Source: Opitutia bacterium
GTDB taxonomy: Bacteria > Verrucomicrobiota > Verrucomicrobiia > Opitutales > Opitutaceae
Assembly (NCBI GenBank): GCA_016217595.1
Contig: JACRHS010000010.1
Location: 62,001 to 126,000 of the forward strand
DNA length: 64,000 nt
Direction of reading: 5' to 3'
Each line of letters opens with the position of its first letter. The first letter of the stretch is position 1. This document shows positions 1 to 64,000 of the stretch, piece after piece. Under the pieces are notes generated by a model, which was not told the origin of the DNA, ran no database searches, and saw only the letters and a list, made by a program, of their open reading frames with translations. Both the position numbers and the translations under genes were made by a program.

Positions 1-2469
1 GGCCCATTGCCCGTCGGTGTAAGTGTCACCCGCCAGCCGCGCGCCGATGCCGTAGGTCAGGCCTTCCTTGGCGCGGACGATGGCGAGCAACCGCGACGAA
101 AAATAATTACCGCCCAGCACCGCCGTGCCGGTGGCCAACGCGATGCGATCCGGATCGCTGTACTTCAATCCCGAGGGCTGGCCGAGCAGCACCGACACGC
201 TGGTTTTTCCGGCCATGTTCACCGGCACCACCCGGCTCGCCGTGAGCGCCGGCGCGGGACGCACCGCCGGCAACGCCGCCCCGCCCGTCCAACCGGCCAG
301 CGCCGTCCCGAGCGCGGTGTCGATCGCGGTATCGTCCACATCGCCCACCGCCACGAGGGTCAGACCGGCGGGTCCGTAATGCGCGGCGTGAAACGCCCGC
401 ACTTCCGCCTCCGTGACGTTCTCGATGTCGGCGAGGTAGCGCTCGTTTTCCGGCGGGCAATTCGGATGCTCGGCCGGGAAAATCGCGCGGGCGAATGCCT
501 GACGCGCACGAAAATTGGTGTCTTCCATCTGCTGTTTGAATTGCCCCGCGAGCTGCTTCTTCGCCTTGGTCAGCTCCTCGGCAGCAAACGCTGGCGCGCG
601 CAACTGTTCGACGAGCAAGCCGAGCACCCGCGACGCGTCTTTTTTCAGGCAGCGGGCGGAGAACGTGACGTTCTGCGCGGTGGAGCCAAAGTGGATCGTG
701 GCGCCGACGTCCTCGAGCAATTGCGCCAGCGCGAACTTGTCGTGTTGCCGCGTGCCTTTGTCGAGGAGACTGACCGTGAGATCGGCGACCGCGGGCCGGC
801 CGGCGGGATTGAACACATCGCCCGCGGGCAGACTGCCGTGAATCGTGACGACGTCCTGCAACGCCGTCCGGTACGTCAACACATCAGCGCCAGCGACGCG
901 GCGACGAACGATCTTCGGCGCAATCTGTGCAGCGGGCGCGACGGGCGCGGAATTTTCGATTTTCGTTTTCGGCGTGGCGGAAGCTTGTACTCCGGTCGCA
1001 CTGGCGGACGCGCCGCCCTCTGTCGCTGCCGCGCGGTAATATTCCGGATGTGGCCCGGGGCGACGCCGCGCGGCGCCGCCCGCCGCGGCTGACGCAGAAG
1101 CGGCAGCACCGGCTTCGCTCTGCGGGATAAACCAGCCCGTCGTGCTCTGATCTTCGACCAGATACGCCTGCGCTACCCGACTGACTTCAGCCGCAGTCAC
1201 CTTTTTGAGCTTCTCGGGCAACGTCACGTAGTAAGTCCAGTCGCCGACCGCGATGTGCTCGTTAAGCTGGCCCGCGATGGCGAACGAACCGTCACGCCCA
1301 TACGCGGTGTCGGCCGTCTCCTTGCTGATGGCGCGCGCGACTTCCTCGGCGGTGACGCCCTCGGCTTTCACGCGGGCGAGTTCGGCGAGCAACGCCTGCT
1401 CCACCTGCGCGTGCGTGCTGCCGGGGGCGAGCCGCGCGTAGATCGACAGCAAGGTCTGATCGCGGAAAAATCCCTTGGTCGCGCTGACGTCGATGGTGAG
1501 ATTTTTGTCGGTGAGCGCGCGGTAGAGCCGGCTGTTTTTCCCGTCAGTCAACACATCGACCAGCAACACGAGCGCGGGGTGATCGGCGTGGAGCGCGCCG
1601 GGCACCTTGAAAGAGACGCCAACCACGCCAAGCTCGCCGGGGCGCTTGACGGTGACGCGCCGCGGGCCCTGCTGCGGCGGCTCCTCGGTGTAGACTTCGG
1701 GGATCGGCTGCGGCGACGCCGGGATCGCGCCATAGTATTTTTGCAGCAACGCGAGCGCCGCGTCCGGCGCGAAATCGCCGATGATCGTGACCGTGGCGTT
1801 ATTGGGCCAATAGTAGGTGTTGTAGAACTCGCGCAGTTTCCCGATGGAGACTTTCTCAATGTCGCTGCGCCAACCGATCGTCGGGTGGTGGTAGGGATGC
1901 GCGATGAACGCGACCGCGCCGATCTCCTTGTCGAGCGCCTCGGTGGGATCGTTTTCGCCGCGCTCGAATTCGTTGCGGACGACCGTCATCTCCGGCGCGC
2001 GATCCTCCTCGCGCAACCGCAGCCCGCGCATCCGGTCGGCTTCGAGCTGCACGGCGAGTTCGAGCCGGTCGCTGGCGAGATTCTCGTAGTAGTTGGTGCG
2101 GTCGAGCCAGGTGGTGGCGTTGTTGATCGCGCCGATGCGGTCGAGCACCTTGTCGAACCCGGTGCCGAGGTCGTCGTTGAAATGCGTACTCCCCTTGAAC
2201 ATCAGGTGCTCGAGCAAATGCGTGGCTCCGGTCGTGCCGGTGACTTCGTTGCGCGAGCCGACACGGTAGGTGACCATGAACGTGACCACCGGCGCGGAGT
2301 GTTCGGGGAGGAGGAGCACCTGCAGGCCGTTGGCGTCGCAACGGTACTCGGAGATGCCGCCCGCGGTTTTGACGAAGGTGAAACCTGCAACCGTCGCCGG
2401 GGCCGCGAACGCGGAGGAGAAGAGCGTCACAACGCTGGCGACGCAGAGGAGAGACAAGAGGCGTTTCAT
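1..2469 (-). CDS. M16 family zinc metallopeptidase, two-domain (C-terminus cut by window edge)
   Basis: Secreted or periplasmic insulinase/pitrilysin-type protease. The first 23 residues form a signal peptide ending ...SSAFAA. The inverted zinc motif HLLEH is at residues 84-88, and a downstream RNEFERGEN segment supplies the glutamate expected as third zinc ligand. A second M16 domain follows: it has the family's 'LLDKGT' landmark but no HxxEH, so it is the usual non-catalytic partner. Near the left edge the protein still reads GLTYGIGARL, typical of the end of the second domain, so only the last few dozen residues should be missing. The ATG start directly precedes the signal peptide; no Shine-Dalgarno is visible. 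The substrate is unknown, most likely oligopeptides. Family assignment is firm. Confidence 0.93.
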   Translation of the reverse strand, partial: MKRLLSLLCVASVVTLFSSAFAAPATVAGFTFVKTAGGISEYRCDANGLQVLLLPEHSAPVVTFMVTYRVGSRNEVTGTTGATHLLEHLMFKGSTHFNDDLGTGFDKVLDRIGAINNATTWLDRTNYYENLASDRLELAVQLEADRMRGLRLREEDRAPEMTVVRNEFERGENDPTEALDKEIGAVAFIAHPYHHPTIGWRSDIEKVSIGKLREFYNTYYWPNNATVTIIGDFAPDAALALLQKYYGAIPASPQPIPEVYTEEPPQQGPRRVTVKRPGELGVVGVSFKVPGALHADHPALVLLVDVLTDGKNSRLYRALTDKNLTIDVSATKGFFRDQTLLSIYARLAPGSTHAQVEQALLAELARVKAEGVTAEEVARAISKETADTAYGRDGSFAIAGQLNEHIAVGDWTYYVTLPEKLKKVTAAEVSRVAQAYLVEDQSTTGWFIPQSEAGAAASASAAAGGAARRRPGPHPEYYRAAATEGGASASATGVQASATPKTKIENSAPVAPAAQIAPKIVRRRVAGADVLTYRTALQDVVTIHGSLPAGDVFNPAGRPAVADLTVSLLDKGTRQHDKFALAQLLEDVGATIHFGSTAQNVTFSARCLKKDASRVLGLLVEQLRAPAFAAEELTKAKKQLAGQFKQQMEDTNFRARQAFARAIFPAEHPNCPPENERYLADIENVTEAEVRAFHAAHYGPAGLTLVAVGDVDDTAIDTALGTALAGWTGGAALPAVRPAPALTASRVVPVNMAGKTSVSVLLGQPSGLKYSDPDRIALATGTAVLGGNYFSSRLLAIVRAKEGLTYGIGARLAGDTYTDGQWA

Positions 2470-2541
2470 GGGAAAACCGCAGTGTGCGCACCGTCGCTGC
2501 CGGCGCAACCGGAAGCTGGCACACGCCACACGCGCACTTGC

Positions 2542-4668
2542 TCAGGCCCGCGGCCGCAGCGCCTCCAGCAGGCAGCGCTGCACGCTTTCGCGCTCGAAGG
2601 GCTTGCGCAACACCCCGGCGATATCCTCGCCGCGAAAACGCTCGGCCAGCTCCTGCACACTAAACCCGCTCATCAATACCACCGGCACCGTCGCGCTCCG
2701 CCGACGCAGTTCGCGATAAACTTCCTCGCCGCTCATCTGCGGCAGGGAAACATCGAGCAGAATCGCATCGAGCGAATCCCCTTGTTCGCCGAACAGCCGC
2801 AGCCCCTCGCGTCCGTCGCCGGCGATGAGCACCGCAAATCCAATGCTCTCCAAAATCCGGGTGGCGACCGCGCGCACTTCTTCCTCGTCGTCGACCACGA
2901 GAATCTTGCCTGCGCTGCGCTCGCTGATGGCGCGCACTGGCATCGGTTGACTCGCCGGCACGCGCTCCGCCGCCAACGGCAGCAGAACGGTGAACGTGCT
3001 GCCGCGTTCCGGCTCGCTCGCGCAGCGGATCGCACCGCCGAAAGATCGCACAATACCCAGCGCCGCCACCAGCCCGAGTCCGTGACGACCGACCTTGGTG
3101 GTGAAAAACGGCTCGAACACCCGCGCCTGTTGCTCGGGGGTCATGCCGCCCGCGGTGTCGGCAACTTCCAGCAGGAGGTAATCGCCTGCGGCCAGCTCGG
3201 TGAGTTGATGAGGTTCGCGGCTGCCCTCGGTGCCGACCGCCTGTCGCGCGGTGCGCAACTGGATCGTTCCTCCCGGTCGACTGCTGAGCGCCTCGACGGC
3301 GTTGCGCACGAGCGCGCGGAGCAACTGCCGGGCTTTTTCGTTTTCAATCCGGGCCTGAGGCAGCCCGGGCGTAAAAGCGCAGGCCAATTTGCCTTTGCCA
3401 CCGAGCCAGGAATTGAACTCCGGCAGCATTTCCTCGATGAGCGCGTTGAGATCAGAGCCGCCGCCGACCGCTTTGCTACGCCCGGAGTAGGCGTGCATCA
3501 ACTGGCACAACTCCGCCGCGCGCTGCGTCGCGATCTCGGTGTGTTTGAAGTAATTTTGCACCGGCGAATTCTCGGGCACTTCGAGCCGGGCCAGACTGGT
3601 GTACCCCATCACCGCAGTGAGCAGATTGTTGAAATCATGGGCGATGCCGCCGGCAAACACGCTCAGACTTTCGAATTTGCGCTTCTGGAGCCGCCGCCGC
3701 TCGCCATCGATCCGCGCCAACTCCGCCACCTGTCGCGCGCCGATTTCGCGTGCGCTAAACGCGATCGCCGCCGGCGCGCCCTCCAGTGCCCGCTGCCCTA
3801 CAAGTGCAAGCGAGACCGGCAGAGCGCGCCCCTGCGCGTCGAGCAGTGCCGAATCGCCGGTCCACGGCGTGCCCGTCAGCGCCGCTGGAATCGCCTCGCG
3901 CAAGAGCTGCTGCGCCGCGTCCGCCGACAAATACTCTGCAATGTGGCGAACCGTAGTGGACGCACCGCCGGCTTTGAGCCGGCTGAGCGCTCGGTTGGCG
4001 TAAAGCACATTGCCCTGCAAATCGATCAGCGCGTGAAAATCCGTGGCTTCGTCGAGCATATGCGCCTGCCGATGCCACATCGCCTCTGCCTGCTTGCGAG
4101 CCGTGAGATCCTGATGCGTGCCGGCCAACCGCCGGGGCTCACCCGCCGCATCGCGCTCGACCACGACGCCGCACTCGCGCACCCAACGCCAGTCCGCTTC
4201 GCCGCAACGCAACCGATATTCGACATCGAAACCCGGCGCACGCCCTTTCAAGTGCTGCTCCCGCGCCCACAAATACCGCCCAAGATCGTCGGAATGCACC
4301 CGTTTTCGCCATTGGTTTTCCAGCGTCGCTTTTGCATCGGTGGCCGCATTGGTCTCCGCCCAGTACGGATCGGTGTTGAAACGACCGGTGGGCAAATCCC
4401 ATTCCCATAGGGTGAGCCCGGCGTGGCCCAAGGCCTGCCGCCACTGCCCCGCGGATTCCGCCAGCATCGTGGCGCGTTGCGTCTGCATCCACGTGCGCAA
4501 TTGCCAGCCCCATGCCGCCATCAACGCCACACCCACGCCTGCCGCCCAAAGCCAGATCGTCACCCCGTACCGCGCCTCCAGCATTCGCGCCGCGCCCACC
4601 AGCACCGCAAGCAGCACGAGAAAAACCAGGCACAGGAAGAAGAGGCGTACAGCCGGGCGGATTGTCAT
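2542..4668 (-). CDS. Hybrid sensor histidine kinase with C-terminal receiver domain
   Basis: Membrane two-component kinase. With the ATG at 4668 the protein has 708 residues: two N-terminal membrane helices (about residues 7-55), two PAS-like regions (about 75-190 and 205-315; the first has the WEWDLPTG and HSDD landmarks of PAS_3), a HisKA domain with phospho-acceptor His344 in GIAHDFNNLL, and an HATPase domain with the ADTAGGM and HGLGL ATP-lid motifs. A receiver follows with its phospho-acceptor Asp639 in LLDVSLPQMSG and the closing Lys in LRKPF. A TTG 54 bp upstream (4722) would add 18 non-hydrophobic residues; the ATG is preferred because it directly precedes the first helix. No output regulator is adjacent, so the phosphorelay partner is unknown. 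Confidence 0.9.
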   Translation of the reverse strand: MTIRPAVRLFFLCLVFLVLLAVLVGAARMLEARYGVTIWLWAAGVGVALMAAWGWQLRTWMQTQRATMLAESAGQWRQALGHAGLTLWEWDLPTGRFNTDPYWAETNAATDAKATLENQWRKRVHSDDLGRYLWAREQHLKGRAPGFDVEYRLRCGEADWRWVRECGVVVERDAAGEPRRLAGTHQDLTARKQAEAMWHRQAHMLDEATDFHALIDLQGNVLYANRALSRLKAGGASTTVRHIAEYLSADAAQQLLREAIPAALTGTPWTGDSALLDAQGRALPVSLALVGQRALEGAPAAIAFSAREIGARQVAELARIDGERRRLQKRKFESLSVFAGGIAHDFNNLLTAVMGYTSLARLEVPENSPVQNYFKHTEIATQRAAELCQLMHAYSGRSKAVGGGSDLNALIEEMLPEFNSWLGGKGKLACAFTPGLPQARIENEKARQLLRALVRNAVEALSSRPGGTIQLRTARQAVGTEGSREPHQLTELAAGDYLLLEVADTAGGMTPEQQARVFEPFFTTKVGRHGLGLVAALGIVRSFGGAIRCASEPERGSTFTVLLPLAAERVPASQPMPVRAISERSAGKILVVDDEEEVRAVATRILESIGFAVLIAGDGREGLRLFGEQGDSLDAILLDVSLPQMSGEEVYRELRRRSATVPVVLMSGFSVQELAERFRGEDIAGVLRKPFERESVQRCLLEALRPRA

Positions 4669-4752
4669 GCCGGGGAATGGTTTCGTGCACCAAGAGGTAA
4701 GCCGGCTCTGGCACTGACTCAAGCGGCAACTCGCCGCGGTTTCTGCCGCGCT

Positions 4753-7089
4753 TCAGCCGGCCAGCCGCTGCGTCTTCTCCAGCAGATGCGTGCAACGCGT
4801 CTTCGCCTCACCATTGCGCACCGCCATCGCGTACGCGACAGGTTCGCCGACGATGAACGCCTTTTTCTTCCCGCGGGTGAGCGCGGTGTAGAGCAGGTTT
4901 CGTTGCAGCATCATGAAGTGCGCCTTCATCAGCGGCACGATCACCACCGGATACTCGCTGCCCTGCGATTTGTGGATGCTGATGCAGTACGCGAGCGCGA
5001 GATCGCCAAAATCTCCGCGGGTAAACACGTGCGGCTCGCCATCGAACTCGGCGGTCATCTCGCCCGCCTCCGCATCGACCGCGCGCACCACGCCGATATC
5101 GCCGTTGAACAGGTTTTTGTCGTAGTTGTTGCGCAGTTGGATGACCTTGTCGCCCGGGCGAAACTCGCCCGCCACGCTGCGCAGGCCCGCGGCCCGGCCG
5201 TTGAGTGCGGCCTGGAGCTGGACGTTGAAGTTGGCCACGCCCGCCACGCCCTTGTGCATCGGCGCGAGCACCTGCACGTCGGCCACCGGGTTGAACCAGC
5301 GACAGTGCCGCGGCAAAAACTCCGTGCAGAGCTGCTGCACCTTGCGCACGCAATCGTCGGCGGACTCGGCCTGGATGAACGCGAGATCGCTCCACGCTGG
5401 TACGCTGGCGACATCGGGAAAAATCGGCGGCAGCGAGGCATCGCCGCCGTTGATCGCGTGTGCCGTGCTCACGATCGCGCTGTGCCCCTGCTGCCGGTAC
5501 ACCATGCTCAGCCGCGTGACGGGCACGAGTTCGGTGGCGATGAGATCCTTGAGCACCAGCCCAGCGCCGACGCTGGGCAACTGATCAGTGTCGCCCACGA
5601 GCAACAGATGCGCGCGCACCGGCACCGCTTGCATCAGCGCCGCCGCCAGCCGCGCGTCGAGCATCGAGGCCTCGTCGACGATCAGAAAATCCGTGGGCAA
5701 CGGCGCGCCCTCGTGTGCGGTGAAGCCGCCCTTCGCCGCATCGTAACGCAGCAGCCGGTGAATCGTGGACGCGAAGCCGCCGGTGGTCTCCGCGAGCCGC
5801 TGCGCCGCGCGACCGGTGGGAGCCGCGAGATGCACGCGCACTTTCTTCGCCTTCAGAATCTCCACCAACGCGCGCAGGATGGTCGTCTTTCCCGTGCCCG
5901 GTCCGCCGGTGAGGATGGTGAGCTTGTGCGTGAGCGCGCTGCGCAGGGCGGTGCGTTGCAATTCGTGGAAAGCAAAGCCCGCCTTCTGCTCGGCCCACTG
6001 CACTGCGGCGTCGGTTTTGATCGGCGGCAGTCCGCTGCCCGCGCGCGTGAGCCGCGCGACCACCTCGGCGATTTTCTGCTCCGCGCGGTCGAGCGCCGGA
6101 AGCTGCAACAACACGGCGCCGGGCTGCGCTCCGGGCGCGGCGTGACGCACGAGTTGCTTCGCCTCGACGAGCGCTTCGAGCCGCGCAGTGAGGAACTCGG
6201 CGGAAGTTTCGAGCAGGTTGGCTGTGTACTCGATCAACGCCTCCTGCGGGTAGGCGGTGTGCCCCTCCTCCTGCAACGTATCGAGGGCAAAGAGCACGCC
6301 GGCATCGAGGCGCGGCGGGGCATCGTTGGCGAAACCGAGATTGATCGCAATGCGATCGGCGGTGCGAAAGCCGATGCCGTCGATCTCGCGCGCCACGCGG
6401 TACGGCTCGCGCATGAGAATGGGCTTCGCCTCCCAGCCGTAGCGCTGCACGAGCTTCACGCACTGCGCGGGCGTCACGCCATAGGTCTGGAGGAAAATGT
6501 AGAGCTCGCGCTCGGCGCGCTTCTCGTCCCATGCGCGCTTGATGGCGGTGACGCGCTTCGGGCCGATCCCGGGCACCTCACGCAACCGCGCCGACTCCTC
6601 GCTCAACACGCGCAGTGTCGCGGTGCCGAAGACATCGACGATTTTGTTGGCGTACACCTTGCCGATGCCAGGCACGAGACCGCTGCCGAGATATTTGCGA
6701 ATGCCGTACACGCTCGACGGCAGCTCGGCCTTGAACGCGACAACTTTGAACTGGTCGCCATGCTGCGCGTGGTGCACCCACTCGCCGGTGAGATGGAGCG
6801 TCTCGCCGCACTCCACGCCCGGCAACGGTCCGACGATGGTGACGAGCTCGGGCTTGGCGGGCCGCACCGCGCCCTTGGTCGCGGGCTTCGCGGAGGGCGC
6901 GACGGCGTCGGCATCGGGGCGAAACTCGGCGATGGTGTAATGGTTTTCCTCGTTGAGGAAAACGATGCGTTCGACGACGCCGGTGAGAGTGCTGGAGGGA
7001 GATGCGGCCAAGGACGGCGGCGAGGAGAAAGAGTTTTGTGCCCGGAGGCAAATGGGCGTTTGCCGGACGCCCGCAAAGCTCGCCGGCAC
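4753..7089 (-). CDS. recD2: ATP-dependent RecD2-like DNA helicase
   Basis: A 778-residue superfamily 1B 5'-3' helicase of the RecD2 type (stand-alone RecD, no RecBC needed). An N-terminal OB-like region (residues about 35-120, LTGVVERIVFLNEENHYTIAEF) is followed by helix-hairpin-helix repeats (LVPGIGKVYANKI, EVPGIGPKRVTAI, GIGFRTADRIA). Walker A GGPGTGKTT has its Lys at 401, Walker B is VDEASMLD near 471, and late motifs are ISIHKSQGSEYP and YTALTRGKKKA. The length is normal for RecD2. The start is a GTG with GGAGAG a few bases upstream. It probably acts in DNA repair or replication-fork processing. The gene is followed by the kinase gene on the same strand with an 84-bp gap. Confidence 0.93.
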   Translation of the reverse strand: MPASFAGVRQTPICLRAQNSFSSPPSLAASPSSTLTGVVERIVFLNEENHYTIAEFRPDADAVAPSAKPATKGAVRPAKPELVTIVGPLPGVECGETLHLTGEWVHHAQHGDQFKVVAFKAELPSSVYGIRKYLGSGLVPGIGKVYANKIVDVFGTATLRVLSEESARLREVPGIGPKRVTAIKRAWDEKRAERELYIFLQTYGVTPAQCVKLVQRYGWEAKPILMREPYRVAREIDGIGFRTADRIAINLGFANDAPPRLDAGVLFALDTLQEEGHTAYPQEALIEYTANLLETSAEFLTARLEALVEAKQLVRHAAPGAQPGAVLLQLPALDRAEQKIAEVVARLTRAGSGLPPIKTDAAVQWAEQKAGFAFHELQRTALRSALTHKLTILTGGPGTGKTTILRALVEILKAKKVRVHLAAPTGRAAQRLAETTGGFASTIHRLLRYDAAKGGFTAHEGAPLPTDFLIVDEASMLDARLAAALMQAVPVRAHLLLVGDTDQLPSVGAGLVLKDLIATELVPVTRLSMVYRQQGHSAIVSTAHAINGGDASLPPIFPDVASVPAWSDLAFIQAESADDCVRKVQQLCTEFLPRHCRWFNPVADVQVLAPMHKGVAGVANFNVQLQAALNGRAAGLRSVAGEFRPGDKVIQLRNNYDKNLFNGDIGVVRAVDAEAGEMTAEFDGEPHVFTRGDFGDLALAYCISIHKSQGSEYPVVIVPLMKAHFMMLQRNLLYTALTRGKKKAFIVGEPVAYAMAVRNGEAKTRCTHLLEKTQRLAG

Positions 7090-7198
7090 GACACTCTCCG
7101 CGCATTTGAGACAAGGCGCGCTACCTCAATCAACCACTGCGACGCGAAACCGTAATAGTTTGCCCGCCCCACGCTGCGCCCATTTACCAAATCAAACC

Positions 7199-7699
7199 AT
7201 GCCTTTCACGCCCTTTCACTTTGGCCCAGGTGTGGCGCTGTACGCCATCGCGCCCAGGCAGGTGAGCTTTTTGTCCTTTTGCGCCGCCAACGTCTTCATT
7301 GATGTCGAGGTGCTGTACTACGCGCGCACGCAACAGCTCCCTTTGCATCGCCTTTGTCACACCTTCTGCGGCGCCACACTTGTCCTGGGTGCAATACTCG
7401 CGCTCTTCCTAGCCGCCAGCAAATGGGCCTCGACTGTAGTCTTGCCAGATCTGTTCGGATGGAAACAGCTCGCTTTGAGGCCAGTCGCCATCGGCGCCGC
7501 ACTAGGCAGCTATTCACATATCGCGCTCGATAGCATCATGCATCCGGACCTCCGGCCGTGGGCACCGTTCAGCGATGCCAATCCGCTGTATGCACTCGGG
7601 TCGCTCGGTACGCTGCATGGCGCCTGTGTGATAACCGGCCTAGTCGGTCTGATCGTCATCACCGTGCGATATGTTCACACCAGCAGAAACCAGCGCTGA
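7199..7699 (+). CDS. Small integral membrane protein, PF04307/DUF4184-like putative metal-dependent hydrolase
   Basis: A 166-residue hydrophobic protein beginning MPFTPFHFGPG, the N-terminal signature of the YdjM/DUF4184-like 'membrane-bound metal-dependent hydrolase' group. About four membrane segments are visible. Conserved histidines and acids sit where the family has them: HF near residue 7, PLHRLCHTF near 46, and HIALDSIMHPD near 105. The ATG at 7199 is chosen because everything upstream in frame is unlike protein. It stands divergently from recD2 (110 bp between starts) and 32 bp ahead of a hydrolase gene, so the two may be co-transcribed. The enzymatic role of this family is unproven; the call is by motif resemblance. 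Confidence 0.7.
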   Translation: MPFTPFHFGPGVALYAIAPRQVSFLSFCAANVFIDVEVLYYARTQQLPLHRLCHTFCGATLVLGAILALFLAASKWASTVVLPDLFGWKQLALRPVAIGAALGSYSHIALDSIMHPDLRPWAPFSDANPLYALGSLGTLHGACVITGLVGLIVITVRYVHTSRNQR

Positions 7700-7731
7700 A
7701 CGCGCCTGCTCGCTCTAAACACTATCGCCCC

Positions 7732-8334
7732 ATGATTCACGCCCTGCCCGGAATGGGAGCCGACCACCGCATGTTTCCCGCGCCATGGACAACGCTACCC
7801 GATTTCATGGCGCACGATTGGCCCCGGCATCGCGGTGAAAGTTCTCTAGCCGAGGTCGCGCGCACCATCATCGATGCTTACTCCATTCAAGATGGCGACT
7901 CGTTGATCGGCGCATCGCTGGGCGGCATGGTTGCCTGCGAAATCGCGAAATTGCGCCGGTTGCGCACGCTGATTCTGATCGGCAGCGCCACGCACAAAGC
8001 CGAGATAAACCCGCTCCTCGCCTGCTTGCATCCGCTGGCGAATGTCGCGCCCTTCGACTGGCTGCGATTCTCGGCGAGTAAAATTCCTGCGGAACTGGCC
8101 CAGATGTTTGCAGGCGCAGAGCAGTCTTTTATCCGCGCCATGTGCGCCGCCATTTTCCAATGGGAGGGACTGGGCAAAACTCCAGTGCAGTGTCTGCGGA
8201 TTCATGGCCGCTACGATCTGGTCATTCCGCCGCCCGCGCAGGCAGATCTGCTCCTCAATGCCGGCCATTTACCTTCGATAACGCATACACGAGAATGCGT
8301 CGCTTTCACGGCAGCACAGATGCATGCGCGCTGA
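7732..8334 (+). CDS. Small alpha/beta-hydrolase
   Basis: A 200-residue cytoplasmic alpha/beta-hydrolase. The nucleophile elbow is GASLGG (Ser62). Asp162 (HGRYDLVIPP) and His179 (NAGHLP) complete a catalytic triad with the expected order and spacing. The oxyanion region HALPGMGAD is at the N-terminus. The protein is shorter than typical 250-300-residue members because the cap domain is reduced. ATG start at 7732; no strong Shine-Dalgarno. Substrate unknown; an esterase or lipase-like activity is inferred from the fold only. Confidence 0.82.
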   Translation: MIHALPGMGADHRMFPAPWTTLPDFMAHDWPRHRGESSLAEVARTIIDAYSIQDGDSLIGASLGGMVACEIAKLRRLRTLILIGSATHKAEINPLLACLHPLANVAPFDWLRFSASKIPAELAQMFAGAEQSFIRAMCAAIFQWEGLGKTPVQCLRIHGRYDLVIPPPAQADLLLNAGHLPSITHTRECVAFTAAQMHAR

Positions 8335-8792
8335 TCAGCAAAAAATTCAAATCTCGTCCTTGCATCGACGCGCTCGTAGCAGCGCTAACAGCCTATAGTC
8401 GATAGCGGCCCATCGATCCGACGCGCGCTATAGAGAAGTCTCCGCGGTGCCGAAATCGTAGACTCGACAAGCTATCGTTACATAAAAGCCAGTGCACGAC
8501 TCCAGGTACAAAAGCACCTATGACTGGAAACTGGCGGTGCCTTTGGCGACACCTATCAACGCTGTATATTTATATATAATTACTTACAAATTATGACACA
8601 AAAGCAACAAGCCGGAGGATCACCACTAGTACAATTCCCCGGAATTTTTACCAGATGTAAATAATCTGTTAACAACCATCAAAACGGGCAAATCCGTCTG
8701 CGGAAACTTGACTCTGGCAAACAAGGCGCTCCCGTGTGCACGGAACGTTTACTTACCCCACCACCAATTACCCCTCCACGAAAGCGGCTTGC
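8335..8792. other. Gene-free AT-rich interval with candidate promoter
   Basis: I find no convincing coding sequence in these 458 bases. The centre is strikingly AT-rich for this genome, with a perfect TATAAT at 8575-8580 inside a run of alternating T and A. No good -35 box is present at 16-18 bp. A short inverted repeat AATTCC-CC-GGAATT followed by T residues lies at about 8633-8650. If transcription starts near 8587, the next gene would have a leader of roughly 200 nt. I see no known riboswitch consensus in it. Confidence 0.4.
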
Positions 8793-9788
8793 ATGAGCAC
8801 TTCCGTTAACACCAAAGACGATGTTGTGAAAAAATCCGGTTTGGCCCGTAGTGCCAAATGGATCCTGTGCGGCCTTCTGCTCCTCGCAGTGCTGATCTGG
8901 TGGCCATCCCGGCCCATACCGGCTCAACCCACGCCGCCAGCAACACCCGCCGCCGTTCCCAAGGCGAAACCTGCTCCCGTCCCGGTCACAGCTCCGCCAA
9001 CGGCAGAACCAGCCGGCCCGATTGTGGCACAACCGATGCAGCTCAAGGCGCGCACGCTTGTAGAGAAGGCATGGAATAGCGGGCCGGATGCGCTCGGCTT
9101 GTTTATACCCAAGGGCGAAGGGCCGGCCTCCGGTCCGTCCGGCGTGCTTTATCATCGCGGGCGGCTGCATGTGATAGACGGTGTAAACAAGCGCATGCTG
9201 GTTTACGATATGGAGGGCAACTGCGTCGACGCCATCACACTGCCCTCCCCCACCGCCAGCGATCTGATGATCGATGCTTCAGACGATTCGCTGATGATGA
9301 TCGATCACATCGCCGATAATATTTACAAAATCAAGGATGGCCAAGTCACCCTGCTTGGCACCGCGTCGGTGAAGAAGGATTTCCCCTTTCGCACCAAATT
9401 CGAATACGACGCGAAGACCAAGGAAGTGGTCGAATCTTCCGCCAGTCACATCGCCGATGTCGCCAACGGCAATCTGGTGATTAAACGCCCCGGCAGCGAG
9501 CCGATCACCGTGCAGTTCGATCACCCGGCCGCTTTCGTCCAGGAAGTGGCAACTGATGGCCGGGGCAACCTCTGGGTCATGTACACACAGGAAGGCGATT
9601 ATCGCATCCGGCGTCTGGCCCGGCTCGATGCCAGCGGCCGCGTGGTTGGCACCACGAAAATCGACGTGTGGTTCGCCTACGACGCCACCCGACACATGAC
9701 GGCGACTGATAACGGTGTCGCCATCGTCGCTGGCGATAACAAGAGCGGCCGGTTGCTGACCTTCGATTTTGCCGGTCATGGCCCTTAG
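8793..9788 (+). CDS. Membrane-anchored propeller-like protein (unknown function)
   Basis: 331 residues. A charged N-terminus is followed by one membrane helix (about 21-38), then a Pro/Ala-rich linker (about 39-80), then an extracytoplasmic domain. That domain has repeated blade-like segments such as GVLYHRGRLHVIDGVNKRMLVYDMEGN, SDLMIDASDDSLMMIDHIADNIYKI and EVATDGRGNLWVMYTQEGD, spaced like NHL or six-bladed beta-propeller repeats. I do not recognise a named family. The ATG at 8793 is preferred over an in-frame GTG at 8736, which would put a polar Thr/Pro-rich stretch before the helix. It lies 57 bp upstream of the first of two duplicated secreted-protein genes on the same strand and may be transcribed with it. 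Confidence 0.65.
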   Translation: MSTSVNTKDDVVKKSGLARSAKWILCGLLLLAVLIWWPSRPIPAQPTPPATPAAVPKAKPAPVPVTAPPTAEPAGPIVAQPMQLKARTLVEKAWNSGPDALGLFIPKGEGPASGPSGVLYHRGRLHVIDGVNKRMLVYDMEGNCVDAITLPSPTASDLMIDASDDSLMMIDHIADNIYKIKDGQVTLLGTASVKKDFPFRTKFEYDAKTKEVVESSASHIADVANGNLVIKRPGSEPITVQFDHPAAFVQEVATDGRGNLWVMYTQEGDYRIRRLARLDASGRVVGTTKIDVWFAYDATRHMTATDNGVAIVAGDNKSGRLLTFDFAGHGP

Positions 9789-9845
9789 CAGCGCTCCTTT
9801 GCCCCACCCCAAAAAAAGCAGAAACCCGAAACATACTACCCAGAC

Positions 9846-10829
9846 ATGAAAGTACCAGCTCAGATCAAATGCCTCGCAGCCTCCCTCGGGCTGCTCGCCT
9901 TAGCCGCTCAAACCCACGCCGCATATGACCCCAACTATACCAAGGGTCAGGCCGGCGTTTACTCCTTCCACGGCCTCTACGAACTCTACGATTTCGGCGG
10001 AGACCTTGGCTGGATCAACGACGATTCCGAAGGCTCAGCCTCCGTGGAAGGCGTCGACTGCTCCTCGTACGTGGCCCGCGTTTTGGCGCTGCCTTCGTAC
10101 ACACCGGAGTTCGTCGCCTCCACGCACCCCTTGGGCACGGTGCACTTTTACCCCGGTGTCGCCAACACTGTGCAGGTAAGTGACTCGACCAGTGCGCCGT
10201 TTGACCTCTGGGTGTGGCGTGCCTCCGCCGGCGGCCCCAGCGAAGGCCATACCGGCATCATCCGTGCCAAAGCCACCAGCACCATCACCACGCGCGAAGC
10301 TCAATCGCACCAGTCCGGTTACGACATCCTCCCGGTGACCCGCAACCGCCAGACCTTGATAGACTATAACACCCGTTACTGGCGCCGCGCCAACTGGGGC
10401 TCCGACGCCAATCCGCGGCCTTTCCCAATCAACTCGGCCCAAGTCACGGCCAGCGCCTACTCCGCCACTGGTCTGCCCAAGTACGCCGTGGACGGTGCCA
10501 TCAGCCAGGACACTTACTGGGCGGCCCAAGGCAGCGGTCAGTGGATCAAAGTCGACCTGCTCGCCAATCAGCCGGTCAAATATGTGAAGCTCGCTTGGTA
10601 CAGCGGCAACACCCGTCAGCAGACGTTCAGCGTGCAGGTGTCCACTGATAACACCAATTGGACCACCGTGCTCGATCATATTCAAACCGCCGGCACCACC
10701 ACGGCGCTTGAAACTTGGGATTTCGCCGATGTCACCGCCCGCTATGTGCGTGTGATCGGTTACGGCAACACTACGAACGACTGGAACAGTCTGACTGAGA
10801 TGGAAATCTGGACGGTCATGACGCCCTAA
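9846..10829 (+). CDS. Secreted NlpC/P60-like cysteine hydrolase with F5/8 type C domain (copy 1)
   Basis: 327 residues with a signal peptide cleaved after about residue 25 (...AAQTHA, mature AYDPNYTK). The N-terminal domain (about 26-190) has GVDCSSYV with candidate nucleophile Cys72 and EGHTGI with candidate His135, the order and context of NlpC/P60/CHAP-type papain-fold hydrolases. The third catalytic residue is not obvious. The C-terminal region (about 195-325) is a discoidin-type F5/8C carbohydrate-binding domain: PKYAVDGAISQDTYWAAQ, YVKLAWYSGN, FSVQVSTDNTNW and RYVRVIGYG. It may cut peptide in cell wall or a glycoprotein while bound to sugar. The ATG is preceded by a C/A-rich leader without Shine-Dalgarno, shared with copy 2. 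Confidence 0.78.
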   Translation: MKVPAQIKCLAASLGLLALAAQTHAAYDPNYTKGQAGVYSFHGLYELYDFGGDLGWINDDSEGSASVEGVDCSSYVARVLALPSYTPEFVASTHPLGTVHFYPGVANTVQVSDSTSAPFDLWVWRASAGGPSEGHTGIIRAKATSTITTREAQSHQSGYDILPVTRNRQTLIDYNTRYWRRANWGSDANPRPFPINSAQVTASAYSATGLPKYAVDGAISQDTYWAAQGSGQWIKVDLLANQPVKYVKLAWYSGNTRQQTFSVQVSTDNTNWTTVLDHIQTAGTTTALETWDFADVTARYVRVIGYGNTTNDWNSLTEMEIWTVMTP

Positions 10830-11103
10830 GCGTCACTCCAGAGCGTCTCTCTAGACGGCGGACTCTCCGCCCATTCGTTTCATTGATTGGTCCCGTCGCG
10901 TTGCGGCGCTATGCCGCAGCGCGTGCGGAATTCCATGCATACTCGGCAAGCGCAGCCGCCTCTACGTCGCGACTGCGCGAATTGCTGCAGCCAGACGATG
11001 CGCGACTGCTTGCTTAGATTGCTTTTGCCAGTCGCAGACCACCGTCGGGTACCGCCCTATTTGCCCCACCCCAAAATAACCCAAAAACCAACAAAACCCA
11101 GAC

Positions 11104-12090
11104 ATGAAAGTAACAGCACAGATCAAGTACCTGGCAGCCTCCATCGGGCTGCTGGCCGGAGCGGCGCAAATCAACGCCGCGTATGACCCGAACTATACCA
11201 AAGGCCAGGCCGGCGTTTATTCCTGGCACGGTCTCTACGAACTCTACGATTTCGGCGGAGACCTCGGCTGGATCAACGACGACTCGGAGGGCTCAGCCTC
11301 CGTGGAAGGCGTCGACTGCTCCTCGTATGTGGCCCGCGTTTTGGCACTGCCCTCATTCGTGCCGGAATTCGTCGCTTCCACCCACCCCTTGGGCACGGTG
11401 CACTTTTACCCCGGTGTCGCCAACACCGTACAGGTCAACGACGCGACCAGCGCGCCGTTTGACCTCTGGGTGTGGCGCGCCTCCGCCGGCGGCCCCAGCG
11501 AAGGCCATACCGGCATCGTTCGCACCAAGGACACCAGCACGATCACCACGCGTGAGGCGCAGTCGCACCAATCCGGTTACGACATCCTCCCGGTGACACG
11601 CAACCGCCAGACCTTAATCGACTATAACACCCGTTACTGGCGCCGCGCCAATTGGGGCTCCGATGCCAATCCGCGACCGATCTCGATCAACTCATCCCAG
11701 GTGACCGCGAGCGCCCATTCCGCCACTGGTCTGCCCAAGTACTCCGTGGACGGCGCCATCAGCCAGACCACGTACTGGGCGGCCCAAGGCAGCGGCCAGT
11801 GGATCAAGTTCGACCTGCTCGTCGCCAACGTGCCGATCAACTACGTGAAGATCGCGTGGTACAGCGGCAACACCCGCCGGCAGACCTTCAGCGTGCAGGT
11901 GTCCAACGACGACACCAATTGGACCACGGTGCTCAACCGCGTCCAGTCCTCCGGCACCACCACCGCGCTCGAAACGTGGGACTTTGCCGACGTCAACGCC
12001 CGCTATGTGCGCGTGATTGGCTACGGCAACACCGCGAACGACTGGAACAGTATGACGGAAATTGAAGTTTGGACCACGCTGACCCCATAA
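11104..12090 (+). CDS. Secreted NlpC/P60-like cysteine hydrolase with F5/8 type C domain (copy 2)
   Basis: 328 residues, a tandem paralogue of the gene at 9846. My hand alignment finds about 40 substitutions and a single one-codon insertion (in the LLVANVP segment of the F5/8C domain), so roughly 88% identity. Substitutions cluster in the signal peptide and the F5/8C domain; the N-terminal catalytic domain, with GVDCSSYV and EGHTGI, is almost unchanged. The start is the matching ATG, and it is followed by a strong terminator at 12143-12177. The conserved catalytic part and drifting binding part suggest the copies act on the same bond but may bind different surfaces; that is inference. Confidence 0.78.
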   Translation: MKVTAQIKYLAASIGLLAGAAQINAAYDPNYTKGQAGVYSWHGLYELYDFGGDLGWINDDSEGSASVEGVDCSSYVARVLALPSFVPEFVASTHPLGTVHFYPGVANTVQVNDATSAPFDLWVWRASAGGPSEGHTGIVRTKDTSTITTREAQSHQSGYDILPVTRNRQTLIDYNTRYWRRANWGSDANPRPISINSSQVTASAHSATGLPKYSVDGAISQTTYWAAQGSGQWIKFDLLVANVPINYVKIAWYSGNTRRQTFSVQVSNDDTNWTTVLNRVQSSGTTTALETWDFADVNARYVRVIGYGNTANDWNSMTEIEVWTTLTP

Positions 12091-12142
12091 GCGGCGGCCT
12101 GAACTTCTCCTCAGCCTAGCAGTCGACTAGCATACTACCCTG

Positions 12143-12177
12143 GCGCGCCGCGACCATGAGTCACGGCGCGCTTTTTT
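12143..12177 (+). terminator. Rho-independent terminator after the duplicated genes
   Basis: Perfect 8-bp stem GCGCGCCG (12143-12150) / CGGCGCGC (12164-12171) with a 13-nt loop, followed directly by six T residues. It lies 53 bp after the stop of copy 2. Confidence 0.88.
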
Positions 12178-12261
12178 ATCACCGCCAGGCCATATCGGCA
12201 CGCGACGCCGACAACTCAACCCGGGATTGCTCTAGATCGCCCAGACCGCTTGCGTGTGCGC

Positions 12262-12732
12262 ATGGACGCTCTGCCTTCCGGTTCGCTGCTTCCGATCATC
12301 CAGTTTTCTATCACGCCGGTCATCCTGCTCTCGGGCGTGGGAGCATTGCTGCTCTCGCTCACCAATCGCATGGGTCGCATCGTCGACCGCACCCGCATTC
12401 TCGCCGGCCAGGCCCGCACCACCGATGGCGCCGACCGGCAGCTCGTGGAAACCCAGATCGCCATCATGTGGCGGCGCGCCCGCCTCATGCGCCTCTCGGT
12501 AACGCTCGCCGGCGGCAGCATGCTTGTGTCCTGCTTGCTCGTGGTGGTGATCTTCGCCGGCGCTTTGCTGCGGCGGGATCTCGACATCGTCATCATGGGC
12601 TTTTTCGCCTGCAGCCTGGGCCTGATCATCGCCGCATTGGTGACGTTCCTACGCGACCTTTTCCTTTCGCTAGAGGCGCTGGATGTCGAAATCCGCCGCG
12701 CCCAAAACCAACGCGAAACCCTGCCGCACTAA
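12262..12732 (+). CDS. DUF2721 family membrane protein
   Basis: 156 residues with three predicted membrane helices: one near residues 12-32, two in the second half around LSVTLAGGSMLVSCLLVVVIFAGALL and MGFFACSLGLIIAALVTF. The segment FSITPVILLSGVGALLLSLTNRMGRIVDR is the hallmark of DUF2721, and the intervening cytoplasmic loop is rich in Arg and Gln. The ATG at 12262 is preferred to a TTG at 12250. Family function is unknown. It lies between the secreted-protein patch and the TMTC-like gene and could be co-transcribed with the latter (77-bp gap). Confidence 0.88.
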   Translation: MDALPSGSLLPIIQFSITPVILLSGVGALLLSLTNRMGRIVDRTRILAGQARTTDGADRQLVETQIAIMWRRARLMRLSVTLAGGSMLVSCLLVVVIFAGALLRRDLDIVIMGFFACSLGLIIAALVTFLRDLFLSLEALDVEIRRAQNQRETLPH

Positions 12733-12809
12733 CACGGCCCGGCGCTGAGACTAGGCTTACCACGGGATACGCGAGCGCAGATGTGAAAAACGTGAAGCCA
12801 CCCCTCTTC

Positions 12810-14942
12810 ATGGAACGGCTTTTCGCTTTTGCCCAACGACACCGCACTCTGCTCGCCAGTGTCACGCTCGCGCTGGCTGCCGCCGCTGCGTACGTCAACA
12901 GTTTCGCCGTCCCCGCGCTGTTGGACGATCGCATCACGATTTTGGACAACCCCACCTTGCGCCAGCTCTGGCCGCTGGGGCCGGTGCTGTTTCCACCGGG
13001 CGAAGTGTTTTCCGCCGGGCGTCCGTTGTTGAACCTGTCGTTTGCGCTCAACTATGCCGCGCACGGCGAGGCGGTGGGCGGCTATCATCTGGTGAATCTG
13101 CTGCTACACCTGGGCGCGGGCCTCGCGCTGTTCGGCATCATGCGCCGACTGCTGGCTCTGCCCATCTGGAAAGAACGGCTGTCCGCGGGCGGCACATGGC
13201 TGGCTTGGGGTGTCGCTCTGCTCTGGTTGCTGCACCCGCTGCAAACCGCCGCCGTCACCTACATTTCCCAACGGGCGGAAGTGCTGATGGGGCTGTGCTA
13301 CCTGCTCACGATCTACTGTTTTCTCCGCAGCGTCACGAGCGCCACTCCGCGGCGTTGGCGCTTGCTGGCGGTCGCGACGTGCAGCCTCGGCATGTTGAGC
13401 AAGGAAGTGATGGCGACCGCGCCCGTGGCGGTGTGGCTCTTCGACGCCAGCCTGGTCGCCGGCTCGTGGCGCGCGGCATGGCAACAACGCTGGCGTTTCC
13501 ATGCGGCGCTTGCGAGCACCTGGCTGATCCTCGCGGCGCTGCTGGCGACATCGCAACTCACGCAGCGCGGCATCAATTTCGAAGGCGGCTTCACGGCGTG
13601 GTCGTACGCGTTGACCGAATGCCAGGTGGTGCTGCGCTACCTGCGCCTCGCAGTATGGCCGCACCCGCTGATCTTTGATTACAACGTCGTGCCGCTGGAG
13701 CCGCATGTCGGATTGTACGTCGCGGGGTTGATCGCGGTTGTCGCGGCGGCCGTTTGGAGTTGGCGGCGGTGGCCGGCCTGGGGGCTCTGGGGAATCTGGT
13801 TTCTGCTGGTGCTGAGCCCGACGTCGAGCGTGGTGCCGGTCGCGGGCCAACCAATGGCGGAAAGCCGCCTGTACGTCCCGCTCGCGGCGCTGGCGATTCT
13901 CGGCGGACTCGGCCTCGGCGCTGTATGGGGCCGTCGCAGCGTATGGGTTCTCGTTGCACTGGCCCTGCTCGGCGGCGGATTCACGGTGCGGCGCAACCAC
14001 GATTTTCGCAGCGAACTCTCCATCTGGACCGACACCGTGGCGAAATATCCGCGCAATCCGCGGGCGCATGAGCATCTCGCCTCGACGCTCGCCACCATGC
14101 CCGGCCGCTGGGCCGACGCACGGAGGCACTTCGAGACCGCGCTGCAATTGAAGGCGGACTTCGCCGAGGCCCACGTGAATCTGGCCAACTTGCTGCTGAA
14201 GGCCGAGCCGCCGCTGGAGAAAGAGGCGTTGGCGCACTACGAAGCGGCCGTGCAGAGCAAGCCCAACCACGCCGTGGCGCACCACGACTTGGGCTGCCTG
14301 CTCAGCCGCATGCCCGGCCGGGCCGCCGACGCGCTGGCGCACCTGGAGATCGCCGCCCGTCTGAAACCTTACCAGGCCGAAACTCATTTCGAACTGGGCA
14401 ACGTGCTGGCTTACCTGCTGCACCGCCCTGCCGACGCCATTCGCTGCTACGAAGAAGCGCTAAAGTGGCAGCCCGATTTTCCCGAGGCGCATTGCCGGCT
14501 GGGCAATCTGCTCGCACCCGACCCGGCGCGCCGCGGCGAGGCCGAGAAACATTATCTGGCCGCCGTCCGCCTCGATCCCAACCAGGCCGATGCCCATCAT
14601 CAGCTGGGCAACATCTACATCGCACAACAAGAGCGCTGGCCCGAGGCAGCGAAACACTACGAAGCCGCCTTGCGTCTCCAGCCCGATCTCGCACCCGCGC
14701 ACAACAACCTTGGCACGATTCTGGTCCGCCAGCCGGGCCGCGCCGCCGAGGCACTGCCCCACTTCGAGACGGCGCTGCGACTGGAGCCGAATTTCGCCCG
14801 GGCGCATTTCAATCTCGGGCTGCTCCTGCTCCAGACACCGGGAAGGAGCATCGAAGGGCTGGCCCATCTGCGCGAGACCCTGCGACTCATGCCGGACCAC
14901 GCAATGGCCCGGCAACTTCTGGAAAAATATCAGCCGAAGTAA
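12810..14942 (+). CDS. TMTC-like GT-C membrane glycosyltransferase with C-terminal TPR repeats
   Basis: 710 residues. The N-terminal half is a multi-pass membrane region of about ten or more helices. It starts with the GT-C acidic loop LLDDRITILDNP, followed by RPLLNLSFALNYAAHG...YHLVNLLLHL, the pattern seen in TMTC-type O-mannosyltransferase-like proteins. From about residue 405 to the end there are about eight TPR units, several with the phrase 'PGRxADAxxHFExALxLxP'. Many bacterial homologues are annotated simply as TPR proteins. It probably transfers a lipid-linked sugar to extracytoplasmic protein, but no substrate can be read from sequence. The start is uncertain: GTG codons just upstream at 12783 and 12792 are also possible. 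It converges with the pilT gene, 21 bp away. Confidence 0.75.
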   Translation: MERLFAFAQRHRTLLASVTLALAAAAAYVNSFAVPALLDDRITILDNPTLRQLWPLGPVLFPPGEVFSAGRPLLNLSFALNYAAHGEAVGGYHLVNLLLHLGAGLALFGIMRRLLALPIWKERLSAGGTWLAWGVALLWLLHPLQTAAVTYISQRAEVLMGLCYLLTIYCFLRSVTSATPRRWRLLAVATCSLGMLSKEVMATAPVAVWLFDASLVAGSWRAAWQQRWRFHAALASTWLILAALLATSQLTQRGINFEGGFTAWSYALTECQVVLRYLRLAVWPHPLIFDYNVVPLEPHVGLYVAGLIAVVAAAVWSWRRWPAWGLWGIWFLLVLSPTSSVVPVAGQPMAESRLYVPLAALAILGGLGLGAVWGRRSVWVLVALALLGGGFTVRRNHDFRSELSIWTDTVAKYPRNPRAHEHLASTLATMPGRWADARRHFETALQLKADFAEAHVNLANLLLKAEPPLEKEALAHYEAAVQSKPNHAVAHHDLGCLLSRMPGRAADALAHLEIAARLKPYQAETHFELGNVLAYLLHRPADAIRCYEEALKWQPDFPEAHCRLGNLLAPDPARRGEAEKHYLAAVRLDPNQADAHHQLGNIYIAQQERWPEAAKHYEAALRLQPDLAPAHNNLGTILVRQPGRAAEALPHFETALRLEPNFARAHFNLGLLLLQTPGRSIEGLAHLRETLRLMPDHAMARQLLEKYQPK

Positions 14943-14963
14943 CGCGGCCGATCTGCACCACGC

Positions 14964-16040
14964 TCAGTGCCCGCCTTCGAGATCGCCGGGTTTCAACAGC
15001 GGCGCGAAGAGCGCTTTGTTCGCCGCCTTCATGTAGGCTTCCTTCGCCTCGATGGAGCCGTCTTTCACGCGATTCATCAGGCTCACATCCATCGTGATCA
15101 TGCCGTCGGCCCCGCCGCTCTCGATGATCGATTTGATGTCGGAGATGCGACCGCTGCGGATCGTGTTGGGCAGCGCCTCGTGCTGGAGCAAAATCTCGTG
15201 CACCGCGCAACGGCCCTTCGGCACGCGCTTACACAACAGCTGCGCGACGACCCCGGCCAAGCAGCCGGCGAGCATCACGCGCACCTGGTTTTGTTCGTCG
15301 GCGGGAAACGCGTTGATGATGCGATCGATGGTTTTCGGCGCGTTGTTGGTGTGCAGCGTGCCGAAGACGAGCATGCCCATCGAGGCACAGCCGAGCGCGA
15401 GTTTGATCGTCTCCAGCTCGCGCATTTCGCCGAGCAGTAGAATGTCGGGATCGTGCCGCATCGCTCCCTTCAGCGCGGCGGCAAACGACGCGGTGTGCTC
15501 GCCGACTTCGCGGTGAACGATCACCGCGCGCTGGTTGGTATGCACGAATTCGATCGGATCCTCGATGGTGATGATGTGCTTCGCGAGGTTGCGGTTGATG
15601 TAATCGATCATCGCCGCGAGCGTGGTCGACTTGCCGCTGCCAGTCGGTCCGGTGACGACAACGAGCCCCTGATCGAGATGGCAAAGTTTCTTCAACGCCT
15701 CGGGAAGCTTCAGGTCGTCGAACGAGAGGATTTTCGCCGGGATCTGGCGAAACACCGCGGCCATGCCCCAATGGTTGTAGAGATAATTGCCGCGGAAGCG
15801 GGCGAGCCCGGGAATCTCATACGCGAGATCGAGATCGTGGCGTTCGAGAAACTCCGCCCAGCGATGCTCGGGGCAGATTTCCTTCAGCAGGCGCTGCATG
15901 AGGCCGTAGTCGAGCGGCGAGCCAGAGATGGGCGTGAGCGAGCCGGAGATGCGGGCCTTGGGCGGCAGGCCGACCGTGAGGTGCAGGTCGGAGCCGCCCT
16001 TTTCGAGCATGGTGCGGAGCAGTGCGTCGATGGCTGCCAT
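14964..16040 (-). CDS. pilT: Type IV pilus retraction ATPase PilT
   Basis: 358 residues, the normal PilT length. It has the N-terminal PAS-like domain with GGSDLHLTVG and Walker A GPTGSGKS (131-138). The Asp box is IITIEDPIEFVH, Walker B is DPDILLLGEMRELETIKLAL, and the His box is FGTLHTNNAPKTIDRI. It is a cytoplasmic hexameric motor that depolymerises type IV pili. The gene begins 2 nt after the stop of a second PilT-family ATPase gene, so the two are translated as a unit. The remaining pilus genes are not in the window. The C-terminus lacks the long tail sometimes seen in PilU. Confidence 0.92.
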   Translation of the reverse strand: MAAIDALLRTMLEKGGSDLHLTVGLPPKARISGSLTPISGSPLDYGLMQRLLKEICPEHRWAEFLERHDLDLAYEIPGLARFRGNYLYNHWGMAAVFRQIPAKILSFDDLKLPEALKKLCHLDQGLVVVTGPTGSGKSTTLAAMIDYINRNLAKHIITIEDPIEFVHTNQRAVIVHREVGEHTASFAAALKGAMRHDPDILLLGEMRELETIKLALGCASMGMLVFGTLHTNNAPKTIDRIINAFPADEQNQVRVMLAGCLAGVVAQLLCKRVPKGRCAVHEILLQHEALPNTIRSGRISDIKSIIESGGADGMITMDVSLMNRVKDGSIEAKEAYMKAANKALFAPLLKPGDLEGGH

Positions 16041-16042
16041 GG

Positions 16043-17437
16043 TCAGGAAATCTTTTGCTTGAGCACGCGGTTGGCGATGTTGGCGAGCGCGGTCTCGGCG
16101 GAGATTTTGCGCTCCTGCCAGAGAGAAAAGACCACGTTGTCCATGAGACACATGCCGTCGCGCACGCCGGTCTCCATGGTGTTGCGCAGGCCGGCGGCCT
16201 TGCCCTCGCGCACGAGGTTGGCGATGGCGGTGTTGTTGATGAGAATCTCGCAGGCGAGCACGAGGCCGCCGTCGCGCGCGGGCAACAGGCGCTGGCAGAC
16301 GATGCCGCGCAAACTCTCGGCGACGCTGGACCGAATCTGCGTCTGCTGCGCGGGCGGAAAAACATCGAGCAGGCGGTTGAGCGTGGTGGCGGCGTCACTC
16401 GTGTGCATGGTGCCGATCACGAGGTGGCCGGTCTCGCTCGCGCTGATGGCCATCTCGATTGTCTCCAGATCGCGCAGCTCGCCGATCACGATCACATCGG
16501 GGTCTTCGCGCAGCGCGCCCTTGAGCGCGGTGGCGAAGGCGCGCGTGTGCCGGCCGACTTCGCGCTGCGTGACGTTGCAACCCCTGGCCGGCTGCACGAC
16601 CTCGATGGGATCCTCGACGGTGATGATGTGATCTTCGCGCGTCTCATTGAGCCACGCGACGAGCGAGGCGAGCGTGGTGGTCTTGCCGGAGCCGACCGGG
16701 CCGGTGACGAGGATAAGACCGTTGTGGTACGAGAGGAGTTTCTTGAGCGTCTCCAGATGCGCGGTGAAACCGAGGTCGGCGAGCGAGCGCACTTGCGCCG
16801 GCACCATGCGATACGCGCCGGCCGCGCCCTGCTTGTGAAACATCAGGTTGACGCGATAACGGTGCGTCTGGTCGAGCGCCAACGCGTAATCGAGATCCTT
16901 CTTTTCGAGGAAAACCTTGCGCTGGGGCTCGGTGAGGAGCGCGGTGTTGAGGCGCAGCGCTTCGCCGGCAGTGAGCGTGTGCGTCGAGATCTGGCTGAGC
17001 GCGCGATTTTTTCGGATGAACGGTCGCGCACCGGTGGAGAGATGCAGATCGCTCGCGCCCATCTCGGCGGTGGTCTGAAGGAGTTCGCCCAACGCCTCGG
17101 CGAGCGAGTCGTCGCTCAACGTCGCCAGCGTTTCAAAAGGGAAATCGAGTGCCGACTCTGCCGTGGCGGCGGGTTCGACTGCAGCGCCCGGGGACGCGGC
17201 GGGACTGGCAAACGGATCGTCATCGGGCGGGCCGGACAACGCCTTGCTCATGGCCTGCCCGGCGATGTTCTCCAGCACTTCGACGTCGGTGACGACACCG
17301 CCATCGATCAACAGCTGGGCAAATTCCAGCAACCCGGTTTCGTCGCCCAGGGCGCGCAGTACCGCTTCGCACTGGGAGCGCGACACGAGACCCTGGTCAA
17401 TGCCGAGGCGGGCGAGCCAACGAATCTCTGGTTTCAT
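16043..17437 (-). CDS. PilT/PilU-like ATPase with extra N-terminal domain
   Basis: 464 residues. An N-terminal region of about 65 residues (WLARLGIDQGLVSRSQCEAVLRAL..., resembling the MshEN-like start of GspE/PilB proteins) is joined by an acidic, Pro/Ala-rich linker (about 66-105) to a complete PilT core. The core has GASDLHLSTGARPF, Walker A GPVGSGKT (246-253), Walker B DPDVIVIGELRDLETIEMA and the His box IGTMHTSDAATTLNRL. This arrangement suits a PilU-like accessory retraction motor. The ATG at 17437 starts the recognisable domain; extension further upstream reads as non-protein. Start and stop spacing with pilT indicates one operon. The substrate pilus cannot be deduced here. Confidence 0.85.
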   Translation of the reverse strand: MKPEIRWLARLGIDQGLVSRSQCEAVLRALGDETGLLEFAQLLIDGGVVTDVEVLENIAGQAMSKALSGPPDDDPFASPAASPGAAVEPAATAESALDFPFETLATLSDDSLAEALGELLQTTAEMGASDLHLSTGARPFIRKNRALSQISTHTLTAGEALRLNTALLTEPQRKVFLEKKDLDYALALDQTHRYRVNLMFHKQGAAGAYRMVPAQVRSLADLGFTAHLETLKKLLSYHNGLILVTGPVGSGKTTTLASLVAWLNETREDHIITVEDPIEVVQPARGCNVTQREVGRHTRAFATALKGALREDPDVIVIGELRDLETIEMAISASETGHLVIGTMHTSDAATTLNRLLDVFPPAQQTQIRSSVAESLRGIVCQRLLPARDGGLVLACEILINNTAIANLVREGKAAGLRNTMETGVRDGMCLMDNVVFSLWQERKISAETALANIANRVLKQKIS

Positions 17438-17575
17438 GGGGAGCCGGGAAAGGCGCCCAGCATGGATTGGCCCCGGACCTTGCCAAGCGCGAAGGCGGCG
17501 CCCACATATAGAATCCAGATATCGCGCCTGACTTTGTGCCGAAACCAACCATGTTACGCGCTGTCTGTCTTTCCC

Positions 17576-17977
17576 ATGACCACCCTCACCCGTAAACGCT
17601 GCCTGCACCTTGTCACCGCCTTGCTCCTGGGCGCCACCCTCACCTTGCACTCGGGCTGTCTCGTGCTCGCCGCCGGTGCCGGCGCCGGTACGGTGGCCTT
17701 CATCCGGGGTGAACTCGAATCCACGCTCAGCGCCAAATACGATCCAGCGGTCCGCGCCTCCGAACGCGCCCTCGACCAATTGAAATTCGCCCGCATCAGC
17801 ACGAAAACCGACGCGCTCGTAACCGTGCTGGTGGCCCGCACTGCCGACGACAAACGCATCGAGATCAAGGTCTCGACCGTCGGCGAGGGCGTGACGAAGG
17901 TGCAAATCCGCGTCGGCATTTTCGGCGACGAAGCGCTCTCGCTGCGCATCCTCGAACGCATCAAAGCCGCGCTCTAA
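17576..17977 (+). CDS. DUF3568 family lipoprotein
   Basis: 133 residues. The N-terminus is a lipoprotein signal with lipobox LHSGC (Cys about residue 24), followed by a Gly/Ala run and a compact alpha/beta domain (YDPAVRASERALDQL...KVSTVGEGVTKVQIRVGIFGDEALSLRILERI) characteristic of DUF3568. It is probably attached to the inner leaflet of the outer membrane or to the outer face of the inner membrane. Function is unknown. It is divergent from the PilT-family operon, sharing a 138-bp intergenic space. Confidence 0.82.
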   Translation: MTTLTRKRCLHLVTALLLGATLTLHSGCLVLAAGAGAGTVAFIRGELESTLSAKYDPAVRASERALDQLKFARISTKTDALVTVLVARTADDKRIEIKVSTVGEGVTKVQIRVGIFGDEALSLRILERIKAAL

Positions 17978-18072
17978 AGCGCTGCCGGCGGCGAATCGCG
18001 CGCGACGAAACGAGATCGGAGGTTGCAAAGCCCGGGGAATCCGCGAACCTGTCGCTTTCTCAATCGTCGAAT

Positions 18073-19713
18073 ATGTTACGTAAGTTTATCGCGAAGCTAC
18101 GCGAAAAGATCTCGCCCGCTTCCAAAGCCAAGAAGCCCGTCACCGGGGCTGCTCCTTCCAAATCGCCCACGCGCGAACGCGACCAGGGGCCCCGGCCTCG
18201 CGGTCACCACCATCCGGCAGGCGCCGCTGGCGCACATCCCTCGGGTCAAGGCTCCGGCTCCGGACACGGTTCCGGCCACGGCCCACGCGGTCGCGGACGC
18301 GGTCGTGGCGGCGCCGGCTCACACGGCGCAAGTTCGCATGGTTCATCCCATGGTCCCGCCCACAAGGAACGCGATCGCGACTCCCGCGGGCACGGTCCCG
18401 CGCATCGCGGCGGCCGCGATCGCGCCGTGGAAAAACCTTACGAGCCGCCGCTGTCGACCCATCGCGACGATGTGCCATTGCCAGATGTGCCGAAGATGGA
18501 GACGGCCTTTTCCGCGCTCGGGCTGGGCGATGCCCTCGCCTTCGCCGTACAGGAAAAAGGTTATACCGAGCCCACGCCGATCCAGACCCAGGCCATCCCG
18601 CTTGTCCTCGCCCGCCGCGATGTGATCGGCTCCGCGCAAACCGGCACCGGCAAGACCGCCGCCTTCGCCCTCCCCATCATCCAAAATCTGGGCCGGCACG
18701 GGCGGCTGCGTTGCCTCATCCTCGAACCCACCCGCGAACTCGCGTTGCAGGTCGAGCAAGCCTTTGTCGAGTACTCGAAGTTCACCGATTTGCGCGTGAC
18801 CATCGTCTACGGCGGCGTCGGCTACGGCAAACAAACCGACGATCTGCGTCGCGGCATGGACATCCTCGCCGCCACCCCCGGACGCCTGCTCGATCATCTG
18901 GAGCAGGGCAATTGCTCGCTCAACGACATCGACGTGCTCGTGCTCGACGAAGTCGACCGCATGCTCGACATGGGCTTCCTGCCCGACGTGAAACGCATCG
19001 TGCAGAAATGCCCGAAGCAACGGCAGACGCTTTTCTTCACCGCGACGATGCCGCCCGAAATCGAACAGCTTGCCAGCTGGGCGCTGCATGAGCCTGTGCG
19101 CGTCGAGATCGGCCAGCGCCGCTCGCCCGCCGAGACGGTGTCGCACGCTTTTTACCCCGTGGTCGCTGAACAGAAGTTTGATCTGCTGGCCGCGTTGCTC
19201 GAACGCACCCAGTACAACAGCGTGCTCATTTTCAGTCGCACCAAGATCGGTGCCGACCGCATCGCCACCCGGCTAAAAAACGAGAATCATCGCGTCGGCG
19301 TGCTCCATGCCGACCGCAACCAGCGCGAGCGCATCGAGGCGCTGGAAGGCTTCAAATCCGGCAAGTACGAGGTGCTCGTCGCCACCGACATCGCCGCCCG
19401 CGGTCTCGACATCCAGGGCATCACGCACGTCATAAACTACGACGTGCCGGAAAACCCCGAGGATTACGTGCACCGTATCGGCCGCACCGGCCGTGCCACC
19501 AAGACCGGCGAAGCGTTCACACTCGTGACCGAGGAAACCGTGCGCGATGCGCGCTCGATCGAGCGTTTCATCGGCACCACCATCGAGCGTAAACGCATCG
19601 AGAACTTCCCCTACACCTACTCGGCGCTTTTCGACGTCGAGACGCTGGAGGCTGCCGCCGCCGCGGTTGCCAAGCCAACGAGCCGGCTGCACGGCCGCGT
19701 TCGCCGCTCCTGA
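18073..19713 (+). CDS. DEAD-box family RNA helicase (RhlE-like) with basic N-terminal extension and DEVD motif
   Basis: 546 residues. Residues 1-120 are low complexity, rich in Gly, His, Ser and Arg (GHGSGHGPRGRGRGRGG), and probably bind RNA. The helicase core follows: Q motif GYTEPTPIQTQA, motif I AQTGTGKT, Ia PTRELALQ, Ib TPGRLLDH, motif II DEVD (292-295) instead of DEAD, motif III TAT, motif V ARGLD and motif VI HRIGRTGR. Subfamily signs point to RhlE. Its disordered basic tail is at the N-terminus, whereas many bacterial DEAD proteins carry it at the C-terminus. It probably remodels structured RNA in ribosome assembly or mRNA decay. ATG at 18073; no clear Shine-Dalgarno. Confidence 0.92.
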   Translation: MLRKFIAKLREKISPASKAKKPVTGAAPSKSPTRERDQGPRPRGHHHPAGAAGAHPSGQGSGSGHGSGHGPRGRGRGRGGAGSHGASSHGSSHGPAHKERDRDSRGHGPAHRGGRDRAVEKPYEPPLSTHRDDVPLPDVPKMETAFSALGLGDALAFAVQEKGYTEPTPIQTQAIPLVLARRDVIGSAQTGTGKTAAFALPIIQNLGRHGRLRCLILEPTRELALQVEQAFVEYSKFTDLRVTIVYGGVGYGKQTDDLRRGMDILAATPGRLLDHLEQGNCSLNDIDVLVLDEVDRMLDMGFLPDVKRIVQKCPKQRQTLFFTATMPPEIEQLASWALHEPVRVEIGQRRSPAETVSHAFYPVVAEQKFDLLAALLERTQYNSVLIFSRTKIGADRIATRLKNENHRVGVLHADRNQRERIEALEGFKSGKYEVLVATDIAARGLDIQGITHVINYDVPENPEDYVHRIGRTGRATKTGEAFTLVTEETVRDARSIERFIGTTIERKRIENFPYTYSALFDVETLEAAAAAVAKPTSRLHGRVRRS

Positions 19714-19728
19714 TTCGGAAAACAGCTT

Positions 19729-19759
19729 TCGCCCGCGCCAATCCGCCGCGGGCGATTTT
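19729..19759 (+). terminator. Rho-independent terminator of the RNA helicase gene
   Basis: Perfect 9-bp stem TCGCCCGCG (19729-19737) / CGCGGGCGA (19747-19755) followed by TTTT. It sits between the convergent helicase and CocE-type hydrolase genes. Confidence 0.8.
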
Positions 19760-19761
19760 GG

Positions 19762-21651
19762 TTACGGTTTCTCCGCCAACACCGACACGCTGAGTGCGGA
19801 TGCGGTGTTGGCCGCCCGGTACACCCGGTGCGTGGCTCGCTGGTAATCCTCCGCGCGTGCATTGGCGATATCGACGAACGTCTGCGGATTGCGGTCGATA
19901 TACGGAAACCAGCTGCTCTGCACCTGCACCATCAGCCGGTGGCCACGACGGAAGCTGTGCAAAATATCCGGCAGCGTAAACTCGACCTTTGTCACCTGTC
20001 CCGGCACGAACGGCTCGGGTTTCTCGAAACTGTTGCGATACCGGCCGCGCATCACATCGCCCCGCACCAGCTGTTGATAGCCGCCCAGCTTCACGCCGGC
20101 GGGATTCGGCTTCGGGTCGGGATAATCGCCGGGATATACGTCGATCACTTTCACCACCCAATCGGCGTCGGTGCCCGTCGTCGCCACATGCAGCACCACC
20201 TGCAACGGACCTGCCACCGTGAGATCTTCATCGAGCGGCGGAGTCGCGTACACCAACACGTCCGGACGGGCCGCCGCGAACCCTTGGTCTTCGACGGGAA
20301 ATGAGGACGGATAACCGGTGGATTTTTGCAGCGAGGACGGCACCGGCTTGGCGGGATCGCTGTTAAACTCATCGCAGGCGGCGGTGCGCTCCATCGGCGG
20401 TGACCAAGTGAGCGCGCCGGCCGCTTGAAAATAAAGCGTACGCGGCTTCGCCCCCTGTGGCGGCCAGGCGTCGAACTTGCGCCAGCGATTCGTCCCGGTC
20501 TCGAACATCCACGCCTCGGGCGGCGTGTGCTTGGTGTCGTTTTTCAGATAGCGGCGGAAGAAGGGCAACTCGATGTTGGCCAGATAAAATTCCGCGGTCT
20601 TGGCGCGAAAATCGACCGCGCCGAGTTTGTCGCCCGGACTGCGGCTCCACCCGCCGTGGTACCACGGACCGATGACCAGCGAATTGGCGATGCCGGGGTT
20701 CAGCTTTTCGGTGGCGCGATAGGTGGCAAGCGTGCCGAAGAAATCCTCCGCGTCGTACCAGCCGCCCACGGTCATGACCGCGCACCGCACGTTGCGCAGA
20801 TGTGGCCTGATGTCGCGCGCCTGCCAGTAGGCGTCGTAGTTGGGATGCGCCAGCAATTCGCTCCAGTATGGAACGCGCTCGGCCGGCAATAACGTGCGGG
20901 AGTTGGCGAGCGGACCCATGCGCAGGAAAAAATCGTAGCCGTCGGGCGTGCCATAGCTGAACTCTTTCCGGCCGTCGCGCAGCGGATCGTCGGGGCGCTG
21001 GGCGAAGTTGAACAAAAAGCCGAAGTTCGGCGCCAGCACCAGCGCCCCGTTGCGATGCATATCGTCGCCAATGAACCAGTCGGCGATGGGCGCCTGCGGC
21101 GAGGCGGCCTTGAGCGCCGGATGGCTGTCGATCATGCCCATCGAGGTGTAGAATCCCGGATACGAGATGCCGAACATGCCGACATTGCCGTTATGGTGCG
21201 GGAGGTTCTTCACGAGCCAGTCGATGGTGTCCCACGCGTCGGAGCTCTCGTCGATGTCCCGCGGGCCGCGTTTGTCGGCGCGGAACGGTCGCACGTGCAC
21301 GAACTCGCCTTCGGAACCATACCGTCCGCGGACGTCCTGCGTCACGAGGATGAACTTGTCCCTGGCGAATGTTTCCATCGAGCCGGAGAACTCGGGATAC
21401 TGGTCGGCGCCGTAGGGCTTCAGCGCATAGGGCGTGCGCGTGAGCAGGATCGGCCACGCCTGCGTATCGTCCTTGGGCACGAGGACGCGCGTGCACAACC
21501 GCACGCCGTCGCGCATCGGCACGAGGTACTCGAACTTGGTGTAGTTTTCAGCGAGCCAGGCTTCTTTGGACTGGGCTGGTTTCTCCTCGGCGCGCAGCGC
21601 GGAGCAGGCGCAGAGCACGAGACAGAGCAAAAGGCGGGTGATGCGGCTCAT
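19762..21651 (-). CDS. CocE/NonD (X-Pro dipeptidyl-peptidase S15-like) hydrolase, secreted
   Basis: 629 residues with a signal peptide (MSRITRLLLCLVLCACSALRA). The alpha/beta-hydrolase domain starts YLVPMRDGVRLCTRVLVP. The nucleophile Ser163 lies in GISYPG, preceded by DAWDTIDWLVKN, a fingerprint of the CocE/NonD group. The second half (from about residue 390) is the jelly-roll X-Pro dipeptidyl-peptidase C-terminal domain (LDEDLTVAGPLQVVLHVATTGTDADWVVKVIDV...). Relatives include alpha-amino-acid ester hydrolases and glutaryl-7-ACA acylases. Likely substrates are acyl or peptide esters; the exact one is not readable. The ATG at 21651 precedes the signal peptide directly. Its stop lies 48 bp from the convergent helicase stop. 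Confidence 0.88.
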   Translation of the reverse strand: MSRITRLLLCLVLCACSALRAEEKPAQSKEAWLAENYTKFEYLVPMRDGVRLCTRVLVPKDDTQAWPILLTRTPYALKPYGADQYPEFSGSMETFARDKFILVTQDVRGRYGSEGEFVHVRPFRADKRGPRDIDESSDAWDTIDWLVKNLPHHNGNVGMFGISYPGFYTSMGMIDSHPALKAASPQAPIADWFIGDDMHRNGALVLAPNFGFLFNFAQRPDDPLRDGRKEFSYGTPDGYDFFLRMGPLANSRTLLPAERVPYWSELLAHPNYDAYWQARDIRPHLRNVRCAVMTVGGWYDAEDFFGTLATYRATEKLNPGIANSLVIGPWYHGGWSRSPGDKLGAVDFRAKTAEFYLANIELPFFRRYLKNDTKHTPPEAWMFETGTNRWRKFDAWPPQGAKPRTLYFQAAGALTWSPPMERTAACDEFNSDPAKPVPSSLQKSTGYPSSFPVEDQGFAAARPDVLVYATPPLDEDLTVAGPLQVVLHVATTGTDADWVVKVIDVYPGDYPDPKPNPAGVKLGGYQQLVRGDVMRGRYRNSFEKPEPFVPGQVTKVEFTLPDILHSFRRGHRLMVQVQSSWFPYIDRNPQTFVDIANARAEDYQRATHRVYRAANTASALSVSVLAEKP

Positions 21652-21682
21652 GGCGGAATCAACGGGACAGCGGACCGGGTTT

Positions 21683-24118
21683 TCAAGGCTTGGCGGTGGC
21701 GCCGAGACTGAGCAACGGCAGGAGCTCGCGGCTTTCCGTGCTGCCGAGATTGAAGATGGTGAAGCCGCCGGTGCGATGCCGCCGGGCGATCTCGATCTGC
21801 CCAATCACGCGGTCCGCCGACAGTCGCGAATTGGAGGCGCTCTCGCCGATGCCGGGATAGACCGGCGTCTTCCCCGCCCACGCTTGTTGCATCGTGATCC
21901 ACGCATCGAACTGCCGGTCGCTCTCGGTGTAATTCATCGGGCAAAGGAAATCGACCCAGCCGCGCTCGCACCAGAGCTTCCAGTCCTGCCCGACGCCGTC
22001 GCGATCCTTGGCCCAGTTGCGAAAGACCGCCGCGGAAATCTTGATGCCGGGCCGCACCGCCCGCGCCTGTTCGCTGACGGCGCGCACCACCGCGGTGATG
22101 TTGCTCCGACGCCATTCCAACCATGCCTCGCGCCGTGCGCCGCCCGCGAGCACGTCCTGTGGCCAGCGCACAATCTCGACGCCGGCAATCTGCCCGAACC
22201 GCGCGCGGCAACCCGCGCAAAAGCAATGCTCGGAATCCGGATAGCGGATGTAATCGAAGTGCAATCCGGTGACGTCGTAGTCGCGGGCGACCTCCACCAT
22301 CGCAGCGATTTCGAGCGCCTGATTTTCGGGATGCGAGGGACACAACCAGGGCTCCTCCTCGCCCTTCGCGCTCCACTGCAAACGCCTCGCCTGCCGCATC
22401 CGTTCGCGAAACTCGGCGGGCGCGGCGTGTCCGGTATTCCAATTCACCTTCCAGACATGCATCTGCACGCCGTATTTTTTGCAGGCGGCGAGGCACTGCG
22501 CGATCTGATCGCCGCGCGCCGTCACCTCGGCGGCCACGGGCAACGTTTTGCTCGGGTAAAACGCCACGCCGCCCCACAACATGTTCGGCAAAATCGCGGT
22601 AAACCCGGCGTCCGCCAGCCGCCGGATAGTCTCGTCCCACGACTGGCCCTGCACGCCGAACGCGCTGTGGCACCAGAATGCGCGAAACTCGTCCGCCTGC
22701 GGTCGCTGCGCGAGGCAGAACGCCTCCAGCAAACGCCGTTCCGTCGCCGCCGCATGCTCCATGATGTCGATGAACTTTCCCGCCGCCAACGCTTGCCGTG
22801 CGCGGTCATGCAAAGCCTTCGCCTCATCCAACGCCGTCTGCACGCGGGGCTGCGCCGCGGCCTGCGCTGCGATCAACGCCACCGCCGCCTCGAAATTCTG
22901 CGCGCCGCCGACCCGCCCCAGCTTCGCCATGCTCGCCGCCGCACTTTGCGCCCACAGCTCGGGCACCAGTTGCCCCGCGAGCGCGAGCAGCATCCGCCGC
23001 TTGTTCACGCGATCATCGTTGAGGAGCACGTGCGTCACAAAAATGCAGTTCGGTGTGGCGATGACAGCGGCCGCGCCCGAGGGCCGGCCCTGCTCGTCGC
23101 GCCATTCGGCGAGCACGCGACCGGCATCGGTGGCGGCTTTCGCCTCGCGCACCAACCAGGAACGCTGCGCGACCACAGCCGGAGCGCCCGCCACCGCACC
23201 CGCGGCGAAATGCATCGCGGCAAACCGGCCGCGCTTTTCTTCGTCCCGCGTCAGGCCGCCGAATTCCAGCTGCGCCGCCGCCCGCAACTCCGCCGGCAGT
23301 TCGTAGAACGCCAGCAGCCGACCGCCGGCCTTGAGGTACTCGAGCAAGGCCGCAACCGCGCCGGGCGGCAGCGTCGGATTATAGGGCAACACCACGAGGC
23401 GGGCGGCCTGCAACTGCGCCGCGGTCACTTCGAGATCGCTCGGGGTGGCGCAACCGAGCCCGGCCGCAGCCAAGCCTTCCGTCATGGCCGTGGTATATTG
23501 CTCCACGCTTCGTCCCTCCCGCGGCAACGCGCGAATCAGCGACTCCGCCCGTAGCACCGCGATGCTGGCATCCTGTCCGAGCACTCCGGTGCGCCGCAGC
23601 TCGCGCACGCAAAACTCAGTATCCGTATCCTGGCCACGCCAGGCGGAGAGGCGCACGGTGGTGATGCGATCCCAGCCCGCGGGCCGGCCCTCCGGTTTCA
23701 GCGCAGATTTGGGCACCGTGATCGTGTGCCACGCGTTTTCCAGCTCCGGTTGAAACGAGGCGGCATACCAGCCCTCGCCGCTCTGGAGGTAGATGCGAAA
23801 TTGGGTGACCGGCGCGAGATTAGTGCAGAAAAACTCGAATTGCAGTCCCCGGCATCCAGCCAGGTCCAGCGCCACCGTACGATCCCACGAAGCCCGCTCG
23901 ATAGTCGTGCCGGCAAAGTTGCACGGCAAACGAAGCGCCGCGCGCCCCTGCACTTCCGCCGGCACGACCGGCACCGAACCTTTCATCGGCCGCCACACCG
24001 CCTGCGCCGCGGCTGCAACCGGATAAAGCCCCGAGTCGATCGTGACGTCTTCGGCGCGCAGCCAGGCGAGCGTGAGCGCAAACAATAGAACCATACGGAA
24101 ACCGGGGAGATGCTTCAT
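21683..24118 (-). CDS. Secreted GHL10 (DUF187-type) glycoside hydrolase-like protein
   Basis: 811 residues. The N-terminus carries a signal peptide ending near LAWLRA; the ATG at 24118 or the in-frame Met 9 could start it. The first part (about 30-190) is a beta-sandwich, carbohydrate-binding-like domain, followed by a glutamine-amidotransferase-like region with LVVLPYNPTLPPGAVAALLEYLKAGGRLLAFYE. The last 340 residues are a TIM-barrel GHL10 domain: FTAILPNMLWGG, YGVQMHVWKVNWNTG, VTGLHFDYIRYPD, and ISAAVFRNWAKDRDGVGQDW...VDFLCPMNYT. The acidic residue in HFDYIRYP is the usual catalytic-site landmark. The polysaccharide target is unknown. It is 31 bp upstream of the CocE-type gene on the same strand, so the pair may be co-transcribed. 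Confidence 0.82.
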   Translation of the reverse strand: MKHLPGFRMVLLFALTLAWLRAEDVTIDSGLYPVAAAAQAVWRPMKGSVPVVPAEVQGRAALRLPCNFAGTTIERASWDRTVALDLAGCRGLQFEFFCTNLAPVTQFRIYLQSGEGWYAASFQPELENAWHTITVPKSALKPEGRPAGWDRITTVRLSAWRGQDTDTEFCVRELRRTGVLGQDASIAVLRAESLIRALPREGRSVEQYTTAMTEGLAAAGLGCATPSDLEVTAAQLQAARLVVLPYNPTLPPGAVAALLEYLKAGGRLLAFYELPAELRAAAQLEFGGLTRDEEKRGRFAAMHFAAGAVAGAPAVVAQRSWLVREAKAATDAGRVLAEWRDEQGRPSGAAAVIATPNCIFVTHVLLNDDRVNKRRMLLALAGQLVPELWAQSAAASMAKLGRVGGAQNFEAAVALIAAQAAAQPRVQTALDEAKALHDRARQALAAGKFIDIMEHAAATERRLLEAFCLAQRPQADEFRAFWCHSAFGVQGQSWDETIRRLADAGFTAILPNMLWGGVAFYPSKTLPVAAEVTARGDQIAQCLAACKKYGVQMHVWKVNWNTGHAAPAEFRERMRQARRLQWSAKGEEEPWLCPSHPENQALEIAAMVEVARDYDVTGLHFDYIRYPDSEHCFCAGCRARFGQIAGVEIVRWPQDVLAGGARREAWLEWRRSNITAVVRAVSEQARAVRPGIKISAAVFRNWAKDRDGVGQDWKLWCERGWVDFLCPMNYTESDRQFDAWITMQQAWAGKTPVYPGIGESASNSRLSADRVIGQIEIARRHRTGGFTIFNLGSTESRELLPLLSLGATAKP

Positions 24119-24215
24119 GGTGGGGAGGGTTTGCCGGCATATTTGCCGCAGTCAGATGGCGAACACCAGCCTCTTACCGCAAGGCACGCCGCCACTCCGC
24201 CCGCCGTTTGCCAGG

Positions 24216-24268
24216 GCAAAAGCAAAACCGCCAGCGAGGTTACACCCCACTGGCGGTCTTGCTTTTGC
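24216..24268. repeat. Long inverted repeat (19-bp arms)
   Basis: Arms 24216-24234 and 24250-24268 are complementary at 18 of 19 positions, with a 15-nt loop. As RNA from the minus strand the single mismatch becomes a G-U pair, favouring a minus-strand transcript. The arms contain TTTTGCTTTTGC, so the hairpin could end transcription reading from the HNH gene toward the GHL10 gene, or protect a 5' end. It starts 98 bp upstream of the GHL10 ATG. Confidence 0.7.
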
Positions 24269-24363
24269 TTCTATTGCTTCAGTTCAGGTATCCATGCCCG
24301 GCTGCTGACCAACTAAGGCCGTTCACGCGGGCGATAATAGCGGAAACACCTCACTTCCGCCTT

Positions 24364-24410
24364 GGGAAATTTTCCCGAAATAACCGGGAAATTTTCCCGG
24401 TTTTTCCCGG
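24364..24410. promoter_or_regulatory. Paired palindromes GGGAAA-T-TTTCCC with third half-site
   Basis: GGGAAATTTTCCC is at 24364-24376 and CCGGGAAATTTTCCCGG at 24384-24400; each is a perfect palindrome about a central T. Their centres are 22 bp apart, two helical turns. A third half TTTTTCCCGG follows at 24401-24410. Such helically phased palindromes look like a binding site for two dimers, upstream of the GHL10 gene (246 bp from its ATG) and just after the HNH stop. Nested hairpins or a transcription end are the alternative. The regulator is not identified. Confidence 0.5.
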
Positions 24411-24452
24411 TAGGGGTCTGGGCCGCGTCGACCGCCCTCCCTGACACGGCGA

Positions 24453-25070
24453 TCATTCCTCCAACTCGACGTTCCAGTAAGCCACGTCCAAGAAGTCTTT
24501 CCACACCGCGTGCGGATGTTTGTCCAACAACGTGGAGATGATCGGCCGCCATTTCGGGCGCACCGGCTTCCGGATGAGCCGCATGCCGGCTTCGTGCGGG
24601 AGCCGGTTGGCCTTGCGGGTGTTGCAGGCGATGCAGGAGCAAACGATGTTTTCCCACGTCGTTTTGCCGCCGTGATCGCGCGGGATCACGTGGTCCAGAT
24701 TCAGCTCCTCGCGCTCGAAGCGGTCGCCGCAGTATTGGCAGATGCACTTGTCGCGCTCGAACACGTTGTTGCGGGTAAGCTTGAGCTCCTTGCACGGCAG
24801 CTTGTCGAAAAACGTCAGCAGGATCACCCGGGGCAACCGGATTGTGCGGCTGGGCGTGTGCACGGTCTCAACCGCCGAAAGTGGCGGGTTGCTGCACGAA
24901 AAATCCATCCAGTCGAGCAATGAAAAGACTCGAAACTCATCGTCGTCGGGGTGGACGACGTGGGCGTGCCCACGCGCGAGCAGCGCGAAGGCCCGACGGG
25001 CGCCGATCACGTTCACCGCCTGCCAGAGGCGGTTGAGAACGAGGACCGGCTGTTCGAGAGCAGCCTGCAT
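24453..25070 (-). CDS. HNH endonuclease
   Basis: 205 residues. The HNH fold is at about residues 100-155: CQYCGD (Cys111, Cys114), LDHVIPRDHGGKTTWEN (His127 and the following His and Asn), then CSCIACNTRKANR supplying the second Cys pair of a structural zinc. The N-terminal 95 residues (VLVLNRLWQAVNVIGARRAFALLARGHA) match the common bacterial stand-alone HNH protein of about 165-210 residues found across environmental bacteria. No toxin or phage neighbour is present. The 3'-5' exonuclease gene lies 65 bp upstream on the same strand, so they may share a transcript. Cellular role is unknown. Confidence 0.88.
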   Translation of the reverse strand: MQAALEQPVLVLNRLWQAVNVIGARRAFALLARGHAHVVHPDDDEFRVFSLLDWMDFSCSNPPLSAVETVHTPSRTIRLPRVILLTFFDKLPCKELKLTRNNVFERDKCICQYCGDRFEREELNLDHVIPRDHGGKTTWENIVCSCIACNTRKANRLPHEAGMRLIRKPVRPKWRPIISTLLDKHPHAVWKDFLDVAYWNVELEE

Positions 25071-25135
25071 ACGGGTCCCGGTGATAATGAGCCCCGGCCG
25101 GTGGTGTCAAGCGGCGCAACCACCACCCGCCGCGC

Positions 25136-25834
25136 TTACCACAGCGTGCGCTGGTGCAGCGCGTCGCGCTTGGCGCCGTCGAGCGTGCTTAGCGCGAGGA
25201 GCTGCATCACCGTGAGCTGCGCCAGCTGCGGCTCGCGCGCCAGCGATGCCAGCAACAACGCCCCCGCCAGCGCATCGTAGAGCGCCGCGTGGTAACGGCG
25301 GCGCGCCGGCGGACAATGTTCCGCCGCGAGCGCATCGAGCGCCGGTTGCAGTCCGACGGCGGCGACCAGCGTTTCCAGTTTTCCCGAGCCGAGCTGCGGG
25401 TAGAGCTGCGAGTAGATCGCCCCCGTGTCGATCCACGGGCCCCAGTCGATCAGCCGCTCGCCCGGCCGCGCGAAATCCGGAGAGTTGCGCGGGTACGGCC
25501 AGACGCCCTTGAGCAACGCATTCTCCACGCCGGCGTAATGCGCCGCCAGTGGCCCGGCTTCGCGCAGGTCGGCAAAGTAGTCCCACTCTTCGTTCATCGG
25601 CTCCGCGGCGGCGACATCCCCCGCGCTCAGCCCATGCACCGCCGTCTCGTCCGCCGCGATGCGCCCGGTGGCGGCGCACAGCCGCGTGCGCGTCGCGACC
25701 ACCCGCCCGCCCAACACCGTGGCCACGCCAAATTCCAGGATGCCCGAGGCGCGGTTGCCCTCGAAATCGAGAAAATGAATCGGCTGTTCGGTCCAACGCA
25801 TGATGCCCCGCGAATCACGCGCATCGCCGCTCAT
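25136..25834 (-). CDS. DEDD-type 3'-5' exonuclease-like protein
   Basis: 232 residues. Motif Exo I is FLDFEGN (Asp23, Glu25). ETAVHGLSAGDV resembles the region between Exo I and II. GPWIDTGAIYSQLYP follows and Exo III is HAALYDALAGALLL, placing it in the DnaQ/RNase T fold. The Exo II acidic residue is less clear (LAAHYAGVENALL, with Asn where Asp is usual would be a variant). Met 12 at 25801 (MRWTEQPIHF) is an equally good start. It is divergent from the inositol-monophosphatase-family gene, with about 65 bp between starts. It may act in DNA repair or nucleic-acid turnover. Confidence 0.72.
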   Translation of the reverse strand: MSGDARDSRGIMRWTEQPIHFLDFEGNRASGILEFGVATVLGGRVVATRTRLCAATGRIAADETAVHGLSAGDVAAAEPMNEEWDYFADLREAGPLAAHYAGVENALLKGVWPYPRNSPDFARPGERLIDWGPWIDTGAIYSQLYPQLGSGKLETLVAAVGLQPALDALAAEHCPPARRRYHAALYDALAGALLLASLAREPQLAQLTVMQLLALSTLDGAKRDALHQRTLW

Positions 25835-25898
25835 TACTCAATCCTCCGGTGGTAAAATTTTCGTGTCATTCGCCCGTTTCGCCGGTTCAACTGGCGGC

Positions 25899-26666
25899 GT
25901 GGACCTCACACCCTACCGCACCTTTCTCGCCGAACTCGCCACCGCCAGCGGCGATTTCATCCGGCCGTTTTTCGCCAATCCCACGCTCGTGGTCGAAACC
26001 AAGAGCGATGCCTCGCCCGTGACGCTCGCCGACCGCGGCGCAGAGGAACTTATGCGCAAAATGATCCGCGCGCGCTTTCCCGCGCACGGCATCCTCGGCG
26101 AGGAGTTTGAGCCCGAGCGTCTCGACGCGGAATGGGTGTGGGTGCTCGATCCCATCGACGGCACCAAGGCGTTTGCCACGGCGTGCCCGCTCTTCGGCAC
26201 GCTCATCGCGCTGCAACACCGCGGCCAGCCTGTCCTCGGCGCGATTCACCAGCCCATCCTCGGGCAGCTGCTGATCGGGGACAACCACACCACCACGCTC
26301 AACGGCCGGCCGGTACGCTGCCGCCCCACCCGTCGGATTGAAGACGCCACCTTTTTGACCAGCGACTGGCTCAACCCCGCCAAGTATCAAAACGGCGCCG
26401 CCTTTGCCGCGCTCGCCAACCGCGCCAAACTCGTGCGCACCTGGGGCGATTGCTACGGCTATCTGCTGCTCGCCACCGGCTGGGCCGACGTGATGAGCGA
26501 CCCGATCATGAATCCGTGGGACATCGCCGCGCTCATTCCGGTGATCCGCGGCGCGGGCGGCGCGATCACCGACTGGCAGGGCAAAGATCCGGTGGGCGCG
26601 GCATCGACCGTGGCCTCCGCCACGTCCGAGTTGCACGCCGCGGTGATCGCGGCGCTCAACCCGTGA
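25899..26666 (+). CDS. Inositol-monophosphatase family phosphatase, HisN-like histidinol-phosphatase
   Basis: 255 residues with the GTG at 25899, the usual size of HisN-type enzymes; a GTG at 25863 would add 12 residues. Metal-site motifs are GEEFEPERLDAEWVWVLDPIDGTKAF (Glu, then DPIDGT), and NPWDIAALIPVIRGAGGAITDWQG, the C-terminal WDxA signature. The opening YRTFLAELATASGDFIRPFF and KSDASPVTLADRGAEELMR match Mg-dependent histidinol-phosphatases more closely than myo-inositol monophosphatases, but no his genes are nearby. Substrate assignment (histidinol phosphate versus another sugar phosphate) is therefore tentative. Confidence 0.85.
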   Translation: MDLTPYRTFLAELATASGDFIRPFFANPTLVVETKSDASPVTLADRGAEELMRKMIRARFPAHGILGEEFEPERLDAEWVWVLDPIDGTKAFATACPLFGTLIALQHRGQPVLGAIHQPILGQLLIGDNHTTTLNGRPVRCRPTRRIEDATFLTSDWLNPAKYQNGAAFAALANRAKLVRTWGDCYGYLLLATGWADVMSDPIMNPWDIAALIPVIRGAGGAITDWQGKDPVGAASTVASATSELHAAVIAALNP

Positions 26667-26674
26667 AATGATAT

Positions 26675-27508
26675 TCAGTTTTTTGTCGCCGCCGGGGTCG
26701 CCGCAGGAGCCGGCGTAGCCGTCGGCGCGGGTGCGCTGGCTTTGGCTGCCGCCTGCGCCTCGCGTTTGGCCTTCTGCTCCTGGGCAAATTCCTGCGACAT
26801 CTGCTGAATCTTCGGCATCACCGAAACCATCTTGGATTGCATGACCTCGGTGATCTTCTGCTGCATCGCCGGCTGTTTCTCGATCATGGTCTGGCCGAGC
26901 GGCGTGCCGTAGAACTCGCCCATCGAGCGCAGCTCGTCCTTGGTAAACACCTCGCTGTAGATGCGCGCGAAATCGCCGCGCAGCGACTCGGCGTTCATCT
27001 GGGAAAACATCACGTCCATGACTTTCTGCTGCAATGCCGCGACATCCTCCGGCGCCGCCCCGCGCCCGCTCGCTCCGCTCACCATTCGCTTCATCATGGT
27101 CAGCGAAGCCTGCTTTTGTTGGGTGAGAATTTTGTCGAGCATGCTGTCGAAATTCATTTTGCGCATCACGTCTTCCGCATCGGCGATAGTGGCTTTGGCG
27201 ACCGTCTGCCCCACGTGGCTCGTCGCGAGTTTCAGCGTGAGCTCCTTGCCAGCTTTTTTCACTACCAGCGAATCTTCGGCCTGCCGGTAGGCGACAACCT
27301 GCCAGCCCTCGAAACTGGCGCCGACCGTCACCCAGTCGGTGCGCGAGCCATTGGGCAGACTGAGCGCGAAGCGCTGGTCGGTACCGATGATGAGCACGCC
27401 GCGAAATTCCGGCGGCGCATCGCCGGTCGGCACAACTGCGGGTTCGGCGGCAAACGCCGTCACCGCGGATAACAACAAGAGCGCAAAACGTAGATTCAGG
27501 AGTTTCAT
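26675..27508 (-). CDS. DUF2059 domain protein, exported
   Basis: 277 residues with a signal peptide (...LLLSAVTAFAA). Residues about 35-105 form a small beta-rich domain (GVLIIGTDQRFALSLPNGSRTDWVTVG...). Residues 110-240 are the helical DUF2059 domain: MNFDSMLDKILTQQKQASLTMM and FARIYSEVFTKDELRSMGEFYGTPLGQTMIEKQPAM, whose last phrase is the family fingerprint. The tail is Lys/Gln- then Ala/Pro-rich. It is probably periplasmic and of unknown function. It ends 9 bp from the convergent phosphatase stop. Confidence 0.85.
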   Translation of the reverse strand: MKLLNLRFALLLLSAVTAFAAEPAVVPTGDAPPEFRGVLIIGTDQRFALSLPNGSRTDWVTVGASFEGWQVVAYRQAEDSLVVKKAGKELTLKLATSHVGQTVAKATIADAEDVMRKMNFDSMLDKILTQQKQASLTMMKRMVSGASGRGAAPEDVAALQQKVMDVMFSQMNAESLRGDFARIYSEVFTKDELRSMGEFYGTPLGQTMIEKQPAMQQKITEVMQSKMVSVMPKIQQMSQEFAQEQKAKREAQAAAKASAPAPTATPAPAATPAATKN

Positions 27509-27739
27509 GACAGGTGGCTGGTTGGAAGATTGGAGCCGCCGCCGCGAGCGCGCCGGCCCGGAAACAAGACGGGCGTCACGCTACCGGAAACGCCCGTGAG
27601 CGGATATTACAAAAAAATCCGACAGTTCCGAACGGCCGGGAACTGGCGCTCGCGGCCAACCTCAACGCGCGCACGCGGTCCCTCGGAGATTACCTCCCTA
27701 ATATTTGCGCTCACGACGAGAAGGCCCACAGTAGCCACC

Positions 27740-29836
27740 ATGAAGTTGCTCCGTTCCCTCGTGTTTGGCGTGCTGATCGCGGTGGCGTTTTGCTCTGTCG
27801 CGTCCGCCCAGGTGAAGGTCACGCTCGTCGCCGCCGACACCGCCATCCAACCCGGCAAACCGTTCACGGTGGCGTTGCGCCTCACGCACGAACCGCACTG
27901 GCACACATACTGGATCAACCCCGGCACCGGCCTCGCCACCACCATCGCGTGGAAACTTCCCGCCGGCTTCACCGCCGGCGAAATCCGCTGGCCCGCGCCC
28001 CGCGTCCTGCGCGACGACACCGGCGCCATTTCTGGCAACGGCTACGAGGGCGAATTGCTGCTCCCAATCGAGATCACGCCGCCCGCGACGCTCCCCGCCG
28101 GCGCGCCCGTCACCCTGGCCGCCACGGTCGATTGGCTGATGTGCAAAGATATTTGCAAGCCGGGCAACGCTGAGGTGCAGCTCGCGCTTCCGGTCGCCAC
28201 CACGCCGCCGGCGCCCGACCCGCTGTGGCACGACAAAATCGCCCGGACTCTCGCCGAGCTGCCGCGCGCGTTGCCCGAGTGGTCCGTGCGCGCCTCGCGC
28301 GACGAAAAAAACGTGACGCTCACACTCCAGCCGAACGGCTCCGCCACGGTGCGCCCCGCGCCGGCCAGCCTGCGCTTTTTCTCGTTGGACAGCTTCGTCG
28401 CCCACGACGCAGCGCAAGAGGCCAAAACCGACAGCGCCGGCAATCTCGTGCTCACGTTCCCCGTTTCGCCCGACGGTCCGAAAAACCCCGCCCAACTCCT
28501 CGGCGTACTCACCGCTGAAACCGGCTGGCGCGCAGGCGGCGCCCAACGCGGTTTGCTCATCGCGCAGAACTGGACCGCCGCCGACGCCGCGAGCGCCCCG
28601 CCCCCGCGCGCCACCGCCGCAGTCACCGCCAACGCCAGCCGCGGTCTTCTCGGCACCGTGCTCCTCGCGTTCATCGGCGGCCTCATCCTCAACCTCATGC
28701 CCTGCGTGTTCCCCGTGCTCGGCATCAAGATTCTCGGCTTCGTCAACCAGGCGGGCCATGACCGCCGCCGCGTCACCATCCACGGCATCGTCTTCGCGCT
28801 CGGCGTGCTGCTCTCGTTTTGGTCGCTCGCGGCGGTGCTCGCCATCCTGCGCGCCGGCGGCGACCAGCTCGGCTGGGGCTTCCAGCTGCAATCGCCCGTC
28901 TTCGTTTTCCTCCTCGCGGTCGTGATGCTCGTCTTCGCGCTGAGCATGAGCGGCGTGTTCGAGTTTGGCCTGCGCGCCACCGGCATCGGCGCCAATCTCC
29001 AGATGAAGGACGGCTACAGTGGCTCGTTCTTCACCGGCGTGCTCGCAACGGTCGTCGCCACGCCGTGCAGCGCTCCATTTCTTGCGCCGGCGCTCGGAGC
29101 GGCGCTGGCATTGCCCACCGGCGAATCCTTCGTGGTGTTCACCGCCATCGCCCTGGGCCTGAGCGTGCCGTACCTCCTGCTCTCGATTTTCCCCGGCGCG
29201 GTGCGGAAGCTCCCGCGACCCGGCGCGTGGATGGAAACGTTCAAACAATTCATGGCGTTCCCTCTCTACGCGACCGTCGGCTACCTGCTGTGGGTGCTCG
29301 CCGGTCAGACCAACGACAGCAATCTGCTCAACGTGTTTTTCGGTCTGACGCTGATCGCGATGGCCACCTGGCTCTACGGCCGCACCCACGCGCCCGGCGC
29401 ACAACCAGCCCCGGCCCGCCGCGGCACCCTCGCCGGACTCGCGCTGCTCGCGCTCGGCGTCTGGCTGGGCTGGCCGCTCGCGGCCCAACCGACGGACATC
29501 GTCTGGGACCCCTGGAGCGCCGAGCGCGTCGCGCAACTGCGTGCCGAGGGCCGGCCGATCTACGTCGATTTCACCGCCCGCTGGTGCGCCACCTGCCAGG
29601 CGAACAAGCGCGTGGTGTTTCACTCGGACGAAGTACTGCGCACATTCGCCGCGCAGAAAGTCGCCACGCTGCGCGGCGACTGGACCAACCGCGACCCAAA
29701 GATCACCGCCGAGCTTGCGAAATGGGGCCGTAGCGCCGTGCCCTTCAACCTCGTCTATCGTCCCGACCGTCCCGAGCCGATAGCGCTCCCCGAACTGCTT
29801 TCGCCGACCGCTGTTCTGGACGCGCTGAAACGCTAA
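27740..29836 (+). CDS. DsbD/ScsB-type transmembrane thiol-disulfide reductase fused to thioredoxin
   Basis: 698 residues. A signal peptide leads to a DsbD N-terminal-like domain with HWHTYWINPGTGL and redox pair CKDIC (Cys135, Cys139). About eight membrane helices follow, carrying NLMPCVFP (Cys322) and ATPCSAPF (Cys443), the two cysteines that pass electrons through the membrane. A C-terminal thioredoxin domain has CATC (Cys616, Cys619). All three redox centres are intact, so it should carry reducing power from cytoplasmic thioredoxin to extracytoplasmic proteins such as mis-oxidised enzymes or cytochrome precursors. ATG at 27740 directly precedes the signal peptide. Divergent from the DUF2059 gene. 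Confidence 0.9.
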   Translation: MKLLRSLVFGVLIAVAFCSVASAQVKVTLVAADTAIQPGKPFTVALRLTHEPHWHTYWINPGTGLATTIAWKLPAGFTAGEIRWPAPRVLRDDTGAISGNGYEGELLLPIEITPPATLPAGAPVTLAATVDWLMCKDICKPGNAEVQLALPVATTPPAPDPLWHDKIARTLAELPRALPEWSVRASRDEKNVTLTLQPNGSATVRPAPASLRFFSLDSFVAHDAAQEAKTDSAGNLVLTFPVSPDGPKNPAQLLGVLTAETGWRAGGAQRGLLIAQNWTAADAASAPPPRATAAVTANASRGLLGTVLLAFIGGLILNLMPCVFPVLGIKILGFVNQAGHDRRRVTIHGIVFALGVLLSFWSLAAVLAILRAGGDQLGWGFQLQSPVFVFLLAVVMLVFALSMSGVFEFGLRATGIGANLQMKDGYSGSFFTGVLATVVATPCSAPFLAPALGAALALPTGESFVVFTAIALGLSVPYLLLSIFPGAVRKLPRPGAWMETFKQFMAFPLYATVGYLLWVLAGQTNDSNLLNVFFGLTLIAMATWLYGRTHAPGAQPAPARRGTLAGLALLALGVWLGWPLAAQPTDIVWDPWSAERVAQLRAEGRPIYVDFTARWCATCQANKRVVFHSDEVLRTFAAQKVATLRGDWTNRDPKITAELAKWGRSAVPFNLVYRPDRPEPIALPELLSPTAVLDALKR

Positions 29837-30182
29837 ACCTACCGAGGCTCGCGCCATAGGATGACAGCGGTGGCATCTCGATTCGTCACCAAGCAAGAGA
29901 GATGAAAACTGATTTTTGAAAGCCATGCCTTCCTCTGTGGACTCATGACTTTTCCTCCGTGATCTCTGTGTCCTCTACCGTCAAATCTGGGCCTTAGAAT
30001 CCCGCGGAAAGCAGACCGACTCTTTCGCGAGCTTGCATTCCGGGAAGGTCGGGCGCACGTTGCGGCACGGTTCTTTGATTGGCTGCGCAGACTGAGCGCC
30101 TGAGCGCTGACCCCGTGCCGCAAATTCGTTGCGAGCTTCGCCCGGCGGAGTTCGCACTTCGGATTTCGGATTTTCCCTTTTT
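29837..30182. other. Gene-free interval upstream of tmRNA with degenerate dispersed-repeat sequence
   Basis: No gene is supported in these 346 bases. Positions about 29931-29985 read, on the minus strand, GAGGACACAGAGATCACGGAGG and flanking CACAGAGG. This resembles the purine-rich 'cacagag/cacggag' intergenic repeat I know from Verrucomicrobia, Planctomycetes and Chloroflexi; that identification is from memory. The remainder includes a small CTGAGCGCCTGAGCG repetition near 30090 and the presumed tmRNA promoter, which I cannot place with confidence. Confidence 0.35.
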
Positions 30183-30535
30183 GGGGGTGTTCTGGATTCG
30201 ACCCTTGGTTGGAGCGCGCCGTTGCCTGTCGAGCGTGAGGATCGCTCGCTAATCTCTCTTCAAAAAAATAATAGGCACATTCGAAGAAATGCCTCTGGCG
30301 GCCTAAAAATGCCGCCTCGTTCGCCCAGTGACGCCTGCTAGCGGGTGCGAACGTCGACAGCAGGTATAGCCCGCGCGGCCGTCGTCGACGCGTAGGTCGT
30401 ATCTTCCTCCGGTGGCTGGCCGGTGCCGAGCGCGTGTTGCGGCATGATACCGGCGAGATTAAAGTAACACTACACAGGTAGACGCGGTGCGTGAAGGCCA
30501 GGGGGACCCGGGTTCAAATCCCGGCACCTCCACCA
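30183..30535 (+). ncRNA. ssrA: tmRNA (transfer-messenger RNA)
   Basis: Ribosome-rescue RNA of 353 nt. The 5' end GGGGGTG (30183-30189) pairs fully, with one G-U, to CACCTCC before the discriminator A and encoded CCA (30533-30535). Invariant TCTGGATTCGAC follows the 5' stem, and the T-arm GGGTTCAAATCCC is at the 3' end. The tag open reading frame ends at TAA 30304-30306, and the last codons give ...EEMPLAA. With the resume codon placed at GGC 30274 the ten-residue tag is GTFEEMPLAA; the resume codon is inferred from tag length and the hydrophobic LAA end. Upstream in the same frame are AAA AAA ATA ATA. Confidence 0.96.
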
Positions 30536-30556
30536 TTTTCTGTCTGTCTGGCAGTG

Positions 30557-30667
30557 TCAGCGTTGGCCCGGCGCGAGAGACAGTGCATCCAGAATCGCCA
30601 GGTTTTTCCGCGCCTCGGCGTGGTTGGGGTCGAGCTGGAGCGCGCGCTGAAATTGTTCCCGCGCCAT
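30557..30667 (-). pseudogene. C-terminal fragment of a TPR protein
   Basis: Reading on the minus strand from 30667 gives 36 residues starting MAREQFQRALQLDPNHAEAR, then KNLAILDALSLAPGQR and a stop at 30557-30559. This is a textbook last TPR unit plus tail of a much larger protein. Upstream the frame closes at a TAA (30686-30688) after six more codons, so the rest of the gene is gone. It lies 21 bp from the 3' end of tmRNA, a common integration site, and could be the scar of an insertion or deletion. Expression as a tiny protein cannot be excluded. Confidence 0.6.
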
Positions 30668-30759
30668 AATCGCTAGCTCGTTTGATTATGCCCTACCCGC
30701 TCGAACGCCAATCGAGGATCCACGCTTCATCTTTGGAGTATTCTCCGCCATCAAAAGCA

Positions 30760-30796
30760 AACGATCCGGGGCGCTTGGGGCGCACACCGGATCGTT
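30760..30796 (-). terminator. Hairpin, probable minus-strand terminator
   Basis: Perfect 10-bp inverted repeat AACGATCCGG (30760-30769) / CCGGATCGTT (30787-30796). Read on the minus strand it is followed by TTTGCTTTTG. It lies 57 bp after the stop of the Gfo/Idh gene at 30854, the last gene of the long minus-strand operon. Confidence 0.65.
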
Positions 30797-30807
30797 GGTT
30801 ACCACGA

Positions 30808-30840
30808 CCGGAACCGCGCGTTGGGCGCAGTTCCGGTTTT
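30808..30840 (+). terminator. Hairpin followed by T run, plus strand
   Basis: CCGGAAC (30808-30814) / GTTCCGG (30830-30836), with complementary GCGC segments inside the loop, followed by TTTT. On the plus strand it would stop read-through from tmRNA into the convergent operon. Confidence 0.6.
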
Positions 30841-30853
30841 CTCCTATAAACAC

Positions 30854-31933
30854 TCAGCCGACTTTGGCGTCCCAGACGCTGTCGTCGTCGTTGACGGGGA
30901 GCGAAACCGGCTGGTTGCGCGCCGCGGACTGGTACATCGCCAGGACGATTTCCAGGGTCGGACGCACCGAGGTCACCGGGATGATGACTTCGCGGTTCTG
31001 GTTGATCGCGTCGACCATGTCCTGGATGACTACCGCGTGGTCGGCATGACCGAGGTCGGCCGCGCCGGTGGCGCCGGTCGCTTGCGAGCCGCTGCCGTAG
31101 TTGCGGATTTCCGCATCTTCGGGACGGTCGTCACGGAATTTCCAGGCCGCGATCTTCTCACCGGTCATGATGGCGGTGCCATCGGTGCCGTTGATCTCGA
31201 TGCGGATGTCGGTGCCGGGCCACAATGCGGTGGAGGCTTCGACCACGCCTTGCGCGCCGCACTCGTAATCGAGGAACGCGAGCGTGGTGTCTTCGAGCTG
31301 CACCGAGGGATGCGCGATGTTGGTCATGCGCGCCTGCACTTTGCGGACCGGCCCGACGATGTATTGGAGCAGGTCGATGTAGTGGAAGGCGTGCTGCACA
31401 GTCACACCGGCGCCGGACTTGCGCGACATGCGCCACGCGTCCGACTGGTAATACTCCGTGGAACGGTACCACTTCATGTAGGTGTCGGCGTGGAGAATCT
31501 TGCCGAAGCGGCCGCTCTGCACGGCCTGGCGCATCGCCTGGACGGCCTTGCGGACGCGGCACTGCACGGTGCAGCCGAACTTGACGTTGGCTTTGCGGCA
31601 GGCGTCGACCATCTCGTCGGTGTCCTTGAGCGTCATCGCCGGCGGTTTCTCCGTGAGGACGTGTTTGCCGGCGGCGGCGCACTTGAGGACGGCGTCGCGG
31701 TGGAGGTGGTTCGGGAGGGCGACGTTGACGACGTCGATCTCCGGATCCTTCAGCATGTCGTCGAGGCTGTAGTAGGCCTTGACCTTGAACTCCGCGGCGA
31801 GCTTGTCGGCGCGGTCGCGGGCCATGTCGCAAACCGCCACGAGCTTGCCGCCCTTGGAGTCGCGCACTGCCTTGGCGTGAAAGGGAGCGATGATGCCCCC
31901 GCCGAGAATTCCAAATCCGATTGTTTTAGCCAT
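30854..31933 (-). CDS. Gfo/Idh/MocA family oxidoreductase (last gene of TetR-linked operon B)
   Basis: 359 residues, cytoplasmic. The Rossmann start IGFGILGGGIIAPFHAKAVRDS binds NAD(P), and the family motif EKP appears as LTEKPPAMTL near residue 95. The C-terminal beta-sheet domain includes GAGVTVQHAFHYIDLLQYIVG, where the His of HYID is a usual catalytic-site residue, and ends with the common VLAMYQSAARNQPVSLP. These enzymes oxidise or reduce sugar and cyclitol hydroxyls. It follows the alcohol dehydrogenase gene by 24 bp. No Shine-Dalgarno is visible at the ATG. Confidence 0.88.
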   Translation of the reverse strand: MAKTIGFGILGGGIIAPFHAKAVRDSKGGKLVAVCDMARDRADKLAAEFKVKAYYSLDDMLKDPEIDVVNVALPNHLHRDAVLKCAAAGKHVLTEKPPAMTLKDTDEMVDACRKANVKFGCTVQCRVRKAVQAMRQAVQSGRFGKILHADTYMKWYRSTEYYQSDAWRMSRKSGAGVTVQHAFHYIDLLQYIVGPVRKVQARMTNIAHPSVQLEDTTLAFLDYECGAQGVVEASTALWPGTDIRIEINGTDGTAIMTGEKIAAWKFRDDRPEDAEIRNYGSGSQATGATGAADLGHADHAVVIQDMVDAINQNREVIIPVTSVRPTLEIVLAMYQSAARNQPVSLPVNDDDSVWDAKVG

Positions 31934-31957
31934 GGGTGGATGTCGTTGAGTTTTTGA

Positions 31958-32989
31958 TTAGGGGATCAACAGCGCCTTCAGGCCCTGCAATTTCTCGATG
32001 GCATCGAACGCCTCTTCCCATTTCGCCAGCGGCAGGCGGTGGGTGATGAGTTTTTCGGCGGGCACCAGTCCATTGTTGATCAGGCTGATGGTGCGGTCCC
32101 ACGAGGTGTAGCTGGTCGAGAGGTTGAAGATCACGTCGACGACCTTGAAGCTGAACTTGTCCCACGGAATCTCGACGTTGCGGTTGCCGGTGAGGCCGAT
32201 GACGCAAATCTTGCCGAGCTTGCGGACGAGGTCGATGGTGCCGGGGATCGCGCGGGGCGAGCCGCTGCACTCGATCACCATGTCGGCGCCGAGGCCGCCG
32301 GTCATGTCCTTGATGGCGTCAACGGGGTTCACCTCGCCGAGGTTGATGGTTTTGAAACCGAGCTCCTTCGCCTTCGCGAGGCGGAGGGTCACGTCGCCGG
32401 GCGTGCCGATCAGCACCACATCGCGGGCGCCGGCGGCGCGGGCCACCATGGCGGCGAGCAAACCGATCGGGCCGGGCCCGATCACCACGACGAAATCGCC
32501 GGGGGTGATCTTCGCGCGCTCAATGACGTCGGTCACGGCGTTGGCGGTGGGCTCGACGAGCGCACCCTGGTCGAAGCTCATCGTGTCGGGCAGATTGTGG
32601 AGCAACTTCTCCGGATAGCAGATGTACTTGGTCATGCCACCGTCGATGCCCCAGCCAGGCGAGCGCTTTTCCGGGCAAATCTGGATGTTGCCGGTGCGGC
32701 ACAGCGGGCACACGCCGCAGGCCTTGGTGTGCGGCTCGGCGACCACGCGCTGGCCGACCTTGGCGGAGCGGCACTCGGGGCCGACTTCGACGACCGTGCC
32801 GGTGAACTCGTGGCCGAGGATCACGGGCGGCCAGTAGGGAAATTCGTCGTGGCGCACGTGCACATCGGTGCCGCAGATGCCGCACGCGGCGATTTCGATC
32901 TTCACCTCGCCCGCCTTCGGGTTCGGCTCGGGAACGTCCCGAAGTTCGAGGAATCCTTTGCCTTTTTGAGTCTTAACGAGAGCTTTCAT
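31958..32989 (-). CDS. Zinc-dependent medium-chain alcohol/polyol dehydrogenase
   Basis: 343 residues. Catalytic zinc residues are Cys37 in CGICGTD and His-Glu in GHEFTG. The four-cysteine structural zinc loop is CGVCPLCRTGNIQICPE, and NAD-binding is VVVIGPGPIGLLAA. Overall it resembles threonine 3-dehydrogenase, sorbitol dehydrogenase and butanediol dehydrogenase. The loop WGIDGGMTKYICYPEKLLHNLPD is typical of polyol and threonine types. It may oxidise the hydroxyl of a sugar-derived intermediate made by the rest of the operon. The 123-bp gap to the upstream hydrolase gene contains two hairpins. Confidence 0.88.
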   Translation of the reverse strand: MKALVKTQKGKGFLELRDVPEPNPKAGEVKIEIAACGICGTDVHVRHDEFPYWPPVILGHEFTGTVVEVGPECRSAKVGQRVVAEPHTKACGVCPLCRTGNIQICPEKRSPGWGIDGGMTKYICYPEKLLHNLPDTMSFDQGALVEPTANAVTDVIERAKITPGDFVVVIGPGPIGLLAAMVARAAGARDVVLIGTPGDVTLRLAKAKELGFKTINLGEVNPVDAIKDMTGGLGADMVIECSGSPRAIPGTIDLVRKLGKICVIGLTGNRNVEIPWDKFSFKVVDVIFNLSTSYTSWDRTISLINNGLVPAEKLITHRLPLAKWEEAFDAIEKLQGLKALLIP

Positions 32990-33021
32990 GGTTGGTAAAT
33001 TTCAGAGGAGAAACGGAAGGG

Positions 33022-33053
33022 AGCTTTTGCGAAAAAGCTGCCGGGACACCCGG
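33022..33053. other. Two small intercistronic hairpins
   Basis: AGCTTTT-GCGA-AAAAGCT (33022-33039) and CCGGG-aca-CCCGG (33041-33053) lie in the 123-bp space between the M20 hydrolase and alcohol dehydrogenase genes. They may mark mRNA processing or partial termination inside the operon. Neither is followed by a T run on the minus strand. Confidence 0.4.
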
Positions 33054-33112
33054 AGGCATCCCGACAGCAGAGAGAATTAAGCGAGTGAAAACGCGACCGG
33101 GGCGCGGACGCC

Positions 33113-34345
33113 TCAACCGCAGTAATCGCGCACGAACGTGGTCAGCAGGCACGCGGAGTCGGTCAGCTCTTTGAGCGAGAGCTGCTCGTCCTTCGAGTGT
33201 GCGACCTTGAGCGTGCCGGCGCCGTAAACGACCGTCGGGATGCCCACCTGGTTGTTGTAGAACCACGCGTCGCAGGAGGCGGTCATCGCGCCGACTTCGA
33301 GCGGCACGCCGGCCTGCTTCGCGCTGGCGAGGATCGCCTGCGGGAACGCATGCTTCGGATCGACCACGCTGCTGTCGTGCCGGTACATGAAGCTCAGCTC
33401 GAAATTCTTCGAGAAGAACTCGTCGCCGCCCTTGGCCAACGCCTGGCGCATACCTTCGCAGATCTGCTCCTTGGTTTTGTTGGGCAGGAGACCGAGCACG
33501 CCTTCCATCGACGCCCGGCTCGGGGCCGCCGCCGGCCAGTTGCCGGCTTGCAGCTTGCCGAAGGTGATCGGCATCGGGTTCGGGAACGGATCGAAGAGCG
33601 GCAGACCGCGCGAAGCGGCCAGCGTCTCGGCGTGGAACTTCTCGAGGATGGCGATGGCGTCACGCGCCATAAGGAGCGCGCTGCGGGTCTGGCCCGCCTG
33701 GCCGCTGTGGCCGGCCTTGCCATTGAACACGAGGCGGAACCAAACGGCGCCGCGGATCGAGGTGAAGAGCTTCCCTTCGGAGGCTTCGAGCACCATGCAG
33801 GCGTCGGCTTTTTCGCCGGTGCGCGCCATGGCGAGCGAGCCGTTGCCGCCGTTTTCCTCTTCGACAACGATGTGGCCGACGAGGTCGCCCTTGAGCTTGA
33901 TGTTGAGGGCGTCGAGCGCCTTCAGCATGAAGTAGAACAAAGCCACCTGACCCTTGTCGTCGCACGCGCCACGGCCGAACATGATGCCGTTTTCGACGCG
34001 CGGATTGTACGGGTCGATCTGCCCCTCGGAGGGAGGCACGACGTCGGTGTGGGCGTTGATGATAAGTTTTTTGCCGCCGCCGGTGCCCTTGCGGATCACG
34101 CGGAGGTTGAAGCGCCCGTCATAGTTGATGTCGGGCACGGGATCGGAGTAATCCGGATCCTTCTTGATGGCGTTGGAGAGCGGCACGCGCTCGACGGTGA
34201 CGCCGAGTTTGGCGAATTCGCGCTCGCAGAGCAGCATCACCTCGTGCTCCTGGCCGGGCACGGAGGGAAGGCGGATGAGATCGGCGAGAAACCGCTGCGC
34301 TTCGGGCAACAGTTTCTCCACGGTGGTACGGACAGCGTCGCTCAT
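33113..34345 (-). CDS. M20 family metallohydrolase (peptidase or N-deacylase)
   Basis: 410 residues. Metal ligands are in order: INAHTDVVPP (His and the catalytic Asp two residues on), GRGACDDKG (bridging Asp), VEEENGGNG (catalytic Glu then metal Glu), a later Asp/Glu, and AHSKDEQ (last His). The dimerisation domain interrupts as usual, with GKAGHSGQAGQTRSA. The architecture is that of ArgE/DapE/CPG2 enzymes, which remove an N-acyl group or cleave small peptides. The operon context (aminotransferase, hydroxyacid dehydrogenase) favours an N-acyl amino compound as substrate; that is inference. It lies 12 bp after the aminotransferase stop. Confidence 0.87.
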   Translation of the reverse strand: MSDAVRTTVEKLLPEAQRFLADLIRLPSVPGQEHEVMLLCEREFAKLGVTVERVPLSNAIKKDPDYSDPVPDINYDGRFNLRVIRKGTGGGKKLIINAHTDVVPPSEGQIDPYNPRVENGIMFGRGACDDKGQVALFYFMLKALDALNIKLKGDLVGHIVVEEENGGNGSLAMARTGEKADACMVLEASEGKLFTSIRGAVWFRLVFNGKAGHSGQAGQTRSALLMARDAIAILEKFHAETLAASRGLPLFDPFPNPMPITFGKLQAGNWPAAAPSRASMEGVLGLLPNKTKEQICEGMRQALAKGGDEFFSKNFELSFMYRHDSSVVDPKHAFPQAILASAKQAGVPLEVGAMTASCDAWFYNNQVGIPTVVYGAGTLKVAHSKDEQLSLKELTDSACLLTTFVRDYCG

Positions 34346-34357
34346 GGGTTGAGTGGC

Positions 34358-35680
34358 TTAGAGTTTCAGGCGGCTGAGCGCGCCTTCCATGATGGCGAGG
34401 CTCTCGTCGGCCTCGGCCTTGGTGATGACCAGCGGCGGCGCCACGCGGACGACGTTGCCGAACATGCCGACGGAACCGATGAGGAGACCGTGGTTGGCGC
34501 AATCGACGATGAGCGGCTTGATGAGCTCGGGCGCGGGCGTCTTGGTCTTCTTGTCCTTCACGAATTCGAGACCGATGATGAGGCCCATGCCGCGGACATC
34601 GCCGAGGTATTTGCACTTGGTCGCCATTTGCTTGAGACGCTTGAGCATGTAAGCGCCCATCTTGGCGGAGTTGGCGACGAGCGGCTCGCGCTCGTAAATG
34701 TCGAGGACGGCGCAGACCGCGGCGCTGGCCACGGGATTGCCGCCGAGCGTGCTCGAGAGCTCGCCCTTGCTGAGGCAGGAGAATACGTCAGACGTCGCCG
34801 CGACGGCGGAGACCGGCACGCCGCAACCGATGGCTTTGCCGATGGTCACGATGTCGGGCTTCAGATTTTCGTGCTCCAGCGCCCACATCTTGCCGGTGCG
34901 GCCGTAGGAGGCCTGCACTTCGTCGAGGGTGTAGAGCATGCCGCGCTTGCGCAGCCATTCTTCCAGCTTTTTCAGCCAGCCCTTCGGCGGGAAGATGAAA
35001 CCGCCCGCGCCTTGATACGGCTCGAGGATCGCGCCGCCCAAGCTGCCGGTCGAGTTGGCCGCGATGATGCCATCGAGGAATTCGAAGTAGCGCTTGAAGT
35101 CCGGACCGTCTTTGCACCAGCCGTTCGGATCGCGGTAGGGATTCGGGAACGGAGCGCGGATGATGCCGGGCACCGTGGGACCGTAGTTGCGCTTCGGGCC
35201 GGCCATGCCGCCCATCGAGGCGCCGTGCAGCGTGCGGCCGTGGAAGCCACACTCGAAGGAGAGGATTTCGAACTTGCCGGTCTTGCGCTTCATCAAGCGC
35301 GCAGCGGCTTCGGTCGCCTCACTGCCGGTGGAGAGGAAGAAGCACTTGTCGAGGTGCGGCGGGAGCGCTTTCACCAGACGCTCGGCGGCCTCGATGCGCT
35401 CGACGTTGGCGCACTCGTAATTGTTGAGGAGGCGGGTGGTGGCCTTCTGCGCCGCAGCAACGAGGTGCGGATGGCAGTGACCGACGTTGGTCACGAGCAC
35501 GCCGCAGGTCCAGTCGAGGTAGGTGTTGCCATCCACGTCGGTGACGACGCAGCCCTGGGCATGATCCCACACGACGGGAGCCTGGAAGCCGACGGCATCC
35601 GCTTCATATTTGTGCCATTTCTCCAACAGCACCTTCCCCTTGGGGCCGGGAAGCGGGCCTTTTACTTTGGCAATGCTCAT
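34358..35680 (-). CDS. Class III PLP-dependent aminotransferase
   Basis: 440 residues. PLP-binding Lys282 in TIGKAIGCG, cofactor-binding Asp253 in LDEVQASYGRTG, phosphate site STGSEATEAA (118-127), and GFHGRTLHGAS are all present. It belongs to the acetylornithine/4-aminobutyrate/alanine-glyoxylate transaminase group; the omega-amino donor or acceptor cannot be read. A strong Shine-Dalgarno AAAGGAG at 35688-35694 stands 7 nt before the ATG, one of the few in this window. The ATG overlaps the upstream dehydrogenase stop as ATGA (35677-35680), so the two proteins are made in coupled fashion. Confidence 0.9.
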   Translation of the reverse strand: MSIAKVKGPLPGPKGKVLLEKWHKYEADAVGFQAPVVWDHAQGCVVTDVDGNTYLDWTCGVLVTNVGHCHPHLVAAAQKATTRLLNNYECANVERIEAAERLVKALPPHLDKCFFLSTGSEATEAAARLMKRKTGKFEILSFECGFHGRTLHGASMGGMAGPKRNYGPTVPGIIRAPFPNPYRDPNGWCKDGPDFKRYFEFLDGIIAANSTGSLGGAILEPYQGAGGFIFPPKGWLKKLEEWLRKRGMLYTLDEVQASYGRTGKMWALEHENLKPDIVTIGKAIGCGVPVSAVAATSDVFSCLSKGELSSTLGGNPVASAAVCAVLDIYEREPLVANSAKMGAYMLKRLKQMATKCKYLGDVRGMGLIIGLEFVKDKKTKTPAPELIKPLIVDCANHGLLIGSVGMFGNVVRVAPPLVITKAEADESLAIMEGALSRLKL

Positions 35681-36669
35681 TTTTTCGCTCCTTTGAGAAT
35701 TTCTTTGTTCACCACGCAACGGGCGGGTTTGCCCTGGGAGAACGACATGACGTCATCGATGATGCTCTTGCGGATTTCCCAACCGGCTTCCTCGGACGCC
35801 CAGCCGATGTGCGGCGTGAGAATCGCGTTTTCCAAACCGAAGAGCGGGTGCGACAGCGGCGGCGGCTCGACGTCGAACACGTCGATGCCCGCGCCGGCGA
35901 TGCGCTTTTCGCGCAAGGCCTGGGCGAGCGCCTCGGCGTCGACCATGGGACCACGGGCGGTGTTCACGAGGAACGCGGTGGGCTTCATCCAAGAGAGCGC
36001 CTCGGCGTTGACGAGGTGACGCGTCTCGGGATTGAGCGGCGTGTGGATCGTGATGTAGTCGGCCTGCTGGAAGAGCGTCTTCTTGTCGACGAACTCGACA
36101 TCCATCGCCGCCTTCTGCTCGGCGGTGAGGTACGGGTCGGTCGCGATGATCTTCATGCCGAAATGCTTCATCTTGCGATGCACGCGGCTGCCGATGCGGC
36201 CCATGCCGACGATGCCGAGGGTCTTGCCATCCATGCGCTGGATGGGGAACAGCCCGGTGAAGTCCCATTGCCCGCGGGCGCTGGAGTCGTCGAGAATCTT
36301 GCGGCTCTGCACGACCTTGCGGGCGCAGGCGAAGATGAGCGCGATGGCGTGCTCGGCGACGTCTTCTTTGCAGTAATCGGGTTGATAGGCGAACTGGATG
36401 CCCTGCTTGGTGCAGGCGGCGACATCCACGTTGTCATAACCAATGCCGTGCCGGATGAGCAGCTTGCACTTGGTCAGTTTCGACACGAGCGACGCGTCGA
36501 ATTTCACCATGTTGACGACGATGACGTCGGCATCCTGGATCTTGGCGAGGACTTCGGCCTCGGGTTTGAACTTGAGCTGGTACGCGGCGAACTCGATGCC
36601 AGCCTTGCGGCACTGCTCGGCCTCCCAGTCCAGGTTTTCTTCGATGTAATCGGTGACGACGACTTTCAT
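35677..36669 (-). CDS. D-isomer-specific 2-hydroxyacid dehydrogenase (CtBP-like)
   Basis: 330 residues. The NAD-binding motif is GIVGMGRIGSRVHRKM. Catalytic Arg is in NTARGPMVD, Glu in FDVEPPP and His in LTPHIGW. The N-terminal catalytic domain begins MKVVVTDYIEENLDWE and resembles the C-terminal-binding-protein/phosphoglycerate dehydrogenase-like branch. It is expected to interconvert a 2-oxoacid and a D-2-hydroxyacid. A good ribosome site GAAAGGAA (36675-36682) overlaps the stop of the preceding Gfo/Idh gene. It is translationally coupled to the aminotransferase downstream. Confidence 0.9.
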   Translation of the reverse strand: MKVVVTDYIEENLDWEAEQCRKAGIEFAAYQLKFKPEAEVLAKIQDADVIVVNMVKFDASLVSKLTKCKLLIRHGIGYDNVDVAACTKQGIQFAYQPDYCKEDVAEHAIALIFACARKVVQSRKILDDSSARGQWDFTGLFPIQRMDGKTLGIVGMGRIGSRVHRKMKHFGMKIIATDPYLTAEQKAAMDVEFVDKKTLFQQADYITIHTPLNPETRHLVNAEALSWMKPTAFLVNTARGPMVDAEALAQALREKRIAGAGIDVFDVEPPPLSHPLFGLENAILTPHIGWASEEAGWEIRKSIIDDVMSFSQGKPARCVVNKEILKGAKK

Positions 36670-36680
36670 GGTTGTTCCTT

Positions 36681-37796
36681 TCAAGATTTGACGGCCACCC
36701 AGCGTTTCTCGGCGGCAGCCTGATACACTGCCTCGACGACGCGCAGCGCTGCAACGCCATCCTCGCCGGTGATCGGCGGCTCGTTGCCGGTCAGCACGGA
36801 TTGGGCAAAAGCCTGGATGTACTCGCGACCCATGTAGCCGGAGTAGCCCTTCACGGCCTCCAGCTCGAACTCCATGGCGCGGCGCGGCGAACCCGTCATG
36901 CTGGGATCGTCGCTGCAAATGTGCAGCACGTCCTTCTGACCCTCGTACGCAGGGGACCACGAAAGCACGCCGCGCGTGCCGCGGATCGAGATGTACAGAT
37001 CGCGACCGTACGGGAAGCTGTCCGGCACGGTGTAGCTGATATCGAGCGCCACGGTCGCGCCCTTGGCGAATTGCAGATGGGCGAAGGAATTGTCCTCGAT
37101 GTCGTAGCGGGTGTTGATCTTCACGTTGCGACCGGAGACTTCGGCCACTTCGTCCTGCAACATCCAGCGGAAAAGATCGATCCAGTGCACGCCGAGGTTG
37201 TAGATCGGCCCGCCGCCGGACTTGGCTTTTTCCAGCATCCACGGCGAGTTGCCGTCGATGTAGCGCGTCAACCGGCCCGCGGCGCAACGGCCTTCGCCGC
37301 CGATCACCTCGCCGATCACGCCGCTGGCGATGAGGCGCTTGATCTCGCGCGCCACCGGATGCAACCGCCAGCAATAGCCGGTGGTCATCTTCAACCCGGC
37401 GCGCCGGACTGCCGTCACGATGGACTGGGCGCTGTTGGCGCTCGCCGCCACGGGCTTCTCCACCATCACGTGCACACCCTTTTCCGCGCAACGGATCGCC
37501 GCGGTGGCGCAGTCGACGTGGGGCAAAAAGATCGCCGCAATGTCGGGCTTCTCCTTTTTCAACATCGCATCGAGATCCGCATACGGCGTGACCCCGAATT
37601 CCTTGGCGAATGCTTCGCGCATCGCAGCATTTTGCTCCACCACGGCCACCGCGCGAGTGGCGGGGATCATGGCGAAAAGCGGCATGTACGAGCGCGGGTG
37701 CAGATGCCCGAGGCCGACAATGGCCACTTTCAATACCTTATCCGATCCAGCGGCGATTTTGCCTTGGGCCGGCTTGCGGGAAGTTGCGGAGGACAT
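36681..37796 (-). CDS. Gfo/Idh/MocA family oxidoreductase (first gene of TetR-linked operon B)
   Basis: 371 residues. After about 20 polar residues comes the Rossmann motif VAIVGLGHLHPRSYMP. The family EKP motif is VMVEKPVAAS, and the catalytic-domain signature is GGGPIYNLGVHWIDLFRWML. Distinct from the other two Gfo/Idh proteins in this cluster by its GLGHLH cofactor loop. First gene of a six-gene operon, with the palindrome GTAACC-N4-GGTTAC 36 bp upstream of its ATG. The substrate is unknown; a carbohydrate or cyclitol is likely from the family. Confidence 0.88.
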   Translation of the reverse strand: MSSATSRKPAQGKIAAGSDKVLKVAIVGLGHLHPRSYMPLFAMIPATRAVAVVEQNAAMREAFAKEFGVTPYADLDAMLKKEKPDIAAIFLPHVDCATAAIRCAEKGVHVMVEKPVAASANSAQSIVTAVRRAGLKMTTGYCWRLHPVAREIKRLIASGVIGEVIGGEGRCAAGRLTRYIDGNSPWMLEKAKSGGGPIYNLGVHWIDLFRWMLQDEVAEVSGRNVKINTRYDIEDNSFAHLQFAKGATVALDISYTVPDSFPYGRDLYISIRGTRGVLSWSPAYEGQKDVLHICSDDPSMTGSPRRAMEFELEAVKGYSGYMGREYIQAFAQSVLTGNEPPITGEDGVAALRVVEAVYQAAAEKRWVAVKS

Positions 37797-37832
37797 GGCA
37801 GATGAGGAAGAGGACGGGATTTGAACCTAAAA

Positions 37833-37848
37833 GTAACCGCATGGTTAC
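37833..37848. promoter_or_regulatory. Candidate TetR operator 1 (operon B)
   Basis: GTAACC-GCAT-GGTTAC, a perfect palindrome with a 4-bp centre, 36 bp before the ATG of the first operon B gene (36681-37796, minus). A weak -35-like TTGCAT (minus strand, 37864-37869) lies 16 bp upstream of the TAACCA that begins the site. The same motif occurs at three other regulatory positions in the cluster. Confidence 0.75.
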
Positions 37849-37944
37849 GTTCGGCCCCAACGGATGCAACCCCAAAATACCGGTTTGTACAGGAATTTTG
37901 CTTCCATTTACTTTTCTGGCTCTTACGCCATTTTATACCACCCG

Positions 37945-37970
37945 CCACCGACCGGGCGAACGGTCGGTGG
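37945..37970 (-). terminator. Hairpin at the 3' end of operon A
   Basis: Perfect 10-bp stem CCACCGACCG (37945-37954) / CGGTCGGTGG (37961-37970), loop 6 nt, 10 bp after the stop of the Gfo/Idh gene at 37981. No T run follows, so it may be a Rho-assisted terminator or a 3' stabiliser. It separates operon A from operon B. Confidence 0.5.
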
Positions 37971-37980
37971 CACTTCGGGC

Positions 37981-39162
37981 TCACAACTGCGGTACCGGCA
38001 CCTCGGCCCCACGCCGCTCATCGGAGAGATACGCGGCATAGACGGCGGCCGTGGTGTCGAGCGCGAGGTCCAGACCCGATTGAGGCGCCCGGCCGCTGGC
38101 GGCGCTGGACACGAAATCCTCGATCTCGGGCTGGTAGCCCATCGTGAAATTTTCGTCGGGTGCGGCCGGCGACCAGCCTTCCTTGGTGCTGACTTTTTCG
38201 ACGGTGTACACGTCCTTGAATTGCTCGCCGCGCGGATTGTAGGTGTCGACCAGACCGGTCGGGCTGATGCGGCAGCGTGTGCGATGGTTGTTCGCGAAGA
38301 CCTCGATGTAATCGTAGATGCCGCCGAGCGAGATCTCGCTCGTCATCACATCGCCCACCGTGCCGTCCTCGAACACCACATGGATGAAGCCGTAATCCTC
38401 GATGTCGTGGTAATCGGTGCGAATCAGCTTGAGGTCGCGATAGCCAGGCAGCCGCGTGATCTGGTGCGTGCGGGCGCTCACCGCCACCGGGCGAATCGGC
38501 TTGCCGTCGCGCGCGAGTCCCTCGACGCGTTTCAGGTAAAGCATACCGCCGAGCGGATGACAGCCCTTGCCGATGAGCGAGCCGCCGCCGGCAAAACGCC
38601 AGATGCCGTACACGGGCGAAGCCGAGCCGTTGTGCGACTCGTCGCCGGTCATGCGCAAAATCTGTGCGCCGGTTTTCTCCACAATCTCGCGCTCCTTCTG
38701 CACGCTGGGCGCGTAGACGAAGTTTTCGGCGTAACCAAAAAACACCCCGCTCTTCCGCACCGCGGCGGCGATGCGCTGCATGCGGGCCACCGACTCGTCC
38801 AACATCTTCTGTTTGGAATCGCGGTCGCCGCGATAGCTCTCGTCGGCGCCTTCCGGTCCAAAATAGCCCGTGAGCGGCTTCTCGCAGATGATGCCCTTGC
38901 CCGCCTGCGCGGCGGCGATGATGCCGTCCTCGTGCGCGTATGGCGGCGAGCAGATGTCGAGCAAATCGACGCGTTCGAGCATCGCCTCGACGCTGTCGAA
39001 AACCGGCAAGCCGTGCGTGCGACCGAAAGCCTCGCGACTCTCGCGCCGCTTGGAAGTGACGCCGGCGATTTCAATCCGCGCGCCATAGACGCGACGCAGA
39101 CATTCGACGTGATAGCGCCCGGCAAAACCGGTGCCGACAATGCCAATACGAAGAGTTTTCAT
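37981..39162 (-). CDS. Gfo/Idh/MocA family oxidoreductase (last gene of operon A)
   Basis: 393 residues. Rossmann motif IGIVGTGFAGRYHVECLRRV, and ICEKPLTGYFGPEG, which holds the EKP motif plus an unusual insertion after it. The catalytic region is GGGSLIGKGCHPLGGMLYLKRV, with His in GCHPLG and Lys in IGKGCH. The C-terminal part ends with LALDTTAAVYAAYLSDERR. The ATG at 39162 gives the canonical N-terminus; in-frame upstream sequence overlaps the GH2 gene and is not protein-like. It lies 37 bp downstream of the GH2 gene, so both act in the same pathway. Confidence 0.88.
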   Translation of the reverse strand: MKTLRIGIVGTGFAGRYHVECLRRVYGARIEIAGVTSKRRESREAFGRTHGLPVFDSVEAMLERVDLLDICSPPYAHEDGIIAAAQAGKGIICEKPLTGYFGPEGADESYRGDRDSKQKMLDESVARMQRIAAAVRKSGVFFGYAENFVYAPSVQKEREIVEKTGAQILRMTGDESHNGSASPVYGIWRFAGGGSLIGKGCHPLGGMLYLKRVEGLARDGKPIRPVAVSARTHQITRLPGYRDLKLIRTDYHDIEDYGFIHVVFEDGTVGDVMTSEISLGGIYDYIEVFANNHRTRCRISPTGLVDTYNPRGEQFKDVYTVEKVSTKEGWSPAAPDENFTMGYQPEIEDFVSSAASGRAPQSGLDLALDTTAAVYAAYLSDERRGAEVPVPQL

Positions 39163-39199
39163 GGGAAAGATAGACTGTTCTCGCCGCTGCACCCACCGT

Positions 39200-42100
39200 T
39201 CACCGCGGACTCGCGGCAACCGGATCGGGCGACGGTTCAGCGTCCAGGCTGAGCCCGGCGAGGCTGGCATGCGGATCACCATCGAAGCCGCTGTCAATCT
39301 CCAGCTCCGCGGCCACCGCCGTCACGGGCTGATCCAGCCGGATGGTTTTTGCCGCCGCATCCCGGACAAACTCGGCCGACTTCTCGACGGGCGTTTTGCT
39401 GTCGGCGCACTCCCACAGTCGCAACGTCACCGTGCGCGGCAGCCCGATGGTTTTTCCATCCTGCCGCGGCAACAATTGCACGGCCCGCACCGTCAGCGGC
39501 CGGGCAAACGCGAGGCTGAGCTTGTAGGGGTGATGCGGCGTTTGCGTCACCATCCAGCTCGATTGCCAGAGCGTGGCGGGATCGTCATCGAGCAAGTTGC
39601 CCACCGGGCAACCGGGCAGGGAAACCGCCGTGTCAACCGTGACGCCGAGGCGGTCGGCTGCCGTTAACGGACGCACCAGCGCGCGCAATTCCGCCAACGT
39701 CATCCCGGTCTGCGGCATGAAATCGGGGCCGGCCATGTAGCGCAGCAAACTCGCGCGCATCTGCCGCGCCACGGGGCGCTGATCCAATTGCGAGGTCAGA
39801 TCGGCGGCACACGCAATCAACCGGCCGGCGCCGACGCGCGCCTCGAAAATCAGGCCGAGCTTTCGCGCGGTCACCCAGTCGTCGATGACTTGCACGATCG
39901 GGTTCAGCTCGCGTTGCGCGGTGAGAATGAACGGCGCGCCCTCGCGCACCAGATCCCACCATTGGAAATTGCTGTGATACTCGGTGGGGAAATCCGCCAG
40001 CGCCGGATGCCGCGGATCGCAGAAAATGCCAAGCGTGTGCGGCGGCTGGCCATCGGTCCAGGCGGTGTTCCAGAAAATCGATGAGAACCCCATTTTCACC
40101 GCGCCGTACTGCGGGTCGCCCTTGATTTGGCGGGCGGGCGGCAGCCACAACACCCTGCCCCCGGCGCGCAGCCGGGCCTCGGCCGCCGCGTCGAGTTCGT
40201 GGACCACGACCACATCGGCCGGCGCCATCGTTTCGATGCGCGCCGGATAAACCCAAAACTCCCAGGAATTGATCGCATCGGTGTCCGCGATGCGCACCTC
40301 CAGCGTGAGCTTGCGCGCCGGTCCGTCGGTAAGCGGGAACGCGATTTCGCCAAGCTTGATCAACTCGCCGGTGCGCAGCGTTGCGCCTTCAGCCAGTCGG
40401 CCTTCGGCGAGATTTCTCCCCGCGGAATCATGGATCCGCCAGAGCGCCGGCCCCGTCAGATCGCGCGGACCAAATTGCGCCAGCTCGATGGCGGCCGTGA
40501 ACGTTTCCCCGCCGGTGAAAATCATGCGCGGCAAACGCGCCAGCGGCACCACCGGGCCGGAGAACCGCCGGTACTCTTCTGCGGTGATGTAGCCCTTCGA
40601 TTCCCAGAACACATCGAGCACGCCGACCAGCGCCGTGCCCTGGCCGGGGAAATCGTGCAGGTCGAGCAACTGGAATCCGCCCAAACCCGGCGTGCGCAGG
40701 CAGGCCTCGTTGTCGGCCTTGTAGCAAAGCGCCTGGAGTTTGCCCGAGGCCATCAGAAAGTCGTGCGCATACGGGAGGAGGCCGTTGCGCTCGGCGCGTT
40801 CGCGGAAGATCTCAAAGTTTTTCGCCTGAAAAAGCCCGGTGTACTTGGCGATCTCTTCAAAGTTCGGATAAGCACACCATTGGCCGATTTCGTGACTGAT
40901 CGTCGGCCCCGGAGGCAATTCCGCCAGGCACGCGGTCCAGTCGTAATCGGAGCGGGGCGGCTGGCTGTTGATGATGCTCTTGAGGCCCTGCAGCCATTGC
41001 TGGATGCGCGGGGTGGACCAGCTGTGAAAATCGCTGCCCGCACACACCGGCCAGCCAGACCCGGTGGTATAGAGCCGGCGTGAATCGGTCGCCTGCCAGC
41101 GGGCGACGAAACGCTCCAACCAGGCGACGTGATTGGGGCCGGACGGCTCGTTGCCATAGGCCATAAAGGCGAATGACGGATGGTTGCCATACGCGCGCAC
41201 GATGGCCTCGGCCTCGGCTTCATTCCAAGCATCCACCGGTTTGCCGCTGCCAATCTCCGCGCCCTGGTTGCACCAGGCCGAACACTCGACCTGGTAGTAA
41301 AAACCCAGCTCGTCGCCCACCTCGAAGGCGGCCTCCGGCGGACACCACGAGTGAAAACGCAGATGATTGAGCCCGTGCGCGCGGGCGATTTCGAGAATGC
41401 GCCGCCAGCTGGCCTGGTCGGTCGGCGGATGCCCCGCCAGAGGGAAGATCGCGCATTCCAGCGTACCGCGCAGAAACGTCGGACGACCGTTGACCGTGAT
41501 CCGCGCACCCTGCCGACCCATCTCGCGCAGACCGAAACGCAACCGCCGCGTATCCGTCCCTCGGGCACCGGCAAACGTCAGCTCCAGTTCGTACAGATGC
41601 GGGTTGAACTCATCCCACAACCGTGCCGCGTCGCCGAAAGCCAGCGTCAGCTCGGCCGCGCCCGCCGCGGCCGTGGCGGTGGCGTGAACCTCCTGCACAA
41701 ACGCTTGCGGGCCGACATACCGCGCGACCGCCGTCACCGCCCCGCTCGCTTCTCCACCGATACGGACGGCGACCCGGGCCGCGCGATCTTTGATGGAGGG
41801 AAAAACGCGCACGTCCTCGATCCACGCCGGCGCCGTTGCGCGGAGTTCGATGCGACCGATTACGCCATTCCAATTGCCCTGCGTGTAATCGGTGATGCTG
41901 TGACTCAACGCGCCGAGGTTGATGATGGTTCGGTTGTCGACCCGCAGCGTCAGCGTGTGGCGGCCGGGTGCGAGTTGCGTGCCCAGATCGTATTCATGCG
42001 GCACGCCGAGCCGGTCATTGCGCCCGATCAACGCGTCGTCGAGCCACACCATCGTCTCCCAGTGCGCTCGTTCGAGAAAGAGCGTGATGCGCCGCCCAAC

Positions 42101-42445
42101 CCACGCTGCCGGAATCTCAATCTCGCGCTGATACCACGCCGCGCCGACGTAGTGCTGGCGCGGCTGCAACCAGTATGGGATTTTGAAATTCTCCGGCGTC
42201 TGGTACTGGCGGTAGTAGGGATCGTTACCCCACATGGGCGAGAAATCGCCAGTCCACTGGGTGTGCATCCCCACGGTGTCCCCCAGCCCCTGCGCAGCCA
42301 CGGCGCCCGGCAGCTGAATGCGCGCTGGAACTTGCGCGCGCATCCACGCCGGGCCGGAGCCGGTATTGCCGCGGTCGAGAGCGAAACGCCACTCACCGGC
42401 AAGGGAGGTTAGCTCGCTTTGACTGGTGGGTGGTGATGCAGACAT
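39200..42445 (-). CDS. Glycoside hydrolase family 2 protein
   Basis: 1081 residues without signal peptide, so apparently cytoplasmic. It has a sugar-binding jelly-roll (about 10-205: AAWYQREIEIPAAWVGRRITLFLERAHWETMVWLDD), an immunoglobulin-like domain (210-310) and a TIM barrel (from 315). The acid/base Glu433 is in AYGNEPSG and a candidate nucleophile Glu519 in ISHEIGQW. A region from about 960 to 1065 (VRAVQLLPRQDGKTIGLPRTVTLRLWEC) looks like a divergent F5/8C domain. The HEIGQW form of the nucleophile motif differs from classical beta-galactosidase and beta-glucuronidase, so the linkage cut is unknown. It follows the propeller gene by 27 bp. Confidence 0.88.
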   Translation of the reverse strand: MSASPPTSQSELTSLAGEWRFALDRGNTGSGPAWMRAQVPARIQLPGAVAAQGLGDTVGMHTQWTGDFSPMWGNDPYYRQYQTPENFKIPYWLQPRQHYVGAAWYQREIEIPAAWVGRRITLFLERAHWETMVWLDDALIGRNDRLGVPHEYDLGTQLAPGRHTLTLRVDNRTIINLGALSHSITDYTQGNWNGVIGRIELRATAPAWIEDVRVFPSIKDRAARVAVRIGGEASGAVTAVARYVGPQAFVQEVHATATAAAGAAELTLAFGDAARLWDEFNPHLYELELTFAGARGTDTRRLRFGLREMGRQGARITVNGRPTFLRGTLECAIFPLAGHPPTDQASWRRILEIARAHGLNHLRFHSWCPPEAAFEVGDELGFYYQVECSAWCNQGAEIGSGKPVDAWNEAEAEAIVRAYGNHPSFAFMAYGNEPSGPNHVAWLERFVARWQATDSRRLYTTGSGWPVCAGSDFHSWSTPRIQQWLQGLKSIINSQPPRSDYDWTACLAELPPGPTISHEIGQWCAYPNFEEIAKYTGLFQAKNFEIFRERAERNGLLPYAHDFLMASGKLQALCYKADNEACLRTPGLGGFQLLDLHDFPGQGTALVGVLDVFWESKGYITAEEYRRFSGPVVPLARLPRMIFTGGETFTAAIELAQFGPRDLTGPALWRIHDSAGRNLAEGRLAEGATLRTGELIKLGEIAFPLTDGPARKLTLEVRIADTDAINSWEFWVYPARIETMAPADVVVVHELDAAAEARLRAGGRVLWLPPARQIKGDPQYGAVKMGFSSIFWNTAWTDGQPPHTLGIFCDPRHPALADFPTEYHSNFQWWDLVREGAPFILTAQRELNPIVQVIDDWVTARKLGLIFEARVGAGRLIACAADLTSQLDQRPVARQMRASLLRYMAGPDFMPQTGMTLAELRALVRPLTAADRLGVTVDTAVSLPGCPVGNLLDDDPATLWQSSWMVTQTPHHPYKLSLAFARPLTVRAVQLLPRQDGKTIGLPRTVTLRLWECADSKTPVEKSAEFVRDAAAKTIRLDQPVTAVAAELEIDSGFDGDPHASLAGLSLDAEPSPDPVAASPR

Positions 42446-42472
42446 GAGAGGGCTGACTAACTGAGAGGAACA

Positions 42473-44464
42473 TCAAGGCGTGTACTGCCAGAGTTCCGGA
42501 CCGTCGGAGAAATAAACGCGTCCGGCGCGATCGATCGCCAGCGAACGGGTGTGGGTTTGCTTCACGGTCTTGCGCAAGATCGTCACAGCCTTGGTTGCCG
42601 GATCCAGGCTGAAGAAACAGCCTTCCTCGAAGCCGTAGATGAGCTTGTTCGGGTGAATGGCGAGAGCGGCGTCTTGCCAGGCGGCTTGCTTGGTGAAGTC
42701 CGGCTGCATGATTTCCTTGGTGAATTTGACCTCCCGGCTCTTGAGGTCGAAGCCAAAGAGCGTGCCGGCGGCTACGCCCCAAATCAGACCGTCCGGTCCA
42801 CGCATCAGACCCGAAACAATCATTTTGCCCGGAACTGGGATCAGTTCGCACAACTTTTGACCAGCCTTGGGATCGAACACGAAAAGCTTGCCCTCTTTTT
42901 CCGTCGGTTCGATGCCCAGCCCGCCCGCGACGGTCGTACCACCCACCAGCAGGCCATCGACGGCGAGCAGACTCGCGACCGACTGCTTCTCCACAAATTT
43001 CGGGAGCCAGGTCAGTTTGTCGGTGGCGAGATCGCAGACACCGAGCGCTCCACCGAGAATGCCGTACTCGGGGATGTTGCCGATGTAGAGTTTTCCGACT
43101 TCCGGCACCACCGCCATCGCGATGGGGCGGCTCTGATCCTCCATCTGGCCGAGCGACTTCGGCCGCCACGGCTTGGCCGTTTCCTGCACAAACAGGCGGC
43201 CGCGCGGATAGATGCCAAAAAAGAGCCGGTCACCAACGGCCTCGATATGCTCCGCCTGCGACAGATTGCGGAATTGCTCGGTCTTGCCCGTTTGTGGGTC
43301 GAACGCCGCCGCGCCGCCCGAAAGGTATCCACCCATCCACAACCGACCGTCCGGCCCCAGCACGAGCGACTGGATCACGCTGGGCTGCTCGGGCACATTG
43401 ACGGCCCATGTCTTCATTTTGCCGGTCGGGGGATGGTAAGTGATGACGCGCCCATCCATGTTATAAATCGCCAGCGACAGCCCGGCGTCTTTCGGCTCCA
43501 CCTGGAGCCAGGTCATGGTCAGCACATTGGTCACCGCCCCAACGCTGGCTGGCGCCTTCTCCGGTTGCGCCGGATCGAACGCCATCAACTTGCCGCCTTC
43601 GCAATAGTAAACCCGGCCATCGTAGGGCGAAGCCGGGCTCACCAATTGATAAAGCCCGCTCTTCTTGAACGTGGTCTCCAGCTTCCGTGTCTTGCGATCA
43701 AACACCAGCACGAGCTGGTCTGGTGCCAACATGCCGAATACACGATCACCGACGACTGAGAGCGTGTAGACGCTTTGCGATTTCAAATACTGGGCGGGCA
43801 GCATGTCGGTCTTGGCTCCCGTGTTCAGGTCGATCTCAACCAGATGGGGCGTGCTGGTGCCGATGCCGACATAGAGTTTGTGGTCGTCGGCATAAGCGAT
43901 GGAGCGGGCATACTGCTGGCCGGGCACCACCGGACCGTTGGCCACATCTTCAAAACCCTTGGACGGCGAATAGCGGAACGCCCGACCGTTGGGATAGGTG
44001 CCGCCATAAATCTCGTCGCCTTTGCCTGCCGTCAGATCCCACACGAAAGTCTCTTCGGGAAACGGCCGGCCCAAATCGCGCACGGCTTTTTCACCCGGCA
44101 CAAAACGAAACACTTTGCCGTTGTTTTCCGTACCGATGTAGACGGAGCCATCTTTGGCGGTCACCGCGCCCCAAGCCCCGTTGGCGCCTTCAAGCGAATA
44201 CGTCCCGATCACATCGCCGCTCAACGCATCGGCCACGACCAGCTTGGCGCAAGGCTGACTGCGCACGACCGTGCAAAGCAGCTGGTGCCCCGCAGCATCG
44301 CGCGTGAAGGCACTGCCCTGAAATGTGCGCGACGTCAGCTGCGCCCCCAAGTTCACAAAAGGGCTCGGTTTACCCGCCTTCTCCTCGGCAAACAGGGCGA
44401 GCGCAGGCATGGCGGCCATCAACAACAAGCTAAGCAATGGTTTAATACCACTAAAGATGTTCAT
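42473..44464 (-). CDS. Exported beta-propeller protein (first gene of operon A)
   Basis: 663 residues with a signal peptide (...LLLMAAMPALALFA). The rest is a chain of propeller blades such as GAVTAKDGSVYIGTENNGKVFRF, YADDHKLYVGIGTSTPHLVEIDL, LVLGPDGRLWMGGYLSGGAAAFD and MAVVPEVGKLYIGNIPEYG. At least ten such blades are visible, so it may form two propellers. It lacks PQQ-binding tryptophan docking and Asp boxes, so I do not call it a dehydrogenase or sialidase; it could be a lyase or a glycan-binding protein. A motif matching the candidate TetR operator lies 120 bp upstream. It may be extracytoplasmic while the GH2 enzyme is cytoplasmic. Confidence 0.75.
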   Translation of the reverse strand: MNIFSGIKPLLSLLLMAAMPALALFAEEKAGKPSPFVNLGAQLTSRTFQGSAFTRDAAGHQLLCTVVRSQPCAKLVVADALSGDVIGTYSLEGANGAWGAVTAKDGSVYIGTENNGKVFRFVPGEKAVRDLGRPFPEETFVWDLTAGKGDEIYGGTYPNGRAFRYSPSKGFEDVANGPVVPGQQYARSIAYADDHKLYVGIGTSTPHLVEIDLNTGAKTDMLPAQYLKSQSVYTLSVVGDRVFGMLAPDQLVLVFDRKTRKLETTFKKSGLYQLVSPASPYDGRVYYCEGGKLMAFDPAQPEKAPASVGAVTNVLTMTWLQVEPKDAGLSLAIYNMDGRVITYHPPTGKMKTWAVNVPEQPSVIQSLVLGPDGRLWMGGYLSGGAAAFDPQTGKTEQFRNLSQAEHIEAVGDRLFFGIYPRGRLFVQETAKPWRPKSLGQMEDQSRPIAMAVVPEVGKLYIGNIPEYGILGGALGVCDLATDKLTWLPKFVEKQSVASLLAVDGLLVGGTTVAGGLGIEPTEKEGKLFVFDPKAGQKLCELIPVPGKMIVSGLMRGPDGLIWGVAAGTLFGFDLKSREVKFTKEIMQPDFTKQAAWQDAALAIHPNKLIYGFEEGCFFSLDPATKAVTILRKTVKQTHTRSLAIDRAGRVYFSDGPELWQYTP

Positions 44465-44584
44465 TTTTTGTTTGTTTTAAGGGTTCTACTGTCTGCGTGT
44501 ATGGTACTCTGCCTTTATTCGACGTACGACCCGGACAAAATGTCTAAACCCCGCAAAAGATTCGCGGTTATGCGCTCGCTTTAA

Positions 44585-44600
44585 TTAACCTTACAGTTAC
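44585..44600. promoter_or_regulatory. Candidate TetR operator 4 (operon A)
   Basis: TTAACC-TTAC-AGTTAC: the core TAACC-N4-GGTTA with one mismatch (A for G). It is 120 bp upstream of the propeller ATG (minus) and 259 bp from operator 2. It is the weakest of the four copies. Confidence 0.5.
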
Positions 44601-44834
44601 TTATTTACGCGCCATCACGCAAGCGATTTCGCGCCCAAAATCCTGGTCACGCCCACGCATCTCGCAGATCTGGTTGCACCTCGCACCTTGGGCGGTGCCC
44701 GCCAGTGAGCGCTCCATCCATTCACTATCAACGCGGGCACCAGCGAATTTTCCGGCTGGATCACCGCCGCCATGACACATCATTATTTACTCGTTGTTAT
44801 CCATTTAAGATATTATGCGGCCATCGCCAAGTTT

Positions 44835-44874
44835 TTGCTTGTGTCCACGCCATTTCTTATAACCATCTGGTTAC
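44835..44874 (+). promoter_or_regulatory. Promoter of the epimerase-like gene with overlapping TetR operator 2
   Basis: -35 TTGCTT (44835-44840), 17-bp spacer, -10 TATAAC (44858-44863). The palindrome ATAACC-ATCT-GGTTAC (44859-44874) covers the -10 box and the presumed start site, so bound repressor would block polymerase. The ATG follows 4 bp after the palindrome, implying a leaderless or very short-leader mRNA. Confidence 0.75.
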
Positions 44875-44878
44875 TTTT

Positions 44879-45937
44879 ATGAGCAGTTCCGCCGCAGTAT
44901 CGTCATCCCTCCCGAGTTTGCCCTGCCCGCCCGAGCGGGTGGACGATTTTCTCAGCCAGCCCACGCCGGCCGTGGTGGACGTGTTGGCGCGCCGGCCAGG
45001 ACCGGTGCTCGTACTTGGCGCCGGCGGCAAGATGGGGCTGCACATGTGCCTGATGTTGCGCAAGGCGCTAGATCGGGCTGGCAGCAAGGATCCCGTCACC
45101 GCGGTATCGCGCTTCAGCTCATTGCAGGATCGCTCCAGTTTTGAACAATACGGCGTTGCCACCCTGCCCTGTGACCTCACCGATGCCGCCAGTTTGGAAC
45201 GTCTGCCCGAGGCGCCGACGGTGTTTTTCATGGCCGGAGTGAAGTTCGGCACATCCTCGTCGCCCACGCTGCTCAAGGCCATCAACTCGGACATGCCGCG
45301 CTCGGTGGCGGCTCGGTTCCGGCGCTCGCGGATCGTGGCTTATTCGACCGGCTGCGTTTATCCCTTCGTGCCCGTTACCTCCGGTGGCGCAACCGAAGAC
45401 ACCCCGCCGGCCCCCGTCGGCGACTATGCAGTGTCGTGCCTCGCCCGCGAACAGGCGTTCGCGGAAGCCGCGCAGAAATTTGGCACGGCGGTGGCGCTGA
45501 TTCGTCTCAATTATTCGGTGGAGTTCCGCTATGGCGTGCTCGTCGACATCGCCCAAAAAGTGCTGAGCGGGCAACCGGTGGACGTGACCATGGGGCATGT
45601 GAACGTGATCTGGCAGCCCGATGCGATTGCACACAGCATCCTGGCGTTGGAGCTGGCCGGTTCGCCGGCGGTCCCGGTGAATGTCACGGGTATCGAGACT
45701 TTGGCCGTGCGCGATCTGGCGCAACGGTTCGCAAAGGTGTTTGATCGCCCGGTGCAAATCGTCGGTCGCGAAGAGCCCACGGCGTGGTTGAACAATGCTG
45801 CGCGCACTCACCAACGCTTTGGCGCGCCGTCCACCTCAGTCGACACGATGATCCGCTATATCGCGGCTTGGTTGACAAACGGTGGCACCACATGGGGCAA
45901 ACCCACGGGTTTCGAGAAACGCGACGGCAAATTCTGA
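44879..45937 (+). CDS. NAD-dependent epimerase/dehydratase-like SDR lacking the catalytic lysine
   Basis: 352 residues, extended short-chain dehydrogenase fold. NAD motif GAGGKMG is at 47-53; RIVAYSTGCVYPF supplies the Ser/Thr step (156-157). The active-site Tyr183 is in GDYAVSCLA, but the residue four along is Cys187, not Lys, so the YxxxK motif is broken. The segment NVIWQPDAIAHSILALELAG matches substrate-binding parts of sugar nucleotide epimerases. It may be an altered-chemistry or non-catalytic member. It is directly controlled by the overlapped promoter-operator at 44835-44874, and is divergent from operon A. Confidence 0.8.
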   Translation: MSSSAAVSSSLPSLPCPPERVDDFLSQPTPAVVDVLARRPGPVLVLGAGGKMGLHMCLMLRKALDRAGSKDPVTAVSRFSSLQDRSSFEQYGVATLPCDLTDAASLERLPEAPTVFFMAGVKFGTSSSPTLLKAINSDMPRSVAARFRRSRIVAYSTGCVYPFVPVTSGGATEDTPPAPVGDYAVSCLAREQAFAEAAQKFGTAVALIRLNYSVEFRYGVLVDIAQKVLSGQPVDVTMGHVNVIWQPDAIAHSILALELAGSPAVPVNVTGIETLAVRDLAQRFAKVFDRPVQIVGREEPTAWLNNAARTHQRFGAPSTSVDTMIRYIAAWLTNGGTTWGKPTGFEKRDGKF

Positions 45938-45953
45938 TCGCCGCAGACTAAAA

Positions 45954-45988
45954 AGGCCAGTCGCGGCACAATCGCCTGCGGCTGGCCT
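45954..45988 (-). terminator. Terminator of tetR
   Basis: Stem AGGCCAG-T-CGC (45954-45964) pairs with GCG-G-CTGGCCT (45978-45988). Read on the minus strand it is followed by TTTTT. It also has A tracts on its other side, so it may act on the convergent epimerase-like transcript too. Confidence 0.75.
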
Positions 45989-46007
45989 AAAAAAACTCGG
46001 CGTAACT

Positions 46008-46658
46008 TTACGCCGTTTGGGGTTGGGTGGCGCAGATGCCGTCGAAAACCAAACCGAGCACGTGTTTCAACCCCACGGCTTTCACCTCGGTCGCCCCCAG
46101 ATCCATGTTCAGGCTGTGCGAGAGCGAGAACCGGTTGGAATGATAAATGAAGCACAAGCCGATGAAATGAATTAGCAGATGCGGGATATTCAGATCCTTG
46201 CGGAACACTCCCGATGCGATGCCATCTTCGATGAGCTGGCTGAACCGCTGGAGGAAAGGATCTTTGCTCAACATGTGGTTGCGCTTGTCGATGTGCTGCC
46301 CCTTCTCGAGATTTTCCCACTGCAGGAGCTGCGTAAACTCGGGATTCTTATCGAGAAACTCGAAGTAGCTTTCGATCAGCCCGGTCAGCTTTTCGCGCGG
46401 TGTCCCGCCCCGCTGCATCGCGTCGAACTCGATCGTTTCGATGCGGGCATACACCTTTTGGAGCGCCGCCTGGAACAACGCCTCCTTGCTGCCAAAGTAG
46501 TGGTACACCATCCGCTTGTTGATCTTCGCCGCTGAGACGATCTCGTCGACCGACACCGCGTGATAACCATGGCGGGCAAAAAGACGGATCGCCGTGTCGA
46601 GGAGGCGACGGCGAGTGCGTTCTGCATTGCGATGAACCGGACGGCGTGGGGGAGTCAT
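46008..46658 (-). CDS. TetR family transcriptional regulator
   Basis: 216 residues. The HTH is at about 37-61: VDEIVSAAKINKRMVYHYFGSKEAL, a clear TetR signature. The N-terminal MTPPRRPVHRNAERTRRRLLDTAIRLF is basic. The ligand domain has FELDKNPEF-like helices (SYFEFLDKNPEFTQLLQWENLEKGQ) and resembles the group annotated TetR_C family near PF17938. It lies at the end of the cluster, and the palindrome GTAACC-GCGG-GGTAAC is 7 bp before its ATG. The same palindrome stands in front of the operons around it, so it probably represses them and itself. The inducer is unknown. Confidence 0.9.
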   Translation of the reverse strand: MTPPRRPVHRNAERTRRRLLDTAIRLFARHGYHAVSVDEIVSAAKINKRMVYHYFGSKEALFQAALQKVYARIETIEFDAMQRGGTPREKLTGLIESYFEFLDKNPEFTQLLQWENLEKGQHIDKRNHMLSKDPFLQRFSQLIEDGIASGVFRKDLNIPHLLIHFIGLCFIYHSNRFSLSHSLNMDLGATEVKAVGLKHVLGLVFDGICATQPQTA

Positions 46659-46665
46659 ATTACAA

Positions 46666-46681
46666 GTAACCGCGGGGTAAC
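46666..46681. promoter_or_regulatory. Candidate TetR operator 3 (autoregulation)
   Basis: GTAACC-GCGG-GGTAAC, one mismatch (GGTAAC for GGTTAC) from the operon B and epimerase sites. It ends 7 bp upstream of the tetR ATG at 46658 (minus strand), the same close geometry as operator 2. It sits after a possible -35 TTGGCT (minus strand, 46705-46710 region). Confidence 0.65.
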
Positions 46682-46770
46682 AGGAGGCGGCGCTATTGGA
46701 AAGCCAAAATCCGGTTCACGTATTTGACACAGGTCTCTTTTTGGCACCCGCACCACGACGGCGCGATTAA

Positions 46771-47328
46771 TTACGCGGATAAATTCTGCAAGGCCTGCTG
46801 CACGGTCTTCTGATAGACGCGCCATTTTTGCCAAACGGCCGCGGGCATACGCTCCTGCAAGCGGGCGTTCACGCGCGCCAGCTCGGCAGCCAGCTGCCCC
46901 CGGTACGTGATATCGCCCTGTGTCCCGCGATCCGGAAGCTGGGCCGGAGGTTCTTCGACGGGCGGAACCACCGGTGCAGGCGGCGCCGCTGGCTTGGGCT
47001 TGGCCACCGGTGCTGGCGGTGGCGCCACCGGGGTCGGAACCACCGGCTTGGGCAACTCCAGGGCTGGCTCCACCGCACGCACAATCCGTCCTACCAGCCA
47101 GTCGGGTTGCACTTCCAGAGATTGGGCGATCGCAACCACCTCGGGCCAGGTCGCATCGGCATAACCAAGTTCGATCCGCGAAAGTCGCGCCGAGGTAAAC
47201 CCGGCAACACCTGCCTTGGCCACCATTTCGGCGATTTTACGTTGCGACAGCTCCGGCCGCCGGGCACGCGCCGCCCGCAGGGGCGTGGCGATTTTATATA
47301 CTGTCTTGGAAGAAGAAGCGGCGGACAT
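46771..47328 (-). CDS. XRE-type helix-turn-helix protein with proline-rich linker
   Basis: 185 residues. An N-terminal HTH (about 17-80) has LSQRKIAEMVAKAGVAGFTSARLSRIELGYADATWPEVVAIAQSLEVQPDWLVGR. A Pro/Ala/Val-rich linker follows (about 90-135), then a helical C-terminus (YRGQLAAELARVNARLQERMPAAVWQKWRVYQKTVQQAL) that could dimerise. Probably a DNA-binding regulator; no operator was found. It is the only gene between tetR and rfaE2 on this strand and is separated from tetR by 112 bp. Confidence 0.75.
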   Translation of the reverse strand: MSAASSSKTVYKIATPLRAARARRPELSQRKIAEMVAKAGVAGFTSARLSRIELGYADATWPEVVAIAQSLEVQPDWLVGRIVRAVEPALELPKPVVPTPVAPPPAPVAKPKPAAPPAPVVPPVEEPPAQLPDRGTQGDITYRGQLAAELARVNARLQERMPAAVWQKWRVYQKTVQQALQNLSA

Positions 47329-47356
47329 ATATTATCTGACTGAGATCGTTACGAAA

Positions 47357-47388
47357 ATTATATAGCACGCAGGGCACGGCAACATCAA
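47357..47388 (-). promoter_or_regulatory. Putative sigma70-like promoter of the XRE gene
   Basis: Minus strand: -35 TTGATG (47383-47388) and -10 TATATAAT (47357-47364), with 18 bp between the -35 and the first T of the octamer. The start codon is 28 bp further on. Confidence 0.5.
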
Positions 47389-47424
47389 TACTTGCCATGC
47401 GTACTATCGCTTAGCCGGAACGCC

Positions 47425-47928
47425 TCATACATCGCCCGCCGCCCGGATCTTGGCGATCAATTGCGTCGTGCTGAAGCCGGGCAGAAAAGGCAGGAACTCA
47501 ATCCGCGCCTGCACTTCCAACAAGGCCGAGCGCTCATCGGGATCGAGCTTCTCCAGCGTGTAATCGCCTGCCTTCGCGTAAAGGTCGGGGGCCAGCGCCC
47601 GGATCTCGGGCGTCAGGCGTTTGCCGCGAAAAATCACCACGCCATCCACGCAGGACAGCGCCGCCAGTGCGAAAGCGCGTTCGATTTCCGTCTGCACCGG
47701 CCGCAACGGCCCTTTCAACTGCTTCACGCTCTCGTCGCTGTTGAGGGCAATGAAGAGCGCGTCGCCGAGCGCCCGCGCTTTTTGCAGGTAATAAAGATGC
47801 CCCGTGTGCAACAGGTCGAAGACGCCGTTGGTCAACACAAGCTTCCGGCCGGCCGTGCGCAAAGCCGCGCGGCGCGCCACCGCGGCGTCGAGGGAGAAGA
47901 GCTTGGGGTTATCGAGCGCGGTGCTCAC
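47425..47928 (-). CDS. rfaE2: RfaE2/HldE-type D-glycero-beta-D-manno-heptose-1-phosphate adenylyltransferase-like protein
   Basis: 167 residues, the length of the stand-alone RfaE domain II. The nucleotidyltransferase motif is VLTNGVFDLLHTGHLYYLQKARALGD with HTGH, followed by IALNSDESVKQLKGPLRPV. This family activates heptose-1-phosphate with ATP to ADP-heptose for lipopolysaccharide inner core. The start is a GTG 3 nt after the dnaJ stop, so it is last in the manA-grpE-dnaJ operon. Specificity (heptose versus other sugar phosphate or glycerol phosphate) is by homology only. Confidence 0.82.
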   Translation of the reverse strand: MSTALDNPKLFSLDAAVARRAALRTAGRKLVLTNGVFDLLHTGHLYYLQKARALGDALFIALNSDESVKQLKGPLRPVQTEIERAFALAALSCVDGVVIFRGKRLTPEIRALAPDLYAKAGDYTLEKLDPDERSALLEVQARIEFLPFLPGFSTTQLIAKIRAAGDV

Positions 47929-47931
47929 GGC

Positions 47932-49083
47932 TCAGAAAAATTTCTTGGCTTTCTCGAACCACTTTTTCGCCAGGGGCTCATCGGACTCGCCGCTTACGCG
48001 GGCGAATTCCTCCAGCAGCCGGCGCTGTTCGCTCGAGAGACTCGCCGGAACTTCCACCTGCACGCGCACGAGCTGGTCGCCGTGGCCGCCGCCGCGCAAT
48101 TGCGGCATGCCTTTGCCGCGGACGCGGAACGTTGTGCCGCTCTGCGTGCCGGGGGAGATTTTCAACGTGGCCTTGCCGGAAAGTGTCGGCACCTCGATCG
48201 CGCCGCCGAGCGCGGCGAGAGTGAACTTGATCGGCACTTCGCAGAACAGATCGTCGCCGTGTCGCTCGAAGAGCTCGTGCTCCTTGACCGAAATCACGAT
48301 GTAGAGATCGCCCGGCTGACCGCCTGCGAGACCCGCCTCGCCATTGCCGGCCGAGCGCAAGCGCGAGCCGGTGTCGACGCCGGCTGGAATGCGCAAATTG
48401 ATCTTCGTGGTCTTCGGCGTCCGGCATTCACCGCGACATTCCGAGCAAACTTTCTCCACGCGCGAACCCGCGCCGCCGCAGGTCGGGCAGGCTTGGGTGA
48501 AAACAATGATGCCCCCCGAGCGCCGAATCTGACCGGCACCGCGGCAGGTGGCGCACGTGACGCGCTTCGAGCCGGGCTCGGCGCCGGAGCCATCGCAACG
48601 TTCGCATGACACGAGCTTGCGGAAAGAGATTTCTTTTTCCACGCCGCGAGCCGCCTCTTCGAGTGTGATCTCGAGATCGTAGCGCAAGTCCGCGCCATCG
48701 CGTCCGCCGTCGCGGGAACCGCCGCCGAACATCTCCTCGAAGATGCCGCCGCCACCGCCGCCGCCCTGGCCGAAAACCTCGCGGAAAATATCGAAGGGAT
48801 CGTGAAATCCGCCGCCCATTCCGCCGGGACCGCGCGCGCCGGGTGAACCGCCGGGCCCTGCAAACGCGGCATGACCGTAACGGTCGTAAGCGGAGCGCTT
48901 CTCCGGATCCTTCAGCACCTCGTAGGCCTCGGAGACTTTCTTGAACATATCCTCCGCCTGCTTGTTGCCCGGATTTTTGTCCGGGTGGTACTGCACGGCC
49001 TTCTTGCGATAGGCTTTTTTCAGCTCTTCTTCGCTGACACCTTTTTCGACGCCGAGGAGCTCGTAATAATCTTCTTTGGCCAT
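47932..49083 (-). CDS. dnaJ: Chaperone DnaJ
   Basis: 383 residues, full type I (DnaJA). The J domain with HPD ([11 protein letters not shown]) is at residues about 5-70. A Gly-rich region follows ([22 protein letters not shown]...). Four zinc repeats are [24 protein letters not shown] and CSECRGEC, the last ending in Cys instead of Gly. The C-terminal client-binding beta domains follow. It is expected to deliver unfolded proteins to DnaK and stimulate its ATPase; dnaK is not in the window. It follows grpE by 51 bp. Confidence 0.95.
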
Positions 49084-49134
49084 GGTGGTGGACGGTTAGC
49101 GATGACGCAGGATGCGCAGCCGCAACAGGGCGAG

Positions 49135-49719
49135 TCAGCCCTTGGCCTCCTCTTTGGCCGGGCCGCCCGAAATAATAACGCTGGCCGGTCGCAGCAGCCG
49201 GCCGTTGAGCGAATAGCCGGTGCGCACAACCATCATCACATGCTCCGCCGGCACGTCGGCGCTGGGTTGATGCGAGATCGCCTCCGCCTGGTGCGGATCG
49301 AACGGCTGACCGAGCGGGTTGATCTCTTTCAGACCGTGGCCCGACAATGCGGTCTTGAATTGCGCGAGCACCATCTCGACGCCGCCGACGAGCGTCTTCA
49401 TGTCGGCGCCTGTCTGTTTGGCGGCCGCAAGCCCGAGCGCGAGATTGTCGAGCACGGGCAACAAGTCCTCCAGCAACCGGCCGGTGGCATATTGGCGCAA
49501 CTCTTCTTTCTCGCGGATCGTGCGCTTGCGGAAATTCTCCATATCGGCGACCGCGCGCAAATAGCGGGCGTAGTTGTCCGCCGCTTCCTTCTTGGCGGCC
49601 GCCAGCTGGTCAGCCGGGGGCGGCGTCGCCTGGGACGCAGCCGCGGCATCGGCCGGGGCACCCGCAGGCGCAGCCGGAGTTGCAGTGGTGGTGGTGTCGG
49701 TGGGAACGGATTCAGACAT
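49135..49719 (-). CDS. grpE: Nucleotide exchange factor GrpE
   Basis: 194 residues. The disordered Thr/Ala/Pro-rich N-terminus (about 1-40) is typical, followed by the long coiled coil DNYARYLRAVADMENFRKRTIREKEELRQYATGRLLEDLLPVLDNL, the GrpE fingerprint. The C-terminal beta domain is GLKEINPLGQPFDPHQAEAISHQPS. It replaces ADP with ATP on DnaK. It lies 17 bp downstream of the DUF748-like gene. I see no CIRCE inverted repeat (TTAGCACTC-N9-GAGTGCTAA) near it, so HrcA control is not evident here. Confidence 0.94.
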   Translation of the reverse strand: MSESVPTDTTTTATPAAPAGAPADAAAASQATPPPADQLAAAKKEAADNYARYLRAVADMENFRKRTIREKEELRQYATGRLLEDLLPVLDNLALGLAAAKQTGADMKTLVGGVEMVLAQFKTALSGHGLKEINPLGQPFDPHQAEAISHQPSADVPAEHVMMVVRTGYSLNGRLLRPASVIISGGPAKEEAKG

Positions 49720-49736
49720 ACGGAACGGAAACTAGA

Positions 49737-50492
49737 TTACTTCTTCGGCCTTTGATCAAGCGACGGAAATATTCCAGGCAAGGATTCTTCCGCTTTGCGC
49801 TCCACGGCCTGCCAGGCTTCGCCGGCTTTTTTCGCTGCAACGGCCGCGTCCGCTTTGAGTTGCCCCGCCCAGGCGCCCAGCGTGGCGCCCAACGCCTCCG
49901 CGCGCCCGAGCACCGGCCCGGCCAGCTGCGCCGAACTGCGGACATTCGTGTAGGTTTGATTCAGCCCGAGGTTGGTCTCCCGCGAGCCGGGCGTCTCGCC
50001 GGCTTGATCGACCAGCACCAGCTTGTCGCAACGCAGCACGAGGCGCTTGATGACAAATGCTCCGCGTCCGACCAGTCGCGCTTGAAACACCCGGTCGTTG
50101 CTCTCGCCGGTGCTGGGCTGCACGAGCGTCAGCCGCGCAATGTCGAGCGACGCCTCCTTGATCACGATCTGGCCGCCATAGAGCGAGCCGAGTTCCACCT
50201 GCGCCTGGAGCTCGCGCACCTCGACAAACTCCGGCCGGGGAAACGCCGCCGGATTGCCGAGCACCAGCCCGCGCGCGTGGATCGTACCCGCGAACGGGTT
50301 GACCACGAGACTGCGAACGCTGACGGAAAACCCCGTGCGCTCCCGCAAGGCGTCGGTCACAATCGACGGCAGCAACACCATCCAGGCAAGCGCGGTGATC
50401 GCAGCCATCGCCACCAACGCCACCAGCAGCTTGAAAAACACGCCGCCGCGCGCCGCCAACGACCGGGGAACCCTGGGCGCCAGTGCGCTCAA
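49737..50492 (-). CDS. AsmA/DUF748-like membrane-anchored protein
   Basis: 251 residues with one N-terminal membrane helix (about 20-44) and the AsmA-like opening LPSIVTDALRERTGFSVSVRSLVVNPFAGTIHARGLVLGNPAAF. A coiled Lys/Ala/Glu-rich tail ends at DQRPKK. It is shorter than standard AsmA proteins and may shuttle lipids or assist envelope assembly. The proposed start TTG overlaps the manA stop as TTGA (50489-50492); a GTG at 50441 is the alternative. Confidence 0.7.
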   Translation of the reverse strand: MSALAPRVPRSLAARGGVFFKLLVALVAMAAITALAWMVLLPSIVTDALRERTGFSVSVRSLVVNPFAGTIHARGLVLGNPAAFPRPEFVEVRELQAQVELGSLYGGQIVIKEASLDIARLTLVQPSTGESNDRVFQARLVGRGAFVIKRLVLRCDKLVLVDQAGETPGSRETNLGLNQTYTNVRSSAQLAGPVLGRAEALGATLGAWAGQLKADAAVAAKKAGEAWQAVERKAEESLPGIFPSLDQRPKK

Positions 50493-51451
50493 GCGGTGAA
50501 ATTTTCCGTGATCAACAGCATGGCCGAATCCGGCGCCTCGAAGGTAAATGTGCCCGCGTACGGCAGCAGCACATTTTCCCCCCGGCCCAGCGTGTCGATT
50601 CCCGCCACCGCCGGTTGGAGCCGCACCGCGCCGCTGACGACGCTGAGAATGCGCGGCTGCTCGCCGGCCGGGAAGGTGATGCGCTCGCCGCGACCGAGCA
50701 GATGGCGGCGGATGGTGAACTCTTTGCAGTTGGCCAATACCGCCGCCGTGGGCGAGCCCCGCACCGGAGTCGGCTCATAGTCGTCCCACTTGATCGACTT
50801 GAGCGATTCCTGGATGTGCAGCTTGCGCGGTTTGCCGTCGAGACCGACGCGGCCCCAATCGTACACGCGATAGGTCGTGTCGGAGTTTTGCTGGATTTCG
50901 AGGATGAGGTTGCCGGCATCGATCGCGTGGATGCGGCCGCTAAACACGAAGATCGAATCGCCGCGCGCCACCGGGAAACGGTGCACGCATTGTTCGAGCG
51001 TGCCGTTGGCGAGCGCCTCCTCGAATTGGGCGCGCGTCACGCCCCGTTTGAGGCCGACGATCAACTGGGCGTCAGCGGAAGTTTCGGCGATAAACCAGTT
51101 CTCCGTCTTCGGCTCGCCGCCGAGCTCGCCCGCGACCGCGGCCGGCGGATGCACCTGCAAGCTCAGCCGCTCGCGGCAATCGAGCCACTTGACCAAAATC
51201 GGGAACGGCCGGGACGCCGGCCAGGACGGCCCCATGATGTCCGCCGTGTATTTCTCGATCAACGCGCGCAAGGTCTGACCGGCATGCACGCCGCCGCGAA
51301 TGACCGATTGCGCCTCCGGACGATCCACCATCTCCCAGCTTTCGCCGATGGGTCCCTGATCCGGCAGGGTCCGACCCAATGTCGCCTCCAGGGCACGGCC
51401 GCCCCACACGCGTTCCTGATAGATCGGTTCGAATCGTAGGATTTCTTTCAT
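50489..51451 (-). CDS. manA: Mannose-6-phosphate isomerase, class I
   Basis: 320 residues, the short bacterial type. Zinc and active-site elements are SLQVHPP, PKTENWF, and FSGRIHAIDAGNLILEIQQNSDTTYRVYDWGR. It interconverts fructose-6-phosphate and mannose-6-phosphate, feeding GDP-mannose or heptose (rfaE2 is last in the same operon, a consistent link). The ATG at 51451 is divergent from ftsK with a 105-bp shared promoter space. The gene is first in manA - DUF748-like - grpE - dnaJ - rfaE2. Confidence 0.93.
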   Translation of the reverse strand: MKEILRFEPIYQERVWGGRALEATLGRTLPDQGPIGESWEMVDRPEAQSVIRGGVHAGQTLRALIEKYTADIMGPSWPASRPFPILVKWLDCRERLSLQVHPPAAVAGELGGEPKTENWFIAETSADAQLIVGLKRGVTRAQFEEALANGTLEQCVHRFPVARGDSIFVFSGRIHAIDAGNLILEIQQNSDTTYRVYDWGRVGLDGKPRKLHIQESLKSIKWDDYEPTPVRGSPTAAVLANCKEFTIRRHLLGRGERITFPAGEQPRILSVVSGAVRLQPAVAGIDTLGRGENVLLPYAGTFTFEAPDSAMLLITENFTA

Positions 51452-51556
51452 GGTGCTGTTTGAGTTTTATGTGAAAAATAACGGCAGGGTGTTTACAATT
51501 GACCGCCCCGGCCTTAAGCGTGCAATCCGATCCAGCGCGGATCGACCACACAGCAA

Positions 51557-54082
51557 ATGCCCAAGCCGCAGAGTTCAAACCCAAACAAAGACGGACCTTC
51601 ATTTCAGGCGCCGCGGCAGCGCCCGCGATGGCTGATGGCCGTGTTGTGCTTCCTGTTCTTCTTGTTGCTCACCGTGGCGCTGGTCGATTTCCGCCCCGAG
51701 CAAAGCATTTTCACCACCACCAACCCCACGGAAAAAAATCTCGTGGGTTTCATCGGCGCGGAAACGTCGTGGTGGTTGCTACACCTGATCGGCGTCAGCA
51801 CCATCCTGTTGCCCATCTTTCTCGGCTGGTTGTCCTACATCGCCATGCGGGCCGTGCGGCGGTTCGCCACCACGCGTTATGTCGCCATGTTTGTGAGCAT
51901 TCTGGCGCTTTCGGGACTGGCGTCCATGCAGACCACCTTCCTCACCAACCCGCGCATCTTCACCAATGGACCCGGCGGCGCGCTCGGACGGCTGATTTAT
52001 GACCGGCTCCTCAAGGACTCCGTCGGGGTCTTCGGCAGCGGCGTGCTCTTGTGTACGCTCTACGGGTTGAGCCTGTTGTTCGTTTTCACCCGTGACATCG
52101 GGGCGGAATTCGACCGGTTGATGCAGTGGTTCCAAACCTGGCGCGAACACCGCGCGCAACTCAAAGCCGAGCGCGACGAAAAGAAACGCCTGTTGAAGGA
52201 AATGCAGGCCAAACAAAAACTCGAAGCTCAGGCCGCTGCGGCCAAGGCCGCTTCCGCTCCGGCCGCGCCAACGGCCACCGCCGCGCCCGCCGCCCCGGTT
52301 GGCCCGACCAGCAAGAAAATCTCTGTTCCCAAAATTCAGGATGAGCCGCTCGCGGCCAAACCGAGCGCGCGCGCTCCGGAACCTGAAACGCCCAAACCGC
52401 CCCCGCCTCCCGCCCCGCCCGCGCTCACGCTGGAAAAAAAGCCCGCCAAGGGCGAAGCCTCCGCTCCCGCCACCAGCACCAAGGACCTCGCCGTCGCCAC
52501 CGGCAAACTCGAGCTCAACATCGTCAAGCCCGAGGAGCCGAAGAAGGCCAAGGCCACCGTGCCGCAAAGCGACGACTCGAATTACGTTGTCCCGCCGCTC
52601 ACGTTGCTCAAAGAGCAGGTCAAACCCTCGCCCGAAAACTCCGAGGAGGAACACCGCCGCAACGCCGAGAACCTCCTGCGTATTCTCAGTGAGTTCGGCG
52701 TCGAAGTGACGCTCGGCGAAATCCACGTCGGCCCGGTGATCACACGCTACGAAGTGGCCCCCGCCGCCGGCGTCCGCGTCGAGAAGATCGCCGGCCTCGA
52801 CAAAAACATCGCGCTCGGCATGCGCGCCCAGTCCGTGCGCATCCTCGCTCCGATCCCCGGCAAGGCCGCCGTCGGTGTGGAAGTGCCCAACCAGCATCCC
52901 ACGCCCGTCGGCATGCGCGAAATTCTGGAGAGCGAAGACTGGGTCGGCTCGAAGGCCGAGTTGCCCATCGTGCTCGGCAAAGATGTCTCGGGCAAACCGC
53001 TCATCTCCGATCTCACCAAGATGCCGCACTTGCTCATCGCCGGCGCCACCGGCTCGGGCAAATCGGTCTGCATTAATTCCATCATCGCCTCGGTCCTCTA
53101 CTCGAAGAGCCCGAAGGATGTGCGCCTGCTGATGGTCGATCCGAAGGTGGTTGAACTGAAAGTGTTCAACACCCTGCCGCACATGCTCATTCCGGTGGTC
53201 ACCGAGCCGAAGAAAGTCCCCGGCGCGCTCAAGTGGCTGCTCAACGAGATGGAGCAGCGCTACCAGATGTTCGCGAAGTGCAATGTCCGCAACATCGTCG
53301 GCTACAATCACCGCAAGAAGAACGCCAAACCCGAAGCGCCGCCGCCCGAACAACAAGTCCTGCTTGATGGCGTGGATCCGCTCGACGGCATCGAACTGCC
53401 CGAGCGCTTGCCCTACATCGTCGCCATCATCGACGAGCTCGCCGACCTCATGATGGTCGCGCCCGCCGAGATCGAAACGTCCATCGCGCGTCTCGCGCAA
53501 CTCGCCCGCGCCGCCGGCATCCACCTCATCATCGCCACCCAGCGCCCCTCGGTGAATGTCATCACTGGCGTCATCAAGGCCAACCTCCCCTCGCGCATCG
53601 CCTTTCAGGTCGCCTCGCAAGTCGACTCCCGCACGATCCTCGACACCAAGGGCGCCGAGACGCTCATCGGCCGCGGCGACATGCTTTTCACGCCGCCCGG
53701 CACCTCGCGGGTGGTGCGCGCCCAAGGCGCGTTCACCTCGGACGACGAGATTTCCGAACTGGTGGAGTTTCTCAAACAGAACGGTCCGCCGGTGTACGCG
53801 CAGGAAGTCCAGGCGCAGATCGACCGCGCGGCCCGCGACGACGATGAGGAGGGTGGCGAGGGTGATGACGGCGATCTCGGCGACGACGAGGAGCTATATC
53901 AACAGGCCCTCGAAGTGCTCAAATCCTCCCGCCGCGCCTCCACCTCCATGCTCCAACGCCGTCTCCGCATCGGCTACAACCGCGCCGCCCGCGTCATGGA
54001 GATCATGGAGGAAAAAGGCATCGTCGGCCCGGAAAACGGTTCCAGCCCCCGCGAGATCCTCGTCGACCTGGACTCGCTCTAA
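51557..54082 (+). CDS. ftsK: DNA translocase FtsK/SpoIIIE
   Basis: 841 residues. Four membrane helices are within about residues 25-190. A long Pro/Ala/Lys linker runs to about 345 (PPPPPAPPALTLEKKPAKGEASAP). The motor domain has Walker A GATGSGKSV and Walker B IDELADLMM, preceded by NLLRILSEFGVEVTLGEIHVGPVITRYEV. The gamma winged-helix domain is at the C-terminus (SRRASTSMLQRRLRIGYNRAARVMEIMEEKGIVG), which reads the chromosome-orientation motifs. It pumps chromosome through the closing septum. ATG at 51557 is divergent from manA. Confidence 0.95.
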   Translation: MPKPQSSNPNKDGPSFQAPRQRPRWLMAVLCFLFFLLLTVALVDFRPEQSIFTTTNPTEKNLVGFIGAETSWWLLHLIGVSTILLPIFLGWLSYIAMRAVRRFATTRYVAMFVSILALSGLASMQTTFLTNPRIFTNGPGGALGRLIYDRLLKDSVGVFGSGVLLCTLYGLSLLFVFTRDIGAEFDRLMQWFQTWREHRAQLKAERDEKKRLLKEMQAKQKLEAQAAAAKAASAPAAPTATAAPAAPVGPTSKKISVPKIQDEPLAAKPSARAPEPETPKPPPPPAPPALTLEKKPAKGEASAPATSTKDLAVATGKLELNIVKPEEPKKAKATVPQSDDSNYVVPPLTLLKEQVKPSPENSEEEHRRNAENLLRILSEFGVEVTLGEIHVGPVITRYEVAPAAGVRVEKIAGLDKNIALGMRAQSVRILAPIPGKAAVGVEVPNQHPTPVGMREILESEDWVGSKAELPIVLGKDVSGKPLISDLTKMPHLLIAGATGSGKSVCINSIIASVLYSKSPKDVRLLMVDPKVVELKVFNTLPHMLIPVVTEPKKVPGALKWLLNEMEQRYQMFAKCNVRNIVGYNHRKKNAKPEAPPPEQQVLLDGVDPLDGIELPERLPYIVAIIDELADLMMVAPAEIETSIARLAQLARAAGIHLIIATQRPSVNVITGVIKANLPSRIAFQVASQVDSRTILDTKGAETLIGRGDMLFTPPGTSRVVRAQGAFTSDDEISELVEFLKQNGPPVYAQEVQAQIDRAARDDDEEGGEGDDGDLGDDEELYQQALEVLKSSRRASTSMLQRRLRIGYNRAARVMEIMEEKGIVGPENGSSPREILVDLDSL

Positions 54083-54165
54083 CCCTGCCGCGACCGGCAA
54101 AAGATTTTACTCCACCCCTCCTTTCATGGTGACTTCTCACCGCCCTCTTTCTAACTGACACTCCC

Positions 54166-54978
54166 ATGCAGACCATCGGCGAACGGCTTGAAGAAGCGCG
54201 CAAACGCAAAGGCATTTCCATCCGCGAAGCGGCGGAGGCGACGAAAATTCGCGGCGACTACCTGCAAAAATTCGAGAGCAACCAGTTCGACATGGATCTG
54301 CCAGAAATCTACGCGCGCGGATTTTTGCGGTCGTACGCCGTGTTTCTGAAACTCCCCGCGGAACGCATTCTCGCCGATTACAAATCGCTCGGCATGGATG
54401 AGCCGCGTCCGCGCACCCCGAGCCGGGAGGTTTACGGCCGGATGGATCTGAGCATCGCCTCCGCCGGAGGCAACAAAGACGCCGGCCCGGCCACCGGATC
54501 CGTGGCCGATGGCGCGGAAGGCGGCGACTCGCGCCCCCGGAAATTTGCCAAGATCGGCACCAGCCTGCCCGAGGGGCCGTACATCAATCCGCGTCTCGTC
54601 ATGCGCATCGCCATGATCTCCGGCGGCGCGCTCGCACTTGCGCTGATCATCTGGGGCATCGCTGCCATGACCCGTGGCGGCTCGGCCAAAACCGCCGCGC
54701 CAACCCGCACTGCGGCCAAAACCGAACGCATGGTGACACTCGTCGCCCTCGATACGGTCCGCGTGGAAGTGAATCAGAAGAGCGTCGATGGCACCGTGGG
54801 CGAAAGCATCTTTCAAAGCACGATGATGCGGGGTGAAACCCACTCGGTTCCATGGCGCGGAGCGCTCCGTTTCACCGCCAGCGTCGGCGCCAACCTGAAT
54901 ATCGAAATCAACGGTAGTCGCTATCCGATGCCGCAAGGCTCGAATATTTGCGACCTGCCCGCCCCGAGCAGCCCCTGA
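54166..54978 (+). CDS. RodZ-like HTH membrane protein
   Basis: 270 residues. The N-terminal HTH is about residues 3-70: IGERLEEARKRKGISIREAAEATKIRGDYLQKFESNQFDMDLPEIYARGFLRSYAVFL, the RodZ signature. After a Gly/Arg-rich linker comes one membrane helix (about 146-166), then a small periplasmic beta domain of DUF4115 type (TLVALDTVRVEVNQKSVDGTVGESIFQSTMMRGETHSVPW). RodZ links MreB filaments to the cell-wall machinery. No mreB is near; it follows ftsK by 83 bp on the same strand and could be co-transcribed. Confidence 0.85.
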   Translation: MQTIGERLEEARKRKGISIREAAEATKIRGDYLQKFESNQFDMDLPEIYARGFLRSYAVFLKLPAERILADYKSLGMDEPRPRTPSREVYGRMDLSIASAGGNKDAGPATGSVADGAEGGDSRPRKFAKIGTSLPEGPYINPRLVMRIAMISGGALALALIIWGIAAMTRGGSAKTAAPTRTAAKTERMVTLVALDTVRVEVNQKSVDGTVGESIFQSTMMRGETHSVPWRGALRFTASVGANLNIEINGSRYPMPQGSNICDLPAPSSP

Positions 54979-55001
54979 CCGCACCACAGGGTGCTCTTTT
55001 C

Positions 55002-56045
55002 ATGCGCATCCTTTCCGCCTTTCTTGCCTGCTCGCTTTTAGCCGTACCGCTCTCTGCCGCGCGCATCGAACTCGTCGCCGGCGGTAGCGAGCCCCGCGTG
55101 GATATTCCCGCGACTCAAGCCAAGCTCACCATGCCCTTCGGCGTGGACTTCGATGCGACCGGCGGCATTTACATCGTCGAGTTCGGCCCGGGCGCTCGCC
55201 TGCTCCGCATCGATACCAAGGGCGTGATGCAGCATCTGGCCGGCCAACCCACGGTCGGCGACTCAGGTGACGACGGTCCGGCCGCGACCGCACAATTTAA
55301 CGGTCCGCACAATCTCTCCGTTCTGCCCAGCGGCGATGTGCTGATCGGCGACACTTGGAACGGACGTGTGCGGCGCTTCGATCCGGCATCGGGCCGCATC
55401 ACAGCGGTCCCGGGCTACGCCGTACCCGCGGCGCAAGCCCGCGCCTCCGGCCCCTATTGCATCACACCTGACACCACCGGAACTCAGCTTTACATCGCCA
55501 ACCTCAAACAAGTGCTGCGCCTCGATCTGAAAACCGGCCAGACCACCGTCATCGCCGGCAATGGCAAAAAAGGCATGCCAGCCGACGGGGCCCGCGCCAT
55601 CGATGCCCCGCTCGTCGATCCGCGCGCCGTCGCGCCGGATCGCCACGGCAACGTGTACATCCTAGAACGCGGCGGGCATGCGTTGCGCGTAGTCACACCC
55701 GACGGATGTATCCGCACCGTCGTCAATGTCTCCGGCAAAAAAGGCGCCGCGGGCGATGAAGGCGATGCGCGACAAGCGACGCTAAATGGCCCCAAGCATC
55801 TGTGCATCGACCGCGACGACAACGTGATCATCGCCGACACGGAGAACCATCTCATCCGCCGCTACGAGCCCGCCACTGGCAAGATCGTGCGTCTGGCCGG
55901 CTCCGGAAAAAAAGGCCCGGCCGGTCTCGGCGGCGATCCGCTCGCCTGCGAACTTTACCAGCCGCACGGCGTCGCGCTCGACCGCGACGGCCAGCTCTAC
56001 ATCGCGGATAGCAGCAATCACCGCGTGCTGAAAATCGTCCGTTGA
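55002..56045 (+). CDS. NHL-repeat six-bladed propeller protein, exported
   Basis: 347 residues with signal peptide (MRILSAFLACSLLAVPLSA). NHL repeats are clear: MPFGVDFDATGGIYIVEFG, FNGPHNLSVLPSGDVLIGDTWNGRVRRF, LVDPRAVAPDRHGNVYILERGGHALRVV, LNGPKHLCIDRDDNVIIADTENHLIRRY and YQPHGVALDRDGQLYIADSSNHRVLKI. GDSGDDGPAATAQF and GDEGDARQATL are the loops typical of such scaffold proteins. Start is the ATG at 55002, 23 bp after the RodZ-like stop; a weak AGGGTG precedes. Ligand unknown. Confidence 0.85.
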   Translation: MRILSAFLACSLLAVPLSAARIELVAGGSEPRVDIPATQAKLTMPFGVDFDATGGIYIVEFGPGARLLRIDTKGVMQHLAGQPTVGDSGDDGPAATAQFNGPHNLSVLPSGDVLIGDTWNGRVRRFDPASGRITAVPGYAVPAAQARASGPYCITPDTTGTQLYIANLKQVLRLDLKTGQTTVIAGNGKKGMPADGARAIDAPLVDPRAVAPDRHGNVYILERGGHALRVVTPDGCIRTVVNVSGKKGAAGDEGDARQATLNGPKHLCIDRDDNVIIADTENHLIRRYEPATGKIVRLAGSGKKGPAGLGGDPLACELYQPHGVALDRDGQLYIADSSNHRVLKIVR

Positions 56046-56066
56046 CCACCGCCCCCCGGCACGTGC

Positions 56067-57707
56067 TCAGAGGAGTTTTTCGACGCCGGGAATCAAGGCG
56101 TATAGCTCGGCCCGCAGCCGTTGCCACCAACTACGCGCCGGTTCGCGCGTGCGCTCCACCTCAATGCCGTCCACCTCGCCCAACCAGCGCACACCGCGAC
56201 GCGACGATGCCGGCTCGCCCGGCGGCGCAGGCTCCAGCTCCACTTTCCAACTACGCTCGGCTGAGGCGTCGTCATAAATGTGCCCGGCCATCTGCTCCGC
56301 CAGCTCGGAGCTCCGGATCACCACCGCGATCTCGGTGTTGTACCACACCGAGCGCGGATCGAGATTGAAGCTGCCGATCCACACGCGCTGCCGGTCAAAC
56401 ACCAGCGCCTTGGCGTGCAGCGAAGCCGGAGCGGCGCGGGGCGCGAACCAGCGCTTGAGCCGGGGCGCGAGCCGCGCCTGCACCTTGTACTCGTAGAGTT
56501 CGACGCCCGCCTTCAGCAACGTCTCCCGATAACGGCGGTAGGCCGAAAATACCAGAGTCTGGTCCGTCGCCTCCAACGCGCTCGTGACCACCTTGATCGC
56601 GACACCCTGTTTGATCAGCGTCTCGATCTGCCGCAACGTTTCCGGCCCGGGGATGAAGTAGGCTGATTCAACCAGCAACTCGCGCCGGCAATCGGCAAAT
56701 TCCTTCTCGAAACGATGCGCCACGCGCATGGCCTCGGGCGAGCTGCGGCCGACTTTGTTGGGCGAATCCCAGACAACTTCGCCGCCGGCCCAGACCAGCA
56801 GTTCCGGTCGCTCGATGACTTCGCGGGAATATTCCTCGTTGAGGCCTCGGTAGCGCTCCCAACTTCCCGGCTCGCCAAACACCCGCGCCTGCAAATCGCG
56901 CCGTTGATTATCCAGCTCGTTGGGCGCCGCCGGACGCGAGTCCATCGCCTCCACAGGTACGGCCCACGGACTGTTCCAGAAATCGTCGAAGGCCCGCGAG
57001 GTCTCGCGCGAGAGCGGCCCGGCCATCAGCAGGTCGTAGTCGCGGAAATTATCCTCCTCGCTCACGTCGAAATAATTGTCGCCGATGTTGCGCCCGCCGA
57101 GCACGGCCAGCAGGTTGTCGGCGATCAGCACCTTGTTGTGCATGCGCCGGTTCACGCGGTTCAAATCCCAGAGGTACTGCGGGATTTTCATCCATTGCCC
57201 ACGATACTTGAAGGGATTGAACACGCGCACCTCGATGTTCGGGTGCGATGCCAAAACGATCAGCGGACGGTCGTCGCCCTGATTGTTGTCGTCCAGCAGC
57301 AGCCGCACGCGCACGCCGCGATCGGCCGCCGCCAGGATGCGTTGCGTGAGAAACTGACCGATTTTGCCGGGATCGTAGATGTAGTATTGGATGTCGAGCG
57401 TGCGCTGCGCGCCCTCGACGATGGCCGCGCGCGCCATGAGCGCCTCGGGCCCGTATTCCAAAAGGCGGAAGCCGGAGCGCCCGGGATTCCGCTGTTGCGC
57501 CCCGGCATAGATCTGGCCGAAACGCGTGTTTTCCAGTGCCTCCAACCCATACGACGTCCGGCGCGGCACCGAGTGGTTCACCGTCTGGCAGCCGAACAAC
57601 AGCAGGCTCATCGCAACCGCCAACAACCCGCGCTGGCATATTCTCCGCGCACACTTCCCAAGCATGCCGCCAAACACGCCGAGAACGAGGACGCGGTTGA
57701 AAGCCAT
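56067..57707 (-). CDS. Phospholipase D family protein (ClsC/YmdC-like), probable lipoprotein
   Basis: 546 residues. Two HKD motifs are HNKVLIADNLLAVLGGRN and HAKALVFDRQRVWIGSFNLDPRS, each with conserved His, Lys and Asp. YDPGKIGQFLTQRILAAADRGVRVRLLLDD and FADCRRELLVESAYFIPGP are typical of bacterial cardiolipin-synthase-like ClsC enzymes. The N-terminus has LLLFGCQTV, a lipobox. Two ATGs compete: 57707, used here, and 57665, which gives a standard-length lipoprotein signal. It probably acts on phospholipids at the outer face of the inner membrane. It converges with the NHL gene at a 21-bp gap. Confidence 0.87.
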   Translation of the reverse strand: MAFNRVLVLGVFGGMLGKCARRICQRGLLAVAMSLLLFGCQTVNHSVPRRTSYGLEALENTRFGQIYAGAQQRNPGRSGFRLLEYGPEALMARAAIVEGAQRTLDIQYYIYDPGKIGQFLTQRILAAADRGVRVRLLLDDNNQGDDRPLIVLASHPNIEVRVFNPFKYRGQWMKIPQYLWDLNRVNRRMHNKVLIADNLLAVLGGRNIGDNYFDVSEEDNFRDYDLLMAGPLSRETSRAFDDFWNSPWAVPVEAMDSRPAAPNELDNQRRDLQARVFGEPGSWERYRGLNEEYSREVIERPELLVWAGGEVVWDSPNKVGRSSPEAMRVAHRFEKEFADCRRELLVESAYFIPGPETLRQIETLIKQGVAIKVVTSALEATDQTLVFSAYRRYRETLLKAGVELYEYKVQARLAPRLKRWFAPRAAPASLHAKALVFDRQRVWIGSFNLDPRSVWYNTEIAVVIRSSELAEQMAGHIYDDASAERSWKVELEPAPPGEPASSRRGVRWLGEVDGIEVERTREPARSWWQRLRAELYALIPGVEKLL

Positions 57708-57965
57708 GGTCACGCGGATGAGGGCGCCGGAAGCCGTAGCGGCTAGCGGCCTGCGACGACTCCACCGGAGCCATTCAAGAGCCAAAGGCGGGTGAGCCCC
57801 CGGCAACACTGCGGTTGCGTGCGTTCTGCGGCAAATGGTCTCGATGGTTCCACGGAAGTAGGGAAAGAAGAAAACGTCGGCACGGGCGGGTGCCGGTCGA
57901 CACGTTGCCCGGCAATCGCACGTCTTCCAAGCTCTGACCGCGAGACGCCTATGCCAGCCAGCGGG

Positions 57966-58625
57966 CTACGGCTGCACCAGTCCGTAGTGAATGCAATAAC
58001 GAGTGAGACTGGCGACATCACGCACGCCCGCCTTGTCCATGATATTGGCGCGGTGCTTCTCGACGGTGCGCACGCTCAGCGTGAGTTTGTCGGCAATCTC
58101 CTTCGAGGCGAAACCCTCCGCCACCAGCTTGGCCACCTCGATCTCGCGCGGGGTGAGCGGATCGGCGCCGGCCACGACCGGCAGGTGCGGCGCGGGGCCG
58201 TGCTCCGGTTGGTGCAACGGCTCAGGCGTATTGCCCTTGGTCGCGATGTAAATGCCTCCGCTCGCCACTTCCTCGATGGCCTCCAGCAGCAGCGGCAGCG
58301 GCTTGGTCTTGTCGACGAAGCCCTGCACACCCAACGCCGCGAATTGCGCCGGCAGATTGGCGTCCGACTTGCTCGTCAAAACCAGGATGTGCACCTCGGG
58401 ATGCTTTTCCCGCAACGCTGTGATCACGTCGAACCCATGCATGCCCGGCAGTAACAAATCACAGATCAACAAAGTGGGCGGTTTGCGCAGGCAATATTCC
58501 AAGCCTTCACGCCCATCGCCGAACTCTGCCGTCACTTTCAGGCCAGACACTTCCTCGACCGCGATGCGCAGCATGTGACGCACCAAGGTTTCATCTTCGA
58601 TAAGGACAACGGATTTCACGAGCAT
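57966..58625 (-). CDS. NarL/FixJ-type response regulator
   Basis: 219 residues. The receiver domain (about 5-125) has the acidic pair VLIEDE, phospho-acceptor Asp56 in LICDLLLPGMHGFD, and the Lys in FVDKTKPLP. A LuxR HTH is at about 150-210: LTPREIEVAKLVAEGFASKEIADKLTLSVRTVEKHRANIMDKAG. A sensor kinase partner is not adjacent. A perfect palindrome CTGAAATTTCAG sits 107 bp upstream of the ATG (58733-58744) and may be an autoregulatory site, though this is speculative. Confidence 0.92.
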   Translation of the reverse strand: MLVKSVVLIEDETLVRHMLRIAVEEVSGLKVTAEFGDGREGLEYCLRKPPTLLICDLLLPGMHGFDVITALREKHPEVHILVLTSKSDANLPAQFAALGVQGFVDKTKPLPLLLEAIEEVASGGIYIATKGNTPEPLHQPEHGPAPHLPVVAGADPLTPREIEVAKLVAEGFASKEIADKLTLSVRTVEKHRANIMDKAGVRDVASLTRYCIHYGLVQP

Positions 58626-58786
58626 TGTATGACTGGCTGGGGCTTAGCTGACTATTGGAAGTGAAACGTTTCTCCGCTGGGGCGCAAGCCCGCCCTTGCT
58701 TAATCTATTTCTGCCAATGCCCTACTCAAAACCTGAAATTTCAGGGCAAACCGGCTTGCGCCGCAGCAATCGTCCGCACCATCCAA

Positions 58787-58800
58787 GGGGCAGATGCCCC
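58787..58800 (-). terminator. Weak hairpin right after the sialidase-operon end
   Basis: GGGGCA-GA-TGCCCC begins 2 bp after the stop codon of the last operon gene (58803). Its loop is tight and only a short TT follows on the minus strand, so termination is plausible but unproven. Confidence 0.35.
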
Positions 58801-58802
58801 CA

Positions 58803-59822
58803 TCAAGCACCGGACAATTGCTGGCTGGTCAGCTCATTGAGCAGCGGCTGGCCGCTCACAAACCGTTGCACGTTGAGGGAAAATATCTCCCACAGACGCT
58901 GCTTGAATTTCGGGCTCAGACTCGAACCTGAGATGTGCGGCGTGAAGATGACGTTGGGAAAATGCCAGAGCGGATGCTCCGGCGGCATGGGATAGTAATA
59001 ATGCGTGTCGAGCGCCGCCCCGGCGATCCACTTTTCCCGCAACGCCCGCAATAGCGCCTCCTCTCGCACGATCGGCCCGCGCGCAGGATTGAGCAAAAAC
59101 GCGCTGGGCGGCAACGCTTGCAGCTCGCGTTCGCCGATCAGCCCCTCGGTCGCCTTGCTCAGCGGCAACGCGACGACCAAAAAGTCGAGCTCGCGCAGAA
59201 AATCGAGCTCTTCGCCCGCGCGAAACACCCGGTCCGGCAACACGCCCTCGGGGTCACCCGTCCCCGGCTCGGCATAGATATCGCCGCGCGGCCCGACACC
59301 GCTGCGCGTCATCACGTGCACCCGCATCCCGAGCAGGCGCGCGAGACGCGCCGTCTCCCGGCCGATACCACCATAGCCCCAGAGGCCGACCGTCCGGCCG
59401 CGGATTTCGTTTTGGAAGATCGCCGAGCGATCCCACACGGTGGCTTCCTGATTGCGGATCATCTGCCGAAAATTCCGCGCGAGGTTCACCATCATCGCGA
59501 TGTTCCATTCGCCGATTGGCACGTCGAAACAACCGCGGGCGTTGGTCGCCCGCACGCCGCGTGCCGGCAGGTCCAGGCCGAAGAGCTGCGTGTAACCGGT
59601 CGAGGCGATTTGGATCCACCGCAGGCGGCGCATCAAGGCATGGTTCGTCGGCGGAAACGTGCAAAACAGCACGTCCGCCTCCGCAAGGCGCGCGGGATCA
59701 ATCTCGCGCGCCTTTTCCTCCGGCGTCGCGAGGCAATCAATCTCGCAATCCGTGCGTTGCCGCAACGCCGCCAGCGCCGGCTCGTGCGCCGCGACGTCGA
59801 TGAGAATCTTGATGGGCTTCAT
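58803..59822 (-). CDS. D-2-hydroxyacid dehydrogenase (last gene of the sialidase operon)
   Basis: 339 residues. NAD motif VGLWGYGGIGRETARLARLLG; catalytic Arg in LNPARGPIVREE, and the His is in FTPHISGSS. Glu of the usual EPLP/Glu site is replaced by the sequence LDTHYYYPMPPEHPL, where His stands in for the common DVFxxEP, so it is an atypical member like some glyoxylate/hydroxypyruvate reductases. It probably reduces or oxidises a 2-oxoacid from sugar acid breakdown. It is 10 bp downstream of the enolase-superfamily gene. Confidence 0.85.
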   Translation of the reverse strand: MKPIKILIDVAAHEPALAALRQRTDCEIDCLATPEEKAREIDPARLAEADVLFCTFPPTNHALMRRLRWIQIASTGYTQLFGLDLPARGVRATNARGCFDVPIGEWNIAMMVNLARNFRQMIRNQEATVWDRSAIFQNEIRGRTVGLWGYGGIGRETARLARLLGMRVHVMTRSGVGPRGDIYAEPGTGDPEGVLPDRVFRAGEELDFLRELDFLVVALPLSKATEGLIGERELQALPPSAFLLNPARGPIVREEALLRALREKWIAGAALDTHYYYPMPPEHPLWHFPNVIFTPHISGSSLSPKFKQRLWEIFSLNVQRFVSGQPLLNELTSQQLSGA

Positions 59823-59832
59823 GCGGCGAACC

Positions 59833-61047
59833 TCATTCCTTGAGAATTTTTCCGGGCACGCTGTTGAACTCGCCGCTGCCGGGCTTGAACGGGTAACGGC
59901 GCTTGATCTCGTCGGTCAGCACGATGCCGAGGCCGGGACGATCCGGCGGCAGTGCGTAACCGTCTTTCATGACAAAACTGCCGTCGACGATGTCCGCGTG
60001 CAGCCCGGCGTAGTCGGGCGGAATTTCCAGGATGGCGGTGTTGGCGGCCGCGAAGCCGCAATGGATGTTCTGCATGAGCGAGCCGCCCGCGCCCCAGGCG
60101 TGCGTGGCGATTTTCCGTCCGCGCTGCGCCATGAGATTGGCCACATTCATGAACTCGCCGAGCCCGCCGGTGAACGAAGCGTCGGGCTGCCCGATGTCGA
60201 ACGAGTCGCGCTCTGCGAAGACGCGCCACTCGTACATCGCCGTGAGGCACTCGCCGCCTGCGATCGGCGTGCTGGTCGCGCGGCAGAGCTCGGAATAGCC
60301 CCAAGGATCGGTGTAGTGCAGCGGCTCCTCGAAGAAGAACAGATTATAAGGTTCGAGTGCGCGCGCCACCGCCGTCGCAATCTCGACGGTCCAGACCTGG
60401 CCGTGGCTGTTGCCCATGTGCGCATCCATCATCAACCACGCGTCCTTGCCGGCGTGCTGCCGCATGAACGCCAGCTTGTCGGACTCGAAATCCGCCGCCT
60501 CTGCCGCCGTCTCCGCTTTGAACCAGCCTTGCTCGGGCGAGTAACAGCCCGCACCCACTTTCAACCCGCGGAAGCCGAGCGAGAAATAGTGGTCCATTTT
60601 TTTGGCGAGCTTGTCCTTCGGGTAATTGCTCGGACCGCCCGTCGCATAGCACGGCAAACGCGCATGTTTCGCGCCGCCCAGCAGCTGGTGCACCGGCTGA
60701 CCCAGCAGCTTGCCCTTCAAGTCCCACAACGCCGCCTCGATGCCGTTGAGCACGATGGTGCCGAGGCCCACGCGGCACCAAAAGTTGCCGCAATGGTACA
60801 TCCGCTGCCAGAGCGTGGGAATATCGTCGACCGTTTGCCCGATAAGGATCGGTTTGAAAAATTCGACGATCGCCGGCACCGCCTCGGGGCAAAAATACCC
60901 GGCATAAGTCTCACCGATGCCGATGGGACCGCCGGCGGTGAGCACCTCGATAAACGCAGCGCTGCGCAGCTTGCGCGCCTCGCGCATGAACGGGTCGTTG
61001 GTGCACGGCCCCGTGAGGAGCGTCGTGCGAACATCGGTAATTTTCAT
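59833..61047 (-). CDS. Enolase-superfamily (mandelate racemase/muconate lactonizing type) sugar-acid dehydratase
   Basis: 404 residues. Metal ligands: Asp in LMMDAHMGNSHG, Glu in FFFEEPLHYTD and Glu in AGGECLTA. General-base candidates: Lys in GLKVGAGCYSP and His in ATHAWGAGG. The N-terminal capping domain has the sequence ICFYC-like FCPEAVPAIVEFFKPILIGQTVDDI. The arrangement fits galactonate/gluconate-type dehydratases, so a 2-keto-3-deoxy-sugar acid is the expected product, consistent with the hydroxyacid dehydrogenase next to it. The exact sugar acid cannot be assigned. Confidence 0.86.
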   Translation of the reverse strand: MKITDVRTTLLTGPCTNDPFMREARKLRSAAFIEVLTAGGPIGIGETYAGYFCPEAVPAIVEFFKPILIGQTVDDIPTLWQRMYHCGNFWCRVGLGTIVLNGIEAALWDLKGKLLGQPVHQLLGGAKHARLPCYATGGPSNYPKDKLAKKMDHYFSLGFRGLKVGAGCYSPEQGWFKAETAAEAADFESDKLAFMRQHAGKDAWLMMDAHMGNSHGQVWTVEIATAVARALEPYNLFFFEEPLHYTDPWGYSELCRATSTPIAGGECLTAMYEWRVFAERDSFDIGQPDASFTGGLGEFMNVANLMAQRGRKIATHAWGAGGSLMQNIHCGFAAANTAILEIPPDYAGLHADIVDGSFVMKDGYALPPDRPGLGIVLTDEIKRRYPFKPGSGEFNSVPGKILKE

Positions 61048-61097
61048 GGAATTGATGGGAAAGGAAACCTGTGCTGAGGAGGGAATGTCTCACGCTG

Positions 61098-62198
61098 TCA
61101 CCGCAACGGCCAGGCGATGACCGTCGGCGTGCGCACAGACGAACGCACTTCGCCGCCGACAAACACCACGTGATCGCGCCACACGACGCACGGCGCGCCA
61201 ATCATCGGCGCCGGACCGATATCGCTCGGCGAATCGCGATCGGGCACAGGCGCGTGAGGAAGCACCGGACCATTGGCGTAACGCTGCGTCGCCGGATCGA
61301 AATAGTACGTCTGCACGCTGAATCCGGGATGCTCGCGCGGCGCGCCGGGAAAAACCTCCGCGTAGCCGCCGACGAGGAAAAATCCCTTCCCGCCCAGCAG
61401 CGGACACGGCGACGAAATGCCCACGCGCGGCTCGGGCAAGTCGGCGAGCTTTTCCCAATTTTTTCCACCCGCCACGAGGCGATACACGGCTTTGGCCGGG
61501 ATCGGCTTGCCCGCGGCATCGAAGCCGATTCCGCCCAAAAGATAGAGGTTGTTCCCTTCGCTCGCGGCGGCGGTGGCGAACACGCCCGGTCCCGGCAGAT
61601 CGGGCTCGCGCCGCCAACCGGACTTGCGCTCCGCCGGACTGAGCGCGAGCGACCAGGCGGTAACGTTGGGAGTTTTCGAAGTTGGCGTATCGACGCCGCC
61701 AACCACGTAAAGCCGACCGGCCATGATCGCCGCCGCGCCGTAACACGAAGCGACCGGCAATTCGGGCAGTGCAGTAAACGCAAAGCCTTCGCCCTGCGCG
61801 CGCATTTCCCATCCGGAGCGAAAACACTCCGTAGCATTCCCGCCGCCGACGATGTAGATGGCATCGGCCGACGCCACGCTGACCGCGCCCCCGACGGGCA
61901 CGGGCAGGTGCGTGGCGCTCTCGCTCCACTTGGCATCGGGTGACGCCAGTGTGAAAATGCGATCGCTGAATTTCTTTTCGCCTTTGAGCCAGAGCGGCTT
62001 CTCCGGGAATTGCGAACCACCGCCGGCGACCAACCGGCCGCCAAGCACGCCGGCAAACATGCCGCCGAAACCCACCCGATCAGGAATCGGTGCGAACAAT
62101 TTCCAGCCATCGAGTTTCACTTCGCCACTCGCGGCAATGCCGGAACCAGTGATTGCAGTCATGAGGCTAATTCCCAGGAGTGCGGCCCGCGGGTTCAT
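61098..62198 (-). CDS. NanM-like kelch-propeller mutarotase, exported
   Basis: 366 residues with a signal peptide (MNPRAALLGISLMTAITGSGIAA). Kelch blades include GVLGGRLVAGGGSQFPEKP, ADAIYIVGGGNATECFRSGW, MAGRLYVVGGVDTPTSKTPN, NNLYLLGGIGFDAAGKPIP, LLGGKGFFLVGGYAEVFPG and RDHVVFVGGEVRSSVRTP. The protein resembles cyclically permuted N-acetylneuraminate mutarotases (NanM). Its ATG overlaps the sialidase stop as ATGA (62195-62198), so the two are coupled. Sialic acid or a related acidic sugar is the likely substrate, but no NanA/NanK/NanE is in the window. Confidence 0.85.
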   Translation of the reverse strand: MNPRAALLGISLMTAITGSGIAASGEVKLDGWKLFAPIPDRVGFGGMFAGVLGGRLVAGGGSQFPEKPLWLKGEKKFSDRIFTLASPDAKWSESATHLPVPVGGAVSVASADAIYIVGGGNATECFRSGWEMRAQGEGFAFTALPELPVASCYGAAAIMAGRLYVVGGVDTPTSKTPNVTAWSLALSPAERKSGWRREPDLPGPGVFATAAASEGNNLYLLGGIGFDAAGKPIPAKAVYRLVAGGKNWEKLADLPEPRVGISSPCPLLGGKGFFLVGGYAEVFPGAPREHPGFSVQTYYFDPATQRYANGPVLPHAPVPDRDSPSDIGPAPMIGAPCVVWRDHVVFVGGEVRSSVRTPTVIAWPLR

Positions 62199-63571
62199 TT
62201 GGACTTTACGGTGATGTCGATGAAGCGGCCCCAGATGTCGCGATGCATGCCCCGGCTCCAACCGCCGAGATCGTACGTGACATAGATGCGGTTGTCAGTG
62301 GGCGTCTCCTCGATCGCCATGTAGTGCGTCGTGAGCACGCCGGAAGTCATGCGGATGACGTTGGACCACGTCTCACCGTGGTCGCGGCTCACGGCGAGGT
62401 AATTGCCGTTCCACGGGTGGCGAGGCTCGCGCCAGCAGGCCTTCTGCGTGACGCGCACGCCGAACGCCGCGACAAGCAGTCCGCTGCGCAACTCGATCAA
62501 GTCCGGATCGACCACCGCGCCGGGCAGCTCTTCGAGATTCTTTTCGTCGAGCATTCCCTTTTTGCCTTTGATGTTTCGGAACATGTCGACCCAGAGCTCG
62601 GTGCGGTTGATGTCGAGATTGGCGAACGTGTGCGGAACCGCCTTGGTCCAGGTTTTGCCGCCATCGTCGGATATCGCTTTGTACATCTCCCGCCCCGTAC
62701 GCATAAAGCAGATCAACCGGCCGGCCTTCGGACCCTTGCTCACATGCAAAATGACCGGCTCACCAAAACCCTCGGTCCCCACGGCAGGATCGACCGCCAC
62801 CGTCGACTCGTATTTCCAGTGCCGGCCGCGATCCTTGGAGCGAACCAGCATTACGCGCGATTTGATCATCCGCGGCTCGTAAGGGCAGGGTTCAGAATCA
62901 CCCTTCAGCCAGCCATAAATCGTCGTCAGCAAATCGCCGCTGGGCAGCTCGATGATGCGGCGGTGCAGACGCTGCGCCTCGTGTGGCCGGCCGCCGTCGT
63001 CTTTCGAGGGATAGCACGAGTCGGGCAGATCGAAATCCGCATCGATGGGCCCTTCCACCGTGCGCCATTCGTCGCGCGAGATATAAAGCTGCCCGATACC
63101 GTGGTAGGCGCGCTGCTTGTCCGGGATGATATAGGTATCGAGCGCGATGATCGTGCCGTCGCGCAGCTGCGTGATGCCGCCTTCCAAGTTGATGCCGTTG
63201 TCCCCCGCTTTGAGCGGAATCTGTTTCCAAGTCTTGGCGCCGTCGTACGACACAATCGTGCTCAGTGCGGAAGGATAATGCATCCGTTCCGTGGGAAACG
63301 GCTTGTCGGGCAGCTGCGCCTGCAAAATGGTCGCCCCAGATTTCGTGACGAGCATCGAGGGCTGCAGGCCCTTCGGAAGCACCAGCGTTTCTTCGGTGTG
63401 GTCAAAGCGCAATGTGCCGTCGGCTTCGACCATCGTTGGCAAATTCGGCACGCGCGCCGCGGGTCCTTCAGCCGCATTTGCGCCGGTCACAGCCAGCAGC
63501 GACAAGGTCGCCGCCATTATTCCACACAGTTTTTGGGGGGAGTACGGGTTCAGCATAAAAAAATTTGGCAT
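62195..63571 (-). CDS. BNR-repeat sialidase-like glycosidase, exported
   Basis: 458 residues from the ATG at 63571, which overlaps the upstream stop as TGATG; a TTG 4 codons earlier is unlikely. The signal peptide ends ...LLAVTGANAA. Three Asp boxes are SYDGAKTW, SDDGGKTW and SRDHGETW, and FADLDINRTELWVD and RIYVTYDLGGWSRGMH lie near. The six-bladed propeller fold of exo-alpha-sialidases fits; the catalytic Arg triad was not mapped. Substrate: possibly sialic acid or another acidic sugar on glycans. Confidence 0.83.
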   Translation of the reverse strand: MPNFFMLNPYSPQKLCGIMAATLSLLAVTGANAAEGPAARVPNLPTMVEADGTLRFDHTEETLVLPKGLQPSMLVTKSGATILQAQLPDKPFPTERMHYPSALSTIVSYDGAKTWKQIPLKAGDNGINLEGGITQLRDGTIIALDTYIIPDKQRAYHGIGQLYISRDEWRTVEGPIDADFDLPDSCYPSKDDGGRPHEAQRLHRRIIELPSGDLLTTIYGWLKGDSEPCPYEPRMIKSRVMLVRSKDRGRHWKYESTVAVDPAVGTEGFGEPVILHVSKGPKAGRLICFMRTGREMYKAISDDGGKTWTKAVPHTFANLDINRTELWVDMFRNIKGKKGMLDEKNLEELPGAVVDPDLIELRSGLLVAAFGVRVTQKACWREPRHPWNGNYLAVSRDHGETWSNVIRMTSGVLTTHYMAIEETPTDNRIYVTYDLGGWSRGMHRDIWGRFIDITVKSK

Positions 63572-64000
63572 CACGGTTTCCAATGCGTGCCGCCGAGAAA
63601 ATATTTCCCGAACAGGTTGTAATAATAGACGCTCAACACGCGTCCGTCGGGCAACTCGATCGACTCCGGATAGCCGACATCCCAGTTGAGGAAGTCGTTG
63701 CGGATTTGCACTTCAGTCGCGAGATCCCAAGTCGCGCCGTCGTCGCGACTGAAGCAGGCGCGAATGCCGCCGGGCCTGGCATGAATCGGCGGGCGGATGC
63801 CATAGGTCGCCATCACGCGTCCGTCTGCGAGCTGCATGAGGTCGACCGGGTGGCCGTGCATCGCCGTTTTCCGTGGCGGCTGCCAGGTCTTCCCATCGTC
63901 GTCGGAATAGGTCGTGTAAATCGCCTGGTCGGGCCCGCCGTTGCGCAGGCCGGCGACAATGCGGCCGGATTTCGTGCGCAGAATGCCCGGCTCCAGAAAC
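63571..64000 (-). CDS. BNR-repeat sialidase-like protein (N-terminus cut by window edge)
   Basis: The last 142 codons only. Asp boxes SDDDGKTW and SRDDGATW are visible with the intervening DLMQLADGRVMATYGIRPPIHARPGGI, a typical 'RxP'-containing sialidase segment, and the end DGRVLSVYYYNLFGKYFLGGTHWKP. The stop overlaps the ATG of the next sialidase-like gene. The two neighbouring propellers are only distantly alike, so this is not a recent duplicate. Confidence 0.75.
   Translation of the reverse strand, partial: FLEPGILRTKSGRIVAGLRNGGPDQAIYTTYSDDDGKTWQPPRKTAMHGHPVDLMQLADGRVMATYGIRPPIHARPGGIRACFSRDDGATWDLATEVQIRNDFLNWDVGYPESIELPDGRVLSVYYYNLFGKYFLGGTHWKP

Follow-up and report, generated by a model that had tools for sequence, protein, structure and literature searches.

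A palindrome, RTAACY-N4-RGTTAY, as the predicted operator of a TetR-type regulator at a sugar-type breakdown locus of an Opitutaceae bacterium

Sugar regulons, for example those of the LacI family, have been reconstructed by comparative genomics (PMC4052901). Control of such loci by TetR-type proteins was called unusual in a previous sequence-only reading of the DNA studied here, but it has a precedent in E. coli, where GusR/UidR is a TetR-type repressor of the glucuronide operon that is relieved by glucuronides (PMC9881133). Our locus lies in a 64,000-nucleotide stretch of an Opitutaceae genome (the window) and combines a tetR gene with copies of one palindrome. As with the LacI-family regulons (PMC4052901), the case is built on the conservation of a palindrome and of its targets, and on their occurring together with the regulator; here TetR takes the place of LacI, and Verrucomicrobiota the place of the usual model groups. 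The likeness to GusR/UidR is a predicted TetR-family repressor with operators before a sugar-derivative catabolic operon. However, the genes and the operator are different, and the window TetR has several predicted operons, with sites far from its own gene.

Two other TetR-family regulators invite comparison. Structures of RutR, the pyrimidine-use regulator of E. coli, are among the PDB profile matches of the window TetR (E about 1e-15), and the half-sites of the RutR site, TGACC-N4-GGTCA, are spaced as in TAACC-N4-GGTTA. The half-site and the targets are nevertheless different, and the test for RutR failed (NCBIfam equivalog, 45.8 bits against a cut-off of 368). The top NCBIfam score of the window TetR was for Bacillus-type FadR, a TetR regulator of fatty-acid genes, but that test also failed, its 61.9 bits being far under the cut-off of 200, and the window targets are sugar-type genes rather than fatty-acid genes. 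Every NCBIfam equivalog score of TetR was far under its cut-off. Literature searches for the motif together with TetR, and for TetR regulons of Opitutus or Verrucomicrobia, returned nothing that deals with this operator or regulon. As a kind, the system is an ordinary one; the regulator-operator pair, the regulon and its breadth appear to be undescribed in the literature searched.

The regulator and its candidate sites in the window

The tetR gene (46008-46658, minus strand) encodes 216 amino acids with an N-terminal helix-turn-helix domain (PF00440, TetR_N; 69.5 bits against a cut-off of 24) and a C-terminal ligand/dimer domain (PF17938, TetR_C_29; 90.1 bits against 26.2). Its recognition helix, NKRMVYHYF, is kept in orthologs, and NKRM[VL]YHY is invariant among those we aligned.

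All four palindrome positions given by the sequence-only reading (37833, 44585, 44859 and 46666) were correct, each stands upstream of a gene, and the window holds no further copy with up to one mismatch, as had been claimed. The motif proposed at that time, GTAACC-N4-GGTTAC, is real, but we rejected it as the full consensus: in many relatives the inner positions are T/A and the outer ones A/T, which widens the consensus to RTAACY-N4-RGTTAY and leaves the earlier motif as one version of it. The conserved part of the sites near TetR orthologs of relatives is RTAAC-N6-GTTAY, with a pyrimidine/purine pair at the inner flank, while the spacers and surrounding DNA vary freely between genomes. With up to one mismatch, the earlier 14-mer was found 4 times, against a mean of 0.22 and a largest count of 2 in 60 shuffles that kept the dinucleotide content of the window; the refined consensus GTAACYNNNNRGTTAC at the same tolerance was also found 4 times (mean 0.02, largest 1).

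Predicted operator 1 (37833-37848, minus strand; GTAACCGCATGGTTAC) is exact and stands 37 bp before operon B. It had been called perfect, and it is so over the full 16-mer; on the minus strand, a -35-like TTGC begins some 22 bp ahead of it. Predicted operator 2 (44585-44600, minus strand; TTAACCTTACAGTTAC) lies 121 bp before operon A, likewise about 22 bp after a TTGC element. The single mismatch reported for it holds for the inner 14 bases and against the refined consensus, but it has two mismatches in the 16-mer. Because the conserved part is RTAAC-N6-GTTAY with an adjoining pyrimidine and purine, we regard it as nearly a full site. With perfect ends, the same core (GTAACCTTACAGTTAC) also precedes a heparinase-like gene elsewhere in this genome, on contig C9. 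Predicted operator 3 (44859-44874, plus strand; ATAACCATCTGGTTAC) is exact to RTAACYNNNNRGTTAY. The perfection claimed for it extends across the inner 14 bases, but not to the complete GTAACC-N4-GGTTAC 16-mer. As had been noted, it lies on the -10 box of the epimerase promoter, overlying the TATAAC of TTGCTT-17 bp-TATAAC, and it has the same position in several orthologs. Predicted operator 4 (46666-46681, minus strand; GTAACCGCGGGGTAAC) has the one mismatch reported for it and stands 7 bp before the tetR ATG at 46658.

Operator 3 precedes an NAD-dependent epimerase/dehydratase-like gene (44879-45937, plus strand; 352 aa, PF01370), a target that is conserved across relatives. The longest open reading frame begins at GTG 44705 and would swallow the promoter. 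We rejected that start because orthologs share the N-terminus and the site-to-ATG distance, and we place the start at ATG 44879, which gives a very short leader and puts the operator 4 bp before the start.

Operons A and B are on the minus strand. Operon A comprises a 663-aa beta-propeller-like protein (DUF5074/Reg_prop; 42473-44464), a GH2-type protein of 1081 aa (39200-42445) whose top NCBIfam match, exo-beta-1,4-galactosidase BT4151, is under its cut-off, and a Gfo/Idh/MocA oxidoreductase (37981-39297). Judging from its overlap with the second gene, this third gene probably starts at about 39165, past the end of its neighbor. Operon B consists of a 371-aa Gfo/Idh/MocA oxidoreductase (36681-37796), a D-isomer 2-hydroxyacid dehydrogenase (35677-36666, start approximate), a class III aminotransferase (34358-35719), an M20 family deacylase/peptidase (33113-34345), a zinc alcohol dehydrogenase resembling threonine 3-dehydrogenase (under its cut-off; 31958-32989) and another Gfo/Idh/MocA oxidoreductase (30854-31933). 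The whole is a predicted sugar-type breakdown locus. Operons A and B were not found beside tetR in relatives, where matches were weak and at the level of paralogs, so the case for their control comes from this one genome.

Association of the site with TetR in relatives

A TetR ortholog is present in 22 of 141 relatives and the epimerase in 50. Exact copies of GTAACYNNNNRGTTAC occur in 20 of the 22 genomes with TetR and in 18 of the 119 without it. Summed over genomes, the 22 with TetR have 73 exact sites against 41 in controls, and the 29 that lack TetR and have the epimerase have 25 against 82.

The epimerase gives the sharpest comparison. Every genome with both TetR and the epimerase (21/21) has a site with up to one mismatch within about 130 bp of an epimerase start, ten of them exact, whereas the 30 epimerase loci of genomes without TetR all lack one, their closest match having at least three mismatches. 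The refuting outcome named earlier for close relatives was thus not seen: those that keep the gene and the regulator also keep the site. Random windows of the same size drawn from epimerase loci contain a site in 2.5% of cases, a figure inflated by real sites. Second epimerase copies in three genomes with TetR are without a site. On the epimerase tree the presence of TetR changes about seven times (only 6-7 independent changes), and site and TetR agree in all of the approximately four informative independent pairs and are never opposed, which alone gives p = 0.125. The sequence-only reading had assigned the palindrome to the adjoining TetR as operator of the epimerase gene, both operons and tetR itself. 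Co-occurrence (21/21 against 0/30) argues for that assignment, while for both operons and for the site before tetR, control is predicted from motif and position in this genome.

The amidohydrolase, encoded far from tetR, provides a second, independent sequence-level test of the association. An exact site stands upstream of six copies in five genomes with TetR and of 0 of 17 copies in genomes without it; eleven further copies in TetR-containing genomes stand without one. In TetR-less relatives such as G066, G074, G023, G016 and G057, the epimerase gene is often near an amidohydrolase gene and divergent from it, so the two probably work together, under other control in those genomes.

One relative stands apart. 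The 83% complete draft of G035 carries 19 exact copies of GTAACYNNNNRGTTAC (L060, L083-L096, L103-L116) against one in the reversed control, and no ortholog of the window TetR and no epimerase were found in it. Its sites precede unrelated genes (HSP70, LptD and Ig-domain proteins), and several are inside genes.

Sites elsewhere in the genome and in other phyla

Genome-wide scans used sequence patterns with reversed controls and not a weight matrix. Exact RTAACYNNNNRGTTAY occurs seven times in the genome (3.59 Mb, 68% complete) against 0 reversed controls, and all seven are upstream of genes. Two are the window sites before operon B (37833) and the epimerase (44859). The other five are before a TonB receptor followed by a sodium:solute symporter (contig C19), a 1058-aa protein akin to a heparinase-II/III-like protein (C9; 23% identity, E 2e-15), glutamate dehydrogenase (C15) and two PF04909 amidohydrolases that are 64% identical to each other (C3 and C32). 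The even genomic scatter that had been named as a refuting outcome was not seen: of the 14 sites with up to one mismatch, 4 are no more than 9 kb from tetR, and among the remaining 10, 8 are intergenic. The clustering is in line with the local regulon proposed from the window, but the five exact sites on other contigs mean that the regulon is not only local.

Weaker sites in the genome precede a GH78-type rhamnosidase, divergent from a periplasmic binding protein, and an MFS transporter. A one-mismatch site, GTAACCAATGGGTTAA (L048:9772-9787; G000:C19:286771), stands 158 bp ahead of genes for a membrane complex that resembles NADH dehydrogenase or hydrogenase, and may be due to chance. In relatives, sites are also found before heparinase-like genes (L036, L124), DegT aminotransferases (L036, L127) and a DHDPS-type gene (L198).

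The TetR alignment was used to scan named genomes and picked out 80 loci; the recognition helix was one of two search patterns, so its presence at these loci is partly built in. Their 842 kb contain 69 exact sites spread over 56 loci, with 0 in the reversed control, and among half-site pairs with gaps of 0-19, 70 of 86 have a gap of 6. In 28 of the 80, tetR has an exact site in the 200 bp upstream of it; in the window, 7 bp separate the palindrome from tetR. We propose a subfamily defined by its operator (RTAACYNNNNRGTTAY), recognizable by the NKRM[VL]YHY helix and the presence of a nearby operator (56/80 loci with an exact site, control 0).

Exact sites were found in Spartobacteria, Planctomycetota, Desulfosporosinus, Desulfofundulus, Sporotomaculum, Acuticoccus and others. 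TetR relatives from outside Verrucomicrobiota, including those of Planctomycetota and Bacillota, are 33-40% identical and keep the recognition helix. An Oscillospiraceae MAG (Bacillota) has the operator, an epimerase 42% identical to that of the window, a DHDPS-type protein and TetR in that order. Epimerase, DHDPS-type protein and TetR adjoin, with the operator in front, in two Bacillota MAGs (L342:3881-6615 and L331:3708-6630), an arrangement that suggests movement of this module between phyla. In a Desulfotomaculum MAG (L325:5947-8797), the operator and the TetR group stand before transport genes of the HlyD and ABC-2 types; helix and operator are therefore kept while the targets change. A planctomycete has the site beside TetR with fumarylacetoacetate hydrolase as the neighboring gene.

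Proposed mechanism, alternatives and significance

Our main reading, to which we assign a probability of roughly 0.9, is that RTAACY-N4-RGTTAY is the predicted operator of the TetR-type repressor encoded at 46008-46658, which would block promoters until an inducer binds. The palindrome is very probably the landing site of TetR because site and DNA-reading helix occur together in dozens of bacteria, some of them distant, and frequently ahead of similar genes. A TetR dimer on the palindrome would cover the promoter, as at 44859, where site and -10 box overlap. The epimerase gene, both operons and tetR would thereby be held off until an inducer freed the promoter; this inducer would most likely be an intermediate formed when these genes break down a sugar, an amino sugar or a uronate. 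The five further exact sites would place the two amidohydrolases, the heparinase-II/III-like protein, glutamate dehydrogenase, and the TonB receptor with its sodium symporter under TetR as well. The sites, their positions, their co-occurrence with TetR and the conservation of the helix are read directly from the DNA; from them we infer binding, inducer and substrate, and the TetR family is our model for repression and for induction by a pathway intermediate.

Promoter architecture bears on the sign of regulation. In relatives the site follows a TTG(A/C) -35-like element by about 15-24 bp, or it stands directly before a -35-like element and ends about 6 bp ahead of it. In either layout, a bound dimer would be placed to exclude RNA polymerase. 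The second might also suit a TetR that activates, or acts both ways, instead of only repressing: in four loci (L039, L040, L041 and L044) the site is just upstream of a -35-like TTGAC, 22-23 bp from the start of the site. We consider this improbable, however, as the window and many relatives have the site on the -10 region or a few bases from the start codon, positions suited to blocking, and most characterized TetR-type regulators are repressors.

It is still less probable that the palindrome belongs to another, unlinked regulator and that TetR merely travels with the genes. G035, with its many exact copies and no detectable TetR ortholog, may have another reader of the word, but in other phyla the site stays beside TetR despite different neighboring genes (the Desulfotomaculum MAG and the planctomycete), and the epimerases of TetR-less genomes are without it. 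That the four palindromes are chance look-alikes or a repeat lacking function is a reading that two imperfect window sites might invite, and we reject it as next to impossible given the shuffle enrichment, the zero reversed-control sites in 842 kb of TetR loci, the retention of sites in relatives whose spacers and flanks vary freely, and the epimerase co-occurrence and 80-locus scan.

With TetR as the predicted repressor, the gene set, which comprises the epimerase, the DHDPS-type protein, the amidohydrolase, the M20 deacylase and the heparinase-like proteins, leads us to a tentative proposal, for which we see a little under an even chance: that a single regulator-operator pair, shared by Bacillota and Verrucomicrobiota, marks out an undescribed regulon whose genes break down an acidic or amino-sugar polysaccharide. 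If so, genes still missing from an unknown pathway could be traced through the operator. Little has been described of the regulons of Verrucomicrobiota, and in this case the sequence itself, backed by strong internal controls, lets regulator, operator and targets be read. Following the operator leads to unlinked genes (amidohydrolases, heparinase-like proteins and a TonB receptor) that probably belong to one uncharacterized breakdown pathway, and recognition helix and operator together would give a simple annotation rule for a group of TetR proteins across phyla.
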